Source: Planctomycetota bacterium
GTDB lineage: Bacteria; Planctomycetota; Planctomycetia; Planctomycetales; Planctomycetaceae
Reading direction: 5' to 3'
Length of the DNA stretch: 64,000 nucleotides
Assembly (NCBI GenBank): GCA_003670925.1
Contig: QWQG01000165.1
Span: forward strand, 32,424 to 96,423
Below are positions 1 to 64,000 of this stretch, piece after piece. The notes beneath the pieces were generated by a model that was given only the letters and a program-made list of their open reading frames with translations, was not told the DNA's origin and did not search any database. The number at the start of each line of letters is the position of its first letter. Positions within the stretch are counted from its first letter, which is position 1. The position numbers were made by a program, and so were the translations under genes.

Positions 1-2
1 TG

Positions 3-140
3 TGGTTGGACCACGCTCCACGTCAGCAATGGGACGCGGTCGTCGAATGCGAAAGTCGCAGCGCTGAACTCAGATTCCACTTGACGCAAATTTTCGGATC
101 AAATGTATGCAACTCGCCGCCCTTTATGCCATTCCACTGA
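3..140 (+). CDS. possible C-terminal end of a gene cut by the window edge
   Basis: The third forward frame is open from the window edge to a TGA at 138-140, giving about 45 residues that begin WLDHAPRQQWDAVVE. I do not recognise the family. It would overlap the start of the next small gene by 34 nt. The other two forward frames stop at 65-67 and 82-84, so this is only the longest open frame, and it could be chance. Confidence 0.22.
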   Translation, partial: WLDHAPRQQWDAVVECESRSAELRFHLTQIFGSNVCNSPPFMPFH

Positions 141-280
141 CCGTTGGCATCTCACTTGTTTACTCTGCCAGTCGCTTCGAATTGCCTGAGAAAATCTTGC
201 GATCTGCTGTGCTGATGTTTGCCAAAACTATCGCCGCGCTTGTCGCGTTGTACTTAATTTTGTTGTATTTATCCCGATAA
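107..280 (+). CDS. small hydrophobic membrane protein, 57 aa
   Basis: The ORF runs from ATG at 107 to TAA at 278-280. The product is very hydrophobic, with two likely membrane segments: residues about 3-20 (LAALYAIPLTVGISLVYS) and about 34-55 (AVLMFAKTIAALVALYLILL). A short charged loop, FELPEKILR, joins them. This helix-charged loop-helix layout is unlikely by chance in a 174-nt frame. The gene lies 42 nt upstream of the GlmU-like gene on the same strand, so the two may be cotranscribed. No clear Shine-Dalgarno sequence is visible. The function is unknown. Confidence 0.55.
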   Translation: MQLAALYAIPLTVGISLVYSASRFELPEKILRSAVLMFAKTIAALVALYLILLYLSR

Positions 281-322
281 CGCCTGTTACGCTGATGCAG
301 AAACACGGATTGAATGTAGATC

Positions 323-1597
323 ATGCGGATCCTGCTGTTTGAAGACGCACGTGCTGAAGACCTGACACCCATTGCATTGGTGCGACCAGTATTTGAACTG
401 GTCTGTGGTCGTGATTCGCTGCGCCGGCGGTTGCAACGTTGGTTTCCGGAAGCGGACTTTGGCGTCTGGGTCAGACCTTGGCTGGTGGATGCCTATGCTG
501 AAGAACAGCCTACAATTACGGTCAATAATCTCAACTGGATTCGCAGCGGTAAAGTTCTCGTGGTGAATGGCCGCTGGTTGCCGGAACGACGACTGACAGA
601 TCTGGATTTTGTGACACACCAAACTGGTTTTGTCGATGGCCATCCGGCATGGATGCTGATCCCCGGCGAAGAACTTGGCGAACTCATGCAGGGTGATCCC
701 GCGACAGCATTGGGGCAGTATGCCAATAGTCAGCGGGGACTTCCGACAAGCGGATGTTGGATTCAATATCCATGGGATCTCGTCTCCCAAAATGCGGCAC
801 AGTTAATTCGCGATTTTACTGACGAAGGAGTTTCCGATTTTCCAAAGTTGGAGCATGTTCAAGTCCTCGGCGATCCAACGGATGTCTACATTTCTCGGCG
901 GGCAGAAATCGATCCGTATGTTGTGATCGATGCTCGTAGTGGACCAGTGTCGATTGATCGCGATGCGAAGATTCAATCCTTCACGCGGATCGAAGGCCCG
1001 TGTCATATCGGTCGTGGTTCACAACTATTTCGCGCTCTGGTCCGTAAGGGAACAACGATTGGTGAACACTGTCGAGTCGGCGGTGAAATTGAGGCATCGG
1101 TCATGCATAGTTACGTCAACAAGTACCACGAAGGTTTTGTTGGACACAGCTATATTTGTCCGTGGGTAAACATCGGAGCCATGTCGTGCACTTCGGATCT
1201 GAAAAACGACTACACGACAGTAAAGGTACCGCTCCGCGGTCAGATGATTGATTCTGGTTTAAGCAAAGTCGGATCTTTTATCGGTGATCATGCCAAGACT
1301 GCAATGGACAGTATGTTCAATTCCGGTTCATCCATTGGCATCTGCACAATGGTGATCCCCGGAGGACGACTATTGCCGCGAAATATTCCGTCGTTTAGCA
1401 GCGTGATGTTGGGTCAACTGTCGGACAACTGGACCCTCGATGCGGCAATTGAGACTGCTCGGTCGATGATGAACCGCCGCAATCAGACCTTAACAATAAC
1501 AGCCGAACGCTTATTACGAATCGTGCATCAACGCACTGAACAAGAACGCCAGAACGTTCTGCAATATGCGATGAACCACAAAGTGTTCCATGAATAG
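323..1597 (+). CDS. alternative GlmU-family protein: putative sugar nucleotidyltransferase with left-handed beta-helix
   Basis: The 424-aa product begins MRILLFEDARAEDLTPIALV. This matches the N-terminal signature I recall for the alternative bacterial GlmU family (UDP-GlcNAc diphosphorylase/GlcN-1-P acetyltransferase-like), common in planctomycetes and Bacteroidetes. Residues about 190-360 show imperfect hexapeptide repeats (IDPYVVIDARSGPVSIDRDA, then HIGRGSQ, TIGEHC, FIGDHA, SIGICTMVIPG), typical of a left-handed beta-helix acyltransferase fold. The N-terminal part lacks the classical GlmU GGxGTRM loop, as expected for this divergent family. A role in UDP-GlcNAc or related nucleotide-sugar synthesis for cell-wall or surface polysaccharide is inferred. 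The start is the only good ATG, and no strong ribosome binding site is seen. The gene converges on the next one. Confidence 0.8.
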   Translation: MRILLFEDARAEDLTPIALVRPVFELVCGRDSLRRRLQRWFPEADFGVWVRPWLVDAYAEEQPTITVNNLNWIRSGKVLVVNGRWLPERRLTDLDFVTHQTGFVDGHPAWMLIPGEELGELMQGDPATALGQYANSQRGLPTSGCWIQYPWDLVSQNAAQLIRDFTDEGVSDFPKLEHVQVLGDPTDVYISRRAEIDPYVVIDARSGPVSIDRDAKIQSFTRIEGPCHIGRGSQLFRALVRKGTTIGEHCRVGGEIEASVMHSYVNKYHEGFVGHSYICPWVNIGAMSCTSDLKNDYTTVKVPLRGQMIDSGLSKVGSFIGDHAKTAMDSMFNSGSSIGICTMVIPGGRLLPRNIPSFSSVMLGQLSDNWTLDAAIETARSMMNRRNQTLTITAERLLRIVHQRTEQERQNVLQYAMNHKVFHE

Positions 1598-1642
1598 TTC
1601 AGGGGCGGCGTCAGTCCGCAGTCCAATACGGCGGGAGCTGGA

Positions 1643-2635
1643 TCAGAAACTGCGAGTGTCGGGCGGGGCGACAGGCGCGGCATCTTTGCGGAAAACCATG
1701 TCAGTCGGTCGACCGCAGTGAGGACATGGGATTCGAAAATGGCTGGTCACTTTGGTGACTGCCCGCAGGTCTGGATTTGCTAGGCACAAGTTTCCCAAGG
1801 CATCAAAGCCGACTGCCTGAGTTCCCTCAGGCACACTGGCAAAGGTTTTGAAATCCTGTGGGCGAACTTGATCACGACACACGAAAGTCAGCTGCGAATT
1901 TCCAGCCGCCCGGCCTACCAAGCCCAGCATGTTACCATCCGGCTGGAGCATCAATCGCGATGAACCTAGTGGAGCAAATCCAGATGGAGTGATTTCACCG
2001 TTTCCGGCAATGTGAACCATTTCACCAGATACCAGTAAAGCTTCTGTTTGACCGCCAGCGTTTAGCACAAGATCGGAAACGGGCTGATAGATACGAGTAA
2101 GTTCCGTGACGCTGCCATTCGTCGTGATGACTACGATGCGATTTGCATCCTTTGACGCAACAATAAACTGCCCAATTGTGTCTCGCACAAATGATGTCGC
2201 GGCAAATGTCAGTTCGTGCAGCACGATGCTTTGCCCAATCGGGTTAACCATCTGAATCTGAGACTCGCGCGGATCAGAAGTCAGCACATACAGATTATCA
2301 TCAGCATCGAGTTGAATGCGTTGGATGTGGCTGAGGTCTGAAATTGGCAAGCTCACTTCGCCATTGTCCCCCAAACGGAACACGCATTTCGCGCTCTTGT
2401 CGGCTACAAAAATGTGGCCGTTTTTTCCAATCCGCAGATCGACAGGTTCGATCACCTTCACCGGCAGGCGTTCAATCACAGGCCGTGATGGCACAATGAT
2501 CGGAGCGTGATCGTGTTTTTCAATGGCCCCCAAAGACGGAAGTTCGTCCGAGACGACAGACGTACTGCCAGCGAAGATCGCCCCCCCAAAAAAAGTCGAT
2601 GCGATGATTCTGGAAATCGTAAATGCTTTTTGCAT
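1643..2635 (-). CDS. secreted NHL/SMP-30-like beta-propeller protein
   Basis: The frame extends further upstream, but the ATG at 2635 (MQKAFTISRIIAS) begins a signal peptide ending near VVSDELP and has GGGGAA about 9 nt upstream, so I use it (330 aa). The body contains repeated blades with hydrophobic strand-turn-strand segments such as DLRIGKNGHIFVADKSAK, LDADDNLYVLTSD and VGFDALGNLCLANPD, resembling NHL or gluconolactonase-like six-bladed propellers. The C-terminus ends with a small CPHCGRP element, perhaps a zinc ribbon, and a proline-rich tail. It is probably periplasmic or cell-surface. Ligand and activity cannot be told from sequence. It is convergent with the GlmU-like gene. Confidence 0.65.
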   Translation of the reverse strand: MQKAFTISRIIASTFFGGAIFAGSTSVVSDELPSLGAIEKHDHAPIIVPSRPVIERLPVKVIEPVDLRIGKNGHIFVADKSAKCVFRLGDNGEVSLPISDLSHIQRIQLDADDNLYVLTSDPRESQIQMVNPIGQSIVLHELTFAATSFVRDTIGQFIVASKDANRIVVITTNGSVTELTRIYQPVSDLVLNAGGQTEALLVSGEMVHIAGNGEITPSGFAPLGSSRLMLQPDGNMLGLVGRAAGNSQLTFVCRDQVRPQDFKTFASVPEGTQAVGFDALGNLCLANPDLRAVTKVTSHFRIPCPHCGRPTDMVFRKDAAPVAPPDTRSF

Positions 2636-2977
2636 TTTGCAAAGTTCCCCAAATCGTGGCCTAGCCGCGGAGATTCGATCAACAACGCCAGAGAGTGCTC
2701 TCCGAATTATCGGCATACATTTTGACGCCGTCAATCATTTGATCCAGAAAATCTTTGCTAGGTGGCAAGCCGATGGCTTTTTCCGCCTCTGCCACACACA
2801 GAAGGACCTCTATCGCGATCGCCCGTCGGAAAATCTCAGAGTTCTGCTCAGTACAGGACCGTTCGCACCACAGAGCGCCGGCACCCTCCTAGAGTTGCAG
2901 CGAGGCCTTGCGTTTGCTCCGATGCACGCAACTCGAGTATCCTGTGGTATCCATTTTTCTACTTTAGGAAATATCAA

Positions 2978-4426
2978 ATGCCCAATCTAGAACTTCGATC
3001 TGCTTGCTTTTTGTGGCTCATGGTATTTGTTGCGGCTGTTTTGCAAACGGCTGTTTTGCATGCGGGTGAAGATGTCGCGTGGTTTCGTCGCGATCACGGG
3101 GTTGCGCCGGAAGGAGTGCTGCTGCCAACGGAGTTCGGTGAGGGGGAAGAGCGATTGTGGCGCGTCGAATTGTCGCCTGGAATTTCCACGCCGTGCCTCT
3201 GCGGCGATTCCATCTTCGTTACGACGTATGTGGCGGAGTCCAAAGAACTGGCGACTGTCGCCTTAGATCGTACGACCGGGAAGATTCGCTGGAAAAAAAT
3301 TGTACCCACGCAGACTCTGGAAGCTTTTCATGACGTCGGAAGTCCGGCCTCAGCAACACCAGCTTGCAATGGGACGCAGGTATTTTCGTTCTTCGGAAGC
3401 TATGGATTGCTCTGCTACGATGTCAACGGACAGCTGCTGTGGGAAAGGCCGATGGGGCCGTTTCAGGACGAATTCGGTGCGTCCAGTTCCCCGGTGCTGG
3501 TTGGCAACAAAGTAATTTTGAATGAAGACCATGATCGCGACAGTTTTCTGATGGCTTTGGATCAACAGACAGGAGAAGTCGTCTGGAAAACCGCTCGTGA
3601 AGAGGCGACTCGGAGCTATGCCACTCCGGTAGTGTTCGAAAATCACGGACGCACGGAAATTCTGGTGGCAGGGTCACGACAATTAGCCGCCTATGATCCG
3701 CACGATGGGAAAAAGCTCTGGTGGTTCGATGGCCTGTCGCGCATCGTTGACAGCACGCCGATGGTTGTGGACGGCGACATCTATTTTGCCACATGGACGC
3801 CGGGTGGCGATTCGGACGACCGCATCCGCATGGAGCCTTTTCCCATGGCGTTGACGAGTTTTGACAAGAACAACGACGGCGAAATTGGAAAGGACGAGCT
3901 TCCTCCAGGCAATCCAATTCTTGAACGATTCTTCCGCATTGATCTCAGCCAGAATCAGGGACTGGATCAACGGGAATGGGAAAAGCACGCCCTTGTGTTT
4001 GAGCGTGCGCAGAACATCGCCGCTGCGATTCGACCTGGGAGTCACGGTCCGCTGCCTGCAGAAAACGTCAAATGGAATTACCGCCGCAGTCTTCCGACGG
4101 TTCCCAGTTCCGTGGTCTATGACGGCGTGCTGTACATGATCAAAGACGGCGGCATTATTACGAGCCTTGATGCATCTAGCGGCGAGGCATTGAAACAGGC
4201 GCGCGCAATCGGTGGAGGCAGTTATTATGCATCCATCGTGGCTGGTGACGGAAAAATTTACCTGATCAACGATGGCGGCGTGGTCAGTATTTTGAAAGCC
4301 GGACGAGACTGGAGCATCCTTGGCAGCTACGATTTCAAAGAACGCATCCTTGCCACACCCGTCATCGCAGACGGGATGATGTTGATTCGCACGGATAATG
4401 CGTTGTATGCGTTTCGGACGAGATGA
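2978..4426 (+). CDS. secreted PQQ-type beta-propeller with embedded EF-hand pair
   Basis: The start is set at ATG 2978, which begins MPNLELRSACFLWLMVF, has AGGA about 9 nt upstream and is followed by a signal peptide ending near VLHAGED. This gives 482 aa. The tryptophan-docking strands of PQQ-like (BamB-type) propellers recur: ALDRTTGKIRWKK, DVNGQLLWERP, ALDQQTGEVVWKT, YDPHDGKKLWW. Around residues 294-306 is a clear calcium-binding EF-hand loop, DKNNDGEIGKDE, followed by a second weaker one (DLSQNQGLDQREW, about 318-330), inserted between blades. No quinone-ligand residues can be assigned, so enzymatic dehydrogenase activity is not claimed. An extracytoplasmic binding or scaffold role is likely. 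It is transcribed alone, convergent with the lactonase gene. Confidence 0.75.
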   Translation: MPNLELRSACFLWLMVFVAAVLQTAVLHAGEDVAWFRRDHGVAPEGVLLPTEFGEGEERLWRVELSPGISTPCLCGDSIFVTTYVAESKELATVALDRTTGKIRWKKIVPTQTLEAFHDVGSPASATPACNGTQVFSFFGSYGLLCYDVNGQLLWERPMGPFQDEFGASSSPVLVGNKVILNEDHDRDSFLMALDQQTGEVVWKTAREEATRSYATPVVFENHGRTEILVAGSRQLAAYDPHDGKKLWWFDGLSRIVDSTPMVVDGDIYFATWTPGGDSDDRIRMEPFPMALTSFDKNNDGEIGKDELPPGNPILERFFRIDLSQNQGLDQREWEKHALVFERAQNIAAAIRPGSHGPLPAENVKWNYRRSLPTVPSSVVYDGVLYMIKDGGIITSLDASSGEALKQARAIGGGSYYASIVAGDGKIYLINDGGVVSILKAGRDWSILGSYDFKERILATPVIADGMMLIRTDNALYAFRTR

Positions 4427-4630
4427 ACTAGGTGAACCGGTTGCATCCCATCCCTCTTCAATCATCGGTATCCATCAGGAGCTCCGGATCTAATCCTTGA
4501 TCTGTAGCATGACAAAATAAAGCCGCATAAGTCACGCTAAATATGTCGCGGAATTGTGGAGACGCAACGGGTGCCCGTGCGACCTCGCAAAGGATCTTCT
4601 CGACGAAACGCGGCAGCAACATGGCTGAAT
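4427..4630. other. intergenic, convergent
   Basis: This is the space between two convergent genes. A short frame on the minus strand (4458-4664) has no features of a protein. No terminator hairpin with a T-run was seen. Confidence 0.5.
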
Positions 4631-5722
4631 TCACCGCTGCGGATCGACGGCTAGGACAGCCCACGAGATGGGGCCAGATTCAATGGTGCTGATGCGTGAC
4701 AGTTCACCGATGCCAGTGATTCGGTAGCCCGTCACTCGACCGCTGGCTTCGCCCGCCGCGTAAAGATGGCGACCGTCGCGGGTGATTGTGAAGGAGCGGG
4801 GATTGGCTTCTGTGGGAGTCACAGAGATCAGCGTCAATTGGCCAGATGTCGGGTCGATGGCGAAGCCCGCGATGCTGTCGTGCCCGCGATTGGCGACGTA
4901 CAAAAATTTGCCGTCGGCAGTCATGAGACAATCTGACGTTGAATTTTGATTGGCGTCGAATTCTTCCGGCAGCGACGACACCGATTGCTGCAGAGTCAAG
5001 TGCTTCGTGATTTTGTCGTGTGTGTACATCGATGCTCCATCCTCAACGCTGCTGCCCGCTTCATTGCTGCAGTACACCCAGCGATCTGAAGGGTGCAGGA
5101 CAATGTGTCGAGGCTGCTGGCCAAGTCTTGCTGCAACGAACGGTGGATCGAGCGGCGTTAAATGACCGGACTGAGCGTCAAATCGAAACTGATCAATGCG
5201 ATTCGCACCTGTATGTGACACATAGACCGCCTGATTCGCCAAGTCGATGGCGACTCCATGCGCTTTGTCAGCGGTTGCCACGGACTGGACGGGCACATCC
5301 GACAATCGTCCGTCACGTGCAACGCTGTGAACCGTGACTTTGTCACTCTCGTAGTAGGCCGTCAGCAGGAAATTCCCCCGGCGGTCAATCACCAGAAAAG
5401 CTGGATCGTCACCCGCATTGACAACGTTGATCAGGCTCAACTGTCCATTCGAGGGCTCGATGCGAAACGCCGCAAGCTGCCCGGAACTCCTCAGTGAAAC
5501 CCATAAAATTCGCCCGTCACTCGACGAGGCCATAAACGCAGGCTCGGCTGGACAGGCCGTCACATGGCGACGCTCAAGTTCACCAGAATCCATGTTTCTG
5601 TGAAACGTCACGATCTGCCGCTGCTGCAGCAGACTCACGAACACAAACGATTCCCCCCAAGCCGTCAGCCCACTCGCAAAAAAGAGCGCCAAAGCAGCAC
5701 TCAGAATAGAGATCGCTCTCAC
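4631..5722 (-). CDS. lactonase-family (6-phosphogluconolactonase-like) seven-bladed beta-propeller, secreted
   Basis: The 363-aa product starts at a GTG (5722) preceded by AGGAA about 8 nt upstream. It opens with a signal peptide (MRAISILSAALALFFASG...AWGES). The body has the repeated blade pattern of the lactonase family (Pfam PF10282, YbhE-like): ASSSDGRILWVSLRSSGQ, DRRGNFLLTAYYESD, IDLANQAVYVSHTGANR, HPSDRWVYCSNEAGSS, TADGKFLYVANRGHDSI, TRDGRHLYAAGEASG. Cytosolic members hydrolyse 6-phosphogluconolactone, but the signal peptide places this one outside the cytoplasm, where planctomycete paralogues are common and of unknown substrate. Length is normal for the family. Confidence 0.8.
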   Translation of the reverse strand: MRAISILSAALALFFASGLTAWGESFVFVSLLQQRQIVTFHRNMDSGELERRHVTACPAEPAFMASSSDGRILWVSLRSSGQLAAFRIEPSNGQLSLINVVNAGDDPAFLVIDRRGNFLLTAYYESDKVTVHSVARDGRLSDVPVQSVATADKAHGVAIDLANQAVYVSHTGANRIDQFRFDAQSGHLTPLDPPFVAARLGQQPRHIVLHPSDRWVYCSNEAGSSVEDGASMYTHDKITKHLTLQQSVSSLPEEFDANQNSTSDCLMTADGKFLYVANRGHDSIAGFAIDPTSGQLTLISVTPTEANPRSFTITRDGRHLYAAGEASGRVTGYRITGIGELSRISTIESGPISWAVLAVDPQR

Positions 5723-5854
5723 TAAAAGGTTCCTAGCAGTCGGAGTGAAAATGGAGTGTGCTCAGAAAATTGGCAATGACTCCACTGTTCCCGAAATTCA
5801 GTGTGTGCGTAAAATTCAGCATCGGCTAGCGGTGCTTGCCTCCGCTAACTCCGG

Positions 5855-6175
5855 TCACCCAATCCCGAAGAAAGGAGTGGCTTTAGGGCTCTCGTGAACA
5901 GTCCGATTCCAGTGTTCTATAAATGATTCACCATGTTCATCTTGAAGACTCTGACGCTGGTTGTTGACCGCTTGCAGGATTTCTGGCCACCAGACAGTAT
6001 TCAGATACTCAGTTCGCCGCGACTGTTCTTCAATTGAAATGCCAGTTTGATGTGGATCCATTTCGGGGTGTTCGAATTCCATCTCCTGCCAGTGATCATT
6101 ATGGACGGGCACATTTCCATTCCTGTCATGAGGGAACAGATCACCAAGTTGGCCGAATAAAGACTTGTGGATCAT
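5855..6175 (-). CDS. small hypothetical protein, 106 aa
   Basis: ATG at 6175 lies 8 nt downstream of AGGAG, which fixes the start; an in-frame TTG at 6181 is too close to the Shine-Dalgarno. The product begins MIHKSLFGQLGDLFPHDRNG and is hydrophilic, without a signal peptide or membrane segment. It is rich in His, Glu and Trp (HNDHWQEMEFEHPEMDPHQT, then TVWWPEILQAVNNQRQSLQD). I do not recognise the family. The good ribosome binding site and non-repetitive composition suggest it is real. It is a lone gene. Confidence 0.5.
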   Translation of the reverse strand: MIHKSLFGQLGDLFPHDRNGNVPVHNDHWQEMEFEHPEMDPHQTGISIEEQSRRTEYLNTVWWPEILQAVNNQRQSLQDEHGESFIEHWNRTVHESPKATPFFGIG

Positions 6176-6398
6176 GATCAAATCTCCTGTGTCGTCTAAA
6201 GCATCAGTACGTTCTGCGGCAGTGTATCAGCGATTTCAGCAACGCTCAAACCACCATTAGCGCACTCCGCAAGGGCACACAGAGCACAGCATGCACAATT
6301 TCTGAAGACAGTGCTGGATTGAGGGAGCCGGTCTGAATGCAGTGCGCACCACGTAAATCCATTGGTGGGCATAGGTCTTGTGTTTGCTCGTGATGGCC

Positions 6399-6575
6399 TC
6401 AGAGAGCGATAGCGGGGACTGGAAGATCGGTCGGTGACTCACCAGGGACAACCCCTTCATCCAGCGTTACCACGTAAATAACCATGGAGATTAGCATGAG
6501 AATCACGGCTCCGATGAACCGCCAATCCTGATGGAGTTTTTGCTTGGGAAGTCCCTTGGTGTGGTGGTGGCTCAT
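6399..6575 (-). CDS. small single-pass membrane protein, 58 aa
   Basis: Reading the minus strand from ATG at 6575 to TGA at 6399-6401 gives a 58-aa product. A His-rich cytoplasmic start (MSHHHTKGLPKQKLHQDWRF) is followed by one strong membrane helix (IGAVILMLISMVIYVVTL, about 21-38) and an acidic, proline-rich tail (DEGVVPGESPTDLPVPA). This organisation matches small conserved planctomycete membrane proteins that I recall only from family resemblance (HxDWRxW then TM then TLDD). No clear ribosome binding site is visible. The function is unknown. Confidence 0.6.
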   Translation of the reverse strand: MSHHHTKGLPKQKLHQDWRFIGAVILMLISMVIYVVTLDEGVVPGESPTDLPVPAIAL

Positions 6576-6949
6576 GAGTGGATCACTTAGCGGAATTGTT
6601 TACGACGGTAATGATGCAAAAGTCTTTGGACATCCCCAGCAAGCCAATCCTGCTATTTATCAACGAGCTTCAAGCCGGCGGGGTGCAACGCGTATGTTTC
6701 ACAAGGGTATGACTTCAGGAACAGAAACCATCCGTTTAAGATCGAGTACCGTGCAATCCCCTTGCTTTGGACACCAGACCGCCTCCCGGACTCGACCCCG
6801 ATTGTAACGGGCGACATTTTTCCAAACCGATGCCGCGATTCGAATTCTTCAATTTTCAAAACCCCACCAGTCTCCACTTAGATCTGCACAAGCAAAACAC
6901 GAGGCCGGGATCAGGCTGAGGATACCAATTCATTTTATTCGAACTGTAC
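6576..6949. other. intergenic stretch
   Basis: About 370 nt lie between the small membrane protein start and the SpoIIAA-like gene end. Short frames occur on both strands, but none has a ribosome binding site, signal peptide or recognisable motif. No hairpin terminator was noticed. Confidence 0.5.
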
Positions 6950-7309
6950 TTATGCTTGGCTGAGCCATTCCTTAGCTGCCTCGAATTCCGTAGCGTCAAA
7001 ATACTGAATCTTAGCCATGGTGAATGGTTTGCACACCAACGCCATCCACTTCTCCCAAGTCTTTTCACCAACCAACGCAATGCGTTTGATCTTCTTGCAA
7101 TGCGTTATGGAGAACATGGTGTCGTCCCAAAGGGCCTTCACATCCCAGCCATGAAAGTCGTGAAACTGAGCAAGGAGATTGACCTTGCCTTCCTTCGCAA
7201 TTTCCGCATCTATGAGTGGGACAAACTTTTTGTAATCTTCGTCATGGAGTTTGCCGGTCATGATGAAACCGACAGTATGTGCCGGAAGACCTGTGAGTTG
7301 TTCAATCAT
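6950..7309 (-). CDS. SpoIIAA-like (STAS-superfamily) protein
   Basis: The product starting MIEQLTGLPAHTVGFIMTGK is 119 aa. I choose ATG 7309 because GAGG lies about 10 nt upstream; the ATG three codons earlier abuts that Shine-Dalgarno. The sequence follows the SpoIIAA-like family (PF11964): an N-terminal strand with GFxxxGKLHDEDYKKFVPLID, a central FHDFHGWDVKALWDD helix, a strand KIKRIALVGEKTWEKW, and a C-terminal YFDATEFEAAKEWLSQA. Members are small soluble proteins with a CRAL-TRIO/STAS-like fold and no settled biochemical role, sometimes induced by stress. It is a single gene. Confidence 0.8.
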   Translation of the reverse strand: MIEQLTGLPAHTVGFIMTGKLHDEDYKKFVPLIDAEIAKEGKVNLLAQFHDFHGWDVKALWDDTMFSITHCKKIKRIALVGEKTWEKWMALVCKPFTMAKIQYFDATEFEAAKEWLSQA

Positions 7310-7779
7310 GTTCTTCATCCCTCAAACAAGGAAACGACGCCAATCCACGATTCTAATGAATCTCGAATCTCTATTCTTGCGAACACTGTCGTTTTTCGCG
7401 TTTTTGTTCGCATTTTTTCGGCGGCAAACGTGGGAAACATTGGAATCCGCAATCATGCTGCATCCAAGGCTAAAGCGGGAGACTGTCTGAAAATGTCTGC
7501 AATGCTGAGGTGCGTTTTGGAGTCTAGGGGCAAATATTTGGGGGGATGAACCTCGGCTCCATTTTCGCAGAGGGACGAGATAGCGACCGTTGAAGAACTC
7601 TGATCGGCGTGCGTCAATTGACTCCCCACTGAGTTGCAATCCGTCTCTCAAATTGTAATTCTTGTGATTCTGTTCCAATCCGATTCGCCGCAATGATTCG
7701 GTACTTGGGGCGGATTGATGACGAGCTTCCGTTGCTGAGTATTTGGGTTTCCCGTGATTATTTCCTAAGGTTGCCTTTT
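7310..7779. other. intergenic, divergent promoter region
   Basis: About 470 nt separate the minus-strand SpoIIAA-like gene from the plus-strand secreted protein. A 123-codon minus frame (7322-7693) is present but is basic, low in hydrophobic residues and without a ribosome binding site, so I treat it as chance. No defined operator was found. Confidence 0.45.
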
Positions 7780-9018
7780 ATGAAGTTAGCTCGCGCTTCC
7801 CGCGGTATTTTGGCTGTGTGCATGGTAATCGTCGGGCGTAATTGTTTCGCGGACGACGATGACGTTCGGACGATTCATGCGCAGCCGAGCTTTGTGGTCT
7901 CAACGAAACAAGTTGAGCTGGCTGTCACTGAATTGGGCGGGCACATGGCGCCTGTGACGTTCTTCCGGGACTCCGACAAGCCCGTTCGGCCGTACTACAT
8001 CAGTCCGTGGCAGGATGAAGCAGCGTCAGTGATGCCAGCCCCCGTCTTGGTTCCGTTGCGTGGCGATTTCTTTTGCATGCCATTCGGTTCAAACGCCGAC
8101 CCCGTGGCGGGCGAAAAACATCCTCCACACGGTGAAATCGTCGGGACAAAATGGACACACCTCGGCACCAAGAAGTCGGGTGACGTAACCACTTTGACGA
8201 TGTCAATCGACACGCTCGTGCGGCGGGGCCGAGTCACCAAAGAGCTCTCCCTAATCGATAGTCAAAACGTGATTTACTTACGACACACGATTGACGGCTT
8301 TGCCGGCCACGTGCCACTCGGTCATCACGCCACGCTGGCAATGCCCGACAAAGAGGGAACCGTGCGACTCGCGGCCAGTCCATTTCGCTTCGGCATGACT
8401 TATCCTGGACAGTTCAGCGATCCAAAGCAGGGGGAGTATCAGTCGCTGCAACCGGGTGTGAAGTGGACAACATTGACCAAAGTTCCGGTCATCTGGAAAG
8501 GAGAGCCCGATGCGGATCTCACGAAGTTGCCGGCGCGGCAAGGTTATGCCGATCTCATCCAGTTGGTGAACGAACCTTGGGAAAAAACCCATGGCCCGGC
8601 ATGGATGACGGCTACGTTTGTCGATGCTGGCTACCTGTGGTTTTCCCTAAAAGATCCCGCTATTTTAAGTAGCACGGTGTTCTGGATCGAAAACCATGGC
8701 CGCCATGGCCATCCTTGGAGTGGCCGGAATAATTGCCTTGGACTTGAAGATGTCACTTCTTATTTTGCTGATGGTCTTCAGGCTTCAACTCACGAAAACA
8801 TCTTGAGCAAAGACGGTGTACTCACCGCGCTCGAACTCAAGGCATCCGAACCTACGGCCGTGAATTATATTCAAGGTGCCGTAAAGATTCCCGCAGGTTT
8901 TGAAATGGTGAAAACGCTTGAATTTGCTCCGGGGCAAGTCACCTTCATCTCAACCACAGGGAACCGGGTCATTACTCCTGTAAAACACGAGTTTTTAAAA
9001 ACTGGAAAGTTGCAGTGA
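7780..9018 (+). CDS. secreted protein, possible aldose-epimerase-like carbohydrate fold
   Basis: ATG 7780 starts a signal peptide (MKLARASRGILAVCMVIVG...CFADDDD); AAGG lies about 11 nt upstream, giving 412 aa. The body is beta-rich with phrases such as VELAVTELGGHMAPVTFF, PPHGEIVGTKWTHLG and LSLIDSQNVIYLRHTIDG. These resemble galactose-mutarotase-like domains (substrate-binding HG, then a long beta-sandwich), but I cannot place the catalytic His/Glu with confidence. It lies 53 nt upstream of the sugar-binding lipoprotein gene on the same strand, so a role with a sugar or sugar derivative taken up by that transporter is a reasonable inference. Confidence 0.6.
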   Translation: MKLARASRGILAVCMVIVGRNCFADDDDVRTIHAQPSFVVSTKQVELAVTELGGHMAPVTFFRDSDKPVRPYYISPWQDEAASVMPAPVLVPLRGDFFCMPFGSNADPVAGEKHPPHGEIVGTKWTHLGTKKSGDVTTLTMSIDTLVRRGRVTKELSLIDSQNVIYLRHTIDGFAGHVPLGHHATLAMPDKEGTVRLAASPFRFGMTYPGQFSDPKQGEYQSLQPGVKWTTLTKVPVIWKGEPDADLTKLPARQGYADLIQLVNEPWEKTHGPAWMTATFVDAGYLWFSLKDPAILSSTVFWIENHGRHGHPWSGRNNCLGLEDVTSYFADGLQASTHENILSKDGVLTALELKASEPTAVNYIQGAVKIPAGFEMVKTLEFAPGQVTFISTTGNRVITPVKHEFLKTGKLQ

Positions 9019-9071
9019 AACCTTCAGCAGCATCCAGCCACGATGATACATTTACGAAGTTCGGAGTCGTC

Positions 9072-10055
9072 ATGAAGCATCCACTTTTGTTTCTGCTCGC
9101 GGGCACCATGCTGTGCGTCTTGGGGTGCGGGAAATCGCAGACGTCGTCAAGCGCGTCGTCGTCGAGTTCAACGTCTGCAGCATCGAAGGGCACGATCGGT
9201 GTTTCGTTGTTAACGCTGGACAACCCGTTTTTTAAGGTTATCGGCGACACAATCGCAGCCGAAGGAATTAAAAATAACTATCAGACGATAGTAGTCAGCG
9301 CCGACAAGGACGTCGCAAAACAGAGCAATCAGATCAAAGATTTCATTGTCAAGAAGGTGAGCGCAATCGTGCTCAGCCCGTGCGATTCGAAGGCGATTGT
9401 GCCGGTCATTCAAGAGGCAAACAAAGCGGGAATTCCCGTGTTCACAGTCGATATCCCGTGCAGCGAACCCGGCGTTAAGATTGTCACGCAAGTCGCTACC
9501 GACAACTACGGCGGGGGAAAAGAAGCTGGGCGTGCGATGATCGAAGCGCTGGGTGAGGCTGGAGGCAAGGTGGCTGTCCTCCATTTTAAGCAAGCTGAAA
9601 CTTGTTTGCTTCGCGTCAAAGGTTTTCATGAAGTCATCGACGAATACAACAAGACCGCTGCGGCCAAGATTAACGTAGTCACTGAACTCGAAAGCGGTGG
9701 AGCCAAAGATATGGGCTATAAGGCCGCCGAAGATTCGCTCCAAGCACATGCTGACTTGCGGGGAATCTTTGCGATCAATGATCCTGCAGCGTTGGGCGCG
9801 CGAGCCGCATTGGAGAAAGCTGGAAAAGCCGATCAGGTTGTGATCGTTGGCTTTGATGGTCAGCCTGAAGGGAAGCAAGCCATCAAGGATGGGAAGATTT
9901 ACGCGGACCCGATTCAGTTTCCCGACGAAATGGGGATTAAAATCGTGATGGCCATCGAACAGCACTCGAAAGGTGAAACTCTCCCTTTAGAGATGCTCAT
10001 CCCCACACGGCTGTATCGAAAAGCTGACGCTCAGGCAGATCCTGAACTCAAGTAA
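9072..10055 (+). CDS. sugar ABC transporter substrate-binding lipoprotein (RbsB-like)
   Basis: The start is ATG 9072, with GGAG about 7 nt upstream, giving 327 aa. The signal sequence ends in a lipobox (CVLGC, lipidated Cys19), followed by a Ser/Thr-rich tether. The body is a type I periplasmic binding protein (Peripla_BP_4): TIGVSLLTLDNPFFKVIGD, then QSNQIKDFIVKKVSAIVLSP, IPVFTVDIPC, VATDNYGGGKEAGRAM, FAINDPAALGARAALEKAG and VIVGFDGQPEGKQAIKDG, all in family order. It should deliver a ribose/galactose-like sugar or polyol to the ATPase and permease encoded just downstream. Ligand identity is not readable. Confidence 0.88.
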   Translation: MKHPLLFLLAGTMLCVLGCGKSQTSSSASSSSSTSAASKGTIGVSLLTLDNPFFKVIGDTIAAEGIKNNYQTIVVSADKDVAKQSNQIKDFIVKKVSAIVLSPCDSKAIVPVIQEANKAGIPVFTVDIPCSEPGVKIVTQVATDNYGGGKEAGRAMIEALGEAGGKVAVLHFKQAETCLLRVKGFHEVIDEYNKTAAAKINVVTELESGGAKDMGYKAAEDSLQAHADLRGIFAINDPAALGARAALEKAGKADQVVIVGFDGQPEGKQAIKDGKIYADPIQFPDEMGIKIVMAIEQHSKGETLPLEMLIPTRLYRKADAQADPELK

Positions 10056-10159
10056 TCACTGGGCATAAATTGCCTTGAATTCAACAACGCCGGCGAGACT
10101 CTTCCCCCGTGCGGGGCAAGGTGGGCACAGCCGGATTCGCAAGAATTCGGAGGTATGGC

Positions 10160-10219
10160 ATGAAAATTTGGATCGGCATTGTGTTGGCTGGGGCGGAGCA
10201 ATCATGCAACGGACGATAA
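10160..10219 (+). other. possible 19-codon leader ORF upstream of the ABC ATPase gene
   Basis: A minimal ORF, MKIWIGIVLAGAEQSCNGR then TAA, starts at ATG 10160 with GGAGGT a few bases upstream, the best Shine-Dalgarno in the neighbourhood. It ends 4 nt before the ATPase ATG at 10224, which has only a weak site of its own. It may couple translation, or be the remnant of a secreted-protein start. Confidence 0.3.
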
Positions 10220-10223
10220 GAAG

Positions 10224-11738
10224 ATGACAGATTCTGTCGCTGATTCCCCTCCGCCGCTCGCGCCTTTGTTGGAAATGCGGGGTGTCGTAAAGTCATTTCC
10301 GGGTGTAAAAGCGCTGCGTGGAGTGAACTTTTCGTTGAAGGCTGGCGAAGTATTAGCGTTGCTTGGCGAGAACGGAGCTGGAAAAAGCACGCTGATGAAA
10401 GTGCTGGGAGGTGCGTATCGTGCCGACGCCGGGGCGATTGAGATCGATGGCGTGGCCCAGAATTTTGTGTCGCCCCAAGACTCGCGCCGGGCGGGAGTCG
10501 CGGTTATTTACCAAGAGTTTAACCTAGTTCCAGGGCTGACCGCTTCCGAAAATATCTTTTTGGGGCACGAGACGACATATGCCGGTTTTGTGGCACGAGG
10601 TCAGGAACGTCGACTCGCGTCGCAGCTCTTCCAGCGACTAGGTGTCAAGATCGATCTAGACGCGACTTGTCAGCAGCTAACAACAGCCCAGCAACAACTT
10701 GTCGAGATTGCGAAGGCGTTAGCGTTTGACGCACGCATTATCGTCATGGATGAACCAAGCGCCGCGTTGACGTCGCACGAAGTCAGCCGGTTATTTGCAA
10801 TCATTGAAGAGTTGAAGCGGCAAGGGATTGGGGTCGTTTATATTAGTCATCGGCTCGATGAAATCTTTACGGTGGCTGACCGAATCACGGTATTGCGTGA
10901 TGGACTGAACGTGGGTGAGTGGCCGATTTTAGAGGTCAGTCGACAAGAACTGATCCACCGGATGGTTGGCCGCGAATTGAACAACGAATTTCCGCAACGC
11001 GAAAAGTTAATCGGCCCACCACGGCTGGAAGTGACGGGGCTACGTTCTGGACGTAGGGTTCGAGGCGTGTCACTCTCAGTGGGGCGTGGTGAGATCCTCG
11101 CGTTAACTGGCTTAGTCGGTGCAGGTCGAACGGAAACGGTGCGGTTGATCTTTGGAGCCGACAAACGTGAAGCCGGAGAAATTCGGCTAGATGGTCGCAT
11201 CTTGACCATTCACTCACCGAGCGATGCGATTGCCGCCGGAATTGGCCTGCTGACGGAGGACCGTAAACTTCAAGGATTAGTGCTTGGTCATACCATGCGT
11301 GAGAATTTCGCACTCCCCAATTTGAATTGGCTCTCACATCGCGGCTTTGTGCAGTCTCGGCTTGAGAGCGAGGAATGCGCGAAGTATATCGCTAAACTTA
11401 GAATCAAAGTCACCAGTAGCGAACAGGTTGCAGGGACATTATCCGGAGGAAATCAGCAAAAAGTAGTCCTCGCCAAATGGCTGGCTCGCAATTGCGACGT
11501 GCTGATTTTTGATGAGCCGACGCGGGGCATTGACGTAGGTGCGAAATACGAGATTTATCTCCTGATGAACGAACTTGTAGCCCAAGGAAAAGCAATCCTG
11601 ATGATCAGCTCTGAATTGCCGGAGGTATTGGGGATGGCAGACCGCATTCTGGTGCTACACGAAGGTCGCGTGACCGGAGAGATTACCGACGTGCGGAGTG
11701 CGACACAGGAGCAGATTATGAAACTCGCCATCGCTTGA
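10224..11738 (+). CDS. sugar ABC transporter ATP-binding protein, double-domain RbsA/MglA type
   Basis: The 504-aa product has two fused ABC domains, as in RbsA, MglA and XylG. Domain 1 has Walker A GENGAGKST, the family's variant signature LTTAQQQLVEIAKAL and Walker B IIVMDEPSAAL. Domain 2 has the usual degenerate Walker A (GLVGAGRTET), the signature LSGGNQQKVVLAKWL and Walker B VLIFDEPTRGIDVG. The start at ATG 10224 (MTDSVADSPPPL) is preferred over an upstream TTG in frame. It should energise uptake through the permease encoded 13 nt downstream, using the lipoprotein encoded upstream as receptor. Confidence 0.93.
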   Translation: MTDSVADSPPPLAPLLEMRGVVKSFPGVKALRGVNFSLKAGEVLALLGENGAGKSTLMKVLGGAYRADAGAIEIDGVAQNFVSPQDSRRAGVAVIYQEFNLVPGLTASENIFLGHETTYAGFVARGQERRLASQLFQRLGVKIDLDATCQQLTTAQQQLVEIAKALAFDARIIVMDEPSAALTSHEVSRLFAIIEELKRQGIGVVYISHRLDEIFTVADRITVLRDGLNVGEWPILEVSRQELIHRMVGRELNNEFPQREKLIGPPRLEVTGLRSGRRVRGVSLSVGRGEILALTGLVGAGRTETVRLIFGADKREAGEIRLDGRILTIHSPSDAIAAGIGLLTEDRKLQGLVLGHTMRENFALPNLNWLSHRGFVQSRLESEECAKYIAKLRIKVTSSEQVAGTLSGGNQQKVVLAKWLARNCDVLIFDEPTRGIDVGAKYEIYLLMNELVAQGKAILMISSELPEVLGMADRILVLHEGRVTGEITDVRSATQEQIMKLAIA

Positions 11739-11751
11739 ACACAGGATTCCC

Positions 11752-13074
11752 ATGACTCGACCACCGTCTCGATTCCTAACCGACTACGGCATGATTTTTG
11801 GACTGGCATTGCTGTGTGTGTTCTTCAGCATTCGCACATACAGCGAGCAGTCTTCGACAGGCGAAGCGGCCGCTCGTCAAATCGCAAAAACCCTCAACTC
11901 ACAGTTCGGGCAGACACCACGGGTCTTGATCGTTGCTCGCGATCAAGCCTCGGAAGCGCTGTTTGCAGCGAAGCTTGAAGTCGCCCTCAAAACGAGTGGC
12001 ATAACCGTATTGGCGGTCGTCAAAGGAGAACCAACAGACGCTCGCACAGCTCTCCAGCAAATTGTTGCATCGGGAGGCACTTTGGATGCCATCGCCTGCA
12101 CGCAAGCCACCGCGGCATGGCTGGTCTTCGCCGATTTGAAGTCCGACTTTCCGACTCTGGGTGATCCCAAGTTAGTGCAGCCAAATACCGAAAAATGGCC
12201 TGATTTTTTAAAATCAGAGAACCTTGTCAACATTGCCAACCAAATTGCGGTGATCGCGATCATTGCGATTGGAATGACAATGGTGATCATCACCGGTGGG
12301 ATTGACCTCTCGGTCGGTAGCTTGATTGCGTTATCGGCGGTCTTGGTTGCGAGGTTCATTCGCGATTATGCGGGAGCCGAACAAGCATCTCCGTTCGGGA
12401 TGCTGCTCGCGTCGTTTGGTGCAGTCATGATCTGCGGCCTGCTGGGAGCTTTCTCAGGCGGCATGATCACCGTCTTTGGGATCCCACCGTTCATCGTCAC
12501 GCTGGCCATGATGCTGGTCGGAAGCGGACTGGCTTATATCCTCGCGGCCGGTCAGTCGATTTATCAACTTCCAAATTCATTCGTGTGGATCGGTCGAGGT
12601 GAAGACTTGTGGAAGATCCCAAACGCGGTCTTGCTTATGCTGATTTTGTATGGCGCCGCGCATGTCCTGATGTCGCGGATGAAACTGGGACGGCAACTTT
12701 ATGCCGTCGGCGGGAATCGCGAGGCGGCACGGCTATCCGGCGTTCCGGTCTGGCGCGTCTTAATATTCGCGTACATCGCGAGTGCGGGATTGGCTGGATT
12801 AGGTGGCGTCGTTATGGCGTCGCAACTTAAGAGCGGCTCAGCGACCTATGGTAACATGTACGAGTTGTATGTCATCGCGGCGGTTGTCGTGGGCGGAACC
12901 AGTCTGAGTGGTGGCGCAGGTAAAATGCTCGGAACGCTGATTGGAGCTTTTACGATCGCTGTCATCCAAAACGGGATGAATCTGACAAACGTCGAAAGCT
13001 ACACGCAGAAAGTTGTTTTGGGGGGGGTTATTCTGGGGGCAGTTCTCTTGGACAAGTTGCGGCATGGTCGTTGA
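11752..13074 (+). CDS. sugar ABC transporter permease (RbsC-like) with an inserted extracytoplasmic alpha/beta domain
   Basis: The start is ATG 11752 with AGGA 6 nt upstream, giving 440 aa, about 110-120 longer than a typical RbsC. Residues 13-30 form TM1. Residues about 33-158 are hydrophilic and alternate strands and helices (RVLIVARD, then ITVLAVVKGE, then LDAIACTQATAAWLVFADL), like one lobe of a type I periplasmic binding protein. From residue 163 onward the usual permease begins, with the family motif GGIDLSVGS, then GIPPFIVTLAMM and VVGGTSLSGGAGK. The insert is unusual for this family and might sense or pre-bind substrate. The gene sits in a tight operon with the ATPase. Confidence 0.88.
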   Translation: MTRPPSRFLTDYGMIFGLALLCVFFSIRTYSEQSSTGEAAARQIAKTLNSQFGQTPRVLIVARDQASEALFAAKLEVALKTSGITVLAVVKGEPTDARTALQQIVASGGTLDAIACTQATAAWLVFADLKSDFPTLGDPKLVQPNTEKWPDFLKSENLVNIANQIAVIAIIAIGMTMVIITGGIDLSVGSLIALSAVLVARFIRDYAGAEQASPFGMLLASFGAVMICGLLGAFSGGMITVFGIPPFIVTLAMMLVGSGLAYILAAGQSIYQLPNSFVWIGRGEDLWKIPNAVLLMLILYGAAHVLMSRMKLGRQLYAVGGNREAARLSGVPVWRVLIFAYIASAGLAGLGGVVMASQLKSGSATYGNMYELYVIAAVVVGGTSLSGGAGKMLGTLIGAFTIAVIQNGMNLTNVESYTQKVVLGGVILGAVLLDKLRHGR

Positions 13075-13142
13075 ACTAAAAGTCGACTACCGAGAACACG
13101 GAGCGGCAAAAACGGAACATCCAGGAGATGATGTCCGATGCT

Positions 13143-13190
13143 AAGGCGTCAGGCTGAGAGGCAAACTTCCGAGGGAAGACGCCTTCTTTT
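13143..13190 (+). terminator. possible rho-independent terminator after the ABC operon
   Basis: AAGGCGTC (13143-13150) pairs perfectly with GACGCCTT (13178-13185), followed by CTTTT. The loop is long (27 nt), so the call is weak. It lies between the permease and the DapA-like gene. Confidence 0.35.
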
Positions 13191-13268
13191 CAGAGATCCC
13201 AATTATTTTTCAACTCACTGCGCATTACGCAGATTGCACCCGAGCGCCGAGTGCGCGAAAGCTCAACG

Positions 13269-14186
13269 ATGAATACTTTAACCCGAAATTTGCTGCACGG
13301 TGTGCTTCCTGTGCTTCAGACACCGTTCACCGATCAAGGTGAGATCGATCGGACGGTGCTGGTGCGGGAGATTGATTGGGCATTTGAGACTGGTGCGGAT
13401 GGCGTTGTTGTGGCGATGGTGAGTGAGATTCTGCGGCTGGGTTACCGCCGTCGCAGGGAACTTGTAGAACTCGTTTGTCAGGCTGCGCAGGGACGAGGTT
13501 TCTGCGTGGTGAGCGTGGGGGCCGAAAGTATCGCTGAAGCGGTGGAATTCGCAAGGCACGCCGAAGAGCATCGGGCCAGTGCCGTCATGGCGATCCCGCC
13601 GGTGGCGACCGGCCTGGGAGACGCGGCAACGCGGGAGTATTTTGCCGCGATCGCCGGCAGTATTTCGCTTCCGCTTGTGGTCCAAGACGCTTCCAGTTAC
13701 GTCGGCGCTGCGATTGACTTGAGTGTGTACCTGAATCTGCTTGATGAATTCGGCGCGGACCGCATCTACTTCAAACCGGAAGCTAGTCCCCTTGGCCCAA
13801 ACCTCAGTAGACTGCGCGATGCGTCTCAGGGCAAGGCACGCATCTTTGAAGGTTCGGGAGGAATCAATCTCGTCGATTGCTACCGCCGCGGGATCGTAGG
13901 CACCATGCCGGGAACGGATTTGCTCGATGGCATCTTGGCACTCTGGAAAGCGCTGCAAGCAGGTGACGACGAACGGACTTACCAGTTGTCGCTTCCAATC
14001 TGTGCCTTAGTGGCGTTGCAGCTCCAAGGCGGACTTGATGGATTCCTGGCGATCGAAAAATACCTGCTGCAGAAACGCGGACTTTTTATTAACACGAACC
14101 AGGTTCAGCCTGTTGCGTGGAAACTCGACGGCGAAACTCAGGCGGAAGTCGATCGACTGTTTGCCAGACTCCAGGCGGTTACCTGA
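13269..14186 (+). CDS. DapA/KDPG-type class I aldolase-superfamily lyase, atypical active site
   Basis: ATG 13269 gives 305 aa ([20 protein letters not shown]); an in-frame GTG 18 nt earlier is possible. The family landmarks are in order: [15 protein letters not shown], then [19 protein letters not shown] at the usual GxTGE phosphate/carboxylate loop, and a candidate Schiff-base lysine in [10 protein letters not shown]. The canonical YNxP tyrosine is replaced by VVQDASSY, and the GTTGE loop by AMVSE, so this is not a lysine-biosynthetic DapA. Sugar-acid aldolases or dehydratases of the superfamily are more likely, consistent with the overlapping sugar-acid-type MFS gene. The stop overlaps the next start (TGATG). 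Confidence 0.78.
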
Positions 14187-15478
14187 TGGCAGATCGTCCA
14201 ACAACAGTGCGTTACCAAGTCCTTACGTGGCTCACATTGGCTGCTGCGGTGTCTTACCTTTGCCGAAATGCAGTCAGCGTGGCAGAAAGCACGGTTCGCA
14301 GTGAACTGGGTCTGACACTCGCACAGTCTGGCTGGTTCATGGGCGCATTTTTCTGGACCTACGCCGTCTTTCAGGTTCCGTGCGGATGGTTTGCCGAACG
14401 TGTCGGGACGCGAATCGCACTGAGTATCTTTGCTGTCGGTTGGTCCGTGGCCACGTTTGGCATCGGAGTCGCGCCGATGTTCTGGCTGCTGATCGTCGCT
14501 CAGTTGATCATGGGCGTTGCGCAGGCCGGAGTATTCCCGGCGGCGTGCAATTCCATCGGCCAGTGGATGCCGCTGGCGCAGCGAACTTTGGGTTGCGGCG
14601 TATTCACCGCAGGCATGCAGATTGGTGCGATCATCGCCAGTTGGAGTGTCGGAGTATTGATACTTGAGTTCGACTGGCGTTGGATCTTTGTGGCCTTTTC
14701 CATGCCCGGAATTTTGTGGGCGTTAGGTTTCGTCTCTTGGTTTCGCGAGCGGCCAGAGCTGACTCCCGCCGTTAATTTACAGGAACTCGAACTGATCCGT
14801 GCGGGGCGCGACACGCGCGATGTGAATGCGAATGATGTAAATCCGCCAGTCGCAGACGACGATTGGGCTGGGCTGCTGAAGATTGCGCGGCGTCCATCGA
14901 TGTTATGGTTGTGCGGTCAGCAAATTTGCCGAGCCAGCGGATATATGTTTTTTGCCAGTTGGTTTCCGACGTTTCTGCAGAAGACGCGTGATGTTTCTGT
15001 CGCAGAGTCTGGTTATCTGCAAGGGCTTGTGTTTGCCGGCACTCTAACCGGCTGCATCTTTGGCGGGATCCTGACGGATTGGATCTGGCGACGAACGGGT
15101 GGTTTGCGTCTCAGCCGCAGCGGCGTCGGAGCGGCCGCGTTAGGAGCCTGCTCAATTCTCATCCTCGCGGCTTGGTTCGTGCAGAATGCCGAGTTGGCAG
15201 TAGCATTGCTGACACTGGGCTCGTTCTTCGCTGCGTTGGCGGGACCGGCTGCGTTTGCGGCTACGATTGATATCGGAGGCTCGCGGGTTCCCCAAGTCTT
15301 TGGATTGATGAACATGGTCGGCAATTTCGCTGCCGCAGCTTGTCCAGTCGTTGTTGGCAAGTTGTTTGAGGTTACGGCCGACTGGGACTTGGTTCTACTG
15401 CTGTTCGCCGGTGTCTATTTCACGGGCGCGATCTGCTGGATATTTGTGAATCCACAACCTCACGTTTCCAGCAACTGA
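14186..15478 (+). CDS. MFS transporter, sugar-acid/anion:cation symporter type
   Basis: The start at ATG 14186 shares its A with the preceding TGA, so translation is probably coupled to the DapA-like gene. The 430-aa product begins [19 protein letters not shown] and has about 12 hydrophobic segments. Loop 2-3 carries GWFAERVGTRIAL, a form of the MFS signature. The pattern SYLCRNAVSVA, then SGWFMGAFFWTYAVFQVPCG, then GVAQAGVFPAACNSIGQWMP is that of the ACS family (hexuronate, galactonate and glucarate transporters). Together with the lyase it suggests uptake and cleavage of a sugar acid or deoxy-ketoacid. Confidence 0.85.
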   Translation: MADRPTTVRYQVLTWLTLAAAVSYLCRNAVSVAESTVRSELGLTLAQSGWFMGAFFWTYAVFQVPCGWFAERVGTRIALSIFAVGWSVATFGIGVAPMFWLLIVAQLIMGVAQAGVFPAACNSIGQWMPLAQRTLGCGVFTAGMQIGAIIASWSVGVLILEFDWRWIFVAFSMPGILWALGFVSWFRERPELTPAVNLQELELIRAGRDTRDVNANDVNPPVADDDWAGLLKIARRPSMLWLCGQQICRASGYMFFASWFPTFLQKTRDVSVAESGYLQGLVFAGTLTGCIFGGILTDWIWRRTGGLRLSRSGVGAAALGACSILILAAWFVQNAELAVALLTLGSFFAALAGPAAFAATIDIGGSRVPQVFGLMNMVGNFAAAACPVVVGKLFEVTADWDLVLLLFAGVYFTGAICWIFVNPQPHVSSN

Positions 15479-15597
15479 TGGTTCCTGCTGCATGGTGATC
15501 GACATCACAACAAACGCGAAGAGCGCACAGCACGCCAGTTCAGTAGTTTTCGCCAACCACTTGGGATTTAATATTACGCTAGCAGGTCATTGCTATT

Positions 15598-17298
15598 TTA
15601 GTTCTGTTCTGGCAAGGGGATCTCAAACAGTGGTGGCGCCTCATCTGCGGAAATCCGCGAGGGGATGCTGAGCGGGGATGTGGCCGATACCTTCGTGCGA
15701 ACTGCGACATCCCCGCCCCGCAGGAAGATGCCGCCCGATTTTTCAACGGCCTTTTTTCTTGCCGGATCATCCTGCTTGGCGTCTGCAGATGCTTGTTGCG
15801 TTGATGCCTGTTGCACCAGTTGCTCCAGATCATCCGAGATGGCTCGTGGACCGATGTCGTTTGCCGCCAGTTGCATTACATCAGAAACCAGAGCCGCTTC
15901 CGGACCTGCATGGCTTGCCATGGCCAGCATCTGATCCGCAGTTTTGTTGTAGCCTCGTAGTTTTTGAAAAGTGCCAGCCAACAAAAGTCGATCTGACGAT
16001 ACCGGACGTTCGGCCAGCCAGTTCCAGAGTGGCCCGCCGTGCGAACGAGCGCGTTCGGGTGCTTTTTGCCCATACAGTTCTTCCGCAGTACACCATGGGC
16101 GCGAGGCATCGCTCTCCATCGTGAGTCCTGCTTTCAAGTACTTCGTGGCGTTTGGAAAATCCATCAGGGCGATTCGAACCATCGCCATCCGCAGATAAGG
16201 AGCCCGGCGGTCCGGAGCAGTCTTTATCGCGGTGGCATAAAATACGTCCGCTGTCGTGTAGTCCGATTTGTGAAACGCATCATCGCCACTTGCCTGATAT
16301 CGCAAACTGTGAATCTTTTCCGCCAGTGAGGAGATTTTCTGTTCACGTGACACCGCATTGAACTCATTTAGCACCGGGACACCATCCTCCGGAATTGGCA
16401 CTTGTTGTGCCTCCGGAAGTAGAGCTGGGTTACCAATTTCCGGAGGGTGTGGGATTGGAGGCACCTCGACACCGTTGGGGTTCAAGACATGTGGATCGAC
16501 AGCCGGTGTCAGGATGTCAATCAGGCGAGGATCAATTTGCATATATCCCGCAGCGGATTGCATGACGGGCTGCTGCATGTTCAGATTCACGTTCAACATG
16601 AGCACGGTCGGAGCAATTCCAGCGGCGCCGAAGTATGGATTGAAACAGGACGCATACGAGCAATACGGCCAGCCCGAATAGCCTCCATCGTTATTAGCCC
16701 CGAACGGCAGGAAGCCAAGATAGCCGTTGGCGATCGCGTTGCCGCCAAAGAAATTTGGACTGCAGACGCCAGTGCTGTTCCCAAACACAAACGGCGAATA
16801 GTTATTGAGCGGCGTGGGCCAGCTGCCAGGACAACCGTACCCACCTCCATAATTGAATCCACCGCCAGACACGCCATACGTCGTCACGCCTAGGTTGCGT
16901 GACGAGTAAGATGCGGTGCCGAAACCATTTCCGAAGGATACTCCACCTAGGGGAGCGTTTGCGTTGAAGCCACCGTAGTTGTATTGATACGCACCATTGT
17001 ACGGTCCAGAGCCATTGTACATGCCATTATTGTTGTATGCTCCACCGCCGCCAAACTGGTTGATCATTCCAGATGCACCGTAAATCACGGGGCTATTTCC
17101 CTGAAATCCCCCGACTGCATTTCCATAAGACATGCCCCCCCCGTGGTCCACGCCGCCAAATCCTGAACCGTGTGTATGTCTGGAATGGTGCTGCGCCAGG
17201 CAGTTTGTCCCGAAACTCAGCAAACATGCGATCGAAGCAAGAGACAACGACCGCCGAAGCTGTAAAGCTTGGAAAACACGAGCAAAACAATCGGTCAT
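15598..17298 (-). CDS. secreted Gly/Asn/Tyr-rich protein with C-terminal TPR-like region
   Basis: The 566-aa product starts at ATG 17298, where GAGG lies about 7 nt upstream, and has a signal peptide ending near NCLAQHHS. Residues about 40-220 are low complexity, dominated by Gly, Asn, Tyr, Ser and Phe (GYG/GFG and YNNNGMYNGSG-like repeats). A proline-rich linker (VEVPPIPHPPEIGNP) follows. Residues about 325-400 form helical TPR-like repeats (DAFHKSDYTTADVFYATAIK, APYLRMAMVRIALMDFPNA). It is probably a surface or periplasmic structural or scaffold protein. No enzymatic motif is visible. Confidence 0.6.
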   Translation of the reverse strand: MTDCFARVFQALQLRRSLSLASIACLLSFGTNCLAQHHSRHTHGSGFGGVDHGGGMSYGNAVGGFQGNSPVIYGASGMINQFGGGGAYNNNGMYNGSGPYNGAYQYNYGGFNANAPLGGVSFGNGFGTASYSSRNLGVTTYGVSGGGFNYGGGYGCPGSWPTPLNNYSPFVFGNSTGVCSPNFFGGNAIANGYLGFLPFGANNDGGYSGWPYCSYASCFNPYFGAAGIAPTVLMLNVNLNMQQPVMQSAAGYMQIDPRLIDILTPAVDPHVLNPNGVEVPPIPHPPEIGNPALLPEAQQVPIPEDGVPVLNEFNAVSREQKISSLAEKIHSLRYQASGDDAFHKSDYTTADVFYATAIKTAPDRRAPYLRMAMVRIALMDFPNATKYLKAGLTMESDASRPWCTAEELYGQKAPERARSHGGPLWNWLAERPVSSDRLLLAGTFQKLRGYNKTADQMLAMASHAGPEAALVSDVMQLAANDIGPRAISDDLEQLVQQASTQQASADAKQDDPARKKAVEKSGGIFLRGGDVAVRTKVSATSPLSIPSRISADEAPPLFEIPLPEQN

Positions 17299-17602
17299 GG
17301 GAAAGCCTCAAATCCTACATGAGCACTCTTCAAGCAGTCAAAAACAGAAGCAGTCACTCTCGAGAACACCCGCCTGCGCAATTGTCCGCTTGTTTGCCGG
17401 AGTTCGCAAGTGGCAAAAACACACTCTGCACGTGTTTTTGGCTAGCCGGCATTTTGAAACCTAGATAGCAGCTAGGATTGACACTCTGGTGCAAATAGTC
17501 CACAGTCTCAGGCAGGTAAACCAAAATGCGGAGAGTCGTTCGCGAACTCGATTCATTTAAGGCTAGATTATGTTCACCACATTTTTTAGGAGATGCTGTC
17601 AG
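17299..17602. other. divergent intergenic region with an inverted repeat
   Basis: About 300 nt lie between the divergent starts at 17298 (minus) and 17603 (plus). It holds a perfect 9-bp inverted repeat, CAAAAACAC (17414-17422) and GTGTTTTTG (17432-17440), with a 9-nt spacer. It also has a TTGACA hexamer at 17478-17483, but without a convincing -10 at the right distance. Confidence 0.4.
17414..17440. promoter_or_regulatory. 9-bp inverted repeat, possible operator
   Basis: CAAAAACAC and GTGTTTTTG are exact reverse complements separated by 9 nt, midway between two divergent genes. Operator function is inferred from position only. Confidence 0.3.
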
Positions 17603-18211
17603 ATGATTCGATGGACAATGTTATTGATGTTAGGAATGGCGTCTGTCTGCTGCTTAGCGGCGACGATCGCCGACGACAAAGACAAAGACAGCACTGACGA
17701 AAAGTCAGAAAAAGCCGACGATACAGATGCCAAGCCGGAAAAAGACGGCAAGAAGCCGACCGAAGACAAGTTCACTGCGAAGTGTCCTGTCTCCGGGGAA
17801 GCAGCAGTCAAAGAACAATTGACGGCGTATAAAGAGAAAGAAGTCTACTTCTGTTGTGACAAATGCAAAGCCGCTTTTGAAGCCGAACCTACAAAATTCG
17901 AAGTCAAAGCTAATCACCAGCTGGTGCAGACCAAACAGTTCAAACAGACGAAGTGCCCAATCTCTGGCGCAGATTTTGTGAAAGACCAGTCCACCAAAGT
18001 GGCTAATGTGAACGTTCGCTTCTGCTGTGAAAAATGCAAAGGTGCAGTTGATGCCGCTGAAGCTGATGCAAAACTCGAAATGATCTTTGCAGAAAAGGCA
18101 TTCAAGACCGCCTTTGTTGCAGCCAAAGTGAAGTCGGCAGACGGTGACGCGAAAGGCAAGCCAAAAGCCGACAAGGCTGAAAAGAAAGCCGACAAGGTAA
18201 AGGCTGAGTAG
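17603..18211 (+). CDS. secreted protein with two YHS-like metal-site domains
   Basis: I use ATG 17603 (MIRWTMLLMLGMASVCCLA), which has AGGAG about 10 nt upstream; ATG 17570 is an alternative. The 202-aa product has a signal peptide, a Lys/Asp-rich linker and two copies of a four-cysteine unit: KCPVSGEAAVKE with YFCCDKCKAAFEA, and KCPISGADFVKD with RFCCEKCKGAVDA. The CPxSG plus FCCxKC arrangement resembles YHS/TRASH-type metal-binding domains seen in many planctomycete exported proteins. The C-terminus is a Lys/Ala-rich tail. Heavy-metal binding is inferred from the cysteines. A strong terminator follows, so this is probably a monocistronic, well-expressed gene. Confidence 0.72.
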   Translation: MIRWTMLLMLGMASVCCLAATIADDKDKDSTDEKSEKADDTDAKPEKDGKKPTEDKFTAKCPVSGEAAVKEQLTAYKEKEVYFCCDKCKAAFEAEPTKFEVKANHQLVQTKQFKQTKCPISGADFVKDQSTKVANVNVRFCCEKCKGAVDAAEADAKLEMIFAEKAFKTAFVAAKVKSADGDAKGKPKADKAEKKADKVKAE

Positions 18212-18259
18212 CAGCTCGCAACTGCAGTGAGATTTGCAGTACACCTCGACACTCAAAGA

Positions 18260-18288
18260 CAGCAGCCTGTTCCTCAGGCTGCTGTTTT
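18260..18288 (+). terminator. rho-independent terminator
   Basis: A perfect 10-bp stem, CAGCAGCCTG (18260-18269) with CAGGCTGCTG (18275-18284), has a 5-nt loop and is followed by TTTT. It lies 49 nt after the stop of the YHS-like gene. Confidence 0.85.
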
Positions 18289-18414
18289 CAATTACAGCGA
18301 CAAGTTGGCAAGTTCCCGGCATCTAGCTTGCAGCGCCCGCTGCCGTTAAGATCAAGGCTTCTACGGGATTCGCTGAGCAGCAAATTTGACTGGATATCAA
18401 GTCGGGAATGAACC

Positions 18415-20100
18415 ATGATTTTTGAGTGCCATAATTCATTTTTCTTCAGCGTGGTGGCGGTGTTCGGGGTGCTAGTCGCCGTTGTTGCATCATCGTCTGC
18501 GTTTGCTCAGTCGCCCGACGGTGACGCGTCGTACGTGCTCGGGCCAGATTCAGAACGTCAGGCCGATGTGCCTCAGGGCGTCGTAACGAAACATGCATGG
18601 GTGAGCTCCATTTTTGCTGGCACCAAGCGTGAATACTTCGTCTACATTCCCGCGCAATACGACGGGATTCAACCTGCCTGCCTGATGGTGTTTCAGGATG
18701 GACACGCATACGTCGATGACACCGGGCAGTTTCGCGTCCCGATCGTGTTTGACAATTTAATTCATCGCGGCGAAATGCCCGTGACGATCGGATTGTTCAT
18801 CAATCCTGGACACAATGGTGAAGTCCTTCCTGAAAATCCTTGGCGACCAGATAATCGCAGTTTCGAATACGACACGCTCAGCGATCAGTATGCACGCTTC
18901 GTGGCAGATGAACTATTGCCCCATGTTGTCGCCACACAGCAACTCAAGATCTCAGCCGACCCAGATGATCGCGCGATAGCCGGAATTTCCAGCGGCGGAA
19001 TCTGTGCCTTCACCGCTGCATGGGAGCATCCTGAATGGTTCAGTAAAGTTTTGAGTCATGTCGGCAGTTTTACGAACATTCGTAGCGGTCATAATTACGA
19101 AGCCCTCATTCGGAAAACTGAACGCAAACCGATTCGCGTCTTTCTGCAGGACGGTGAGAATGATCTGGATAACGAACATGGGAACTGGTGGCTGGCCAAT
19201 CTGCAGATGGCAAAGGCCCTCAAATTCAAAGCCTATGACTCCAAGTTTGTCGGTGGTACCGGTGGACACAACGGAAAGCACGGTGGAGTCATTCTTCCGG
19301 AATCACTGATTTGGCTGTGGCGCGATCATGTGGTTGGCAACGCTGTGACAGCGGCATCAGGAGATGTCGATCCCACCCATGTTTACGTAGACAAATCCAT
19401 TCAATTTACCGGCGGCGAATACACGGACGAAGAGTTTCACTACCGGCTGATGAAGCCTGTCACCGTCGATCCTGAGATGACATATCCGTTGGTCGTGTTT
19501 TTGCACGGCGCCGGAGAGCGTGGCAACGACAATCAGAAGCAGTTGGCCTATTTCCCGACACAAATGGCCCAGCCGCGTTACCGCGAACGCTTCCCCTGTT
19601 TTGTCCTTGCTCCCCAGTGTCGCGACGATCATAAGTGGATGAATTCTGACTGGGCAGTGCCAAGCGATCCGATAATGCAGGAAACTCCTAGCGAACAAAT
19701 GCAGACGGTGATGCAGATGATTCAAGTGACGCTGAAAGACGAAGCGATTGATCCCAATCGGGTGTATCTGACAGGTCTTTCCATGGGCGGATTTGGATCG
19801 TTCGATCTCGGGATTCGCCATCCGGACTGGTTTGCCGCAATCGCTCCGATTTGCGGTGCTGCCGATCCGACAAAATTGAGCGTGCTCAAAGAACAGCCGT
19901 TGTGGATTGTGCATGGCGGCAGTGACAGTGTCGTGTTACCCGATCGCAGCCGCAGCGCGGTAAAAGCCTTGTCAGACGCGGGCGGGTCTCCGCGCTACAT
20001 GGAACTCCCAGGTGTCGGCCACAATTCTTGGGCCCCTGCCTATACCGACAACGATGGACTTGTCCCGTGGCTCTTTCGCCAACGCCGCACGGCAAAGTAA
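18415..20100 (+). CDS. secreted double alpha/beta-hydrolase (esterase D-like plus carboxylesterase-like)
   Basis: The 561-aa product has a signal peptide (FFFSVVAVFGVLVAVVASSS) and two hydrolase domains. The N-terminal one (about 55-300) resembles enterochelin-esterase/esterase D proteins: FVYIPAQYDGIQPACLMVFQ, nucleophile elbow GISSGG near residue 190, then LQDGENDLDNEHGNWW and a HNGKHGG segment with the likely catalytic His. The C-terminal one (about 325-555) resembles phospholipase/carboxylesterase or feruloyl-esterase-type proteins: VVFLHGAGERGNDN, GLSMGG near residue 452, WIVHGGSDSVV and LPGVGHNSW. Both triads look complete. The likely role is removal of acyl or feruloyl groups from polysaccharide. 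It is a lone gene after a terminator. Confidence 0.8.
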   Translation: MIFECHNSFFFSVVAVFGVLVAVVASSSAFAQSPDGDASYVLGPDSERQADVPQGVVTKHAWVSSIFAGTKREYFVYIPAQYDGIQPACLMVFQDGHAYVDDTGQFRVPIVFDNLIHRGEMPVTIGLFINPGHNGEVLPENPWRPDNRSFEYDTLSDQYARFVADELLPHVVATQQLKISADPDDRAIAGISSGGICAFTAAWEHPEWFSKVLSHVGSFTNIRSGHNYEALIRKTERKPIRVFLQDGENDLDNEHGNWWLANLQMAKALKFKAYDSKFVGGTGGHNGKHGGVILPESLIWLWRDHVVGNAVTAASGDVDPTHVYVDKSIQFTGGEYTDEEFHYRLMKPVTVDPEMTYPLVVFLHGAGERGNDNQKQLAYFPTQMAQPRYRERFPCFVLAPQCRDDHKWMNSDWAVPSDPIMQETPSEQMQTVMQMIQVTLKDEAIDPNRVYLTGLSMGGFGSFDLGIRHPDWFAAIAPICGAADPTKLSVLKEQPLWIVHGGSDSVVLPDRSRSAVKALSDAGGSPRYMELPGVGHNSWAPAYTDNDGLVPWLFRQRRTAK

Positions 20101-20163
20101 TTTAACTCTCTAAGCTTAGACAGCGTTGTCGTTATCTTATGCCGACTTGCTCCACTCCAAGGC

Positions 20164-21069
20164 TTATCCGGACGACGGCAACAGTTGTTCAATTCTTCTG
20201 ATTGCGTCGCGTACATCGTCGTTCCGCTGATCCCCGCCCGTGCGTTCGACACAGACCCACGTCTGCAGGTTTGCTTCGACAAGCGTCGGCAGGAGCTCAG
20301 TCCAGTCCACAGTACCGTCGCCAAACGGGACTTCAATGCCGCCTCCATCGACGTCTTTTTGAGCATCGCGAAGCCGTACATAGCCTACGTTTTGATAGAG
20401 GTCGCGGAAGACACGAACTGGAGAGCTGCCGGTCATCGCACAGGAGGCCGAGTCGAACACAATTCCAACCGATCCGGCGGTAATCCGACTTAACAACTGC
20501 TGGATTCGCGGCAGTTCAAAACTGGAAAACTGCAGTTGCAGCAAGGCCCCGTAGCGGCCGCCAAAACTGGAGAGGTCATTCAGAATATCGCAGAGCAGTT
20601 GAAACTTTTGAGCGTCAGTCGTGGCCGCAGACTGCAATGTCGACACTGCCGGTGCAAACGAGAATGGGTTTCGCAATGAATCGACGTTGGTATCTGTGGG
20701 CGCACCAAGCTTTGTGACAGGAGTTGCAGAACCCGGATCCGGAATCCGACCGATACGAACCAGCAGTTCCGATGTGCCTAGTTTTCGCACAAGGGTCAGC
20801 GCTGCACGTATGCCATCCAGCCGCTGTTCCAAATGTTGCTCGTCGTAGATCGCATGCCGTGAAGAATACATGAGCCCGGCGACGCTGAGTTGATGCTCTG
20901 CGACGTAATGTTTTAACTGCCGCAAAGCCGTGTCTGAAAAATCTTCCGCTCTAACTTCAGTCCGCGCGTTGAGTCTCAGTCCCTGAATCTTGTTCTTGGC
21001 CGCCTGCTCGATGGCCTGCCGTAGGGGATTTCCAAAATCTTCTGTGGCTACTGCCAATCGAAGCGTCAT
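20164..21069 (-). CDS. sugar phosphate isomerase/epimerase-like TIM barrel (AP endonuclease 2 family)
   Basis: I use ATG 21069 (MTLRLAVATEDFGNPL), about 10 nt downstream of GGGAG; an in-frame TTG lies 18 nt earlier. The 301-aa product has the xylose-isomerase-like fold pattern: KIQGLRLNARTEV, then HQLSVAGLMYSSRHAI, GIRAALTLVRKLGTSELLVR, a central segment ending in LLQLQFSSFE, GIVFDSASCA and a terminal TWVCVERTGGD. The final Glu and the FDSASC segment correspond to usual metal ligands, but some expected His residues are not obvious, so activity is uncertain. No signal peptide, so probably cytosolic sugar metabolism. Confidence 0.7.
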   Translation of the reverse strand: MTLRLAVATEDFGNPLRQAIEQAAKNKIQGLRLNARTEVRAEDFSDTALRQLKHYVAEHQLSVAGLMYSSRHAIYDEQHLEQRLDGIRAALTLVRKLGTSELLVRIGRIPDPGSATPVTKLGAPTDTNVDSLRNPFSFAPAVSTLQSAATTDAQKFQLLCDILNDLSSFGGRYGALLQLQFSSFELPRIQQLLSRITAGSVGIVFDSASCAMTGSSPVRVFRDLYQNVGYVRLRDAQKDVDGGGIEVPFGDGTVDWTELLPTLVEANLQTWVCVERTGGDQRNDDVRDAIRRIEQLLPSSG

Positions 21070-21266
21070 TCGAAATTTGTCTCCCAACCAAGCGCTTAAT
21101 ACTGTGGATTCAATTGAAGCGGCCGCTCAGAGTTGCGTAGTCACTTCCGGTGGTCACCCCGAAAATACAGGCACGCAGCGCTCACGCTGCATGTGTTCAA
21201 ATTTGAGTCTCGACGAATCCGGGCACGACTCAATCGTTATTTCGTGGAGTATAAAAACACTCGTCA

Positions 21267-22592
21267 TCACTTTGCCAGATTGACCCGCACCAGTTCCTTA
21301 TCGTTCCTGGCAAACACACTCTTCATCGCAAATGCAGGATGTGACCAGATCGTCATGCGGCGTTGTACGGGGCGAGTCGGCTCAATCAGCTTGGCCCGAC
21401 TGATTTCTTGGTAGCCCGACTCTGACAGATTCGCAATAATCAAATCCCCCTGTTCGTTGTGCAGGAAATAGCGGTCACCCTGCGGCACGATAAACGCATT
21501 CCACCAACGTCCGTCCCCAGTCGCCTCCCGCGTTTCCCAAACACGTTCTCCAGTTTCTGTCTTCAAGCATCGCAATTGGCCGTAACTACAGATCCCAAAG
21601 ATATTGTCTTGTGTCACAACCGGCGTGGGCATGATGGAATGCAATTTGTCAGTTTGCTGTTCATTGACCCCATTGCCTTTCCATAAAATCTCAGCATGGT
21701 TCGCACTCACTTTCAGCATCGTCGGCCCTTCATAGAACGATGTGAGGAAGAGGCGATCATCAAGTTTTCGTGGCATAGGAACGCAAAGCCCTGCCTTGAT
21801 CTCCCATGGGACTTCCCACAACACTGTTCCGGTTTCGGGATCAAGCGACGATACGGCTGATGGATGCCAGATAATTAATTGTCGTCGTCCAGCAAATTCA
21901 TAGATGACAGGCGGGCAATAGCCGACTCCGGCGTCATTGAGTGATCGCCACATTTCTTTGCCTGTCACCTTGTCGAAACAGACCACGAGCCCATTCTCTT
22001 TGCCGCCGACGATTGTAATTAGCTTCGCTCCATCGACCAGAGGGGCCGCGGCCATGCCCCATGTTGGAATCTCCGTACCAAAATCTTGCTCAAATGATTT
22101 CTGCCAAAGAATGGAACCATCTTTCACATTAAGGCAAAACATATCGCCTTGAGCGCCGATGAAATAAGCTCTGTTTTCATCAATCACAGGTGTCGCGCGA
22201 GGCCCGTGGGAATAGCCAATCGTGTATCGCACATAGTATTCATGCTTCCATAACGTTGCGCCGGTCTCCGCATCAAAGCAATGCAAACGTTCCAGTTCGC
22301 CGTCCGCAATGCGATCACTCAGAAAGACGCGTCCCTCCGCCACCGCTGGTCCAGAATATCCTTCGGCGACTGCGACTGACCAAACCCGCGGCAGCAATCC
22401 GTCAGTCGGAAGCTTGTCCACAATTCCTACTTCATGCCAGACACAGTCTCGCTCCGGGCCACCCCACTGCGGCCAGTCATCGGCAATGCTGCTTACGTTG
22501 AGCACAACCATCGCCGCAAATAGCCCAGCCGCCACCTGACAATACGAGGCGGCCCAATTCAGGACCCGTGGAATTTTTGACATGAAATTCAT
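21267..22592 (-). CDS. secreted PQQ-type beta-propeller protein
   Basis: The 441-aa product begins MNFMSKIPRVLNWA and carries a signal/anchor segment (about 15-35) followed by DDWPQWGGPERDCVWHE, the characteristic opening of planctomycete PQQ-like propellers (WPQWRGPxRDG type). Blade motifs recur: CFDAETGATLWKHEYY, LNVKDGSILWQKSF, CFDKVTGKEMWRS, LDPETGTVLWEVPW, LKTETGERVWETR. It starts 5 nt after the FHA gene stop, so the two are cotranscribed. It may be an extracytoplasmic scaffold; there is no evidence for quinone cofactor use. Confidence 0.8.
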   Translation of the reverse strand: MNFMSKIPRVLNWAASYCQVAAGLFAAMVVLNVSSIADDWPQWGGPERDCVWHEVGIVDKLPTDGLLPRVWSVAVAEGYSGPAVAEGRVFLSDRIADGELERLHCFDAETGATLWKHEYYVRYTIGYSHGPRATPVIDENRAYFIGAQGDMFCLNVKDGSILWQKSFEQDFGTEIPTWGMAAAPLVDGAKLITIVGGKENGLVVCFDKVTGKEMWRSLNDAGVGYCPPVIYEFAGRRQLIIWHPSAVSSLDPETGTVLWEVPWEIKAGLCVPMPRKLDDRLFLTSFYEGPTMLKVSANHAEILWKGNGVNEQQTDKLHSIMPTPVVTQDNIFGICSYGQLRCLKTETGERVWETREATGDGRWWNAFIVPQGDRYFLHNEQGDLIIANLSESGYQEISRAKLIEPTRPVQRRMTIWSHPAFAMKSVFARNDKELVRVNLAK

Positions 22593-22597
22593 TTCGT

Positions 22598-23038
22598 TTA
22601 ATCGGGTATCAGCAGGTCAGAATCACGCAAGAAACGCACATCGCTGTGGCTTTGTTCAAGGCTAAAGGTTGGTGCCTGTTTGAGCCCGTTGGCTTCAATG
22701 ATGGGAACCACTTCGGTCGCACCATTCTGCGTAACACGGACGGAACCTAGATCGGGACCCAGATGCACTCGAAAAATGATCCCGGAAAATGACAACTGAT
22801 CACCCGGTAGAAGCGCTCCGCGAATAACTCGCTGTCCATTGACGCGTGTCCCGTTGGTGCTAGCAAGGTCGCGCAAGTAAAGCAGTCCATCCGTTTTAAC
22901 CAGAACGCAGTGCTGCTTGGAAATGCTGGTATGATCAATCACCAGATCGCAGAGTTTAGAGCTGCGTCCGACAATTGTAACGGCATTCTGCAGCGTAACC
23001 GGCGGTCCACCGCGTTGCGGAATCAACTGAGCCAACAT
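22598..23038 (-). CDS. FHA-domain protein
   Basis: ATG 23038 (MLAQLIPQRGGPPV) has AGGAT about 9 nt upstream and gives 146 aa. Nearly the whole protein is one forkhead-associated domain with all key residues: IVGRSSKLCDLVI, then HTSISKQHCVL and LRDLASTNGTRVNGQRV. FHA domains bind phosphothreonine peptides, so this is a phospho-dependent adaptor, expected to be cytosolic. No kinase or phosphatase gene is adjacent; its only partner in the operon is the secreted propeller downstream. Confidence 0.85.
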   Translation of the reverse strand: MLAQLIPQRGGPPVTLQNAVTIVGRSSKLCDLVIDHTSISKQHCVLVKTDGLLYLRDLASTNGTRVNGQRVIRGALLPGDQLSFSGIIFRVHLGPDLGSVRVTQNGATEVVPIIEANGLKQAPTFSLEQSHSDVRFLRDSDLLIPD

Positions 23039-23479
23039 TGTGGCGAATCCTGCGAACAATGAAACGATAGACCGAAGCAGTCTCTTGTTACGCCAGTCTG
23101 TGGTTCCACGCCAAGACTTTCAACCTTATTTTATCTGGATTCCTCATCGTTTCGACACTTTCAACCACTTCAATAGAGGCGCCAGCCTGTTCATCGTAAA
23201 AGTCGCCTCGTCAAGTGACTGCTGGCGCAGCGCACAGCAGGTCGGAGCGTATGCTGCGTAAAAAAAGTATCGATTCCGCCAGTCGGGAACCCTTTCCCTA
23301 GGCTCGTAGGTTCATTAGACTCCGCAGTCACAGGCAGCTTACCGAATCTTCGTGAGGTGCCATGGATACGTAATCGGAATCCGATCGAATCTTATTCGAC
23401 GTTTGTTCCAAATTGCGTATTCTGCAGCAATTAGGATGCGACTGGCGGCTGTTTGGGATGTCGGAAGGGAGTCTGATTG
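23039..23479. other. divergent intergenic region
   Basis: About 440 nt lie between the FHA gene start (minus) and the YhaO-like gene start (plus). No convincing promoter pair, repeat or RNA gene was recognised. Short frames here lack ribosome binding sites. Confidence 0.45.
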
Positions 23480-25171
23480 ATGGCGTTTGAGCCGCAACGA
23501 TTTATGCATGCTGCCAACATCCGGCTGGACGTTCCTGTCAGCGTCCAAACCGCTGAAGCTCTGACCGACGAGCTACGCTTTGCGTTTGAAGACGCCACAT
23601 TGCACGCTTTTGAAGAGGTGATTGAAGCGTCTATTCGACACGAGGTGGACTTTCTGCTGTTGTCGGGAAACGTGTTTATCGAAGCCGATCGGAGCCTTCG
23701 CGCGAGGCTGACACTCTTGAGAGGTTTTAGTCGGCTTGCGGAACACGACATTCAGGTCTTTGTTTTGCCGGGTGACTCCGATCCTCCTGAAGCATGGCGT
23801 GCAATCCCGGCGATGCCTGAAAATGTCGTTGTTTGTTATAGTTCAAACCCGGAACCCGAAGAGCTGTACGTCAAGGATCGTCTTGCCACGACGCTTTCAT
23901 CGTCGATGTGGTTTGGTGAAGCGGATGCGTTCGGAATTCGCGTGCTGGCGACGGGCACTGACGGCATTCAACCGTTTCGCATCGGTGTTGTCAGCAAGGG
24001 AAAATATGAAGAAGCTCGACGCATGGCGGCCATGGCTGCCTCTGCATCAGACGAAACGCTTGCTGCTTCGCTGCTGAGCATGGCGTCAGGTGAACAGCTC
24101 AGCGGCCCACAGTCGCCCGCCAATTCCGACGAAGGGGGATCCACCCGGGTTTGGCGTTCTATTGATGCCGAAAATGGCAGTGCTCCCCGGAAGGTCGACA
24201 CGGGTCACCGAAGGGTGAAACGATCTCAGGAAACGCTGGAAGTCACGGCATCAGACGCACACCCCTCACTTGATGCGGGATTTATGCGATACGTGGATGA
24301 GATGCTGCAAGACGGTCAATTAAGTTTCTTGGCACTTACTGGTGAACTGGCGCGCACCACGCTGTGGAGGGATGCAGGTGTTGTGCACTGTCCTGGCACA
24401 ACTCAACCACGCAGTCAGCTGGAAGCTTCAGGCGGCGCGTGTTCGCTAGTCGAAGTTTCGGAAACGGGCGAGGTTCAAATTTCTTCCGTCGATACGAGTT
24501 GTGTGGACTGGAAGCAGATTGACCTCAATGTCGCGCCGCATACCAATTTGTCGTCAATTTTACAGCAGATGAAGACTCTGTTGCAGGGACAGAAGCCCGG
24601 GGCGGCCGACCGCATCTGGTCGGTCCAGTGGATACTTCGCGGGGCATTGCCAGATCTGCAGGAACTGGCTCGCAATGATCTGGACGTTGCGGCAGCCGTG
24701 GAATTGGATGAGCTCAAGCACACCGGGCGCATGATTCGCCTGTTACACGAACTTCGATCACTTCCCAATGCTTGGTCACCGCATGATCCACCCACGTCGC
24801 TCGCCGATCAATATCAAGAGTTCGCCGAGAGATCCAGTGTGCTCACAGACGATGCCCTGCAGTTGCTGATCGACACCAACAAAGAGCTCACGTCCGGTTG
24901 GAAACAGCGGTTAACATCCTTACTGCCGGCGGTTGATCCGGAGCAGATTATGGCACAACTGCGAACGGACGGGGCGACATGGTTTGTGCCTGATTTTGGC
25001 ATGGCCGAAAACCGTGACGACGAATCAGACCAGATTGCTGTGTCGGATGACATCGATGTCGTACCGGATGCATCCGAAAAGAGGGACCGTGTTAGGGACC
25101 TTGACGAATCTGCAGACATCGATTCGGAAGACATTGATGACGACGCGGAAGAGGATGAATCCGATGACTAA
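23480..25171 (+). CDS. SbcD/YhaO-like protein with degenerate metallophosphoesterase motifs
   Basis: ATG 23480 follows GGAAGGGAG (about 10 nt), giving 563 aa. The N-terminus aligns by pattern with YhaO/SbcD nucleases, but every metal-binding motif is altered. The usual DxH is ANIRLD, the GDxxD is SGNVFIEAD, the GNHD is PGDSDPP, and the late GHxH is LALTGELAR. The later YpGS-like element (VVHCPGTTQPRSQLEASGG) and SLVEV strand are kept, so the fold is likely intact but the nuclease dead. The C-terminal 50 residues are strongly acidic (Asp/Glu/Ser). It is followed 42 nt later by the SbcC/YhaN-like ATPase, and the two should form a complex. Confidence 0.75.
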   Translation: MAFEPQRFMHAANIRLDVPVSVQTAEALTDELRFAFEDATLHAFEEVIEASIRHEVDFLLLSGNVFIEADRSLRARLTLLRGFSRLAEHDIQVFVLPGDSDPPEAWRAIPAMPENVVVCYSSNPEPEELYVKDRLATTLSSSMWFGEADAFGIRVLATGTDGIQPFRIGVVSKGKYEEARRMAAMAASASDETLAASLLSMASGEQLSGPQSPANSDEGGSTRVWRSIDAENGSAPRKVDTGHRRVKRSQETLEVTASDAHPSLDAGFMRYVDEMLQDGQLSFLALTGELARTTLWRDAGVVHCPGTTQPRSQLEASGGACSLVEVSETGEVQISSVDTSCVDWKQIDLNVAPHTNLSSILQQMKTLLQGQKPGAADRIWSVQWILRGALPDLQELARNDLDVAAAVELDELKHTGRMIRLLHELRSLPNAWSPHDPPTSLADQYQEFAERSSVLTDDALQLLIDTNKELTSGWKQRLTSLLPAVDPEQIMAQLRTDGATWFVPDFGMAENRDDESDQIAVSDDIDVVPDASEKRDRVRDLDESADIDSEDIDDDAEEDESDD

Positions 25172-25213
25172 ACGCGGGGTTGCAGGCAGAGAGGTCTGGC
25201 AGAGGAATTCGGC

Positions 25214-28200
25214 ATGAAGCTGACAGAAATTGACATCGATCGTTTTCGCATCTGGCGCAATCTGTTGCTGCGACTTGATCCAAAGGGGCTCAATGTCATC
25301 TACGGTCCCAATGAGGCCGGTAAGACGACGTTGATGCGTTTTATTCGATCGACGCTTTACGGTTACGAGCCACTGACCACAGAACCGGCATTTCATCGAC
25401 CGGATGCCGAGCAACCTTGGCGTGGAGCAGTGCGGTGCGAGCATGGCGGTCGCACATGGCGAATTCATCGCCGGGCTGAAGCGGCGGGGCCCGGTCGGCT
25501 GAGAATTTCCGGCGGTCAGGAAGGTGTCGCTAAAGACGTCGCATTGGACGATATTCTGTCGGGAACCAGTGAAGATGTTTACGCCGATATCTTTGCGGTT
25601 GGTGTCCGCGAGCTGCAGCAGTTAGCGACGCTGGGCACAAATCAGGTTGCCCAGTACATCTATGGTCTGTCGCTAGGACCGCAGGGGCGTCAAATCCTAG
25701 ACGCTCTTGCCGATGTTAAAGAACGTCGCACATCGATGTTTGGCGAAGACCATCGGTCGGGGCGGATTCCGCAGTTGTTCGACAAATATGCCAACCTGTC
25801 GGGCAGCCTTCGCAACTCTGGGCAGGCACGCGACAAGCATGCAAAACTCACGCATCGTCGTCAAGATTTGCTCCAAGAAATTGAAGAACTTCAGCATCGG
25901 GAAAGCCATGTCACCAACGAATTGCGTGGCTTGCGGTTTCTTCAGAATTGTCACAAACCATGGAAACGCATCCGAGATCTCCAAGCAGAACAGTCCGGGC
26001 TGCAGATCGTACCGACGAATCCTACCGAAGCTTTGAAACTGCTGGCAGCCGCAGAAAAAGATCTCCTAGAATCCACCAACCGCCGCGATAAACTCAACGA
26101 GCAGGCGACGCAACTGCGTTCGCAGGCCGAACGGCTGCAGACGGATCCATTATTTGACAAAGAACGCTACGCGATTCAAAGTCTTGTCGATCAAAGCGAC
26201 TGGCTGCGTCAAATTGAGGAACAAATTCGGAATGCCGAAGAACGCTCGTCAGAACTACGACGTGAACTGAATCATCAGATGACTCAATTGGGCAGCGGCT
26301 GGGCGGTCGAACGCCTAAATTCGATTGACACATCACCGGCAGCTCATCATCGCCTGCTCGAGGCCGCTCGACGATATCAAGATACCGTTCAGCGTCGCGG
26401 GAAACTCAGGCGAATGTTGCGGAGTATGACCAGACGTAGTCAGAAGGAACTGGTGGAACTCAACACACAACTGGACGTTGTGGGGATTCCCGTTTTCGAT
26501 GCCATCGAACTTGAACAGTTGCGCTTGCGGGAGTTAGAGAATCTCGGACGCCTCCGCCTGCAGGAAGAGCAACTGGCGCTCAAGATCCAGACCGTGCGGC
26601 GTGTGATCGATCGCGTAGACACCGACGAATCGATTCCGGCGTGGGTTGATAAAACGATCACGACGATGGGTTGGATTGGGGCTGGATTGTGCTTATTTGG
26701 GATCGCGACTTTCTCGCTGGGCGGCGAACCACGCCGGGCCCTCGGCGGTGCACTGGCCGCAGCCGCGTTTGGTTTTGCCGGAATTATGTGGTGGGGAGTT
26801 CGCAACGGTCTGCGAAATAACTTCGACGCGAAGGTTGGGATTAAGCTCGATGACATTGCCGACGAAGCAAGGCAGGCCGACCGACAGTTGCGATTGTTGC
26901 AGGAGCGCATTGGCCGCATGTCTCTGGCAGGTCGCCACGAAGACGCCAAAAACTGGAAATCATCTACCGCCGAGATGGTTGATCGCATCGGTGATTGTTC
27001 GGCCCGGATCGCCGATCTGGAGGTATTGCAACGAAAACAGACACGTGCGGCGTCCCGACGCATGCGGTTGAAGATGCTACGAGAACGTTATAAATCGGCA
27101 CAGCAAACCGTCAACGAGCAGCGCCAAGCGTGGTGTCGCGTACTGACCTCGCTGGGCATGGACGAAACGGTACGGATCGAACAGGCGTTCGACTGGTGGC
27201 GTCGCATTCAGGAAGTACGTGAAATGTTGACCCAATGGCGCAATTCGGCACCTGAGGTAGAAGGCTTGCGGCGGATGTTTGAGGCCATGCGCATGCGTGT
27301 GGAGCAATTAGGAAACCGGCTCACAAATGCCAAGAAGATGAATTTTTCTCGACCGCTGGAAGTCCTCACGTCATGGCAACAGGAACTCAAGACTCATGAT
27401 CGGGATCGCACTGAGAAGCATCGTCTGATTGCAGAAAGCGAAGCTAAGCAATATGACGGACGGCATACGCAACATCAATTGGAAGCGGCAGAATTGCGTC
27501 GAAGTGCCGTGCTTGCCCGTGCGGGTGTGTCGTCACGGGAAGAATTGACCAAGCAACAAGAATCTGAAGCTCGACGTGTGCAATTAGCCGCGCAGTTGAA
27601 AAAAGCCAACGAAGAATTGATGGATGCGTCATCTGCGGAGACAGAATTGGCCATCGTGGAAGATGATTTGATGCGATTTGACGCGCTCAATGCTCGTGAA
27701 ACAATTCAACTGCGAACTTCCGAGTTAGCGGATGTTGAACAGCGGCTGAATAAAAATCACGAGGAATTGGGGAGTCTCAAACAAGAGATCAAATTGTTGG
27801 AATCCGGCCGCGATTCCCATGCAGAATTCTTTCGAAAATCGCGTGTCGCAACGGAGATTTATCGTGCCTCGGAAGATTGGTTGGCGCTGCAAATTGAATA
27901 TGCTGCTGTCATGCAGATCCGCCGTCGCTTTGAACAGGAAAATATTTCCGGCACACTTGTGACTGCGTCTGGCTACATGCATCGCATGACATCCGGCCGC
28001 TACCATCGCATCTGGGCGCCGCTGGGAGAAGACTTGTTGTGCATTGACGATGAATTCGGGCAAACTTTTCGTGTTGAACAACTCAGTGGTGGCACGCGGG
28101 AACAACTGTTCCTTGCCATCCGATTTGCACTGGTGCGTGAATTTGCCAAACGCGGTGTAGAGCTGCCGCTCGTGATGGACGATTTGTTTGTCAATTTTGA

Positions 28201-28492
28201 TCAGGAACGCACGGCAGCGGCGGCGGACTGTCTTTTGGAAGTTGCCCGCGAGGGCCAGCAGGTTCTGTTCTTTACTTGCCATGAACATATTGCCCAAATG
28301 TTTCAACAAAAACAGATCGAACCGTTGTGGCTGCCTGGCCACAAGGTTGCCTATGATGCACTTAAGCCGGAGCACGACGCATCACACGCCGAAGACGCAC
28401 ATCGAATCGAAGGCGGCAGGCTTGTCTCCGATTCCGATGAATTGCTCGACGATGCTTGGGATCAAGCTAAAAGCAGCGATTCTCTCGCATAG
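25214..28492 (+). CDS. SbcC/YhaN-like SMC-family ATPase with central membrane hairpin
   Basis: The 1092-aa product starts at ATG 25214 with AGAGGA about 8 nt upstream. Walker A is GPNEAGKTTL (about 31-40); the ABC signature LSGGTREQLFLAIRF (about 956) and Walker B LPLVMDDLFVNFD (about 983-995) are intact. Between them are long Gln/Arg/Glu-rich coiled coils, and at about 484-530 two hydrophobic segments (MGWIGAGLCLFGIATFSLGG, then LAAAAFGFAGIMWWG) where SbcC and Rad50 have the zinc hook. This layout is that of YhaN-type AAA_27 proteins. It should tether a DNA-binding or DNA-repair ATPase to the membrane, paired with the upstream YhaO-like partner. Confidence 0.87.
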   Translation: MKLTEIDIDRFRIWRNLLLRLDPKGLNVIYGPNEAGKTTLMRFIRSTLYGYEPLTTEPAFHRPDAEQPWRGAVRCEHGGRTWRIHRRAEAAGPGRLRISGGQEGVAKDVALDDILSGTSEDVYADIFAVGVRELQQLATLGTNQVAQYIYGLSLGPQGRQILDALADVKERRTSMFGEDHRSGRIPQLFDKYANLSGSLRNSGQARDKHAKLTHRRQDLLQEIEELQHRESHVTNELRGLRFLQNCHKPWKRIRDLQAEQSGLQIVPTNPTEALKLLAAAEKDLLESTNRRDKLNEQATQLRSQAERLQTDPLFDKERYAIQSLVDQSDWLRQIEEQIRNAEERSSELRRELNHQMTQLGSGWAVERLNSIDTSPAAHHRLLEAARRYQDTVQRRGKLRRMLRSMTRRSQKELVELNTQLDVVGIPVFDAIELEQLRLRELENLGRLRLQEEQLALKIQTVRRVIDRVDTDESIPAWVDKTITTMGWIGAGLCLFGIATFSLGGEPRRALGGALAAAAFGFAGIMWWGVRNGLRNNFDAKVGIKLDDIADEARQADRQLRLLQERIGRMSLAGRHEDAKNWKSSTAEMVDRIGDCSARIADLEVLQRKQTRAASRRMRLKMLRERYKSAQQTVNEQRQAWCRVLTSLGMDETVRIEQAFDWWRRIQEVREMLTQWRNSAPEVEGLRRMFEAMRMRVEQLGNRLTNAKKMNFSRPLEVLTSWQQELKTHDRDRTEKHRLIAESEAKQYDGRHTQHQLEAAELRRSAVLARAGVSSREELTKQQESEARRVQLAAQLKKANEELMDASSAETELAIVEDDLMRFDALNARETIQLRTSELADVEQRLNKNHEELGSLKQEIKLLESGRDSHAEFFRKSRVATEIYRASEDWLALQIEYAAVMQIRRRFEQENISGTLVTASGYMHRMTSGRYHRIWAPLGEDLLCIDDEFGQTFRVEQLSGGTREQLFLAIRFALVREFAKRGVELPLVMDDLFVNFDQERTAAAADCLLEVAREGQQVLFFTCHEHIAQMFQQKQIEPLWLPGHKVAYDALKPEHDASHAEDAHRIEGGRLVSDSDELLDDAWDQAKSSDSLA

Positions 28493-28544
28493 TGACCAAA
28501 CGTGATGAACCTAGACGCAAGCCAGATATCGTCGCTGCCCTGCA

Positions 28545-29161
28545 TCAGCGGCTCGCTGCCTCAGGGGGCAAACGTGACGAGACAAGCAAGACTTGCCTTG
28601 CAACTGCGAAGTCCTGTGAATCGAACCGAGCATCACCCCAGCGGAACACAAATACCAGCACGGCTGCAATAACACCCAGTGTCATGAAAAATGTTCGCCA
28701 TGTCGCGTCAGGAATCAGCAAGATTAACGCGGCAAAGTGGGGCTCCCATTAAAGCCCAGCGAACCGAAAACACCATGAATCCCCAATGCTCGACCCCGAT
28801 TTTCCGGAGTTGTGATCGAAGTCATGAGTGCCAATCCAGCCGGATGATACATACTCGCAAAGACGCCCATGGCGAACAATTGCACGGCCAAAATCTCAGC
28901 GGTCGTCGTGGATGCAAACGAGAGACACACAACCGCGGTGCCAGCGAGATACAGCGTGAGCACGCGGGAAGCGCCCACGCGATCTGCCAGTATTCCTGTC
29001 AGAAAGGCGCCAAATCCAAATGGAATTCGTAGCAACGATCCGTACTGTCCGGATTGCTCCATAGTGAGATGAAACTCACTGCAGACAATCTGTTCCACGC
29101 TGGAGAACGACTACTCCGTCAAGTGGACCATCGTGTGCGCACAAGATATCACAAGGACCAT
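28545..29161 (-). pseudogene. decayed MFS transporter gene, N-terminal half only
   Basis: Reading the minus strand from ATG 29161 gives MVLVISCAHTMVHLTE, then an in-frame TAG (29111-29113), then a continuous MFS-like stretch SFSSVEQIVCSEFHLTMEQ through TGILADRVGAS and LFAMGVFASMYHPAGLA to HGVFGSLGFNG. There the frame breaks (about 28725-28745). Coding potential continues in another frame as FAALILLIPDATWRTFFMT and LVFVFRWGDARF, ending at TGA 28545-28547. Only about 205 codons remain of roughly 400, so the C-terminal half is deleted. The nonsense codon, frameshift and truncation together make it a clear pseudogene. Confidence 0.78.
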
Positions 29162-29201
29162 CGGCAGATTAGAATTGCGGTTGTTCAAGCAAGACTCAAA
29201 A

Positions 29202-30317
29202 TCAGCGTTGAAGTTCGGCAGTGAGTTCCGTGGTAGTGCTCGCAATATCGGCAGGGTCACGCAAGAACTCCTGCATCGCTTCCTGACTTGCGAAGAGCCA
29301 GATGTGCTTTCGGAACACGGCGGCGAATTCAAGACTTCCTGCCACGCGTTGTTCATCCTCAAGTAATGTCATCGCACACGCACCGTCCAGCATGGGCCAA
29401 TACGTGTCTGGTGATGCAAGAAATCGTGATTTATTCTCGCTGCTTGAAAAATAGAGCGTCTGCCCGCGATAGTTGACTTGACTGCGTGCCGTGCCTTTCA
29501 CGAGTTCACGTCCATGCACAGCACTGACAAGACAGAGCCCGTCAAATGCCGGAGCTGACTTTTCCTCAGCCACGGCGCGGTGTTCCTGCTCACCGCTAAT
29601 TGTCTTGAAAAATGAGTCCGGATCGGAATCACCCGCCGCAACACGGAACTCAGTAGGTTTCATTGAAGCAACGCTGCGGACATCGTCGAACCGATTCGCT
29701 GCGGAATCCCCCTCAGTGCGTCTTGCTTCGCGAGGAGAATCTGGCTGCGTGTGCGTCTCCAATTCCTGTTCTTTACGCGTCAGACGTGAAGGGTTGATCG
29801 GCTCGGGATCAAACAGCTCTGGTCGCGGCGCTGCTGTCATCGGACGCTGCGGTGAATTTTGGGCACTCACCGTTTTTGCTGCTCTACCCCGAGACGCATA
29901 CGATGCGGTGACGGTTTCTAATTTCGGAATCAGTGCTTCCGGCGTCTGGAAGCCAGAGATGCGTTCAATAACCTTAAGTTCCGGTGTCACGATCAGGATC
30001 GCAGGCAGCCCCTTAATTCCCAGATCTTTTACTAGATCTTTGTTGTGATCTGCATCGACTCTGACAGCCACAAAGTCGTGGGAGATCCGTTCTGCGACGT
30101 CTGTGTTTGTAAATGTGCTCTTCTCCATCTTCTTGCAGAATACGCACCACTCAGCCGTGAACTCCATTAGCACGGGCTGACCGCTTGCGGCAGCGCGGTG
30201 AAGCGCGTCATCGATATCTGTGCACCACAGAATTTCAGCGGCCATCCCACTTTTGCAGACCATCATTGCTGTCGCAAGGACGAAAATGGTAAGACTTCGA
30301 TTCAGGCTTGCGGACAT
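29202..30317 (-). CDS. secreted thioredoxin-fold protein fused to YHS-like domains
   Basis: The 371-aa product starts at ATG 30317 (MSASLNRSLTIFVLA); a GTG four codons earlier is possible, and neither has a strong ribosome binding site. A signal peptide ends near SGMAAEI. Residues about 33-140 are a thioredoxin-like domain (Thioredoxin_7 type) with active site FTAEWCVFCKKM (Cys58, Cys61) and the cis-Pro segment IKGLPAILIV. A Pro/Arg/Glu-rich linker follows. Residues about 265-365 hold one or two YHS-like units: GLCLVSAVHGRELVKG with LYFSSSENKSRFLASPDTYW, and GACAMTLLEDEQ with WLFASQEAMQEFLRDP. It is probably a periplasmic redox or metal-handling protein. Confidence 0.75.
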   Translation of the reverse strand: MSASLNRSLTIFVLATAMMVCKSGMAAEILWCTDIDDALHRAAASGQPVLMEFTAEWCVFCKKMEKSTFTNTDVAERISHDFVAVRVDADHNKDLVKDLGIKGLPAILIVTPELKVIERISGFQTPEALIPKLETVTASYASRGRAAKTVSAQNSPQRPMTAAPRPELFDPEPINPSRLTRKEQELETHTQPDSPREARRTEGDSAANRFDDVRSVASMKPTEFRVAAGDSDPDSFFKTISGEQEHRAVAEEKSAPAFDGLCLVSAVHGRELVKGTARSQVNYRGQTLYFSSSENKSRFLASPDTYWPMLDGACAMTLLEDEQRVAGSLEFAAVFRKHIWLFASQEAMQEFLRDPADIASTTTELTAELQR

Positions 30318-30640
30318 TCCGTGACTCACAACGTGAAGGTTGGCTGGCTAGGCAACAGCACTGCCTTGAAAAGACACTGCCCCGTTTCCGGTATCGGAAA
30401 ACAGGGACTGGCTTCGTTGACGTCATAATCGGAAAAACCGAAACAGGAGGAAAAGTTTCTAAAGAGCTTCGCAAAAGGCCAATTCGTCGGCAAAATCTGC
30501 AGGTTGACGCGGATTTATCCCGCGTGGGCTGGCTACCCCGTGACTTTGCCTGACAGGCCCGCTCATGTCGCGAACCTTCAGCCACCATCCTCTTTCCATG
30601 ACCAATCCCCGTCATCATGCGTTGGACATGAATGACCATC
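30318..30640. other. intergenic stretch
   Basis: About 320 nt lie between two minus-strand genes. It has a short GC-rich hairpin (ACGCGG ... CCGCGT near 30509-30527) and several small palindromic stretches, but no recognisable gene or T-run terminator. Confidence 0.4.
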
Positions 30641-31513
30641 CTACGTTGCACGATCTTTGACGATTGGATTTGTCAGCCGACCGATGCCCGTAATCGTGAT
30701 CGAAACTTCATCGCCGTTTTCTAAGGTAAAATTATCTTCAGGCACAACCCCGGTGCCGGTCATCAGAAACGCACCGTTTGGCAATTCATTTTCGCGGAAC
30801 AGCCAAGCAACTAATTCTTCAGGCGTACGTTTCATCTGACTCAATTTGGTGCCGTCTGCTGATGCAATCTGCCCGTTCCGCCGGATCTCAAGTTGAATGT
30901 CGATTAAATCTGGGTTCAATGGCCCGTCCGCCAGTAAGACGCATGGGCCAAGTCCGGCACATTGTTTGTAGAATTTGGCCTGCGGCAGATACAGTGGATT
31001 TTCGCCCTCAATGTCACGAGCAGACATGTCGTTGCCAATCGTATATCCCACGATTCTTGCGTCTTTACTGATGACAAGTGTGAATTCTGGTTCCGGAACG
31101 CACCATTGACTATCGCTGCGAACACGCAGTGGTTGACCGGGGCCGGACACGCGGTTTGGTGTCGCTTTAAAGAAAAGTTCCGGACGGTCGGCCGTATAAA
31201 CTTTATCATAATGTGACGCCGCTGCTGCCGACTCTTCCATCCTTGCGACCTGACTGCGCTTGTAAGTGACGCCCGCTGCCCACACTTCCTGCAGATCGAT
31301 CGGTGCCAGAAACTGGATGTCAGAAAATGCCAGAAGTTGTGTATCGGGCTTTAGCAGGAATCGAGCGAGCCCTGCCGGATCAGCGGAGTTCAAAATATCC
31401 ATCAACGAATGACACGCATCGATCTGAGTCAGATCGAGCGGCTGGACTGTGTTGTCATGGACAGCTGCAACACGTTGCGAACCGTCATTGAGCCGAATAC
31501 GAGCCAGTTTCAC
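30641..31513 (-). CDS. fumarylacetoacetate hydrolase-family protein
   Basis: The GTG start at 31513 has AGAGGA about 9 nt upstream, giving 290 aa. The FAH fold is recognisable: an N-terminal SQRVAAVHDN/QPLDL domain, then WAAGVTYKRSQ, the metal-binding CVPEPEFTLVISKDA, GYTIGNDMSARDIEGENPLY, and a C-terminal LFRENELPNGAFLMTGTGVV and LENGDEVSITITGIG. The metal-ligand acids (ExE in PEPE and the D of SARD) are kept. Family members hydrolyse or decarboxylate beta-diketo acids or act as 2-keto-3-deoxy sugar-acid dehydratases (for example KDA/L-KDR dehydratase). The longer N-terminal domain favours the sugar-acid branch, an inference only. Confidence 0.87.
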   Translation of the reverse strand: MKLARIRLNDGSQRVAAVHDNTVQPLDLTQIDACHSLMDILNSADPAGLARFLLKPDTQLLAFSDIQFLAPIDLQEVWAAGVTYKRSQVARMEESAAAASHYDKVYTADRPELFFKATPNRVSGPGQPLRVRSDSQWCVPEPEFTLVISKDARIVGYTIGNDMSARDIEGENPLYLPQAKFYKQCAGLGPCVLLADGPLNPDLIDIQLEIRRNGQIASADGTKLSQMKRTPEELVAWLFRENELPNGAFLMTGTGVVPEDNFTLENGDEVSITITGIGRLTNPIVKDRAT

Positions 31514-31678
31514 GAGTGTATTCCTCTGGATAAGTCAGAATATTTGTCCGCTAGCTCTGTGCCATGTTGACATCCAGTGTTCGCGTCGATGGCCTCAACA
31601 TTAAACGTCGCATGCCATAAAAATCCAGTATAACAACAATGCGTTTATTCTTCACCCAATGCGCAAGACCACTCCCAG

Positions 31679-32575
31679 CTATGAACGCCGTTGACGCCGC
31701 GCCTGGAGGAATTCGGCAAGTGCCAATTCGAGCGGTTCATCAGTCGTGACCTGACGAAATGCGGCACCGACGGATTCACAGGCGGATTGCACGGCCTGAT
31801 TGTGCGCGGACAGTTTCTGCATATATGTAGACCGCACCGTCTCCGGGTCGCTGTAGACTTTTTGACCGCTCTCTAGGTCTTCAAATAATTTTGGCCCGTC
31901 GAACGACAACAGCTTTTCCGCGGGATCCAAAACTTGAAATACGACCAGATCGTGAAGACATCCTCGCAGTAACTGCAGACCATCTGCAATCTGGTCAATC
32001 GGAGCCAGCAGATCGGAGATCAGAACGACAAGGCCGCGTTTACGAAGTCGCTGTGCGAGATCTTCCATGGCGATCGCAGGTTGTGTGTCTGTGCCTGTCG
32101 GAGGATGTTCGAGAGTGATGAACAGCCTGCGCAAGTGTCCTGGACGATAACGTGCCGGAACAACAGACTGCACCTGTTGGTCAAACAATGTCAATCCCAC
32201 AGCGTCACCCTGACGATTGAGCAACCATGCGAGTGATGCCGCCATTGTGCGGGCGTAGTCGTGTTTTGAGTATTCGCCAGAGGCAAACGACATGGAACGG
32301 CTGATATCCAACGCGATGTAGCATCGCAGGTTCGTTTCATCTTCAAACAGTCGAATGTAACTGCGATCCGTGCGTGCGTAGAGCTTCCAGTCCAAAAAGC
32401 GAGGATCGTCTCCTTGCGTGTATGGACGGTATTCAGAGAACTCGACGGAAAATCCGTGCCGAGGGCTCTTGTTCAGACCCGTGCGGAATCCATCCACGAC
32501 CAGCTTCGCACGCATCTCCAGCGAACGAATCGCCATGACGACGCTGGGATTCATCATGTCGGCAGTGGTCGTCAT
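31679..32575 (-). CDS. DUF58 domain protein (vWA-like)
   Basis: The 298-aa product shows the DUF58 hallmark segments: RAKLVVDGFRTGLNKSP, SVEFSEYRPYTQGDDPRFLD then WKLYARTDRSYIRLFEDETN, and a vWA-like core with metal-site motif ALDISRSMSF. Downstream are GLTLFDQQVQSVVPARY and a strand VVLISDLLAP. DUF58 proteins usually accompany MoxR ATPases and membrane vWA proteins; no MoxR gene is in view. Its ATG overlaps the stop of the large upstream gene by 4 nt (32572-32575), so translation is coupled. It is probably part of a membrane-associated assembly. Confidence 0.85.
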   Translation of the reverse strand: MTTTADMMNPSVVMAIRSLEMRAKLVVDGFRTGLNKSPRHGFSVEFSEYRPYTQGDDPRFLDWKLYARTDRSYIRLFEDETNLRCYIALDISRSMSFASGEYSKHDYARTMAASLAWLLNRQGDAVGLTLFDQQVQSVVPARYRPGHLRRLFITLEHPPTGTDTQPAIAMEDLAQRLRKRGLVVLISDLLAPIDQIADGLQLLRGCLHDLVVFQVLDPAEKLLSFDGPKLFEDLESGQKVYSDPETVRSTYMQKLSAHNQAVQSACESVGAAFRQVTTDEPLELALAEFLQARRQRRS

Positions 32576-35500
32576 TGCTTGTCCCGTTCGCGGCCCAAAA
32601 GCTCATAGTACTTCTGCACGAGTGTATCGAATTCAGCCGGCACAGGGTCCCGGTCGATTGGCACCATCGCCCGATCCGAATCTCGCGTAGCTAGCTCCTG
32701 ACTAAGACGTTGCTGAAGCAACTGCATTTCGCCGAGTAATTGTGATTTCACGAGGGGCCATTGAGGCTCCGCGCCATGCCGCTTGTATTCAGCTCTTATC
32801 GCCCGCGCCCGATCACGAACTTGAGCGACTCGATTACGCAGTTCCGGATCATCGAGCATTTCTTCGATATCGCGAAGTTGGTCGGACCATTCGGTAAATT
32901 CATCTCCCGTCAATGGCCGAGAGCCGTTGTCGGCGGCGCGACTAGTGTTGCTTTCTCGCCCGCCGCCAAGAAGTGATGATGATTGCTGTTCGCCACCACC
33001 TTGTCTGCCGCCTATTTGCTTGCCCTCTCCCGGCTGTTGTCCCTCTCCCGGCTGTTGTCCTTCTCCCGGCTGTTGTCCTTCTCCCGGCTGTTGTCCTTCA
33101 CCCGGCTGTTGACCTTCTCCGAGCGCGTTCGTTACTTCGCTGGCAAGTTTCTCGGTAGCATCTTGAAGCTGCGACTGAGCGCGGCGCAAGGATTCTGTTT
33201 CATTACCGAGTACAGAATCCGTCGCCTGCTCGATCCCTTTTTGGAGTTGTTCGATACCCTTCCGCGCCACCTGTTCCGTCTGCTGTGACTGTGACCACAT
33301 CCCGCGACTGGTGAGCAGTTCAGTCGCCTGCAAAGCTTCGTCAGGTTTGGCATCCTTCAAATCACGCAGCGTGTCGTACAACTTGTTAGACAGCAGAGGT
33401 TCGCTATCTTCAGCTTGTTCGACCATTTGTTGTGTTTGTTCGACAACTCGATCCAGTCGATCTCGCTGTTCGCCGAAATCTTTTTGCAATTGTTCGCGAT
33501 CGCGATCCGCCCTGAGTGAGGGTTGCTGCTGAGGTACATCGTCCTTTTCGTCGGACGGTTCATTGCCGGCCAATTGGCGTGCAAGTTGTTGCTGATGTTC
33601 ATTCAAATCCCGAGCCTGATCTCTTAGGTCACGCATGGCTTCGTCGAACTGCGATGAAGTCTGACTCCGAAACTCTTCCTTCAATTCTTCAAATTGTCGT
33701 TCTGCCCGAGTTCCTTCAGAAATTGCCTCGGAAAGTTTGCCTTCATCCATCGCCCGTGATGCCTGCTGCACATTTTCACGTGCCTGCTCCATCTGTTGCT
33801 GCATTTGAGCTGATTGTGGCTTTTGGGTCTCCGCAGCCTGATCCATTCGTTCGCTCAATTCATCCACGTCTCGCAGCATTTCACGTTGTTCGTCACGCAG
33901 GCGTTTGAGTTCGCGTTCGATTTCTTCGCGTTCTTTGTCGGTCAATGCAGCCCGCATCTCGGATTCAAGTTGTTTCAATCGTGCATTCACCATCTGCTGT
34001 CTCCGAGCCAGTTCTTTCAGACGGTTTAGCACCTGAACCTGTTCACGTTGTTGCTGTGTCTGGTCCTGCTGCTGTTGAGCCTGCTGTTCGGTTTCATAGC
34101 GATTGCGTTTGTTGTCCAATTCTAGTTGCTGCAATTGTTGTTGAGACGCACTGCCGCCTCCTCCTCCGCCACCTCCGCCTTGCTGTTGCACCGGAAACTC
34201 GGCCGCTCGCATTTTTAGGAGCGTCTGCACACTCGATTGTTCGATTAAAATCGCGTCGGAAAGCCGTGCGGATTCTATCCCGTTCCGAACGTCGTCCAGT
34301 TTTTGTCGCGCGGACGTCATCTCCTGCTTAGCCTTCTCCGCCAATGCGGCGGTCTGTGGATCACCGCCACGTTCTTCCATGGCTGCTTGCAGCTGCTCAA
34401 TCGCCTGACCCTGCGAGTCTGCGATCACTCCAATGTCTGCTGCAAATGCAGCGTCCTTACGTTTTTCTGCCTCTAGGCGAATCGTATTCCATGTGGCGGA
34501 AATTATCTCCTTCTGCAACTTAAGAACTCCATCAACAGCACTCCCCTCCTGCTGTTGTTGCTGACTCTGTTGCTGTTGTTCCGATTGTTGGGCACTCTGC
34601 TGTGACTCACGAAATATCTCTTCGAATCGTCGTACTTCAGCAAACATGATGTCACTGTAACTGCGGCGTTCTGTGCCGTCGGGTGCGATGTCGCTGGCCC
34701 AAAAAGAATATGTGACCAAGTCGTCCGGGGCCGCCTTGAGCGGTTCGAGTTCGATTTGGTGTGAAATGACCGTATTGAGGAGCGGGGTCTGAACACCGAC
34801 AATTGAGGTCTCACCGGTGGAGTTAGCCGTTGCCACGACTTTACTCTCGCCGTGTAAGGCCACATCTTGCAGCTCGCCCCCCGACAGAGAATACTGCACT
34901 CCAAAATCTACGATGCCAAAGTCATCACGCGCCTCGGCTTCGATTAGAAACTCCTGTAAAGGCGACACGTTCGTATCTTTGCCCGGGAACGTGGCTTTCA
35001 GTTGGACTGGCTGATTGCGGGTCACCTTGATCGAAATCTGCTCTTCGTCTGTCGGTGTTCTGCCGTCTGCATCGAGTAACTGCACCGTCCACGCATTGCT
35101 GCCACTCACCACTAACGTTGTTTCCACGAGCGTCGGATCATCAGGAGTTGGCATTAAAATAATCGGAGGTCCATCCTTGGGATGTAACTCCGCAAGCACC
35201 ACGGGCTTGTTGAGCTGAAGTTTCAGGATGACCGTCGAGCCTTCTGTTACGGTGATTCGCATGACATCAGCGATCGTTTCCTGCGGTCGGCCAGACCATG
35301 CCGGCGGCGCAACGATTGCATCAACCTGCTCCAGTTTCGGTCGGACATAGGTTGCTACATTGAAATCGGGTGAGATCAGTGGCGTAATGGACGCAGTTAC
35401 GAGCTCGTCATAGAGCACTCGATAGACGCCGTCACTGGAGATTTCCTCCATGCGTGCTGCGAAGACTCCGGCATCGACAGTTTCAGTCATCGCCAATTGA

Positions 35501-36189
35501 CGAGCCACATTCTGTGCATCGATAAATTCCAACACGGCGTGCGTTGGTACGCTGCTTGGAAATCTTGCGACCACAGTGAGCGCCGAGCCACGTTCAATTT
35601 CAGTGTCACCCGGTTCAATCACGAGTTCCGTCACGAGTGTGATCTGCTTCTGCTCCGAGCCGGCAGCAGAGTTCTCCGATGGTTTCATCAGATCACGCCC
35701 GTAACGATTAGCAGCCATGACGCTCGATACCATTACAGCAAACGACAGAAAACTCAAAAATGTCCATTGCGCCAACTTTCGGCTAGGAACAGCGCGTGAC
35801 CAGTCCCGTTGCTTAGCGAGGTCATCAGCTTCCTCCAATGCCATTGCCGAAAGCACGGACGGTCGGCGGCCTAGACGCTGTGAGACCTGCACAGCCGTAA
35901 GCACCACGTCGTTCAATTCCGGATGGGTCTGTTCAACCAATCTTGCCGCATCAGTGACTGTTGGAGTTTTCGTCAGCAGGCGTGACAGAATCGTGCCGAC
36001 AATTGTGGCACCGAATAGCACGGGTAATTCCGGGCGGATGTAGCCCAAAGACGCAGGCAACCATAACGTCACGCCGATCGTTGGAACGAGCAACAACAGC
36101 CAGCAGACAGTCTGTCGTCGAAGAATTCGTAACTTCTGCAACCTCGCAATCACATGACACAGGCTTCGCTCTAAGACAGTTCCAGTCAT
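32572..36189 (-). CDS. large DUF4175-like membrane protein with Gln-rich coiled coil and GEGQQP repeats
   Basis: The 1205-aa product has N-terminal membrane segments at about 25-45 (VCWLLLLVPTIGVTLWL), 55-72 and 145-167. A beta-rich periplasmic region follows (EPGDTEIERGSALTVVARFP, then VNEAEA-like strands and EAEARDDFGIVDFGVQYSLS). A long Gln/Glu/Arg-rich coiled coil runs from about 535 to 1000, with a poly-Gly spacer near 670. Near 1026-1055 is GEGQQP repeated five times. The organisation fits DUF4175-like proteins next to DUF58 genes. The tail beyond the repeats is conserved-looking (TGDEFTEWSDQLRDIEEML). A structural envelope role is inferred. Confidence 0.7.
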   Translation of the reverse strand: MTGTVLERSLCHVIARLQKLRILRRQTVCWLLLLVPTIGVTLWLPASLGYIRPELPVLFGATIVGTILSRLLTKTPTVTDAARLVEQTHPELNDVVLTAVQVSQRLGRRPSVLSAMALEEADDLAKQRDWSRAVPSRKLAQWTFLSFLSFAVMVSSVMAANRYGRDLMKPSENSAAGSEQKQITLVTELVIEPGDTEIERGSALTVVARFPSSVPTHAVLEFIDAQNVARQLAMTETVDAGVFAARMEEISSDGVYRVLYDELVTASITPLISPDFNVATYVRPKLEQVDAIVAPPAWSGRPQETIADVMRITVTEGSTVILKLQLNKPVVLAELHPKDGPPIILMPTPDDPTLVETTLVVSGSNAWTVQLLDADGRTPTDEEQISIKVTRNQPVQLKATFPGKDTNVSPLQEFLIEAEARDDFGIVDFGVQYSLSGGELQDVALHGESKVVATANSTGETSIVGVQTPLLNTVISHQIELEPLKAAPDDLVTYSFWASDIAPDGTERRSYSDIMFAEVRRFEEIFRESQQSAQQSEQQQQSQQQQQEGSAVDGVLKLQKEIISATWNTIRLEAEKRKDAAFAADIGVIADSQGQAIEQLQAAMEERGGDPQTAALAEKAKQEMTSARQKLDDVRNGIESARLSDAILIEQSSVQTLLKMRAAEFPVQQQGGGGGGGGGSASQQQLQQLELDNKRNRYETEQQAQQQQDQTQQQREQVQVLNRLKELARRQQMVNARLKQLESEMRAALTDKEREEIERELKRLRDEQREMLRDVDELSERMDQAAETQKPQSAQMQQQMEQARENVQQASRAMDEGKLSEAISEGTRAERQFEELKEEFRSQTSSQFDEAMRDLRDQARDLNEHQQQLARQLAGNEPSDEKDDVPQQQPSLRADRDREQLQKDFGEQRDRLDRVVEQTQQMVEQAEDSEPLLSNKLYDTLRDLKDAKPDEALQATELLTSRGMWSQSQQTEQVARKGIEQLQKGIEQATDSVLGNETESLRRAQSQLQDATEKLASEVTNALGEGQQPGEGQQPGEGQQPGEGQQPGEGQQPGEGKQIGGRQGGGEQQSSSLLGGGRESNTSRAADNGSRPLTGDEFTEWSDQLRDIEEMLDDPELRNRVAQVRDRARAIRAEYKRHGAEPQWPLVKSQLLGEMQLLQQRLSQELATRDSDRAMVPIDRDPVPAEFDTLVQKYYELLGRERDKQ
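33025..33114 (-). repeat. five 18-bp tandem repeats encoding GEGQQP
   Basis: On the plus strand the unit CTCTCCCGGCTGTTGTCC is repeated five times in direct tandem with a few changes (CTC to TTC in later copies, and TCA/GACC in the last). Each unit encodes Gly-Glu-Gly-Gln-Gln-Pro on the minus strand. Copy number is likely variable between strains. Confidence 0.9.
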
Positions 36190-36494
36190 TAATGAACTCC
36201 GAACAACGACATGCTGGCGTGAGACACCTGATTGTCGCTGTCACTCCAACGTATTTGCAAGCCGAGGATCTGAAGTTTGGATTGAATTGGAGACACGCTC
36301 TTCTCGTGTTTTTCCCAAAGATGCTCGGTGATACTCGAAATGCGGCTAGATTTTGAACGCCAGATGCGTGCATCAGGTGACAACGGTTGCGATTCCGCGT
36401 ATTTTAGACCATGATCACCGAAGATTCTCGTGGATCGTTCCTGTTTTCGGCCACGGGTGTTGTGGATTTCATATTTTTCGAATGGAGAATATTC
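36190..36494. other. divergent intergenic region
   Basis: About 305 nt lie between the DUF4175-like gene (minus) and the repeat-rich membrane protein (plus). ACACG and CGTGT (near 36293-36309) form a small hairpin followed by T residues, but no transcript is known to end there. No promoter could be defined. Confidence 0.4.
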
Positions 36495-37283
36495 ATGGCC
36501 CAAACGCCGCCTAGCAAGGCACCCACTGGCCCTAAAGTCTCGGGAACCCGCACGACTGTTTCACTTATTTTTCTCGCCTTTGTGCTCGTTGTCTGCGGGA
36601 TTGAAGTCCGAGCTGGACTAGGACAGTTTTTAACTCTGCGTGCGTTCAATGAAGTTTCCGAGAACAATCAGTTTAAGGAAGTCCCATTCACAAAAGCGCA
36701 CGGAATGGTGGCTATCTTTGCCTCGAAATCCGATGTCCAACCTGGTGATTTGGAAGACAAGCATCACTACTATTGGTACAGCCTGCTGCGTCCATTGATG
36801 GGGAAAGAAACCCCGGAACTCTTCGTATGGGTCGATCATAGTAGCCCACCCATTGCCTTAAGCTTCTCGACTTCGACCGAAGACGAGATTGTTCGTGCCC
36901 CTGTCGATCCCAATGCTCCGCCTGCAATGACAGGAATGCCTCCCGGTGGTATGGGCATGGGTATGGGTGGTCCTCCCGGTGGCATGGGTATGGGTGGTCC
37001 TCCCGGTGGTGGTCGGCCGGGCGGTGGTCCTCCGGGCGGTGGTCCTCCGGGCGGTGGTCCTCCGGGCGGTGGTCCTCCAGGCGGTGGTCGGCCGGGCGGT
37101 GGTGGCATCCGTCCTCCGCTTGAAGACGAGACAAAAGATGCTGCTGAACCAGCAACAACTGAACCAGCAACAACTGAACCAGCAACAACTGAACCAGCAA
37201 CAACTGAACCAGCAACAACTGAACCAGCAACCGAGCCTACTCAGGAAAACCCAGAATCAGAGACTCCAGCTGCACCGAACTAG
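36495..37283 (+). CDS. membrane-anchored protein with Gly/Pro and PATTE repeats
   Basis: ATG 36495 (MAQTPPSKAPTGPKV) has GGAG about 8 nt upstream, giving 262 aa. One membrane segment (about 20-42, TVSLIFLAFVLVVCGIEV) anchors it. A conserved-looking domain follows (FNEVSENNQFKEVPFTKA, GMVAIFASKSDVQPGD, KHHYYWYSLLRPLMGKETPE). The C-terminal half is low complexity: MG/GGPPGGM, four 5-residue GGGPP units, then five EPATT units and an acidic tail. The family is not recognised. It is probably extracytoplasmic, with a flexible surface-exposed tail. Confidence 0.65.
   Translation: MAQTPPSKAPTGPKVSGTRTTVSLIFLAFVLVVCGIEVRAGLGQFLTLRAFNEVSENNQFKEVPFTKAHGMVAIFASKSDVQPGDLEDKHHYYWYSLLRPLMGKETPELFVWVDHSSPPIALSFSTSTEDEIVRAPVDPNAPPAMTGMPPGGMGMGMGGPPGGMGMGGPPGGGRPGGGPPGGGPPGGGPPGGGPPGGGRPGGGGIRPPLEDETKDAAEPATTEPATTEPATTEPATTEPATTEPATEPTQENPESETPAAPN
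37020..37079 (+). repeat. four 15-bp tandem repeats encoding GGGPP
   Basis: The unit GGCGGTGGTCCTCCG is repeated four times without interruption; only the last base of the fourth copy differs. It lies inside the coding region of the membrane-anchored protein, in frame. Confidence 0.9.
37146..37220 (+). repeat. five identical 15-bp tandem repeats encoding EPATT
   Basis: GAACCAGCAACAACT is present in five exact consecutive copies, with a sixth diverged copy (GAACCAGCAACCGAG) after it. Exact identity suggests recent expansion by slippage or unequal recombination. All copies are in frame. Confidence 0.92.
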
Positions 37284-37479
37284 CGTCGTGGTTTCAGAAT
37301 GCCATGGAGGCAGGAGGGGGGCAGCGAGTCTTTCGAACGCTGGCCCACTTTCGGTGCTTGACGATCGCGGTTGGGGTGCAAACGCGGAGCTTGATTGCGG
37401 CTAGAGGTTCACGCGAGTTACGGGGGTGACATCCCGACTTTGTGATCTCGGAGCGTCAAAGTTGCGTAAGCCTTGGGGC

Positions 37480-37650
37480 TCAATCGTCGGCATTCTGATC
37501 GTCGGATCGAGTAAAGAATCTATGCATCGGCGCGGGGGTATTACCGCCGCCGCCATTCTTTCTGTCACGCTTCGACCGCTTGTCGTCAGCGCGTTGTTTC
37601 TTTTCTTGTTCTCGTTGACGCTTGGCGTAAGTGTTTTGATTCTTTGCGAT
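37480..37650 (-). CDS. small basic protein with apparent ATC start codon, 56 aa
   Basis: On the minus strand the frame from ATC (37648-37650) to the stop at 37480 encodes IAKNQNTYAKRQREQEKKQR and on through KRSKRDRKNGGGG to an acidic end. It strongly resembles a small conserved bacterial protein that I recall as beginning MAKNQNT(Y/F)xKRxRE. GGAG lies 6 nt before the ATC, ideal for initiation, and no ATG, GTG or TTG occurs in frame between there and a distant ATG at 37785. Either ATC is used as a rare start codon, or the gene has lost its ATG. The protein is highly charged and helical; its function is unknown. Confidence 0.6.
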   Translation of the reverse strand: MAKNQNTYAKRQREQEKKQRADDKRSKRDRKNGGGGNTPAPMHRFFTRSDDQNADD

Positions 37651-38010
37651 CGGAGGCTCCGAATGAAATTCAAGGGCTTCATCGTGAACAGAACGCAGCA
37701 ACACTTCGTTCCGCCTGAACTGTCTCAATGGCTCCTGATTCCACAGTCTACCACAAAAGTGGCTATCTCGATACGCAAAACGCAATCCATTTATAAGGAG
37801 CCTGCCACCACCCCAAAAGTAGCCAGCTTGCTCTGCCGAGACAAGCCACTGGGCCGCCTCGGCTTCAAAGTTGGTCGATTGCTAGTGAACTTTTGAGGCT
37901 TCGCATAGACTCTTCGTTGTAAACCGGCCTACCTGACCAGTCCAATTCGATCGAACTCTACGTTCGCGTTGCATTGGCTTCCGCTCCCGCCACTTTGCTA
38001 GGAAGTTGTG
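37651..38010. other. divergent intergenic region
   Basis: About 360 nt lie between the small basic protein (minus) and the TAT dehydrogenase (plus). Plus-strand frames here, including a 156-codon one covering 37426-37896, lack a ribosome binding site and coding character. No RNA gene was noticed. Confidence 0.45.
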
Positions 38011-39405
38011 ATGATTGACCCTATCGGGACCGAACCAGAACGATCTCAGCCAACACGCCGAAAATTTATTTCTTCGGCTGCCTCGGCAGCGTTTGGATTC
38101 ACGCTAGTTCCCAGACACGTGCTGGGCGGACTGGGATACATAGCTCCCAGCGAGCAACTTCAGGTCGCGGGGATCGGTGCTGGCGGCATGGGCGGCGGAG
38201 ATATCGCGACTGTCAGCAAGCTTGGTGCCAATTTCGTGGCGCTATGTGATGTGGATGACGAGAGAGCGGCTGGTACCTTCAACGCTCATCCGAAAGCACG
38301 GCGATATAAAGATTTTCGCGAAATGCTCGACAAAGAAGCCAACAACATCGACGCCGTGACCGTCGGAACACCGGACCATGTCCATGCGGTTGCTTCGATG
38401 GCAGCCATTCGAGCAGGAAAGCACGTCTACTGTCAAAAGCCATTGACGCATACGCTGTTTGAGTGTCGACAGTTGACCAAAGCCGCCATCGCGGCGAAAG
38501 TCATGACGTCCATGGGCAATCAGGGCCATGCTACCGAAGGCGCGCGGTTGACTAATGAATGGATTCAGGCCGGTGTGATCGGCGAAGTACGTGAAGTTCA
38601 TGTTTGGTCTGATCGAGCCGGAAAGCTCTGGAAGCAGGGCATCAGTCGTCCGGCAGAATCTCCCCCGGTTCCCAAAACGCTTGATTGGAACCTCTGGCTC
38701 GGACCGATTCAGGAACGTCCCTACAATCCAGCTTACGCCCCTATTGGCTGGCGCGGCTGGTGGGACTTCGGCACCGGTGCGTTGGGAGACATGGGGTGTC
38801 ATATCATCGATCATCCCGTGTGGGCACTCAAACTCGGAGCGCCAACTTCGGTGGAATCCAGCGTAACTCACGACGGAACCTTGAACGATAAGAACGAATC
38901 CAACACGGAGACGATTCCTAAAGCGGCGATCATCACTTACCAGTTTCCCGCACGTGACGGCGGCAAGTTGCCACCCGTCACAATGACATGGTACGACGGT
39001 GGCCTGATGCCGCCAACTCCCAGCGAGATGTCTGGGGAACAGCGACTACCCGACAACGGTGTTTTGTACGTCGGCAGCAAGGGCAAAATGTACCATAGTT
39101 CACACGGCGGAATGCCCCAACTTCTGCCCGGAGAACTTCTGGAACAAGCGAAGTCCATCGCCCCGACGATGGAACGTTCGCCCGGCCACTATGAAGAATG
39201 GTATCAAGCGTGCAAGTCGGGGAAACTTCCTGCCGCGAGTTTTGACTATTCCGGCCCAATGACAGAGACCGTGCTGCTAGGCGTCCTTTCATTGCGCGCC
39301 CCGGGGCGGCGTCTGCTGTGGGATTCGAAGGAGTTGAAAGTGACCAATCTTTCAGATGTTAATCAGTATGTGCATACCGAATATCGTAAGGGGTGGTCGC
39401 TCTGA
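38011..39405 (+). CDS. TAT-exported Gfo/Idh/MocA-family oxidoreductase
   Basis: ATG 38011 has AGGAAG about 6 nt upstream, giving 464 aa. The N-terminus carries a twin-arginine signal (TRRKFISSAASAAFGF). The Rossmann domain follows: LQVAGIGAGGMGGGDIATV (GxGxxG), ALCDVDDERA, then TPDHVHAVASMAAIRAGKH and the family CQKPLTHTLFECR (EKP variant with Gln for Glu). The C-terminal domain has WWDFGTGALGDMGCHIIDHP, carrying the metal/substrate His pattern of glycoside-acting members. It should act outside the cytoplasm with a tightly bound NAD(P) on a sugar or glycoside. Such paralogues are very numerous in planctomycetes. Confidence 0.87.
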   Translation: MIDPIGTEPERSQPTRRKFISSAASAAFGFTLVPRHVLGGLGYIAPSEQLQVAGIGAGGMGGGDIATVSKLGANFVALCDVDDERAAGTFNAHPKARRYKDFREMLDKEANNIDAVTVGTPDHVHAVASMAAIRAGKHVYCQKPLTHTLFECRQLTKAAIAAKVMTSMGNQGHATEGARLTNEWIQAGVIGEVREVHVWSDRAGKLWKQGISRPAESPPVPKTLDWNLWLGPIQERPYNPAYAPIGWRGWWDFGTGALGDMGCHIIDHPVWALKLGAPTSVESSVTHDGTLNDKNESNTETIPKAAIITYQFPARDGGKLPPVTMTWYDGGLMPPTPSEMSGEQRLPDNGVLYVGSKGKMYHSSHGGMPQLLPGELLEQAKSIAPTMERSPGHYEEWYQACKSGKLPAASFDYSGPMTETVLLGVLSLRAPGRRLLWDSKELKVTNLSDVNQYVHTEYRKGWSL

Positions 39406-39765
39406 GTGAGGAAGTTATAGAAACTGAATTTGGGTGCGTAGGGCATTAAAAATAGCGGACGAGCCGGACAGGCAGAGCACTTTGCACTCAATATGTGTTC
39501 TGTTTTGGCTGACTCACGCGTGCGGTGTTACGAAACCGAATGGCGTGGATCACTTTCAGAAAATTAGTCATGGAATGGTGGGTACCAACTCGTCAAAAAC
39601 ATCAGTAAGTCAGCATAGCTTGTTTTTGCTCAGTATCGCTCCCCGATCATCGTATCACGCAGGCGAACTGCATGGTGGCATTCGGTGTGTTGATTTCATC
39701 TTGGTCTGGTCTTGATTATGTCCTTGCGGAGTCAAGCTCTGCAGTCGCCTGAAAGTTTACGCGCC
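39406..39765. other. intergenic stretch
   Basis: About 360 nt lie between the dehydrogenase and the DUF1080 gene. A 93-codon plus frame (39434-39715) is rich in Cys, His and Ser without a ribosome binding site, and I take it as chance. No terminator was recognised. Confidence 0.45.
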
Positions 39766-40476
39766 ATGAATTACAGAATTGTAATGTTTCAACGAACTCT
39801 CCCTCTGTCATTCCTGTTACTCCTCTTGGGCACCTCCGCCCTAGCTGCTGAAAACGAATTGACGTCCGTCGAGAAAGCAGCAGGCTGGACTCTCCTGTTC
39901 GACGGCAAGACAACCGCAGGCTGGCTTGATTCTAAAGAACAGCCTGTTGCCACAACGCATGTGAAGGACGGCTCGCTCAATCCGCATCCGTGCAACTACA
40001 TGCTGATTCACAAGGAAGTCTACGACAACTTCCAGCTATCACTAGATTTTAAGATCAGCCAAGCATGCAACAGTGGCGTGTTTATTCGCACGTTTCCGTT
40101 GAAGCCACGCGCAGGCAAGGATGTCGGCTTTAATGGCCTCGAAGTCGCCATCGACGACACCACGACGGCCGGTTTTCACGACACCGGAGCTCTTTACGAC
40201 ATGGTGCCGCCATTAAAGAACGCGATGCGGCCGCAAGGCGAATGGAACCACATGCAGATCACCTGCGACAAGAGCATAGTTTGGATTGAAGTCAACGACG
40301 TTGAAGTGACACGGACCGATCTTGACGAATGGACAACTCCCAATAAACGACCGGATGGCACCGATCACAAATTTGATGTGGCCTACAAAGATCACCCGCG
40401 CAAGGGATACATCGGCCTTCAAGATCACGGCAGCGATGTCTGGTATCGCAACATTAAACTGCTGCGGCTGAAGTAA
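39766..40476 (+). CDS. secreted DUF1080 (3-keto-disaccharide hydrolase-type) protein
   Basis: I use ATG 39766, which gives 236 aa; ATG 39784 (MFQRTLPLSFLLLLLG) is an equally good signal-peptide start, and neither has a strong ribosome binding site. After the signal peptide, DUF1080 features appear: GWTLLFDGKTTAGWLDSK, a YDNFQLSLDFKIS strand, NSGVFIRTFP, NGLEVAIDDT, TGALYDMVPP, GEWNHMQITCDKS, and a terminal KGYIGLQDHGSDVWYRNIKL. This is a concanavalin-like beta-sandwich. Members are extracytoplasmic and some hydrolyse 3-keto glycosides, which fits the Gfo/Idh/MocA dehydrogenase encoded upstream. Confidence 0.85.
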   Translation: MNYRIVMFQRTLPLSFLLLLLGTSALAAENELTSVEKAAGWTLLFDGKTTAGWLDSKEQPVATTHVKDGSLNPHPCNYMLIHKEVYDNFQLSLDFKISQACNSGVFIRTFPLKPRAGKDVGFNGLEVAIDDTTTAGFHDTGALYDMVPPLKNAMRPQGEWNHMQITCDKSIVWIEVNDVEVTRTDLDEWTTPNKRPDGTDHKFDVAYKDHPRKGYIGLQDHGSDVWYRNIKLLRLK

Positions 40477-40535
40477 CGAGGCTCAGTGTTTGAATTTCTT
40501 AAAAATCTTTCTTGCCGATGAGTTCACGGAATAGC

Positions 40536-41921
40536 ATGCGACAACTGGTTGTGATTAATGTAGTCGGACTGACGCATGAGATGATCGGTGAGCAGACACC
40601 CAACATTCGGCGGTTGCTGGACACAGGATTTGCGCGGCCGATGACGACCGTGTTGCCTGCCGTGACTTGCACTGTGCAGGCGACGTTGCTGACGGGCTTA
40701 ATGCCGGCGCAGCATGGAATTGTGGCGAATGGCTGGTACTTTCGTGAGCTGGCGGAAGTGATGTTCTGGAAGCAGTCGAATCATTTGATTTGTGGCGAGC
40801 GAGTTTTTGAGACGGCGCGGAAGCGCAACACCGCGCACACGACAGCCAAGATGTTTTGGTGGTACAACATGTACGCCGATGTGCAGTGGTCAGTCACGCC
40901 ACGGCCGTCGTATCCAGCGGACGGTCGCAAAGTTCCGGACATCTACAGTGATCCACCGGAATTCCGCGACGAATTGCAAAGTACACTCGGGCGGTTTCCG
41001 CTGTTTAACTTCTGGGGACCGACGGCTGATATTCGAAGTTCAGCATGGATCGCAGATGCGAGCGTCGAAGTGTTTCGCCGCTGTCAACCGTCGATGCTGC
41101 TCGTCTATCTCCCGCATCTGGATTACAACCTGCAGCGTCTGGGACCGGATAGCCTACAGCTCACGGAGGACATTCGATTGGTGGATCACGAAGCGGGCAA
41201 ATTGATCGATGTCGCGCTTGCAGCTGACGCGGATGTCGTCGTGCTTTCAGAATACGGAATTACAGCGGTCAACCAACCGATTCACATTAATCGTGCGCTG
41301 CGGGATGCAGGATATCTGGCGGTACGCCGTGAACCATTGGGCTGGGAGTCGCTCGATTGCGGAGCATCCAGCGCGTTCGCGGTCGCCGATCATCAGGTGG
41401 CCCATGTGTACGTCAAACGCGCGAACGATGTAGCCAAGGTCAAGACACTGCTGGAACGTCTCGACGGCGTTGAACGAGTTCTTGACCACGAAGCTCAGCA
41501 AGTTGCCGGAATGAATCATCCACGCAGCGGCGAACTGGTGGTCGTCAGTCAGCGGCACGCGTGGTTTACGTATTATTTCTGGCAAGACGACCGACTGGCC
41601 CCCGATTACGCCCGCACGGTGGATATCCATCGCAAGCCCGGCTATGACCCTGTCGAACTATTCGTGGATCCCACGATCCAATTTCCAAAACTCCGAATCG
41701 CAAACCGACTTGCTCGTAAGCTGCTGGGATTCCGCTATTACATGGACATGATTGGTCTAGATGCTGGGATAGTCCGGGGAAGTCACGGGCGGCTGCCGGA
41801 TGGAGATCGGATGTCACAGGATGGCCCCGTGTTTATTTGTTCGTCCAAACGCGTCGAACGTGACGAATTGAACGCCACGGACGTCCGAAATCTGCTGTTG
41901 CATCTGCAATTTGGGGGTTGA
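40536..41921 (+). CDS. type I phosphodiesterase/nucleotide pyrophosphatase-family protein (EboF-like)
   Basis: ATG 40536 (MRQLVVINVVGLTHEM) is preferred because the conserved strand begins there; ATG 40518 is possible. The 461-aa product has the alkaline-phosphatase-superfamily core: VVGLTHEMIGEQTPNIRRLL, the nucleophile region LPAVTCTVQATLLTGLMPAQ with the catalytic Thr, then YLPHLDYNLQRLGPDS and VVLSEYGITAV, ending with SSAFAVADHQVAHVYV. The usual second metal motif SDHG is SEYG here, so the metal site may be modified. It resembles the EboF-type members of ebo gene clusters, though no other ebo genes are nearby. No signal peptide, so cytosolic. Confidence 0.72.
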   Translation: MRQLVVINVVGLTHEMIGEQTPNIRRLLDTGFARPMTTVLPAVTCTVQATLLTGLMPAQHGIVANGWYFRELAEVMFWKQSNHLICGERVFETARKRNTAHTTAKMFWWYNMYADVQWSVTPRPSYPADGRKVPDIYSDPPEFRDELQSTLGRFPLFNFWGPTADIRSSAWIADASVEVFRRCQPSMLLVYLPHLDYNLQRLGPDSLQLTEDIRLVDHEAGKLIDVALAADADVVVLSEYGITAVNQPIHINRALRDAGYLAVRREPLGWESLDCGASSAFAVADHQVAHVYVKRANDVAKVKTLLERLDGVERVLDHEAQQVAGMNHPRSGELVVVSQRHAWFTYYFWQDDRLAPDYARTVDIHRKPGYDPVELFVDPTIQFPKLRIANRLARKLLGFRYYMDMIGLDAGIVRGSHGRLPDGDRMSQDGPVFICSSKRVERDELNATDVRNLLLHLQFGG

Positions 41922-42043
41922 CGCTGGAGGCATAGTCAATTTCTCGACACAATCCCGCGTACATGGTGACGACAGTTGGGAGGCATGGAGATTTCCGCCG
42001 GTCCCAGTTTAGAGTCCAGTAAAGTCTCAATAAGGACAACGAT

Positions 42044-43429
42044 ATGGCTGGCCCACAAAAGAATGATGCAAAGAAACCGGGCTCTAAGAGCGCTCCCAAT
42101 GCTCAGGAGCAGGAACCGGATATCGAACAGGTTCTATTTCAGGGGCCTTTGTTTGATCGCGAATGCAATCTCAAGGCCAACGCCAAGTTAGTGCAGGTCG
42201 CATTAGTACCGGTCAAGCAGATGATCTCGGATGCATTGGCCCGCCGCGCACATACAATCATCCTGGAACCACGCGAAGGGCGGATTGCGATTCGGTTTGT
42301 GATCGATGGTGTGGCTTTTCCGGCTGCTGCGGTGCCTGGGCAGAAGGGGGATGCGATGGTGCAAATGATCAAACTGCTATCCGGGCTAGACATCAATGAT
42401 CGTCGCTCGGCTCAATCTGGCGGCATAAAAACCGAATACGAAAAAATCCCGTACCATCTGATGGTGGAATCGGCTCCCGTCGGAGACAAGGTGGAAAAGA
42501 TTCGAATCAAGATCGACAATCGAAAAATCATCCGTCAGAAGCCGCAGGAGATTGGATTTCCAGACCATCTGAAAGCCAAAATCAGACATCACACATCAGA
42601 ACGCAGTGGCGTAATTCTGATCTGCGGGCCTCCGGATACCGGCGTTACGACATTAGCAACCGTTGCACTGCACTGCGTCGATCCCTACTTGTATTCAGTT
42701 TATAATCTCGCTGATCGCAACGTGCGCGAACTGATCAACGTAGCGGACTTCAAACCGGAACCGGGGCACGACCTTGAAATCACATTTGACCGGATTATTC
42801 GCCGTGAAGCAGATGTGATTTACCTGAATCCGCTTACTTCGCCACAGGACACGCAGACCATTTTTCAATACGCCGACCGTCTGTCGTTTGTCGCTGAGAT
42901 TCCTGCGAACAATCCAGCGGAGGCCGTGCGTAAGTTGATTGAATGGATTGGAATTGACGAAGTGATTAAGAACCTTCGCTGCATTGTGACTCAAAAGCTG
43001 ATTCGCAAACTGTGTGACGACTGCAAACAGGCATTTCGTCCGAATCCTTTATTACTCAAGCAACTAGGTCTGCCGCCGGAAACGTCAGTGCTTTACCGCG
43101 CCCCCTTGCCCCCACCACCAGACGATCTCAAAGCCCAATCCGTTGAAGAGTTGTGTGTCGACTGCGACGGCGTGCCGTACCATGGTCGAGTGGCTGCATT
43201 TGAATTATTTGAAATGACCGACGGGATGAAAGAAACGATTGTGAGCAATGCATCTCCTGAAGCGATCCGTAAACAGATGATCGCAGACGGGCAGACAACG
43301 TTGCAAAAGGATGCCATCCGGCTAGTCGCTGAAGGCAAGACTTCACTCGAAGAAATCCAAAGAACCTTTAGTCCCGGAGAAGCAAATAAGCGACCTGCGA
43401 AAGCGAGACCAAAACCACCATCACTTTGA
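42044..43429 (+). CDS. GspE/PulE-like ATPase with degenerate Walker motifs
   Basis: ATG 42044 has AAGGA about 8 nt upstream, giving 461 aa. The overall plan is that of type II/IV pilus secretion ATPases: an N-terminal region with ALARRAHTIILEP and RFVIDGVAFP, then the ATPase core and a C4 zinc motif (LCDDC near 323 and LCVDC near 370), ending GRVAAFELFEMTDGMKE. The Walker A is GPPDTGVTTL, where the invariant GSGKT lysine is Val, and the Walker B/Asp-box region is DVIYLNPLTSPQDTQT instead of GExRDxET. It is probably an ATPase-dead paralogue. No other secretion gene is adjacent. Confidence 0.8.
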   Translation: MAGPQKNDAKKPGSKSAPNAQEQEPDIEQVLFQGPLFDRECNLKANAKLVQVALVPVKQMISDALARRAHTIILEPREGRIAIRFVIDGVAFPAAAVPGQKGDAMVQMIKLLSGLDINDRRSAQSGGIKTEYEKIPYHLMVESAPVGDKVEKIRIKIDNRKIIRQKPQEIGFPDHLKAKIRHHTSERSGVILICGPPDTGVTTLATVALHCVDPYLYSVYNLADRNVRELINVADFKPEPGHDLEITFDRIIRREADVIYLNPLTSPQDTQTIFQYADRLSFVAEIPANNPAEAVRKLIEWIGIDEVIKNLRCIVTQKLIRKLCDDCKQAFRPNPLLLKQLGLPPETSVLYRAPLPPPPDDLKAQSVEELCVDCDGVPYHGRVAAFELFEMTDGMKETIVSNASPEAIRKQMIADGQTTLQKDAIRLVAEGKTSLEEIQRTFSPGEANKRPAKARPKPPSL

Positions 43430-43457
43430 TCGTGAGTTAATGGGACGGTTTGGTCTG

Positions 43458-44111
43458 CTATGGTTTTGCCACGATCCAGTGGAGCTTTAATCGCACCGTG
43501 TGTTTGGCGACTTGGATGCGTTGCTCAATTTTGCGATAGCCGTCACGCTGGAACTCAATCCGATGAGGACCTTCGGAGACGCTGATTCGCAGGGGTTCGG
43601 TCAGCGGCAGTTCCTGCGGTTTTGCATCGATATACATGCGTCCCCCCACTCGATCCCCGGGTGGCCAGTCGATTATCAGATTGGCATTGTCAGGCGGGCG
43701 ACGCAGGAAGAAAACGCCGAGCAATAAGAGCAGGACGACTGTCCCGACAACCGCTGTGATGATGAGTGGTTGCTGCTTCCACGAGACTGTGCCCTGATTC
43801 TGATTTCCACTGCCAGACAACTTTGCACGTTGGCTCTTGGTACGCAACACTTCGTCGTAGGCAACTTTCTGGATCGCGTTGAGCAGGCAACGGCGGGCGG
43901 CGGAGAGCTCGTTGAGCAGTCGCTGCGAATGATCGACAATTTTACTGTTTGCCATATCCTGCAGACGCCCCATGCGTTCGGTCGCCGCGTCTTCAATTTT
44001 CTTCCGATCAGATTCAAACAGTTCGAGCCCTAGCAGGGCGTAGTGATCAGGCGGACGAGTGGGCGTCACAATTCCTAGGAGATCACGGTAGGGGTCAAAT
44101 TCTGCTGGCAT
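43458..44111 (-). CDS. single-pass membrane protein with N-terminal J-like/helical domain and C-terminal PEGA-like domain
   Basis: ATG 44111 (MPAEFDPYRDLLGI) gives 217 aa; a GTG 15 nt earlier is possible. The N-terminus (DPYRDLLGI, then PPDHYALLGLELFESDRKKI and AARRCLLNAIQKVAYDEVLR) is the DnaJ-like helical module often found on planctomycete regulatory and kinase-associated proteins. A membrane helix sits at about 120-140 (PLIITAVVGTVVLLLLLGVF). The C-terminus (RMYIDAKPQELPLTEPLRIS, then GPHRIEFQRDGYRKIEQRIQ) is a PEGA-like beta-sandwich, expected outside. A linking or sensing role is inferred. It converges with the GspE-like gene. Confidence 0.68.
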   Translation of the reverse strand: MPAEFDPYRDLLGIVTPTRPPDHYALLGLELFESDRKKIEDAATERMGRLQDMANSKIVDHSQRLLNELSAARRCLLNAIQKVAYDEVLRTKSQRAKLSGSGNQNQGTVSWKQQPLIITAVVGTVVLLLLLGVFFLRRPPDNANLIIDWPPGDRVGGRMYIDAKPQELPLTEPLRISVSEGPHRIEFQRDGYRKIEQRIQVAKHTVRLKLHWIVAKP

Positions 44112-44326
44112 TGTTACGGCATCCACAGGAAGATTGCGTTATCTTTGAATCATGCCGTTCTCCCCACACAAGTTCAAGGACGGGGCGGCGTATTCGGACG
44201 CGATTCGTGCAGCAAACCGTGGCACAAAATCCATGTTCGGCAACGTAGTCATCCGCTATGATCCTAGACCCGTGTTGTTCCCGGGGTTGCACTAATCAAC
44301 GGAATATCTTTGACAAGAGCCCTCAA

Positions 44327-45313
44327 ATGGTGTTGTATTTGAATCCAATTTATTTGTGCATGCTACTGGGAATGATCAGTTGTCTGGGTGCGACGGTCAG
44401 TGCAGATGAAAGCAAGACTGACCTGCGAACCGTGCGAATAATTTATCTCGTTTCTCGCGATCGTGAAGAAAACGTTGAATACACGGCTGCATTAGAATTC
44501 GCAATTCGTGATCTTCAAAAGTGGTATGGAGGGCAACTCCAAGGTCCGACGTTTCGTTTGAGCGATCCAGTTGTTGAGGTTGTGAAGAGCAATCGGCCTG
44601 CCGATTGGTTCTATGGAAACCCTAACGGCAGCGACCAGGACAACTGGGGATTCAATAACACGCTTGATGAAGCTAGAAATCTGATAGACGCTAGGCACAA
44701 TGATCCGGGTTTTATTTGGATTTTGTATTCCGATGGACCGGGCAATAAGGGTCGGGGAGGCAGTGGAGTTGCCTGTCTGCCGGAAGATGACCTGCTGGGA
44801 CTTGTTGGAAAGCATCCTGTGGACAAGGACAAATCCCGTTGGATTGCGGGGCTAGGGCATGAGCTTGGCCATGCCTTCGGATTGCCTCATCCGACAGACA
44901 CCGAAAAACATGTGGACGCCATCATGTGGCTGGGTATTTATGGCAAGTATCCGGACAAGACATATCTCACAGACGACGACAAAAAGGTATTGCGGCGAAG
45001 CCCGTTTTTTTATCGCGAAAACAATGAACCTGTTTTCCAAAAAGGCGCCGTTGTCGCGACTTACCACTACACTGGAGGGGCCTTTGAACAGCATGCCGGA
45101 CATGATCCGATTGCCTGGACAGAACGCAAAACCGCTAGCGATGAGCGTCACAGCTTTGAAGAAACGCGACGAGATACAGAATTCATTTATCTGAATGACA
45201 GCAGTCGCGGATATGCTATTCGGCTGCCGATGGCCGGCGGCGAATCTGCTCTCTCAGGCGACGGCGAGAAAACATGGACAACGCTGTATCCCGTTGCTCA
45301 AAAAAAGGACTGA
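44327..45313 (+). CDS. secreted metzincin-type zinc metalloprotease
   Basis: ATG 44327 begins a signal peptide (MVLYLNPIYLCMLLGMIS, cleaved near VSADESK), giving 328 aa. The extended zinc motif HELGHAFGLPH (His178, Glu179, His182, His188) is complete, and AIMWLGIYG about 20 residues later supplies a Met-turn, as in metzincins. Before it are a long N-terminal domain with FAIRDLQKWYGGQL and the FIWILYSDGPGNKGRGG segment preceding the motif. The C-terminal 90 residues are a lectin-like or beta-rich extension (FEQHAGHDPIAWTERKT, EFIYLNDSSRGYAIRLP). Extracellular protein hydrolysis is likely; no dedicated substrate gene is adjacent. Confidence 0.8.
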   Translation: MVLYLNPIYLCMLLGMISCLGATVSADESKTDLRTVRIIYLVSRDREENVEYTAALEFAIRDLQKWYGGQLQGPTFRLSDPVVEVVKSNRPADWFYGNPNGSDQDNWGFNNTLDEARNLIDARHNDPGFIWILYSDGPGNKGRGGSGVACLPEDDLLGLVGKHPVDKDKSRWIAGLGHELGHAFGLPHPTDTEKHVDAIMWLGIYGKYPDKTYLTDDDKKVLRRSPFFYRENNEPVFQKGAVVATYHYTGGAFEQHAGHDPIAWTERKTASDERHSFEETRRDTEFIYLNDSSRGYAIRLPMAGGESALSGDGEKTWTTLYPVAQKKD

Positions 45314-45387
45314 CGCGAGGTTACGCTGTAAGCCTGAACTGGTAGCCTAGCATTTTTAAAATTTAGAATGGTGCATTGAGGCATTGG

Positions 45388-46008
45388 ATGGCCACGACGG
45401 CTTACAAACGATTCCGCATGCAGATCGAACTGCAGCGTACGTCTCCAAAAGCGGTACGCTTGCCAGCGGGTTATCGCTGGCTGCCATGGCGGTCGCTGTT
45501 ACTCGAACGACACGCGCAAGTTAAGTGGCGGGCCTTCCGCGAAGATCTTGACGGGAAAGTTTTTTCATGTCTTGGAGACGCAGCAGGCTGCACGGCTCTG
45601 ATGAAGGAAATTGTTGGGCAGGCAGCATTCTGTCGAGCGGCAACATGGATGGTGGTCTATCAGCCTGAACCTGACTGGCCCGCGGTGGATTGCGGCACGA
45701 TTCAGGGTGTCACGCGGAGTGGCGGGATGGGGTTGATTCAAAATGTCGGTGTAATTCCGGAACATCGCGGACTGGGCCTTGGCCGCGCACTGGTCCAACA
45801 GGCCTTGCTGGGTTTTGTGCAGGTTGGTATGAAAGTCAGTGTGCTAGAAGTTACGGCGGATAACGCAGCGGCCGTTCGCCTCTATCAATCACTGGGATTT
45901 CGTACAATCCAAGTATTGTATCGTGACAGTGCCACTGGCGAAACAATGACTGAGGATGAGGCGGAGTCACAGATCAGCAAATGGCCACGACACCTTTCCG
46001 GGCAATGA
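45388..46008 (+). CDS. GNAT-family N-acetyltransferase
   Basis: ATG 45388 follows GAGG at about 6 nt, giving 206 aa. The acetyl-CoA-binding motif is complete (VGVIPEHRGLGLGRALVQQA), followed by VLEVTADNAAAVRLYQSLGF and RTIQVLYRD, the usual motif B. The N-terminal part (RLPAGYRWLPWRSLLLERHA) is variable. The substrate is unknown; small-molecule amines or protein N-termini are both possible. It ends 10 nt before the DUF1501 gene start and probably forms a two-gene operon with it. Confidence 0.87.
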   Translation: MATTAYKRFRMQIELQRTSPKAVRLPAGYRWLPWRSLLLERHAQVKWRAFREDLDGKVFSCLGDAAGCTALMKEIVGQAAFCRAATWMVVYQPEPDWPAVDCGTIQGVTRSGGMGLIQNVGVIPEHRGLGLGRALVQQALLGFVQVGMKVSVLEVTADNAAAVRLYQSLGFRTIQVLYRDSATGETMTEDEAESQISKWPRHLSGQ

Positions 46009-46018
46009 GGAGATTGCA

Positions 46019-47467
46019 ATGAATTTTTTCCCATGCGGACAGACGCGACGTGAATTCGTCTGGCAGATGGGGGGCGGATTCACCGGGCTGGCCCTGACAT
46101 CAATGCTCAATCAGGACGGGTTCTTTGGCAGACATACGGCCGCCGCGGGTGAGAGTGCGGGAAACGCATTACGGCATCAGCCGTATTTCGCTTCGAAAGC
46201 CAAGTCGTGTATTTTTCTAATGATGAACGGGGCTCCCAGCCAAGTTGACACATTCGACTATAAGCCGTCGCTCCAGAAATACGCTGGACAACCGCTGCCG
46301 GAAGGCAAGGCGTTCACTAATTCCGGCGGACGCAAAGTCGGGTTTCTAACGCCCGCTTTTCGACGTTTTCGCCCAGGCGGCGAAAGTGGCCTCCTGATAT
46401 CCGACTACTTTCCGCATGTACGACAGCATGCCGATAAGTTGGCCGTCATTAGGTCGTGCCACACGGACAGCCACGCACATGGATCGGCGTTGGTGGCCAT
46501 GAACACGGGCAAAACGTTTATCGGGCGTCCCTCCCTCGGATCGTGGTGCGTTTATGGACTAGGGACTGAAAATGAAAGTCTGCCAGGCTACGTCGTGATT
46601 CTTGACAAACGGGGAGGGCCGATTGGCGGTCAGCCCAACTGGTCGAGCGGATTTATGTCGGCTGCGTATCAGGGTACATTATTTCGGCCGGTTGGCGATC
46701 CGATTCTGGATCTTCGCGGCCCGGAACATGTGACGCGTCCAGCACAGCGTGCACAACTCGACATGCTTGCGCGGCTCAATGAGCAGCATCTCGCGGCGCG
46801 CCCAGGAGGCGATGAATTGGCTGCAAGAATCGGATCGTACGAGCTGGCGTTTCGCATGCAGACGGAAGCACCAGAAGCAGTAGACCTCAGTCAGGAGACA
46901 GCCCAGACGCTTGAAATGTATGGCGTCGGTCAGCAGCCGACGGACGAATACGGACGCAATTGTCTTGTCGCGCGGCGTTTGATTGAACGTGGAGTGCGAT
47001 TCGTGCAACTGTACTCCGGCGGTGGTCATCTGGAAGAAACTTGGGACGCGCATGAGAGCATCGAGAAGAACCATGGACGTCATGGCGCTGAAGTGGATCA
47101 GCCCATTGCCGCCCTCCTCACGGATCTAGAACAACGCGGACTTCTGGATGAAACGCTGATCGTCTGGGGCGGTGAATTCGGCCGGATGCCGTTCAGCGAA
47201 GGGCAGAACGCTCCTGGCAGAAATCATAATCCGTACGGCTTTTCCATGTGGTTGGCCGGCGGCGGCGTCAAAGGCGGCACAGCATACGGTGAAACCGATG
47301 AATTCGGGTTTGAAGCCGTAGTTGATCGAGTCCACCTGCATGATCTGCACGCCACGATTCTGCATCTGATGGGGATGGACCACGAAAGGCTGAGCTATTT
47401 TCATCAGGGCCGCGACGAGAGTCTGACCGATGTGTTCGGCAAGGTCGTGACCGGAGTCCTCGCGTAA
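46019..47467 (+). CDS. TAT-exported DUF1501 protein (sulfatase-like fold)
   Basis: ATG 46019 has GAGGAG about 7 nt upstream, giving 482 aa. A twin-arginine signal (TRREFVWQMGGGFTGLALTS) is followed by the classic DUF1501 signatures: FASKAKSCIFLMMNGAPSQV, DTFDYKPSLQKYAGQPLP, RSCHTDSHAHGSALVAMNTG, then YGRNCLVARRLIERGVRFVQ and IVWGGEFGRMPFSEGQN plus a terminal MDHERLSYFHQGRDESLTD. DUF1501 members belong to the alkaline-phosphatase/sulfatase superfamily and are usually encoded next to DUF1553/DUF1549 cytochrome genes, which are absent here. Extracytoplasmic; activity unproven. Confidence 0.9.
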   Translation: MNFFPCGQTRREFVWQMGGGFTGLALTSMLNQDGFFGRHTAAAGESAGNALRHQPYFASKAKSCIFLMMNGAPSQVDTFDYKPSLQKYAGQPLPEGKAFTNSGGRKVGFLTPAFRRFRPGGESGLLISDYFPHVRQHADKLAVIRSCHTDSHAHGSALVAMNTGKTFIGRPSLGSWCVYGLGTENESLPGYVVILDKRGGPIGGQPNWSSGFMSAAYQGTLFRPVGDPILDLRGPEHVTRPAQRAQLDMLARLNEQHLAARPGGDELAARIGSYELAFRMQTEAPEAVDLSQETAQTLEMYGVGQQPTDEYGRNCLVARRLIERGVRFVQLYSGGGHLEETWDAHESIEKNHGRHGAEVDQPIAALLTDLEQRGLLDETLIVWGGEFGRMPFSEGQNAPGRNHNPYGFSMWLAGGGVKGGTAYGETDEFGFEAVVDRVHLHDLHATILHLMGMDHERLSYFHQGRDESLTDVFGKVVTGVLA

Positions 47468-47472
47468 CCGCA

Positions 47473-48465
47473 TTAACGCATAAATGATCGCTGCGACTGC
47501 ATGCCACGGCCCGTATTCATGTTGACTTGAAAAAAACTTTCGGCGACGGCCGCACCAATGCCATTCAGCTGAGACTGGAAATCGTCAACAAACTGATGCA
47601 GGCCATTGCCGATCACATCTGTGGCCCGAGCGTAGTTTAGTTTGGCGTTGAGTTGAGCCACAAGTTGCTCAGCGGGATTGCTGAACGAATGCATGGGTGT
47701 CCCTGAAATTGCGCGAATGCTACTTTCGGCGTCGCGCACACAAAACCGCATCGATCTGGGGAAACGGGTATTCAGCATCAGAAAATCTACGACTTTCGCG
47801 GGTTCAATCCGACCATACTCCCGGCGATACATTTCCAACGCACTCGTTGATTCTAGCAGCGCTGCCCACTGCACGACATCCACCTGTGAACCAACATGCA
47901 TCGGGTCTGGCAGGAGAATAAAATACTTGACGTCGAGAATTCGGGAAGTCTTATCGGCACGTTCGAGATGATATCCAAGACTCGAAAAGTGCCAGGCTTC
48001 GCCACGCGACCATGTCGCCTGAATCACGCCCAAGACCTGATGCGCCGAACGTTTAATCTGCTCCAGAACACCATGCGGCTGTCTGATTGCTCGATTAGAT
48101 TCTGATGCGGCCTTCCGCACGCGAAGGTAAAATTGATTGACTACTTCCCACATGGGAGTCGTCAAATTCTCGCGGATCGAGCGCGCATTTTCGCGAGCGG
48201 CCGCCAAGCAACTGACGACCGAATTTTGATTCTTCGGATCGAATAGCAGGTAACGAATCACATTTTCCTGAGTCGGCGCGGAATACGTTTCCTTGAATGT
48301 TTCTACATCTCCGCCAGCGTGGAGTAGCGACGACCATAGGTCAAGTTCGCGGCCGCGATATCCCAACGCAATGTTGGATGTGACATCGATAAATCGAGCT
48401 TGGTTTTCCGCACGTTCCAGATAACGACTCATCCAGAACAATGATTCAGCAACGCGACACAACAT
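47473..48465 (-). CDS. alpha-E domain protein (DUF403)
   Basis: The 330-aa, mostly helical product has the DUF403/alpha-E pattern: MLCRVAESLFWMSRYLERAE, DVTSNIALGYRG, ENVIRYLLFDPKNQNSVVSC, ARENARSIRENLTTPMWEVV, SSLGYHLERADKTSRILDVK and MLNTRFPRSMRFCVRDAES. Members are always encoded with circularly permuted ATP-grasp and often transglutaminase/protease genes. Here the ATP-grasp gene lies 34 nt upstream on the same strand, an obvious operon, but no transglutaminase follows. The molecular role is unknown; peptide or small-molecule ligation systems have been proposed for the cluster. Confidence 0.92.
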   Translation of the reverse strand: MLCRVAESLFWMSRYLERAENQARFIDVTSNIALGYRGRELDLWSSLLHAGGDVETFKETYSAPTQENVIRYLLFDPKNQNSVVSCLAAARENARSIRENLTTPMWEVVNQFYLRVRKAASESNRAIRQPHGVLEQIKRSAHQVLGVIQATWSRGEAWHFSSLGYHLERADKTSRILDVKYFILLPDPMHVGSQVDVVQWAALLESTSALEMYRREYGRIEPAKVVDFLMLNTRFPRSMRFCVRDAESSIRAISGTPMHSFSNPAEQLVAQLNAKLNYARATDVIGNGLHQFVDDFQSQLNGIGAAVAESFFQVNMNTGRGMQSQRSFMR

Positions 48466-48499
48466 GGTTGAAAATCTTAAATGGGTCCGGCAACGTGAT

Positions 48500-49921
48500 T
48501 CAATTCTTCAGCAACACCCACGTGTCTTTGCTGCCTCCGCCTTGTGAGGAATTAACGATCATAGATCCTTCTTTTAGGGCGACGCGCGTGAGTCCTCCGG
48601 GGAGCACCCACACGTCTTCGCCATACAGGATAAATGGACGAAGATCGACGTGTCGCGGTGCGAGTGTCTGATTAATGACGGTGGGAACTGTCGAAAGTGT
48701 CAGCATCGGTTGCGCGATATAGTTGCGGGGATCTTTGCGAATTAACTCCGCGCAATCTTCCCGCTCTTTCTGTGAGGCTTGCGGGCCCATCATGATGCCG
48801 TAACCGCCTGATTCGTTAGTCGGTTTGACCACTAGTTCGTGCAAATGACTGAGCACATAGTCACGATCAGACTTTACAGAACACAGATACGTCGGCACAT
48901 TTTTTAGAATGGCATCTTCGCTGAGATAGTAACGAATGATTTCCGGCACATACTGATACACGGCTTTGTCATCGGCCACACCGGTTCCAGGAGCGTTCGC
49001 GAGCGTCACATTGCCGCTGCGGTATGCGCGCATCAGTCCCGGGACGCCCAGCATACTGTCAGCCCGAAAAACCTCCGGATCAATAAAATCATCGTCGATC
49101 CGGCGGTAAATAACATCCACGCGTTGCGGTCCGCGTGTCGTCTTCATCCAGACCATGTCCTCGTCATCGACAAAGAGATCACTGCCGCTCACCAGCTCCA
49201 CACCCATTTGTTGCGCAAGAAACGAATGTTCGAAATAAGCAGAATTGCAAATCCCCGGAGTCAGTACCACCGCCGTGGGTGCTGAAATATGAGGCGGAGC
49301 AGTCTTGAGTAACGTCTCCAGCAATCGTTCGGGATAGTCCTCAATAGAGGCAATAATTGAGCCGTAAAAAACTTCCGGCAGCACACGCTTCATAATCTCA
49401 CGATTCTCAAGCACATAACTGACGCCGGATGGACACCGTAGATTGTCTTCCAACACGTAAATTGTGCCGTCATGATTTCGCACAAGATCCGTGCCGACGA
49501 CATGCGTCCAGACACCGCCGGGAGGCCGAAAGCCTTGACATTCCGGGCGATACGTTTTCGCGGTCTTAACCAGTTCTTCCGGGACGACGCCGTCCTTCAT
49601 GATCTTGCCGTCACCGTAAACATCGTCCAAAAACAGGTTGAGCGCACGAATGCGTTGTTTGAGTCCAGATTCGATGATCTGCCATTCGTCCCATGCGATC
49701 GGGCGCGGCACAACATCGAAAGGCCAGACCTTTTCGTTGCCGTCATTGTGCCCATAGACGGCGAAGGTAATGCCCTTTTCAAGCAACTCTTCTTCGGCGT
49801 GCCGCTGCCGTTCCGCAAGCATCTCGGCCGACAGCGACGCGAGACCATCCGACAACGCAGGATGCCGCGGGGTCCCGGCCGAAGTCAAAAGTTCGTCAAA
49901 ATTTCCAGGAGACGCATTCAC
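48500..49921 (-). CDS. circularly permuted ATP-grasp protein (DUF404/DUF407)
   Basis: The 473-aa product starts at GTG 49921; no in-frame ATG is nearer. Features of circularly permuted type 2 ATP-grasp proteins are clear: [40 protein letters not shown], then [68 protein letters not shown] and [21 protein letters not shown]-grasp enzymes form carboxylate-amine bonds through acyl phosphates, so this one probably makes an amide or peptide bond, acting with the alpha-E protein encoded downstream. Confidence 0.92.
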
Positions 49922-50168
49922 TTACTCAGGATCTCCAGACGAATCCGGTACATGGTTGTCACGAATTCAGGCAGTCTATACTCAAAATGCAGAGAGTGTA
50001 GGCACTGCGACCTCCTTTTCACAAGACGTCTGCCCTCAGGCAAGATTCATGCCACGCACTGTGTCGCCTTAAAAAACGACTTATTTAGAGTTGGTCACTC
50101 CCGAATTTAGGCTAAAGACTTTAGATTGCTCGCTCATGAACACAGTCTTGGGGTCTTGGAGAATTGCT

Positions 50169-51215
50169 GTGGCTGCAAAAAGATTACCACCGAACGATGG
50201 CGAACAGAACTTCGCTTTTCTCAGTTCAGACGATCACGCGGAGTTCACCGACGCTCGATTCGATGAGCCACGGGCGGAGACAGCCGAAACGTTCATGTTC
50301 CCTGTCGCAACTCCAGACAGTGATGTGGAACAACTTGCGGTCACGAGTCCACCACAGGTCGCGAGCGATGTCCCGGTCGTCTCCGCGGCAAGGGACGGGC
50401 TGCTGCCAACATCCACTTTATCCGTGCCGGACATCGCGGCCCGTCCTGCCCCATCTACGGGGTATGTCAGCGGAAAATTGTTTGTGGGAGTCGTGGGGTA
50501 TGCTCTCGCGTTGACGCTGCTACTCTTGGGAATGCTGTTGACCGGACGGATGTCACTCTTTGGAAATCATCCGCTTGAGAGCCTGCCGGATTTAAGGCCA
50601 CTGGACCCACAGGAATTTCGCAAAGTGCCTGACGGAGCGAAATTGCCGGATGGACATGTCTTGCGACTTGGTGAATCGCGACGCTTTGGAGACGTAGTGG
50701 TGACACCTGTGCGATTGACGAAAGAGCCGTTGCAATTTCAAGGTTTTTTGTCTGGAGCGATCGAAGAGAAACTCACAACGGTGCCTGTCATGAAATTGTG
50801 GCTGAACTTTAAGAACGTGGCGGTTAACTATGCGTTTTCTCCGTGTGATGCGGGCCTGATGTCCAATCGCTCACCAGCTGATTCAAAAGACGCTGCGACG
50901 TTTGCTAATACATTTCTTACGATCGGCATTCCGTCCGGTGATTTTGCTACGACACGGAGGCTCAACTTCTTGCATACCATGGACAGTAATTTTGTAATCG
51001 TAGGGCAAGAATCTGGAAAGATCTTACTGCCTGGCGAATCGCTTACAACATTTGTCGCCGAGAGCGACGCAGACGATGACGTTCATCCTGACGACAAGAC
51101 CACTTTTTTCTGGAGGGTTCAGTTCCGAAAAGGCGTAAATTTGTCGAGCGGGAGCGGAGTGACGACCCTGATTGATATCAAGTTCTCCGGAGCCGATGTC
51201 GCCACCTCCGGTTGA
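50169..51215 (+). CDS. membrane-anchored hypothetical protein
   Basis: I choose GTG 50169 (MAAKRLPPNDGEQN), with TTGGAG about 8 nt upstream; ATG 50136 lacks a ribosome binding site. The 348-aa product has a long acidic, Pro-rich cytoplasmic region (about 1-100), one membrane helix (about 105-125, FVGVVGYALALTLLLLGMLL) and an extracytoplasmic beta-rich domain with RLGESRRFGDVVVTPVRLTK, KLWLNFKNVAVNYAFSPCDA and GKILLPGESLTTFVAES. The latter resembles DUF4352-like immunoglobulin folds by pattern only. The function is not known. Confidence 0.6.
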   Translation: MAAKRLPPNDGEQNFAFLSSDDHAEFTDARFDEPRAETAETFMFPVATPDSDVEQLAVTSPPQVASDVPVVSAARDGLLPTSTLSVPDIAARPAPSTGYVSGKLFVGVVGYALALTLLLLGMLLTGRMSLFGNHPLESLPDLRPLDPQEFRKVPDGAKLPDGHVLRLGESRRFGDVVVTPVRLTKEPLQFQGFLSGAIEEKLTTVPVMKLWLNFKNVAVNYAFSPCDAGLMSNRSPADSKDAATFANTFLTIGIPSGDFATTRRLNFLHTMDSNFVIVGQESGKILLPGESLTTFVAESDADDDVHPDDKTTFFWRVQFRKGVNLSSGSGVTTLIDIKFSGADVATSG

Positions 51216-51260
51216 GAGACCTCCGGTTGAGACACTTCCGTTCTACCTGCGGAACCTGAA

Positions 51261-51653
51261 ATGTACTTCGAAAAGTCTCATGCACAATCACAGTCCGTTG
51301 CAGGTTACGATGCCCAACTTTTGGCGGAGGCGGTGAGAAGTGTTCGTGATTTATTGCCGATGTGCGACGATGAGCGGCCTGTTTTTGGCGTGATTTTAGG
51401 ATCGGGACGTGGTTTAGCGGCCGATCGGTTGCTGGCAGCGGGCGGTAAATCGCTCGCGTACCCGGCCATTCTAGGAATGCCGTTACCACTCGTCGTCGGG
51501 CATCCTGGACGACTGGTGCTGGGACGTAATCGGCGTGCTTGGCAGCAAGGACCTAAAGATGGTCAGCGGCTCGCCTGTCGGGTTGCCCATGCGGCGAGCA
51601 GCTCTCGATTGATTTTTACATTGTGTCGCGTATCCACGGGAAGACTGCGGTGA
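51261..51653 (+). pseudogene. 5' remnant of a purine nucleoside phosphorylase gene
   Basis: ATG 51261 opens a frame whose first about 95 codons match the N-terminus of trimeric purine nucleoside phosphorylases: PVFGVILGSGRGLAADRLLA (phosphate-binding GSGxG), SLAYPAILGMPLPLVVGHPG (catalytic-region GHxG) and RLVLGR. The match then stops, and the frame runs on as Arg/Gln-rich non-homologous sequence ([13 protein letters not shown]) to 51653, overlapping the 3' end of the convergent ligase gene. A normal enzyme is about 270 aa, so about two thirds is missing. It is a truncated gene, apparently cut by the rearrangement that placed the ligase gene here. Confidence 0.65.
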
Positions 51654-53236
51654 AACAGGATTTGGTGAATGTTGGCTGTCAGCGGATTCTGAGTCCCCAG
51701 TTGCAGCAGTTCATGACCCAGTTGTCGGCGATCCTTTTCCGATGACGGAAATTTCCCAGGTTCCGGTTCAGCCACGATGATCGGAATCTGCCGTCCCTTC
51801 GCACCGATTCCGACCAAAGCACAGCGGTAGATCGCAGGATGATTGTTAAAGATGGCCTCGCAGCAGACGGAATACATCGGGCCGGTGGTTGTAGAAACAA
51901 TGTGGGCTTTGCGTCCACAAAACCACAGGCGACCGACGTCGTCAAAATAACCAACATCACCCATGCGATGCCAGAATAAGTCACCATCTGCAATCTTCGC
52001 GAAGTTCGTCGCATTCGGTCGTTGGTAATACTCCCGTGTTGCCACTGGGCCACTGACAATAATTTCACCGATCTGCCCGCTGGCAACGCTGACCGTCTTC
52101 CCAATTTCCCGCAGCATCTCCGAACTAGTCTCAATGATCCGCACACGCATGCCGTGAAAGACGTGTCCGACGCAAGTTCCCTTTCCGATTGCTGTCAGGA
52201 CTGCGGTTTCCTTGAGTACTTCGCGAGCTGAGATTGATGCCACTGGCAGGCATTCCGTGGCTCCATAGGGCGTAAAAAAATTAGCCGCCGAAGGTAACAC
52301 GTTGGTCATCCGCTGCAAGACGTGATTGGGCACTGGTGCCCCGGCAGACAGGATCCGGCGCAAGGCGGGCAACGTAATTTGACGCTCCTCACAATAGCGA
52401 CCAACACGGTTCCACAATGCGGGCGATCCATAGGCCTGGGTCACGCTCTGCGACTCAAGCGCCTCCACGATCCTTGCCGGATTTACGGCCGCAGGTCTAG
52501 TCGGGTCCATGTCCGGAATCACAGACGTTACCTGCATCGCAACATTAAACAACGAGAAGAGTGGAAATCCGGGGAGATCCACTTCGCCCGGTTGGATCTG
52601 ATACTGCTCCCGAATCAAATCCACTTGCGCATCGAACATACCGTGTTCGTAGTGAACTCCCTTTGGCGGCCCGGTGCTGCCAGAGGTGAAAATAATGGCT
52701 GCCGAATTGGTTGCCATAGTGGCTGGCAGCGCGATGCCAGACTGGCGGCCATCATCGACGAGTTGTCGATAGGATTCGCATCCTAGGTGACGTGTCCGGG
52801 GACCAACAATAACGTTGAACCGTGCATTCCGAAAACGCCATGGCAGCAGCCGCCGGACAACATGCACCGGCGTAATTGCCGCGAACCCATCGGGATTGAC
52901 AGTCTTTAGGCAGCGGAAGACGCTGCGGATCCCCATCCCAGGGTCGATGAGCGTGCAACAAGCTCCTGCCCGCATAATCCCGAATGTCAACGCAATGAAT
53001 TCAATCGACGGCCGCACCATGAGCACGATGCGGTGTCCGGGGCGAACGCCAAGTTCGATCAGGCCGCGTGCAATTGCATCAACTTCTGTGTCGAGTTGCT
53101 GAAAAGTCAAGTGCGTCCATGCAACCCTCCCCGCTGCATCTCGTGTTTCCGGAAATACCACCGCGCGCTGGTTGGGAACCAGCGTGGCGGAAATTCTTAG
53201 CCGGTCAGCAATATTGAATTTTTTTTCGTCAGCCAT
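51563..53236 (-). CDS. oleC: OleC-like AMP-dependent ligase (beta-lactone synthetase family)
   Basis: The 557-aa product starts at ATG 53236. It belongs to the ANL superfamily: P-loop [48 protein letters not shown] and the terminal lysine region [13 protein letters not shown]. The specific phrases [35 protein letters not shown] and [13 protein letters not shown] are those of OleC proteins, which convert beta-hydroxy acids to beta-lactones in olefin biosynthesis. The usual partners oleA, oleB and oleD are not in this window. Chain specificity is unknown. The 3' end overlaps the phosphorylase remnant. Confidence 0.82.
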
Positions 53237-53313
53237 TCGACTAGGTCAGCTATCCAAAAAAGGATGATCAGGCTTGTCGTAATGAGTCAACAGATCGTAC
53301 AGGTGCGGCAAGG

Positions 53314-53544
53314 ATGACTAAAGATTCCAGCAAGTCAAACCAGCGAGACTTTTTTGCGTTTGTCGATTTGATCCGGCCGTTTGCCGTCGACCGGCGATCT
53401 TTGCCTGAAAGCGCGCATACCGGAGAAATATTTCGGAGAATTTGTGACGATGGTCAAATAGCTGAATTTGTTGCTCTTCGCGGCTTGGAAATTAAGACAG
53501 CCATCACTTTGGACTGTCTTGTTGTTACAGCACCAGACAATTGA
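53314..53544 (+). CDS. doubtful small ORF, 76 aa
   Basis: ATG 53314 begins MTKDSSKSNQRDFFAFVDLI and ends at 53544. No Shine-Dalgarno sits at proper distance (AAGG directly abuts the ATG). The product is hydrophilic and unrecognised. It starts 77 nt from the ligase start, on the opposite strand, and may be chance. Confidence 0.25.
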   Translation: MTKDSSKSNQRDFFAFVDLIRPFAVDRRSLPESAHTGEIFRRICDDGQIAEFVALRGLEIKTAITLDCLVVTAPDN

Positions 53545-53818
53545 ACGCTGTCTCCTGTCTTGGCGAGTCCCATCGCTTTCGACGGCGGAATCCTGCGCTG
53601 GTGTGGCTGATCGGATCAGGCCCCTGATATGAAATGATTTTATCAGGAAACGACGACCTCAGGTTTCACGGATTCGAGCTAAACGGAATGGACGCCACTG
53701 AACTTGTTTCAGGGATCATGCTGCTCATGTATCGCGTGTTCCAGACCACACGCACCTCGCAGCGTTTGTCTGAAATTCCCCATTTGCCTGTCTATGCTCA
53801 GAAGAGGTTCCGCCCCCA

Positions 53819-54808
53819 ATGCTGCGTATTCGTAACATTCAATCGTCCGGTAAACGTAATTTTCTCGCGATGTGCGCTTCTGCCGTAAGCCTTGGCGCAA
53901 TTTGTGTAAGCTTCGACCCGGTGCCAGCCGGGGATGACATTCAGATCACTCGCGTGGATTCAGGAAACACGGCACTCGTCGACTCGTGCGACGTTCCGCT
54001 GCCTCCGGCACTGCAGGGTAGCCTTTCAGAGGCTGTCAGTTCAGTTCAATCGATCGCCCCGGTTCTGACCGTCAACGGGGGCGACCTGAGCAACGACGAT
54101 GCAATCAAATTTTCACTGTTGCTTCTGAAAGACGGGGGACGCTTCATCGACAATATTGACAACTACCGTGTTACCTTTGAAAAGCGTGAACGCATTAAAG
54201 GGGACATCGGTGAACTCGAAACAATGGAACTGAAAGTTCGTCACGCGCCAAACTTCAGCGTCTACATGAAATGGAAAACAGGGGATGCAGGCCGGCAGTT
54301 ACTATACAACGATGAATACGACGATAAGCAAATGGTTGTGAAACTTGGTGGTCTGAAAGGTCGAATTCTGCCAGCGTTGAAACTCGATCCACTCGGTTCA
54401 GAAGCCAAAGCAGGAGCACGCTATCCTGTCACTGAAGCTGGAATCTCAGGCATGATCCGACAGATGATTGTGCATCGCGAAAATGACGTGAATCACGGAC
54501 AAGGCGTAGATTGCCGACGCCTGCAAAATCAGGAATTTGACGAACGCGAGTGCTACTGCTTTGAGTATGAATACAGTGCACCGAAATTCAATACTCTGTA
54601 CCGGAAAAGCATCGTCCTGATGGATACCCGCTACCACGTGCCTCTTAAAGTTACGAATTACACTTGGAGCGATAACACCGAAGGCCTGACACCCGAACAA
54701 CTCGACGAAATGACGATGATCGAAGACTATGCCTTTCGCAAACTGGACATGGGTGCGAAACTCGTCGCCGAAGACTTCAGTCGCGACAATCCAGCGTATC
54801 GCATGTAA
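53819..54808 (+). CDS. secreted DUF1571 protein
   Basis: ATG 53819 has AGAGG about 10 nt upstream, giving 329 aa. A signal peptide (NFLAMCASAVSLGAICVSF) ends near VPAGDD. DUF1571 features follow: FIDNIDNYRVTFEKRERIKG, ETMELKVRHAPNFSVYMKWK, LKLDPLGSEAKAGARYPVTE, RECYCFEYEYSAPKFNTLYR and KSIVLMDTRYHVPLKVTNYT. The fold resembles LolA/LppX-like lipoprotein-carrier half-barrels by pattern, which would fit an envelope lipid-transport role, but this is inference. A strong terminator follows, so it is monocistronic. Confidence 0.85.
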   Translation: MLRIRNIQSSGKRNFLAMCASAVSLGAICVSFDPVPAGDDIQITRVDSGNTALVDSCDVPLPPALQGSLSEAVSSVQSIAPVLTVNGGDLSNDDAIKFSLLLLKDGGRFIDNIDNYRVTFEKRERIKGDIGELETMELKVRHAPNFSVYMKWKTGDAGRQLLYNDEYDDKQMVVKLGGLKGRILPALKLDPLGSEAKAGARYPVTEAGISGMIRQMIVHRENDVNHGQGVDCRRLQNQEFDERECYCFEYEYSAPKFNTLYRKSIVLMDTRYHVPLKVTNYTWSDNTEGLTPEQLDEMTMIEDYAFRKLDMGAKLVAEDFSRDNPAYRM

Positions 54809-54834
54809 ATCAAGCAACCAACCTGAATATCCAC

Positions 54835-54865
54835 AGTCGCGACTAGCAATGGTCGCGACTTTTTT
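54835..54865 (+). terminator. rho-independent terminator
   Basis: AGTCGCGAC (54835-54843) pairs perfectly with GTCGCGACT (54852-54860) over an 8-nt loop, followed by TTTTT (54861-54865). It lies 26 nt after the DUF1571 stop. Confidence 0.88.
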
Positions 54866-55549
54866 GCGCCCGAATCACCTGTATGAGTTTGCCGGCGGAC
54901 AGTTCATCATTAGCCTGAAATCCCGCGCCGCCGTCTGCATGCCCGTTTCTAGGCTCATCGCCATGAATGTCCACGCGACAGGCATCACAGCTTTTGACTG
55001 AGCGTCAGGAACTCAGCCCACATGCCTCCCTTGTCACGCGGTTGAGAGACACAAGGCAGGTGTGTCCACCGATGCCCGATCGAGCATAACGGATGCCAAG
55101 CGTCTTCAGTACCTAGCGCGTGATCGGACAAAAGCGAGTCTGATTAGATTCAGACACATTCTCAGTGAACCGTCAATCAACGGAATAGAGTTTGTCGGCA
55201 AAGGGTGCAGTCGGGGATTTCGGGAGGCGAGCTGGACGGGGTGAGTTCTGAAAATTCGGTGACGCACGAAACACGGCCACGCACTTCATTTGTCGTTGCA
55301 TCTAATCGGCGGCACGCCCCCCCGCGTGGTGCGTATTTACGGCGTTTCGCTTAGACTCCCGCAAACTCAAACGCCCCTAGCGGTTCGGTGCTCAGCGTCA
55401 TTACAACTGCGGCCCGATTCGGTTACCATGCAGGGCTAGTCGTAAAAGCACTTGGCGGTCGGTGCGTCCACAGATTACGGAACCTGAGCGTTTCTCAGAA
55501 CACATTCCCTGCACAAATTTTTGTTCATTTCACCGAGAGGACTTTATCG
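54866..55549. other. long intergenic region
   Basis: About 680 nt lie between the DUF1571 terminator and the second TAT dehydrogenase. Several short frames exist, including the in-frame upstream extension of the dehydrogenase from 55388, but none has a signal peptide or ribosome binding site. A C-run (near 55316-55323) is notable. No tRNA cloverleaf was seen. Confidence 0.45.
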
Positions 55550-56920
55550 ATGTCAGAATCTCGTCAAACAACGCGTCGTGGCTTTCTGCAAGGAGTCTCC
55601 GCCGCTGGGACTGCCGCAATTTTCAGTCCCTCAATGAACCGAGCCCTCGGCTATCAGTCTCCTAATGAACGCCCGATCTTTGCAACCATTGGTTTGCGGA
55701 ATCAAGGCTGGGAGATTACCAACAAGTCATTTAAGTTCGCCGATTTTGCCGCGCTTGCCGACGTCGATTCGAACGTCCTTGGTGCAAACGTCGAAAAGGC
55801 CGAACAGGCTCAGAAAAAGAAACCCGATGCTTTCAAGGACTATCGAAAGATCCTTGATCGCAAGGATATCGATGCCGTCATGATCGCCACGCCCGACCAT
55901 TGGCACACCAAGATCGCGGTCGAAGCGATGTACGCAGGCAAAGATGTTTACTGTGAAAAGCCCCTGACCCTGACGATTGCCGAAGGCAAATTAATCGAGA
56001 AGGTCGTCAAGGAGACCGGCCGCGTCTTTCAGGTGGGCACCATGCAGCGCACGGAATCTGACCAACTGTTCCTCTTGGCTGTCGCGTTGGTGAAACATGG
56101 ACGCATTGGCACCGTTCAAAGAGTGACGTGTGGCATTAACGGGATGGAAGCTTCACCCATGATTCCCGTGACTCCCGTGCCTCAAGAACTTGACTGGGAC
56201 TTCTGGCTCGGCCCTGCACCGAAAGTCGATTATCGCGCACTCCCCGAAATGCGGACAGGATATGGTGGAGGCGTGCCACTTTTCAGTAATTGCCACTACG
56301 CCTTCCGCAACTGGCACGAATACTCCGGCGGAAAACTAACTGATTGGGGCGCGCACCACGTTGATATTGCCTGCTGGGCACTCGGCGCCACTGACACGGG
56401 CCCCAGCAAAGTCATCCCGGTCGAATTCCAGTTGCCAGTGGAATACAAGGGTGGGCAGCCCTTGGTTCAAGATCAATATAACGCGGCCACGAGCTTCAAA
56501 ATTCAAGTCAAAATGCCGCACAATGTCGAAATGATTATCACGAGCGAAGGCGACAATGGCATTCTCTTTGAAGGGACAGAAGGTCGATTCTTTGTGAACC
56601 GAGGCAAGATCGCCGGGAAGCCTGTCGAGGATCTGAAGGAGAATCCGCTGCCTGAAGGCGCCATCGAAGAGATCTACGGCGGAAAAGTGAGCGAGAATCA
56701 TACGGCCAATTTTATCGAAGCGATCAAGTCTCGCAAACAACCGATCTCCGACGTGTGGTCCCATAACCGCATGCTCGAAATCTGCCATCTCTCCAACATC
56801 GCCATGCGTCTGAATCGCGAAATCAACTGGGATCCGACCAAACGCGAAATCATGGGCGACGCTGAGGCAAACTCATTCCTTGCACGAGAAAACCGCAAGG
56901 GCTATGAGATCAAGATGTAG
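55550..56920 (+). CDS. TAT-exported Gfo/Idh/MocA-family oxidoreductase
   Basis: The frame is open upstream, but ATG 55550 (MSESRQTTRRGFLQGV) has GAGAGG about 10 nt upstream and begins a twin-arginine signal, so it is the start (456 aa). The Rossmann region is somewhat altered: FATIGLRNQGWEITNKSFKF in place of a clean GxGxxG. It has ALADVDSNVLG, then MIATPDHWHTKIAVEAMYAG and the conserved EKPLTLTIAEGK. The C-terminal domain has DWGAHHVDIACWALGATDTG and IIFxEGNxG-like MIITSEGDNGILFEGTEG. Sugar or glycoside oxidation outside the cytoplasm is inferred. It is a separate paralogue of the gene at 38011. Confidence 0.87.
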   Translation: MSESRQTTRRGFLQGVSAAGTAAIFSPSMNRALGYQSPNERPIFATIGLRNQGWEITNKSFKFADFAALADVDSNVLGANVEKAEQAQKKKPDAFKDYRKILDRKDIDAVMIATPDHWHTKIAVEAMYAGKDVYCEKPLTLTIAEGKLIEKVVKETGRVFQVGTMQRTESDQLFLLAVALVKHGRIGTVQRVTCGINGMEASPMIPVTPVPQELDWDFWLGPAPKVDYRALPEMRTGYGGGVPLFSNCHYAFRNWHEYSGGKLTDWGAHHVDIACWALGATDTGPSKVIPVEFQLPVEYKGGQPLVQDQYNAATSFKIQVKMPHNVEMIITSEGDNGILFEGTEGRFFVNRGKIAGKPVEDLKENPLPEGAIEEIYGGKVSENHTANFIEAIKSRKQPISDVWSHNRMLEICHLSNIAMRLNREINWDPTKREIMGDAEANSFLARENRKGYEIKM

Positions 56921-57042
56921 GTTGTCGGATGGTCTCGCAGACGCCAAGCGCAGCATTTGAGATTGTCGAGTCTCAAGCTTGGGGAAGTTCGCTGCGCATG
57001 ACGCATGACGGCGCCGCCATGCCTTAACGGCATCCTTCGTGG

Positions 57043-58593
57043 CTACTGCTCTTGTGCCACGGTGAGATCCACTTTGGCACGGACCGTGCGGCGGTCGAGC
57101 TGGAGCAGCCGAGCCGCCTTCTCAAAACTCTTTGTCTGACGATAGGCCATGGTGCAGTACTCCGCTAAAAGCTCATCAGCAGTTAGGCTGAGTGACTGGA
57201 GCCGCATAAGTAGCCGCTGTGCCGCTGGCGAATTCCCCGGGAGTGAAGCACCGATAGGGCTTTGTGCCGGTGTATAAGATCCGTGGATCATGATATTCCG
57301 AACGCACTGCTCAAGCTCCCGAATGTTGCCAGGCCAATGATAGTTGGCCGGCAGATTCCGGTTTAACCATTGTACTACTTCCTGCGTCAAAACTTCCTGC
57401 TCACCAGCCGCCACGCGTCCTGCGATATGCGCCACGATGTTCTCCAGCACTTCAGGGTTGTCTTGAACCTGCGACGCTAAGGAGGGAGTCTCGATCACAT
57501 CTGCGCAAAGTCGATAGTAGAGGTCTTCCCGAAACGCTCCCGCTTCGATCTCCCGCCGGAGATCGCGGTTTGTTGCGGCAATCATCTTTCCTTCAAATTT
57601 TCGGATCCGAGTTTCGCCCAGACGCTGGAACTGGCGATTTTGCAGAACACGCAGCAATTTCACCTGAATGGTTCCGTCCAGCTCGCCAATTTCATCTAAA
57701 AGAATGGCGCCATGTTCACCACAGGCTTCCAGCCATCCGGCTCGCGCTCCCGCAGCATCAGTGAAGGCTCCTTTCGCATGGCCAAACAACTCGGACTCAA
57801 CGAGATTTCTGGACAGGGCCGAAATGTTGACCGCGAAATAAGACTCTGCGGGATGTATCGCGAACTTTCCCTGCTTCGGATCAAATGGAATGTAGCGCGA
57901 CATTCCAATCGCCTGTGCGACCAGCTCCTTACCACTCCCACTAGGGCCTGTCACAAGGGTCGTCACCTGATGTAGACTTTGATAAAGACTGCGTCGGTAT
58001 CGCCGGAGATCATGCGTAAAAATGGACTGCCAGATTCTGGCACGCAGCCTTGCTGCAGGTAATGATTGTCCAATCACGCACTCAAAGATATGGAAGAACG
58101 CGCGGTACACCTGATGGAAAATCTCAAACAGATGTAGCTTATGACTGAGCGACGGCAATTGCAGATCTGGCAACTGCAGCCAGTAATCAAATTGTGTCGA
58201 GTACCATTTCCAGACTGGCAAATCTGTGCCACCCTGAACCACGGTCTCAGGAACGCGTTTTCCCCAGACCTCCAGTTGCTCGTAGAAAAGAATATAGAGC
58301 ACCAAGTCATCATACAGGCATAACTGTTCGTTGCAGACAGCATTTCCTCGGAGCAACTTGTTACGCAAGACTTCGGCCACACTCCGTGCTCGCTCAAGAA
58401 TCAGCACTAGGTTGCTGCGGCGCTGGGGCATCTGCTGAGTTGTAAATCCCCAGTACTCTTGCTGTTCTGCGACAAAGCGATCGCCCAGCGCGGCTTTTTC
58501 CAATTCGAGTCGCGCTGCCAGAAATGGATTGGCATTGCTCAGTTCGCCGACCGCTCGAACAAAGGGTAAGTCTTCTGCTGGAATGAACCCCAT
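57043..58593 (-). CDS. sigma-54-type AAA+ transcriptional activator with unrecognised helical N-terminal domain
   Basis: ATG 58593 has AAAGG about 10 nt upstream, giving 516 aa. Residues about 1-205 are helical with no receiver, PAS or GAF signature (LVLILERARSVAEVLRNKLL, LCLYDDLVLYILFYEQLEVW, LHLFEIFHQVYRAFFHIFEC). The AAA+ domain has GPSGSGKELVAQAIG (Walker A), ELFGHAKGAFTDAAGARAGW (GAFTDA, a common form of the sigma-54-contact loop), GAILLDEIGELDGTIQVKLL (Walker B), IAATNRDLRREIEAGAFRED and the R-finger LYYRL, then NYHWPGNIRELEQCVRN. It ends in a Fis-type helix-turn-helix (FEKAARLLQLDRRTVRAKV). It is divergent from the VIT/VWA gene and probably controls it. Confidence 0.88.
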   Translation of the reverse strand: MGFIPAEDLPFVRAVGELSNANPFLAARLELEKAALGDRFVAEQQEYWGFTTQQMPQRRSNLVLILERARSVAEVLRNKLLRGNAVCNEQLCLYDDLVLYILFYEQLEVWGKRVPETVVQGGTDLPVWKWYSTQFDYWLQLPDLQLPSLSHKLHLFEIFHQVYRAFFHIFECVIGQSLPAARLRARIWQSIFTHDLRRYRRSLYQSLHQVTTLVTGPSGSGKELVAQAIGMSRYIPFDPKQGKFAIHPAESYFAVNISALSRNLVESELFGHAKGAFTDAAGARAGWLEACGEHGAILLDEIGELDGTIQVKLLRVLQNRQFQRLGETRIRKFEGKMIAATNRDLRREIEAGAFREDLYYRLCADVIETPSLASQVQDNPEVLENIVAHIAGRVAAGEQEVLTQEVVQWLNRNLPANYHWPGNIRELEQCVRNIMIHGSYTPAQSPIGASLPGNSPAAQRLLMRLQSLSLTADELLAEYCTMAYRQTKSFEKAARLLQLDRRTVRAKVDLTVAQEQ

Positions 58594-58644
58594 CAATGGC
58601 GACCTTTCACTGAACCCGGATTAAACCCCACCGCACAATGACAA

Positions 58645-58669
58645 AAAATGTACCTTAAAAATACATTTT
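58645..58669. promoter_or_regulatory. 8-bp inverted repeat, candidate activator-binding (enhancer) site
   Basis: AAAATGTA (58645-58652) and TACATTTT (58662-58669) are exact reverse complements with a 9-nt AT-rich spacer; a further ATGTAC lies at 58670-58675. The centre is about 120 bp upstream of the GC element of the promoter, the usual distance for a sigma-54 activator site. Confidence 0.5.
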
Positions 58670-58730
58670 ATGTACACTGCTAGCTCTCTACATTCTCATT
58701 TTTTGTTTTTACTGTTTAACTTAAGCCTAT

Positions 58731-58749
58731 ACATAAAAAGTACTTATGT
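58731..58749. promoter_or_regulatory. 6-bp inverted repeat near the promoter
   Basis: ACATAA (58731-58736) and TTATGT (58744-58749) flank a 7-nt spacer, 14 nt upstream of the promoter element start. It is shorter and less certain than the distal repeat; the two share an ACAT/ATGT core. Confidence 0.35.
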
Positions 58750-58763
58750 CATTTAATTAAATC

Positions 58764-58781
58764 TTGGTACTGAACGTGCGA
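58764..58781 (+). promoter_or_regulatory. sigma-54-like promoter (-24/-12)
   Basis: TTGGTACTGAACGTGCGA carries GG (58766-58767) and GC (58778-58779) exactly 10 nt apart, close to the TGGCAC-N5-TTGC consensus (TGGTAC and GTGC here). A transcript would start near 58790, about 40 nt before the ATG at 58832. An adjacent sigma-54-type activator gene supports it. Confidence 0.5.
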
Positions 58782-58831
58782 TGCACATTTTCGTCTACAG
58801 GTTTTAAAACATTCAAACAGCGGAGATGAAA

Positions 58832-60994
58832 ATGTTGACCATCGCATGCCGACCACAGAGACCACTACCAATTGTCATTTTTCTGGGAGTCTGCTGCTGC
58901 TTTCAGTCACAGCAGGGTGAGGCCTCAGGCCTTTTGATTGCCGATGGTGGCCTAGGAGGGGTGCTCGAAATCAAGGAACATGAGGTTTCAGTTGTGATCA
59001 ACAACGGCATTGCCGTGACAGAGGTTCGACAGGTGTTTCATAACACCGAACAGCGGATCGTTGAGGCCCTTTACACATTCCCCGTGCCCAGCGGAGCGAG
59101 TGTCAGTAACTTCAGCATGATCATCAACGGCAAGGAAATGGTCGGTGAAGTGGTAGAGAAGAAACGAGCTCGCCAGATCTATGACAGTTACAAAGCGGTC
59201 AAACGCGATCCTGGCCTACTGGAGCAGGTTGACTACAAAACTTTTGAACTCCGGATTTTTCCAATTCCCGCCGGGGCGGATCAGCACATCAAAATAACGT
59301 ATTGTCAGCAGTTGGACTTCGACCACAACAACGCCACATGGGTTTACCCACTCGCCACCACAACTCGCACAGACATCAATCAGAAAACCACAGGGAAGTT
59401 TGCACTGACCGTAGATGTCAAAAGCGAGATCCCGATCACGAAGATGTTCAGCCCATCGCATGAGGAGGACTTTGCGATTGCCAGTTACACCCCAAACTAC
59501 ACGCGCGCCAGCCTAGAAGTTCAGGAAGGTAACCTGAGCCAAGACGTGGTGATTGCTTTCGACACTGAACGTCCGCGGACTGGTGTTGACATTGTCACCT
59601 CAAAACGATCGGGCGAAGATGGCTATTTCATGATGACCGTGACCGCCGGAAAGGAATTGGAGGAAGATAGTGCAGGGATGGACTATGTGTTTGTGATGGA
59701 TATCTCGGGCAGTATGGGTAACGATGGCAAGCTAACGCATTCGCGGAACACGGTGGATTCATTCGTGACGTCACTTGGAACGGAAGATCGCTTCGAGATA
59801 ATCACCTTCAATAATGCTCCGCAGATGCACTTTGGGAAGATGACCGTTGTTAGTGACGAATCGCGAAAATCGGCTGAGGAGTTTCTGAAGTCGCAACGAG
59901 CCAAGGGTGGAACTAGTCTTCGCCCGGCCGTTACAACAGCCTACAAGTATAAAGACGGGGACCGCGCGTTGAACGTGGTCGTTCTGTCCGACGGCATGAC
60001 CGAGGACAAAGAACAGTCTGAGTTGCTTCGGCTGATTTCGACTGCCCCCTCTGGAACTCGAGTCTTCTGCATCGGCATTGGAAATGATGTGAATCGTCCG
60101 TTGCTCAAACAGCTCGCTGAGGGGGCTGGCGGATTGGCCGCCTTCGTTTCCCAGCAAGACGACTTTGCTCGTCAGTCGCAAGCATTCCGGCGGAAGCTGA
60201 TGCGTCCGGTAGCAACGGCAGTGCGGATTATTGTGAATGGGATTGAGACCTCCGACATCACGCCCGAAGCTTTGCCGGATCTATTCTATGGGGCACCGTT
60301 GAGACTTTCCGGACGTTACAAAAACTCCGGTGACGCGACGATCACAATCGAAGCGGACGTGATGGGGCGGCCTATCAGTCAGACCGTGCAAGTCAAATTT
60401 CCGGATGTCGAAGAAACCAATCCCGAGATCGAGCGATTATGGGCGTTTCAGCAGGTTGAGCAACTTATGGCTGGCATTCGCAGGAATGGCGAATCAGCAG
60501 CCTCGGTGGCAAGGATTCTGAATCTCTGCGAGGGATATTCGATCGCTGGAGAATATGCGTCATTCATCGTCCTAGAAAATGATGCCGAATACAGCCGTTG
60601 GGCCATCGAACGCCGGAATGCGACGCGCGTCAACCGCGACGACAATGCTCGTCTTCGTCTGCAGGAGCAGCTGCTCCAATTAAGGGATTCCGCATTGGCT
60701 CAGACGGGTCCTGCTGAGCCCCAAGCTGTTGCGGCCTCCGAGCCCGGGCATCAGAACGGCTCTCAGACTAGCCAGACATCAGCAGCAAGTCCTTCGAGTA
60801 CACTACCAACACCAACCGACTTGAATTGGACGCGGCAATCATCACCGTCGGTCAGTCAGTCATTTAGTGGAGGCAGCCGTGGCGGTGGAGCGATCGACCC
60901 TCTCACGGGGCTGCTAGCCATCGGGCTTGCCGTAGCCGCAGTGTCCAATCGGAAGCGCCGGGGCATCAAACTCGAAAACCCCAACCGCAACTGA
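58832..60994 (+). CDS. secreted VIT/VWA-domain protein with GlyGly-CTERM-like sorting tail
   Basis: I use ATG 58832, which lies 6 nt after GGAG; ATG 58826 directly abuts it. The 720-aa product has a signal peptide (PLPIVIFLGVCCCFQSQQGE), then a VIT domain (about 35-170: EVSVVINNGIAVTEVRQVFH, EALYTFPVPSGASVSNFSMI, KKRARQIYDSYKAVKRDPGL). A VWA domain follows with a complete MIDAS: DISGSMG (Asp290), GGTSLRPA and LSDGMTED. After a beta-rich region and a Ser/Thr/Pro linker, the last about 40 residues are GGSRGGGAIDPLTGLLAIGL and AVAAVSNRKRRG: a Gly-rich motif, a membrane helix and an Arg/Lys cluster. That is the layout of rhombosortase substrates, and a rhombosortase gene follows. Confidence 0.88.
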   Translation: MLTIACRPQRPLPIVIFLGVCCCFQSQQGEASGLLIADGGLGGVLEIKEHEVSVVINNGIAVTEVRQVFHNTEQRIVEALYTFPVPSGASVSNFSMIINGKEMVGEVVEKKRARQIYDSYKAVKRDPGLLEQVDYKTFELRIFPIPAGADQHIKITYCQQLDFDHNNATWVYPLATTTRTDINQKTTGKFALTVDVKSEIPITKMFSPSHEEDFAIASYTPNYTRASLEVQEGNLSQDVVIAFDTERPRTGVDIVTSKRSGEDGYFMMTVTAGKELEEDSAGMDYVFVMDISGSMGNDGKLTHSRNTVDSFVTSLGTEDRFEIITFNNAPQMHFGKMTVVSDESRKSAEEFLKSQRAKGGTSLRPAVTTAYKYKDGDRALNVVVLSDGMTEDKEQSELLRLISTAPSGTRVFCIGIGNDVNRPLLKQLAEGAGGLAAFVSQQDDFARQSQAFRRKLMRPVATAVRIIVNGIETSDITPEALPDLFYGAPLRLSGRYKNSGDATITIEADVMGRPISQTVQVKFPDVEETNPEIERLWAFQQVEQLMAGIRRNGESAASVARILNLCEGYSIAGEYASFIVLENDAEYSRWAIERRNATRVNRDDNARLRLQEQLLQLRDSALAQTGPAEPQAVAASEPGHQNGSQTSQTSAASPSSTLPTPTDLNWTRQSSPSVSQSFSGGSRGGGAIDPLTGLLAIGLAVAAVSNRKRRGIKLENPNRN

Positions 60995-61037
60995 GTCCTG
61001 AAGCGCCGTCATCGCGCAGATGGCCATCAAACATAAA

Positions 61038-61067
61038 CAGGTTGCCGAGCCGATGTTCGGCAACCTG
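61038..61067 (+). promoter_or_regulatory. intercistronic 11-bp perfect hairpin
   Basis: CAGGTTGCCGA (61038-61048) pairs exactly with TCGGCAACCTG (61057-61067) around an 8-nt loop. No T-run follows on the plus strand, so termination is unlikely. It may stabilise the upstream message or limit rhombosortase expression. On the minus strand it is followed by TTTATGTTT. Confidence 0.55.
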
Positions 61068-61122
61068 AACAACCATGACCTTCCAGCATCGATTCCCGGC
61101 AACCTCGCCAGCACTGGACCGG

Positions 61123-61782
61123 ATGTCTGCCATGCAGATCCTTCAACGCTTGTCACAAATCCCGGTCACACTTTTCCTCGTGGCACTCGCAGTCGTCGCG
61201 CATGTGGCCGGGCCACTTGTCCTCCTGCTGACGATCGATTTAAAAAACATCTCAATTCTTGAATTGCACCGGGTTCTCACATGTCATTTACTACACTGGT
61301 CGGCTGATCATTTACTTTGGGATTTGGGGATGTTCGCCGCCCTTGGAACGATTGCCGAACTGACCATGCCACGACGTTACCGCCTGACTTTGCTTCTGGC
61401 GGCTCTCCTGATTCCTGTCGGCGTCATGCTGCACCACCCGGAGCTGGAGTCTTACCGTGGTCTCAGTGGAATCGATACGGCTCTCTTTGGACTCATTGTG
61501 ACTGATCTGCTCGGTCGCCGACTCGTCGAGCGTGACAGGAAATCGGTGCTGCTGTTTTCGCTACTCTTGTTTGGACTTCTGGCAAAGTTGGCGACAGAAA
61601 TCGTCTGGGGCACTAACATTTTTGTCAGCGACACCTCGTTCGTGCCTGTTCCTCTCGCACATCTCATTGGTGCTGCAACTGGCCTGCTGCTGGGGGCAGC
61701 CGCTCCGTGGTGTTCCCCGCCGACTCAAAGGCGTCAACTGCGGTGTGCAGGAACGGTGGTTGGCAACGGTGCATGCCCTTAA
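61123..61782 (+). CDS. rrtA: rhombosortase (rhomboid-family GlyGly-CTERM serine protease)
   Basis: The start is uncertain (ATG 61075, 61123 or 61132, none with a strong ribosome binding site); 61123 gives 219 aa. The product has about six membrane segments and the key rhombosortase motifs: RVLTCHLLHWSADHLLWDLG, the catalytic serine in YRGLSGIDTALFG (Ser115) and the catalytic histidine in VPVPLAHLIGAATG (His180). Rhombosortases are short rhomboid proteases that cleave the GG-CTERM tail and help attach substrates to the outer surface. It lies 128 nt after the VIT/VWA gene, whose tail fits as substrate. The stop overlaps the convergent glycosyltransferase stop by 4 nt. Confidence 0.85.
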   Translation: MSAMQILQRLSQIPVTLFLVALAVVAHVAGPLVLLLTIDLKNISILELHRVLTCHLLHWSADHLLWDLGMFAALGTIAELTMPRRYRLTLLLAALLIPVGVMLHHPELESYRGLSGIDTALFGLIVTDLLGRRLVERDRKSVLLFSLLLFGLLAKLATEIVWGTNIFVSDTSFVPVPLAHLIGAATGLLLGAAAPWCSPPTQRRQLRCAGTVVGNGACP

Positions 61783-62567
61783 GTGCCAGTGTGGATTTGG
61801 TTCTGCCACTCTCTGTAGATCAATCCGGGCAGCATCCATGCGTTTCTCGCGTATCGCGACGCCAGCCTTCGCGGATTCGTGAGTAGTCGATGAGACCACT
61901 CGAGATTTAAGTTTCTGACCCAAACTGGAGCGCGCGTTTGACGCCCGGCCAGAAAATCAATTGTAGCCCCCGCAGCAATGGCCACTTTGCAAGTCAGATC
62001 CTCATGAAATCGTTTTAACCACAGTTCCTGCTTTGGTGCGCCGAAACCCACAATCAAAACATCCGGGCTGCAGGCCTTAATTCTTTCCAGAATTTGCTGA
62101 TTTTCAGCTTCATGATGCTCAAATCCTAGGGGAGGACTGTACGTGCCCACAACCCTCAGTTTTGGCCAACGCTGCTGAATTGCTTGGGACGCGGCATCCG
62201 CAACTCCCGGAGCTGCCCCGAGCAGAAACACGGTTCCACCGCATGGATGCTCATTCATGGACGTCAATAATTTCGGCACCAAATCTGAACCGGCAACTCG
62301 TTCTGGTAATGGATCATTGAAAAGGCGTGACGCCGTCACAAGCGGCCACCCGTCTGCGACTACGAGCGATGCACTACGGTAAGCATCCCGCAGGTTCGCA
62401 TTCTGTTGCAACTGAAGTACGTGATCCAAATTTGGAGTGACCACGTACCGGCACGTCTGTTGATCGTTCGTGATCCATGCTTGAATACGCCCGACCGCTT
62501 GGTCCATCGTCAGGCGATCAATTTTCATCCCGAAGATGGAGGTCTGCGCTGTTTCTAAAATTGTCAT
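61779..62567 (-). CDS. WecG/TagA/CpsF-family glycosyltransferase
   Basis: ATG 62567 overlaps the stop of the preceding gene (TAATG), so the two are translationally coupled; the longer upstream frame is the overlap with that gene. The 262-aa product has GT26 signatures: SIFGMKIDRLTMDQAVGRIQ, YVVTPNLDHVLQL, SLVVADGWPLVTASRLF, ERVAGSDLVPKLL, FLLGAAPGVADAAS and VGFGAPKQELWLKRF, ending NLNLEWSHRLLTNPRRLASR. It should transfer the second sugar, such as a ManNAc-type residue, to the lipid-linked sugar made by the adjacent transferase, in exopolysaccharide or teichoic-like polymer synthesis. Confidence 0.9.
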   Translation of the reverse strand: MTILETAQTSIFGMKIDRLTMDQAVGRIQAWITNDQQTCRYVVTPNLDHVLQLQQNANLRDAYRSASLVVADGWPLVTASRLFNDPLPERVAGSDLVPKLLTSMNEHPCGGTVFLLGAAPGVADAASQAIQQRWPKLRVVGTYSPPLGFEHHEAENQQILERIKACSPDVLIVGFGAPKQELWLKRFHEDLTCKVAIAAGATIDFLAGRQTRAPVWVRNLNLEWSHRLLTNPRRLASRYARNAWMLPGLIYREWQNQIHTGT

Positions 62568-63370
62568 TAGACGCCCTCGCCATTGAAGACAGCAGGAATG
62601 GTGCGAAGGATGATTCCAAAGTCCAGCATCAGGCTCTGGTGCCTGATGTATTCGAGATCCAGTTTTACCTGCTCCGGAAAAGGCAGACGACTTCTGCCAG
62701 AAATCTGCCAAATACAAGTCAGACCCGGCTTTACTGCTAATCGCTGTAAATCAAACCGTGAGTAAAGTTGAGTTTCACGAGGGAGTGGTGGTCGCGGGCC
62801 CACGAGACTCATGTCGCCCATCATGACATTAAAAATCTGCGGAAACTCATCGATGCTATATCGCCGCAAAACTTTACCAAGCGATGTCACTCGGGGGTCG
62901 TTGGACATTTTAAATGTTCGCGGGTCCGAGTGCTGATTCTTGACCATCAGCCGTTGTTGCAAAGCCTCGGCATTTGGTGTCATTGATCGGAACTTGTAGC
63001 ACCTAAATGTGCGGCCTTCTTTCCCAACACGTTCCTGACTGAAAAACACGGTCCCCCTGTCATGCCACTTGATCATGACTGCCACCACAAGAAAAAGTGG
63101 AGCCAACACGATAATCGCCGCAAGACTGATTGCGATGTCCATGATGCGTTTAGTCAAGTAGTAAAAAGCAGATTGAACATTGATCTGTCGAACGCCTTCA
63201 ACAAACTCCTGGCTGTTTGTCGTCAGCGCCGCGGCATCCGTATCCAGAAATTGAGATCGACTTCCATAAATCGCTTCATTCGAAGTCTGCCGCAAAATGG
63301 TGCGGTCCGAATTATCGACCTGACGAAGTGTCTGTTGAGGGCGATTCTGGATAGGTACAGCGAGAGACAT
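62567..63370 (-). CDS. undecaprenyl-phosphate sugar phosphotransferase (exopolysaccharide initiating enzyme)
   Basis: ATG 63370 (MSLAVPIQNRPQQTL) is preferred over a far upstream in-frame start; 267 aa. A variable N-terminus is followed by the bacterial sugar transferase domain (PF02397): KRIMDIAISLAAIIVLAPLF (re-entrant membrane helix), FFSQERVGKEGRTFRCYKFR, then RYSIDEFPQIFNVMMGDMSL with the catalytic Asp-Glu, VGPRPPLPRETQLYSRF and KPGLTCIWQISGRSRLPF. It is the short monotopic type without the four N-terminal membrane helices of WbaP. It initiates repeat-unit assembly; the WecG/TagA gene follows immediately. Confidence 0.92.
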   Translation of the reverse strand: MSLAVPIQNRPQQTLRQVDNSDRTILRQTSNEAIYGSRSQFLDTDAAALTTNSQEFVEGVRQINVQSAFYYLTKRIMDIAISLAAIIVLAPLFLVVAVMIKWHDRGTVFFSQERVGKEGRTFRCYKFRSMTPNAEALQQRLMVKNQHSDPRTFKMSNDPRVTSLGKVLRRYSIDEFPQIFNVMMGDMSLVGPRPPLPRETQLYSRFDLQRLAVKPGLTCIWQISGRSRLPFPEQVKLDLEYIRHQSLMLDFGIILRTIPAVFNGEGV

Positions 63371-64000
63371 CCGGTGGACTTCGACTTCTATTTCCAGTTC
63401 TGAATAACTCACCCATGGTGAGCAAGTTGCCGCAAATTGGGGGAAATAGTTTTCCGAGTCTTTTCGTGGACTACATTCGTGCAAAGCGGAGTGGCATCTC
63501 AATTGACCACCCCCTGAGCACGATCCAGTGGCAACGTGCAAATCAGATCGCGAAAGTCATGCCACTGAGGAAAGTTGAAATTGGTCCCCGCGGTCATCAA
63601 TGCCCGCGATGGCATCTCGGGGTGGCGTCTTCGTCAAATTTGCAGGGATTCAGTCATCGCCGCACAATTCTTTTTTGAGACTGCGTTACGTGGACCCACG
63701 ATTTTCGACAAAACATCAGCATGCCAGGTTGCTGTATCGAAACATCCGGGGATCCAAATGTGGTGAAAAGTCCCCGCCGTGTCATTGGAAAATTGCGGAT
63801 CACTTCCACGCCCCATGCCATTGCTCGAAAATCGCAGCGCGCACAGAAGCGAACCGCAGCATCGAAATTGCGTCCAACAGCTTCAAGACGAAAGCGACCC
63901 ACAGGACCGATATGCGCATGCGTGATCATTCTGATTTAGCGTGTTAGACATGGCGTCAAGAGTCTTACGGATCCGCCGAAATAAATGCTCCTGCTCCTCA
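63371..64000. other. upstream region of the polysaccharide pair, no clear gene
   Basis: About 630 nt. Frames are open on the minus strand (63654-63929 and an upstream extension of the transferase to 63541), but composition and lack of ribosome binding sites make them doubtful. At the right edge a minus frame ending at TGA 63883-63885 reads EEQEHLFRRIRKTLDAMSNT, helical and possibly the C-terminus of a gene beginning beyond the window. Confidence 0.35.

Follow-up and report, generated by a model that had tools for sequence, protein, structure and literature searches.

Rhombosortase/GlyGly-CTERM pairs (TIGR03902/TIGR03501) are the closest described systems to the locus reported here; like it, they place a rhomboid-family protease beside a single target with a Gly motif, a helix and a basic tail (PMC3237569). 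Haft and Varghese (2011) reported adjacent single-target pairs of this kind, one of them in Rhodopirellula baltica SH 1, found GlyGly tails on VIT/VWA proteins, and remarked that VIT/VWA proteins bear tails for several unrelated sorting enzymes (PMC3237569). The RssP/VesB system of Vibrio cholerae is similar in its proposed cut at a Gly motif, lipid-type tether and surface location (PMC6219818, PMC13393428), but that genome has one such protease and six GlyGly-CTERM proteins, mostly proteases plus a nuclease (PMC13393428). The marine proteobacterial sortase target system (TIGR03788 VIT/VWA proteins, with the dedicated Gram-negative sortase TIGR03784) likewise sets a VIT/VWA protein beside its own sorting enzyme. 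TIGR03788 is in fact the best NCBIfam match of our VIT/VWA protein, but the score of 251.4 bits is below the cut-off of 551.65, the tail lacks LPXTG, and the enzyme is a rhomboid rather than a sortase. Finally, an RpoN-controlled PEP-CTERM protein of Aquincola (PMC9850573) also combines a C-terminal sorting tail with control by sigma-54, although its tail is of the exosortase type, it belongs to another bacterial group, and the abstract describes no regulator-substrate-enzyme unit. Full-text searches of a literature library found no paper that mentions rhombosortase together with RpoN or sigma-54, and only PMC3237569 for rhombosortase together with planctomycetes; a text search of that paper found no mention of "sigma-54".

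We analysed a stretch of 64,000 nucleotides from a member of the Planctomycetota (contig QWQG01000165.1), here called the window, in which a sigma-54-type activator gene, a VIT/VWA gene and a rhomboid protease gene lie side by side. These form a conserved three-gene unit, and we think it probable that the unit is a dedicated sorting system, in which the rhombosortase-type protease would clip the C-terminal tail of the single neighbouring VIT/VWA protein and the divergent activator would switch on both genes. The locus departs from the 2011 pairs in having Thr or Ser at Ser+4 and Asp at Ser+3 of the protease, where theirs have His at Ser+4 (PMC3237569), in a tail that scores below both GlyGly models tested, and in its divergent sigma-54 activator and hairpin. 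A preliminary description of the locus had put it forward as the window's best candidate for an undescribed system; that is only partly right, as PMC3237569 already contains dedicated pairs of rhombosortase and GlyGly-CTERM protein, one planctomycete example among them, as well as substrates of the VIT/VWA type. What looks new is a protease subfamily with an altered active site, an activator with an uncharacterised helical N-domain, and a predicted intercistronic hairpin.

Layout of the locus

Open reading frame calls and profile searches confirmed the trio where the preliminary description had located it, with the activator on the minus strand, the VIT/VWA and rhomboid genes on the plus strand, and domain profiles in agreement (Table 1). 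The spacing between the VIT/VWA and protease genes depends on the start chosen: the protease reading frame opens 80 nt past the VIT/VWA stop, and the 128 nt given there leads to an internal ATG at 61123, a start that better fits the close orthologs and the low model confidence over the first 20 residues.

Table 1. Features of the three-gene unit, in window coordinates
Feature	Position	Strand	Details
Sigma-54-type activator	57043..58596	-	PF00158 AAA+; GAFTDA for GAFTGA; C-terminal LDRRTVRAK; 214-residue N-terminal domain modelled helical
Palindrome TACATTTTATGTA, candidate activator-binding site	58662..58674	.	90 bases ahead of promoter element
Sigma-54-like -24/-12 element TTGGTACTGAACGTGCG	58764..58780	+	46 nt ahead of VIT/VWA start codon
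VIT/VWA protein, predicted substrate	58826..60994	+	722 aa; VIT PF08487 (110.7 bits) and VWA
Sorting-type C-terminal tail	60866..60991	+	SGGSRGGG, then AIDP; hydrophobic helix; Arg/Lys cluster
Predicted hairpin ACAGGTTGCCGA...TCGGCAACCTGA	61037..61068	+	No T run after; folding test, window gap z -3.2
Rhombosortase-type rhomboid protease	61075..61782	+	TIGR03902; likely start 61123; predicted dyad Ser131/His196; Asp134 and Thr135 after Ser

The unit was also found in other planctomycetes and in verrucomicrobia and acidobacteria. Taxon labels of the loci found by pattern scan (the named loci, below) are record titles, mostly of metagenome bins, and the acidobacterial titles number two (L166 and L208). 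Shared descent confounds the genome comparisons reported here. We rejected a conserved tie to the neighbouring EPS genes: neither EPS gene was matched in the 20 loci compared.

The VIT/VWA protein and its tail

The VIT/VWA protein begins with a hydrophobic segment, by eye a signal peptide, and ends in SGGSRGGGAIDPLTGLLAIGLAVAAVSNRKRRGIKLENPNRN. The tail proposed for it, a Gly motif followed by a hydrophobic helix and an Arg/Lys cluster, was borne out and is conserved in aligned orthologs: an alignment of 12 tails shows no variation at the Gly triplet, the Asp, one Ala and two Arg, and a variable linker before them. The published models recognise it poorly. TIGR03501 gave nothing above its cut-off in the window's genome, and the window tail was absent from its matches at E <= 10; TIGR03867 scored the window tail at 12.0 against a cut-off of 19.7 and was passed only by the tail of genome G020 among the 10 scanned (of the 12 aligned, window included).

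A profile of 11 tails, the window's own among them, matched the window tail at E = 9.4e-16, beyond what chance would give; scoring of all 41 candidates in the window's genome found no second such tail at E <= 1. Applied to 59 genomes, with at most 134 candidates scored in each, the profile matched strongly (E <= 1.1e-8) in 11 genomes, once in each, and none of the other candidates scored did better than E = 0.0019. A rhombosortase match of at least 75 bits was present in 13 genomes, two of which gave no strong tail match. In G015 the locus is broken across contigs; the tail of G039 is divergent, had been left out of the profile, and is an example of the tails, unlike those in the profile, that such a search misses. 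We checked five VIT/VWA paralogs, each from a different one of these genomes, and none had such a tail. As no second tail was found, we rejected the existence of many substrates per genome, within the reach of a profile that is blind to dissimilar tails. Together with the null result for TIGR03501 and the lack of any other rhomboid above the rhombosortase cut-off in the window's genome, this leaves the idea of one protease dedicated to one neighbour standing.

Conservation of the pair

Pairing of the two genes is strong among both relatives and named loci, as a dedicated pair would lead one to expect. Strong TIGR03902 matches (>=75 bits) in the 59 genomes number 13, eight of them above the cut-off and the other five at 75.7-83.2 bits. 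A VIT/VWA gene lies directly upstream in all 12 assessable loci (window included); the 13th is at a contig end. For G015 the pair is counted across split contigs. As a contrast we took eight lower-scoring rhomboid loci, and none (0/8) had a VIT/VWA gene directly upstream; one of them, G058, does carry a VIT/VWA gene some 3 kb off, whose product lacks this tail.

A scan with the patterns [CTS]YRGLSG[ILV]D[ST] and [LI]HWSxxH[LC][LF]W yielded 92 confirmed loci, of which 80 were retained as named loci (11 of these are on the same contigs as the relatives already compared). A VIT/VWA gene, in some cases partial at a contig end, lies at most 623 nt upstream in 74 of the 80, and the other six begin at a contig end. 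Every assessable tail among them (74/74) has GG and at least three basic residues within the last 25. In an even phylum sample of 393 genomes, in which at most seven candidates were scored per genome for the protease and for the activator N-domain, the protease was found in 25, and 21 of these had a VIT/VWA gene inside the 1.5 kb flank, two with a spacing of about 1 kb and two (L222 and L223) with GAG for GG. The four genomes without a VIT/VWA gene in the flank are all among the six weakest protease matches (<=106 bits).

The protease active site

The window protease scores 92.9 bits with TIGR03902 (cut-off 84) and is the sole rhomboid of its genome to exceed that cut-off; three other rhomboid matches score at most 53.5 bits. 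The rhombosortase motifs GLSGID and AHLIG noted in the preliminary description are indeed present: GLSG at Ser131 and AHLIGAATG at His196 follow the pattern GxSG plus AHxxGxxxG. The predicted structure has the GlpG fold (Foldseek E 4.4e-5, TM 0.71 by target length). The WRxxS/T motif of loop L1 reads HRVLT here, with the Arg and Thr retained and the Trp lost, and several orthologs have WRLLT or WRLAS.

The published hallmark, a His at Ser+4 (SGxxH) reported for virtually all rhombosortases (PMC3237569), is missing from the window protease. The family profile places its GLSG-I-D-T opposite the GLSG-V-V-Y of a solved GlpG, so that the position held by Tyr in GlpG and by His in published rhombosortases is Thr135 here. 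We collected 106 homologs by a word-based protein search with 10 planctomycete query sequences, a biased set, and among the 104 readable ones Ser+4 is Ser or Thr in 95, Cys in five, Ala in three and His in one, and Ser+3 is Asp in 96. All 80 named loci have Ser or Thr at Ser+4, a uniformity that is partly by design, because the scan patterns specify it. Asp at Ser+3 with Ser or Thr at Ser+4 thus appears to mark a subfamily, as far as a biased sample tells, and because the His hallmark is missing we file the protease as a variant subfamily that would act like a rhombosortase.

Replacement of the Tyr/His at Ser+4 by Ser/Thr in 95 of 104 homologs raises another reading, that with this stacking residue changed the rhomboid no longer cuts and instead chaperones or anchors the tail in the membrane, and rhomboid pseudoproteases are known from eukaryotes (PMC3237569). 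We regard this as very improbable, because Ser131 and His196 are invariant among 34 aligned sequences, which a non-catalytic protein would not need, and because the GlpG fold is retained in the predicted structure.

The activator and the promoter

The activator has the sigma-54 AAA+ domain (PF00158, 154.6 bits against a cut-off of 20.2), and the window's genome encodes RpoN (376.8 bits, cut-off 277). The GAFTGA loop reads GAFTDA in the window activator and in four of 31 printed homologs, GAFTGA or GSFTGA in 26 and GAYTGA in one. The Fis-type HTH model PF02954 reaches only 12.7 bits (cut-off 22), and the DRRTV motif is widely retained in homologs. The structure predicted for the N-domain consists of helices only (mean pLDDT 80.5); a comparison of 28 members with Pfam gave no convincing match (best E 0.0052, for one member), and a fold search found no PDB match at E <= 0.001.

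The locus might still be an ordinary single-target rhombosortase/GlyGly-CTERM pair of the type listed in 2011, with an unrelated regulator adjoining it by chance. The adjacent pairs and VIT/VWA tails of PMC3237569 are what this reading predicts, and 28 of 66 assessable named loci have no neighbouring activator. Yet a divergent activator homolog (43-80% identity) recurs at the other 38, in records titled planctomycete, verrucomicrobial and, once (L208), acidobacterial; eight further loci were not assessable. An activator is also found in the genome where it is unlinked: among the genus genomes it is present in 10 of 10 with the pair (linked in seven and on another contig in three, with G008 having only a contig-edge fragment), and homologs occur, at 42% identity, in one of eight without the pair. 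These observations, the active site unlike the published hallmark, and a promoter element that follows the activator lead us to consider chance adjacency unlikely.

Within the phylum sample, 16 of the 25 genomes with the protease and 26 of the 368 without it carry the activator N-domain (Fisher p 1.6e-11, confounded by shared descent), so the activator is strongly associated with the protease, yet not exclusive to it. We rejected exclusivity because 26 of the 42 genomes with the N-domain have no protease. The activator proposed as dedicated to the pair is thus supported by its divergent position and the sigma-54-like promoter, but it is unlinked or absent at other loci, and members of its family are present in genomes that have no protease. 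Eighteen of the 26 protease-negative genomes were examined, and in the 16 where the activator reading frame could be placed no VIT/VWA reading frame was detected. Six of these 16 have, divergent to the activator, a protein of 822-964 aa with a common C-terminus; the four of the six that were scanned had no Pfam match.

The -24/-12 element of the window is weak alone (shuffle p 0.065). Measured from a conserved codon, an element lies at a near-constant 169-182 nt in every one of the 11 examined loci from activator-carrying genomes, four of them with an unlinked activator, and in neither of the two examined loci from genomes without it. Taken singly, ten of these 11 loci have shuffle p values of 0 to 0.275 for the best site per 600-nt stretch; at L037 the conserved element ranks second among the sites, and at L035 it was placed by alignment. 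In a wider comparison, from which L150 and L182 were left out, the promoter score was at least 0.78 in 30 of 37 loci with a divergent activator versus 11 of 27 without (Mann-Whitney p 1.9e-4), and at four of those 11 the activator is on another contig of the same genome. We conclude that a sigma-54-like promoter, as judged from sequence, tracks the activator.

The upstream palindrome is a suggestive candidate for the activator-binding site: the motif, derived from these same sequences, is supported in the linked-activator loci and in G054, and was not seen in three (G007, G008 and G011) of the four loci with an unlinked activator.

The predicted intercistronic hairpin

Gaps between the substrate and protease genes tend to fold. 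Among gaps of 45-250 nt, available at 31 of 74 named loci (the rest are shorter, overlapping or longer), and with the window included, 25 of 32 fold at z <= -2 relative to dinucleotide shuffles, versus one of 31 coding controls of equal length. Stem length separates the two sets poorly (at least nine pairs in 31 of 32 gaps and 18 of 31 controls), and stem sequences vary between groups. We rejected a terminator: a T run follows the stem in only four of 38 cases, which makes a role in RNA processing or stability, lowering the dosage of protease, more likely than termination.

Proposed mechanism

We propose that the activator would bind the upstream palindromes and drive the sigma-54 promoter of the VIT/VWA-protease pair. 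Once exported, the VIT/VWA protein would stay anchored in the inner membrane through its tail, which the protease would cut near the Gly motif; by analogy with VesB, the new end may then be joined to a lipid-type group, and the trimmed protein, probably lipid-tethered, passed towards the cell surface (PMC6219818). The hairpin would hold the amount of protease below that of its substrate. The outcome would be surface display of the VIT/VWA protein on demand. GspE-type ATPases are encoded in the window's genome, the best at 618.9 bits against a type II cut-off of 630.25.

Cleavage might instead set the VIT/VWA protein free, either in the medium or in the periplasm. Haft and Varghese discussed release as one outcome (PMC3237569), and VesC of V. 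cholerae is shed through an autoproteolytic cut in its linker (PMC13393428); the surface location of VesB, however, requires the rhombosortase (PMC6219818), and we find release rather unlikely, if worth keeping in mind, and favour tethering at the surface.

Taking the parts together, we suggest tentatively, short of expecting it, that the locus represents a widespread unrecognised three-part system of planctomycetes, verrucomicrobia and acidobacteria: a rhombosortase-derived protease subfamily with a re-engineered active site (Asp at Ser+3, Ser or Thr at Ser+4) locked 1:1 to a VIT/VWA surface adhesin, with its own sigma-54 activator, bearing a new sensor domain, as inducer, and a protease dosage set by the hairpin.

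Significance

Very few natural substrates of bacterial rhomboid proteases had been known; a 2018 paper named TatA of Providencia as the sole one identified before VesB (PMC6219818). A 1:1 adjoining pair allows substrate choice and the altered active site to be tested cleanly, and cultured carriers exist in Lacipirellula limnantheis (L203), with the full trio, and Rhodopirellula rubra (L167), with the pair but no activator adjacent to it. The unit extends the 2011 remark on VIT/VWA tails for unrelated sorting enzymes, and with the Aquincola protein it hints that sigma-54 control may recur among C-terminal sorting systems.

Gene neighbourhood of the protease pair

The protease gene is faced convergently by two sugar-transferase genes, the first of which (the WecG/TagA-type glycosyltransferase as listed) overlaps its stop codon. 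Neither sugar transferase had a match in the 20 comparison loci searched.

Further features of the window, from domain searches
Feature	Position	Strand	Score
DUF1571 protein	53819-54808	+	192 bits
WecG/TagA-type glycosyltransferase and polyprenyl sugar transferase	61779-63541	-	

No activator adjoins the pair in Rhodopirellula rubra (locus L167); there, ORFs of 205 and 589 aa lie upstream in the same direction. Read by eye, they may encode a sigma factor plus a kinase, perhaps a different regulator.

Activators apart from the pair

In genomes G007, G011 and G008 (loci L093, L094 and L098), which have the activator unlinked from the pair, it is followed on the opposite strand by a conserved 377-aa protein with the motif MAGxxILHVGMPRTGxSSIQES, which by eye appears sulfotransferase-like. 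The same-genus genome G006, where the pair is absent, has two activator homologs (L096 and L097, 42%).

At six loci from activator-positive, protease-negative genomes of the phylum sample (L282, L287, L289, L290, L291 and L293), the divergent neighbour of the activator homolog is a protein of 822-964 aa. The four of these six proteins that were scanned had no Pfam matches; all six share a C-terminus, VLLSVYRDRL... or similar. This suggests that the activator type has a second target family, the 822-964 aa proteins.
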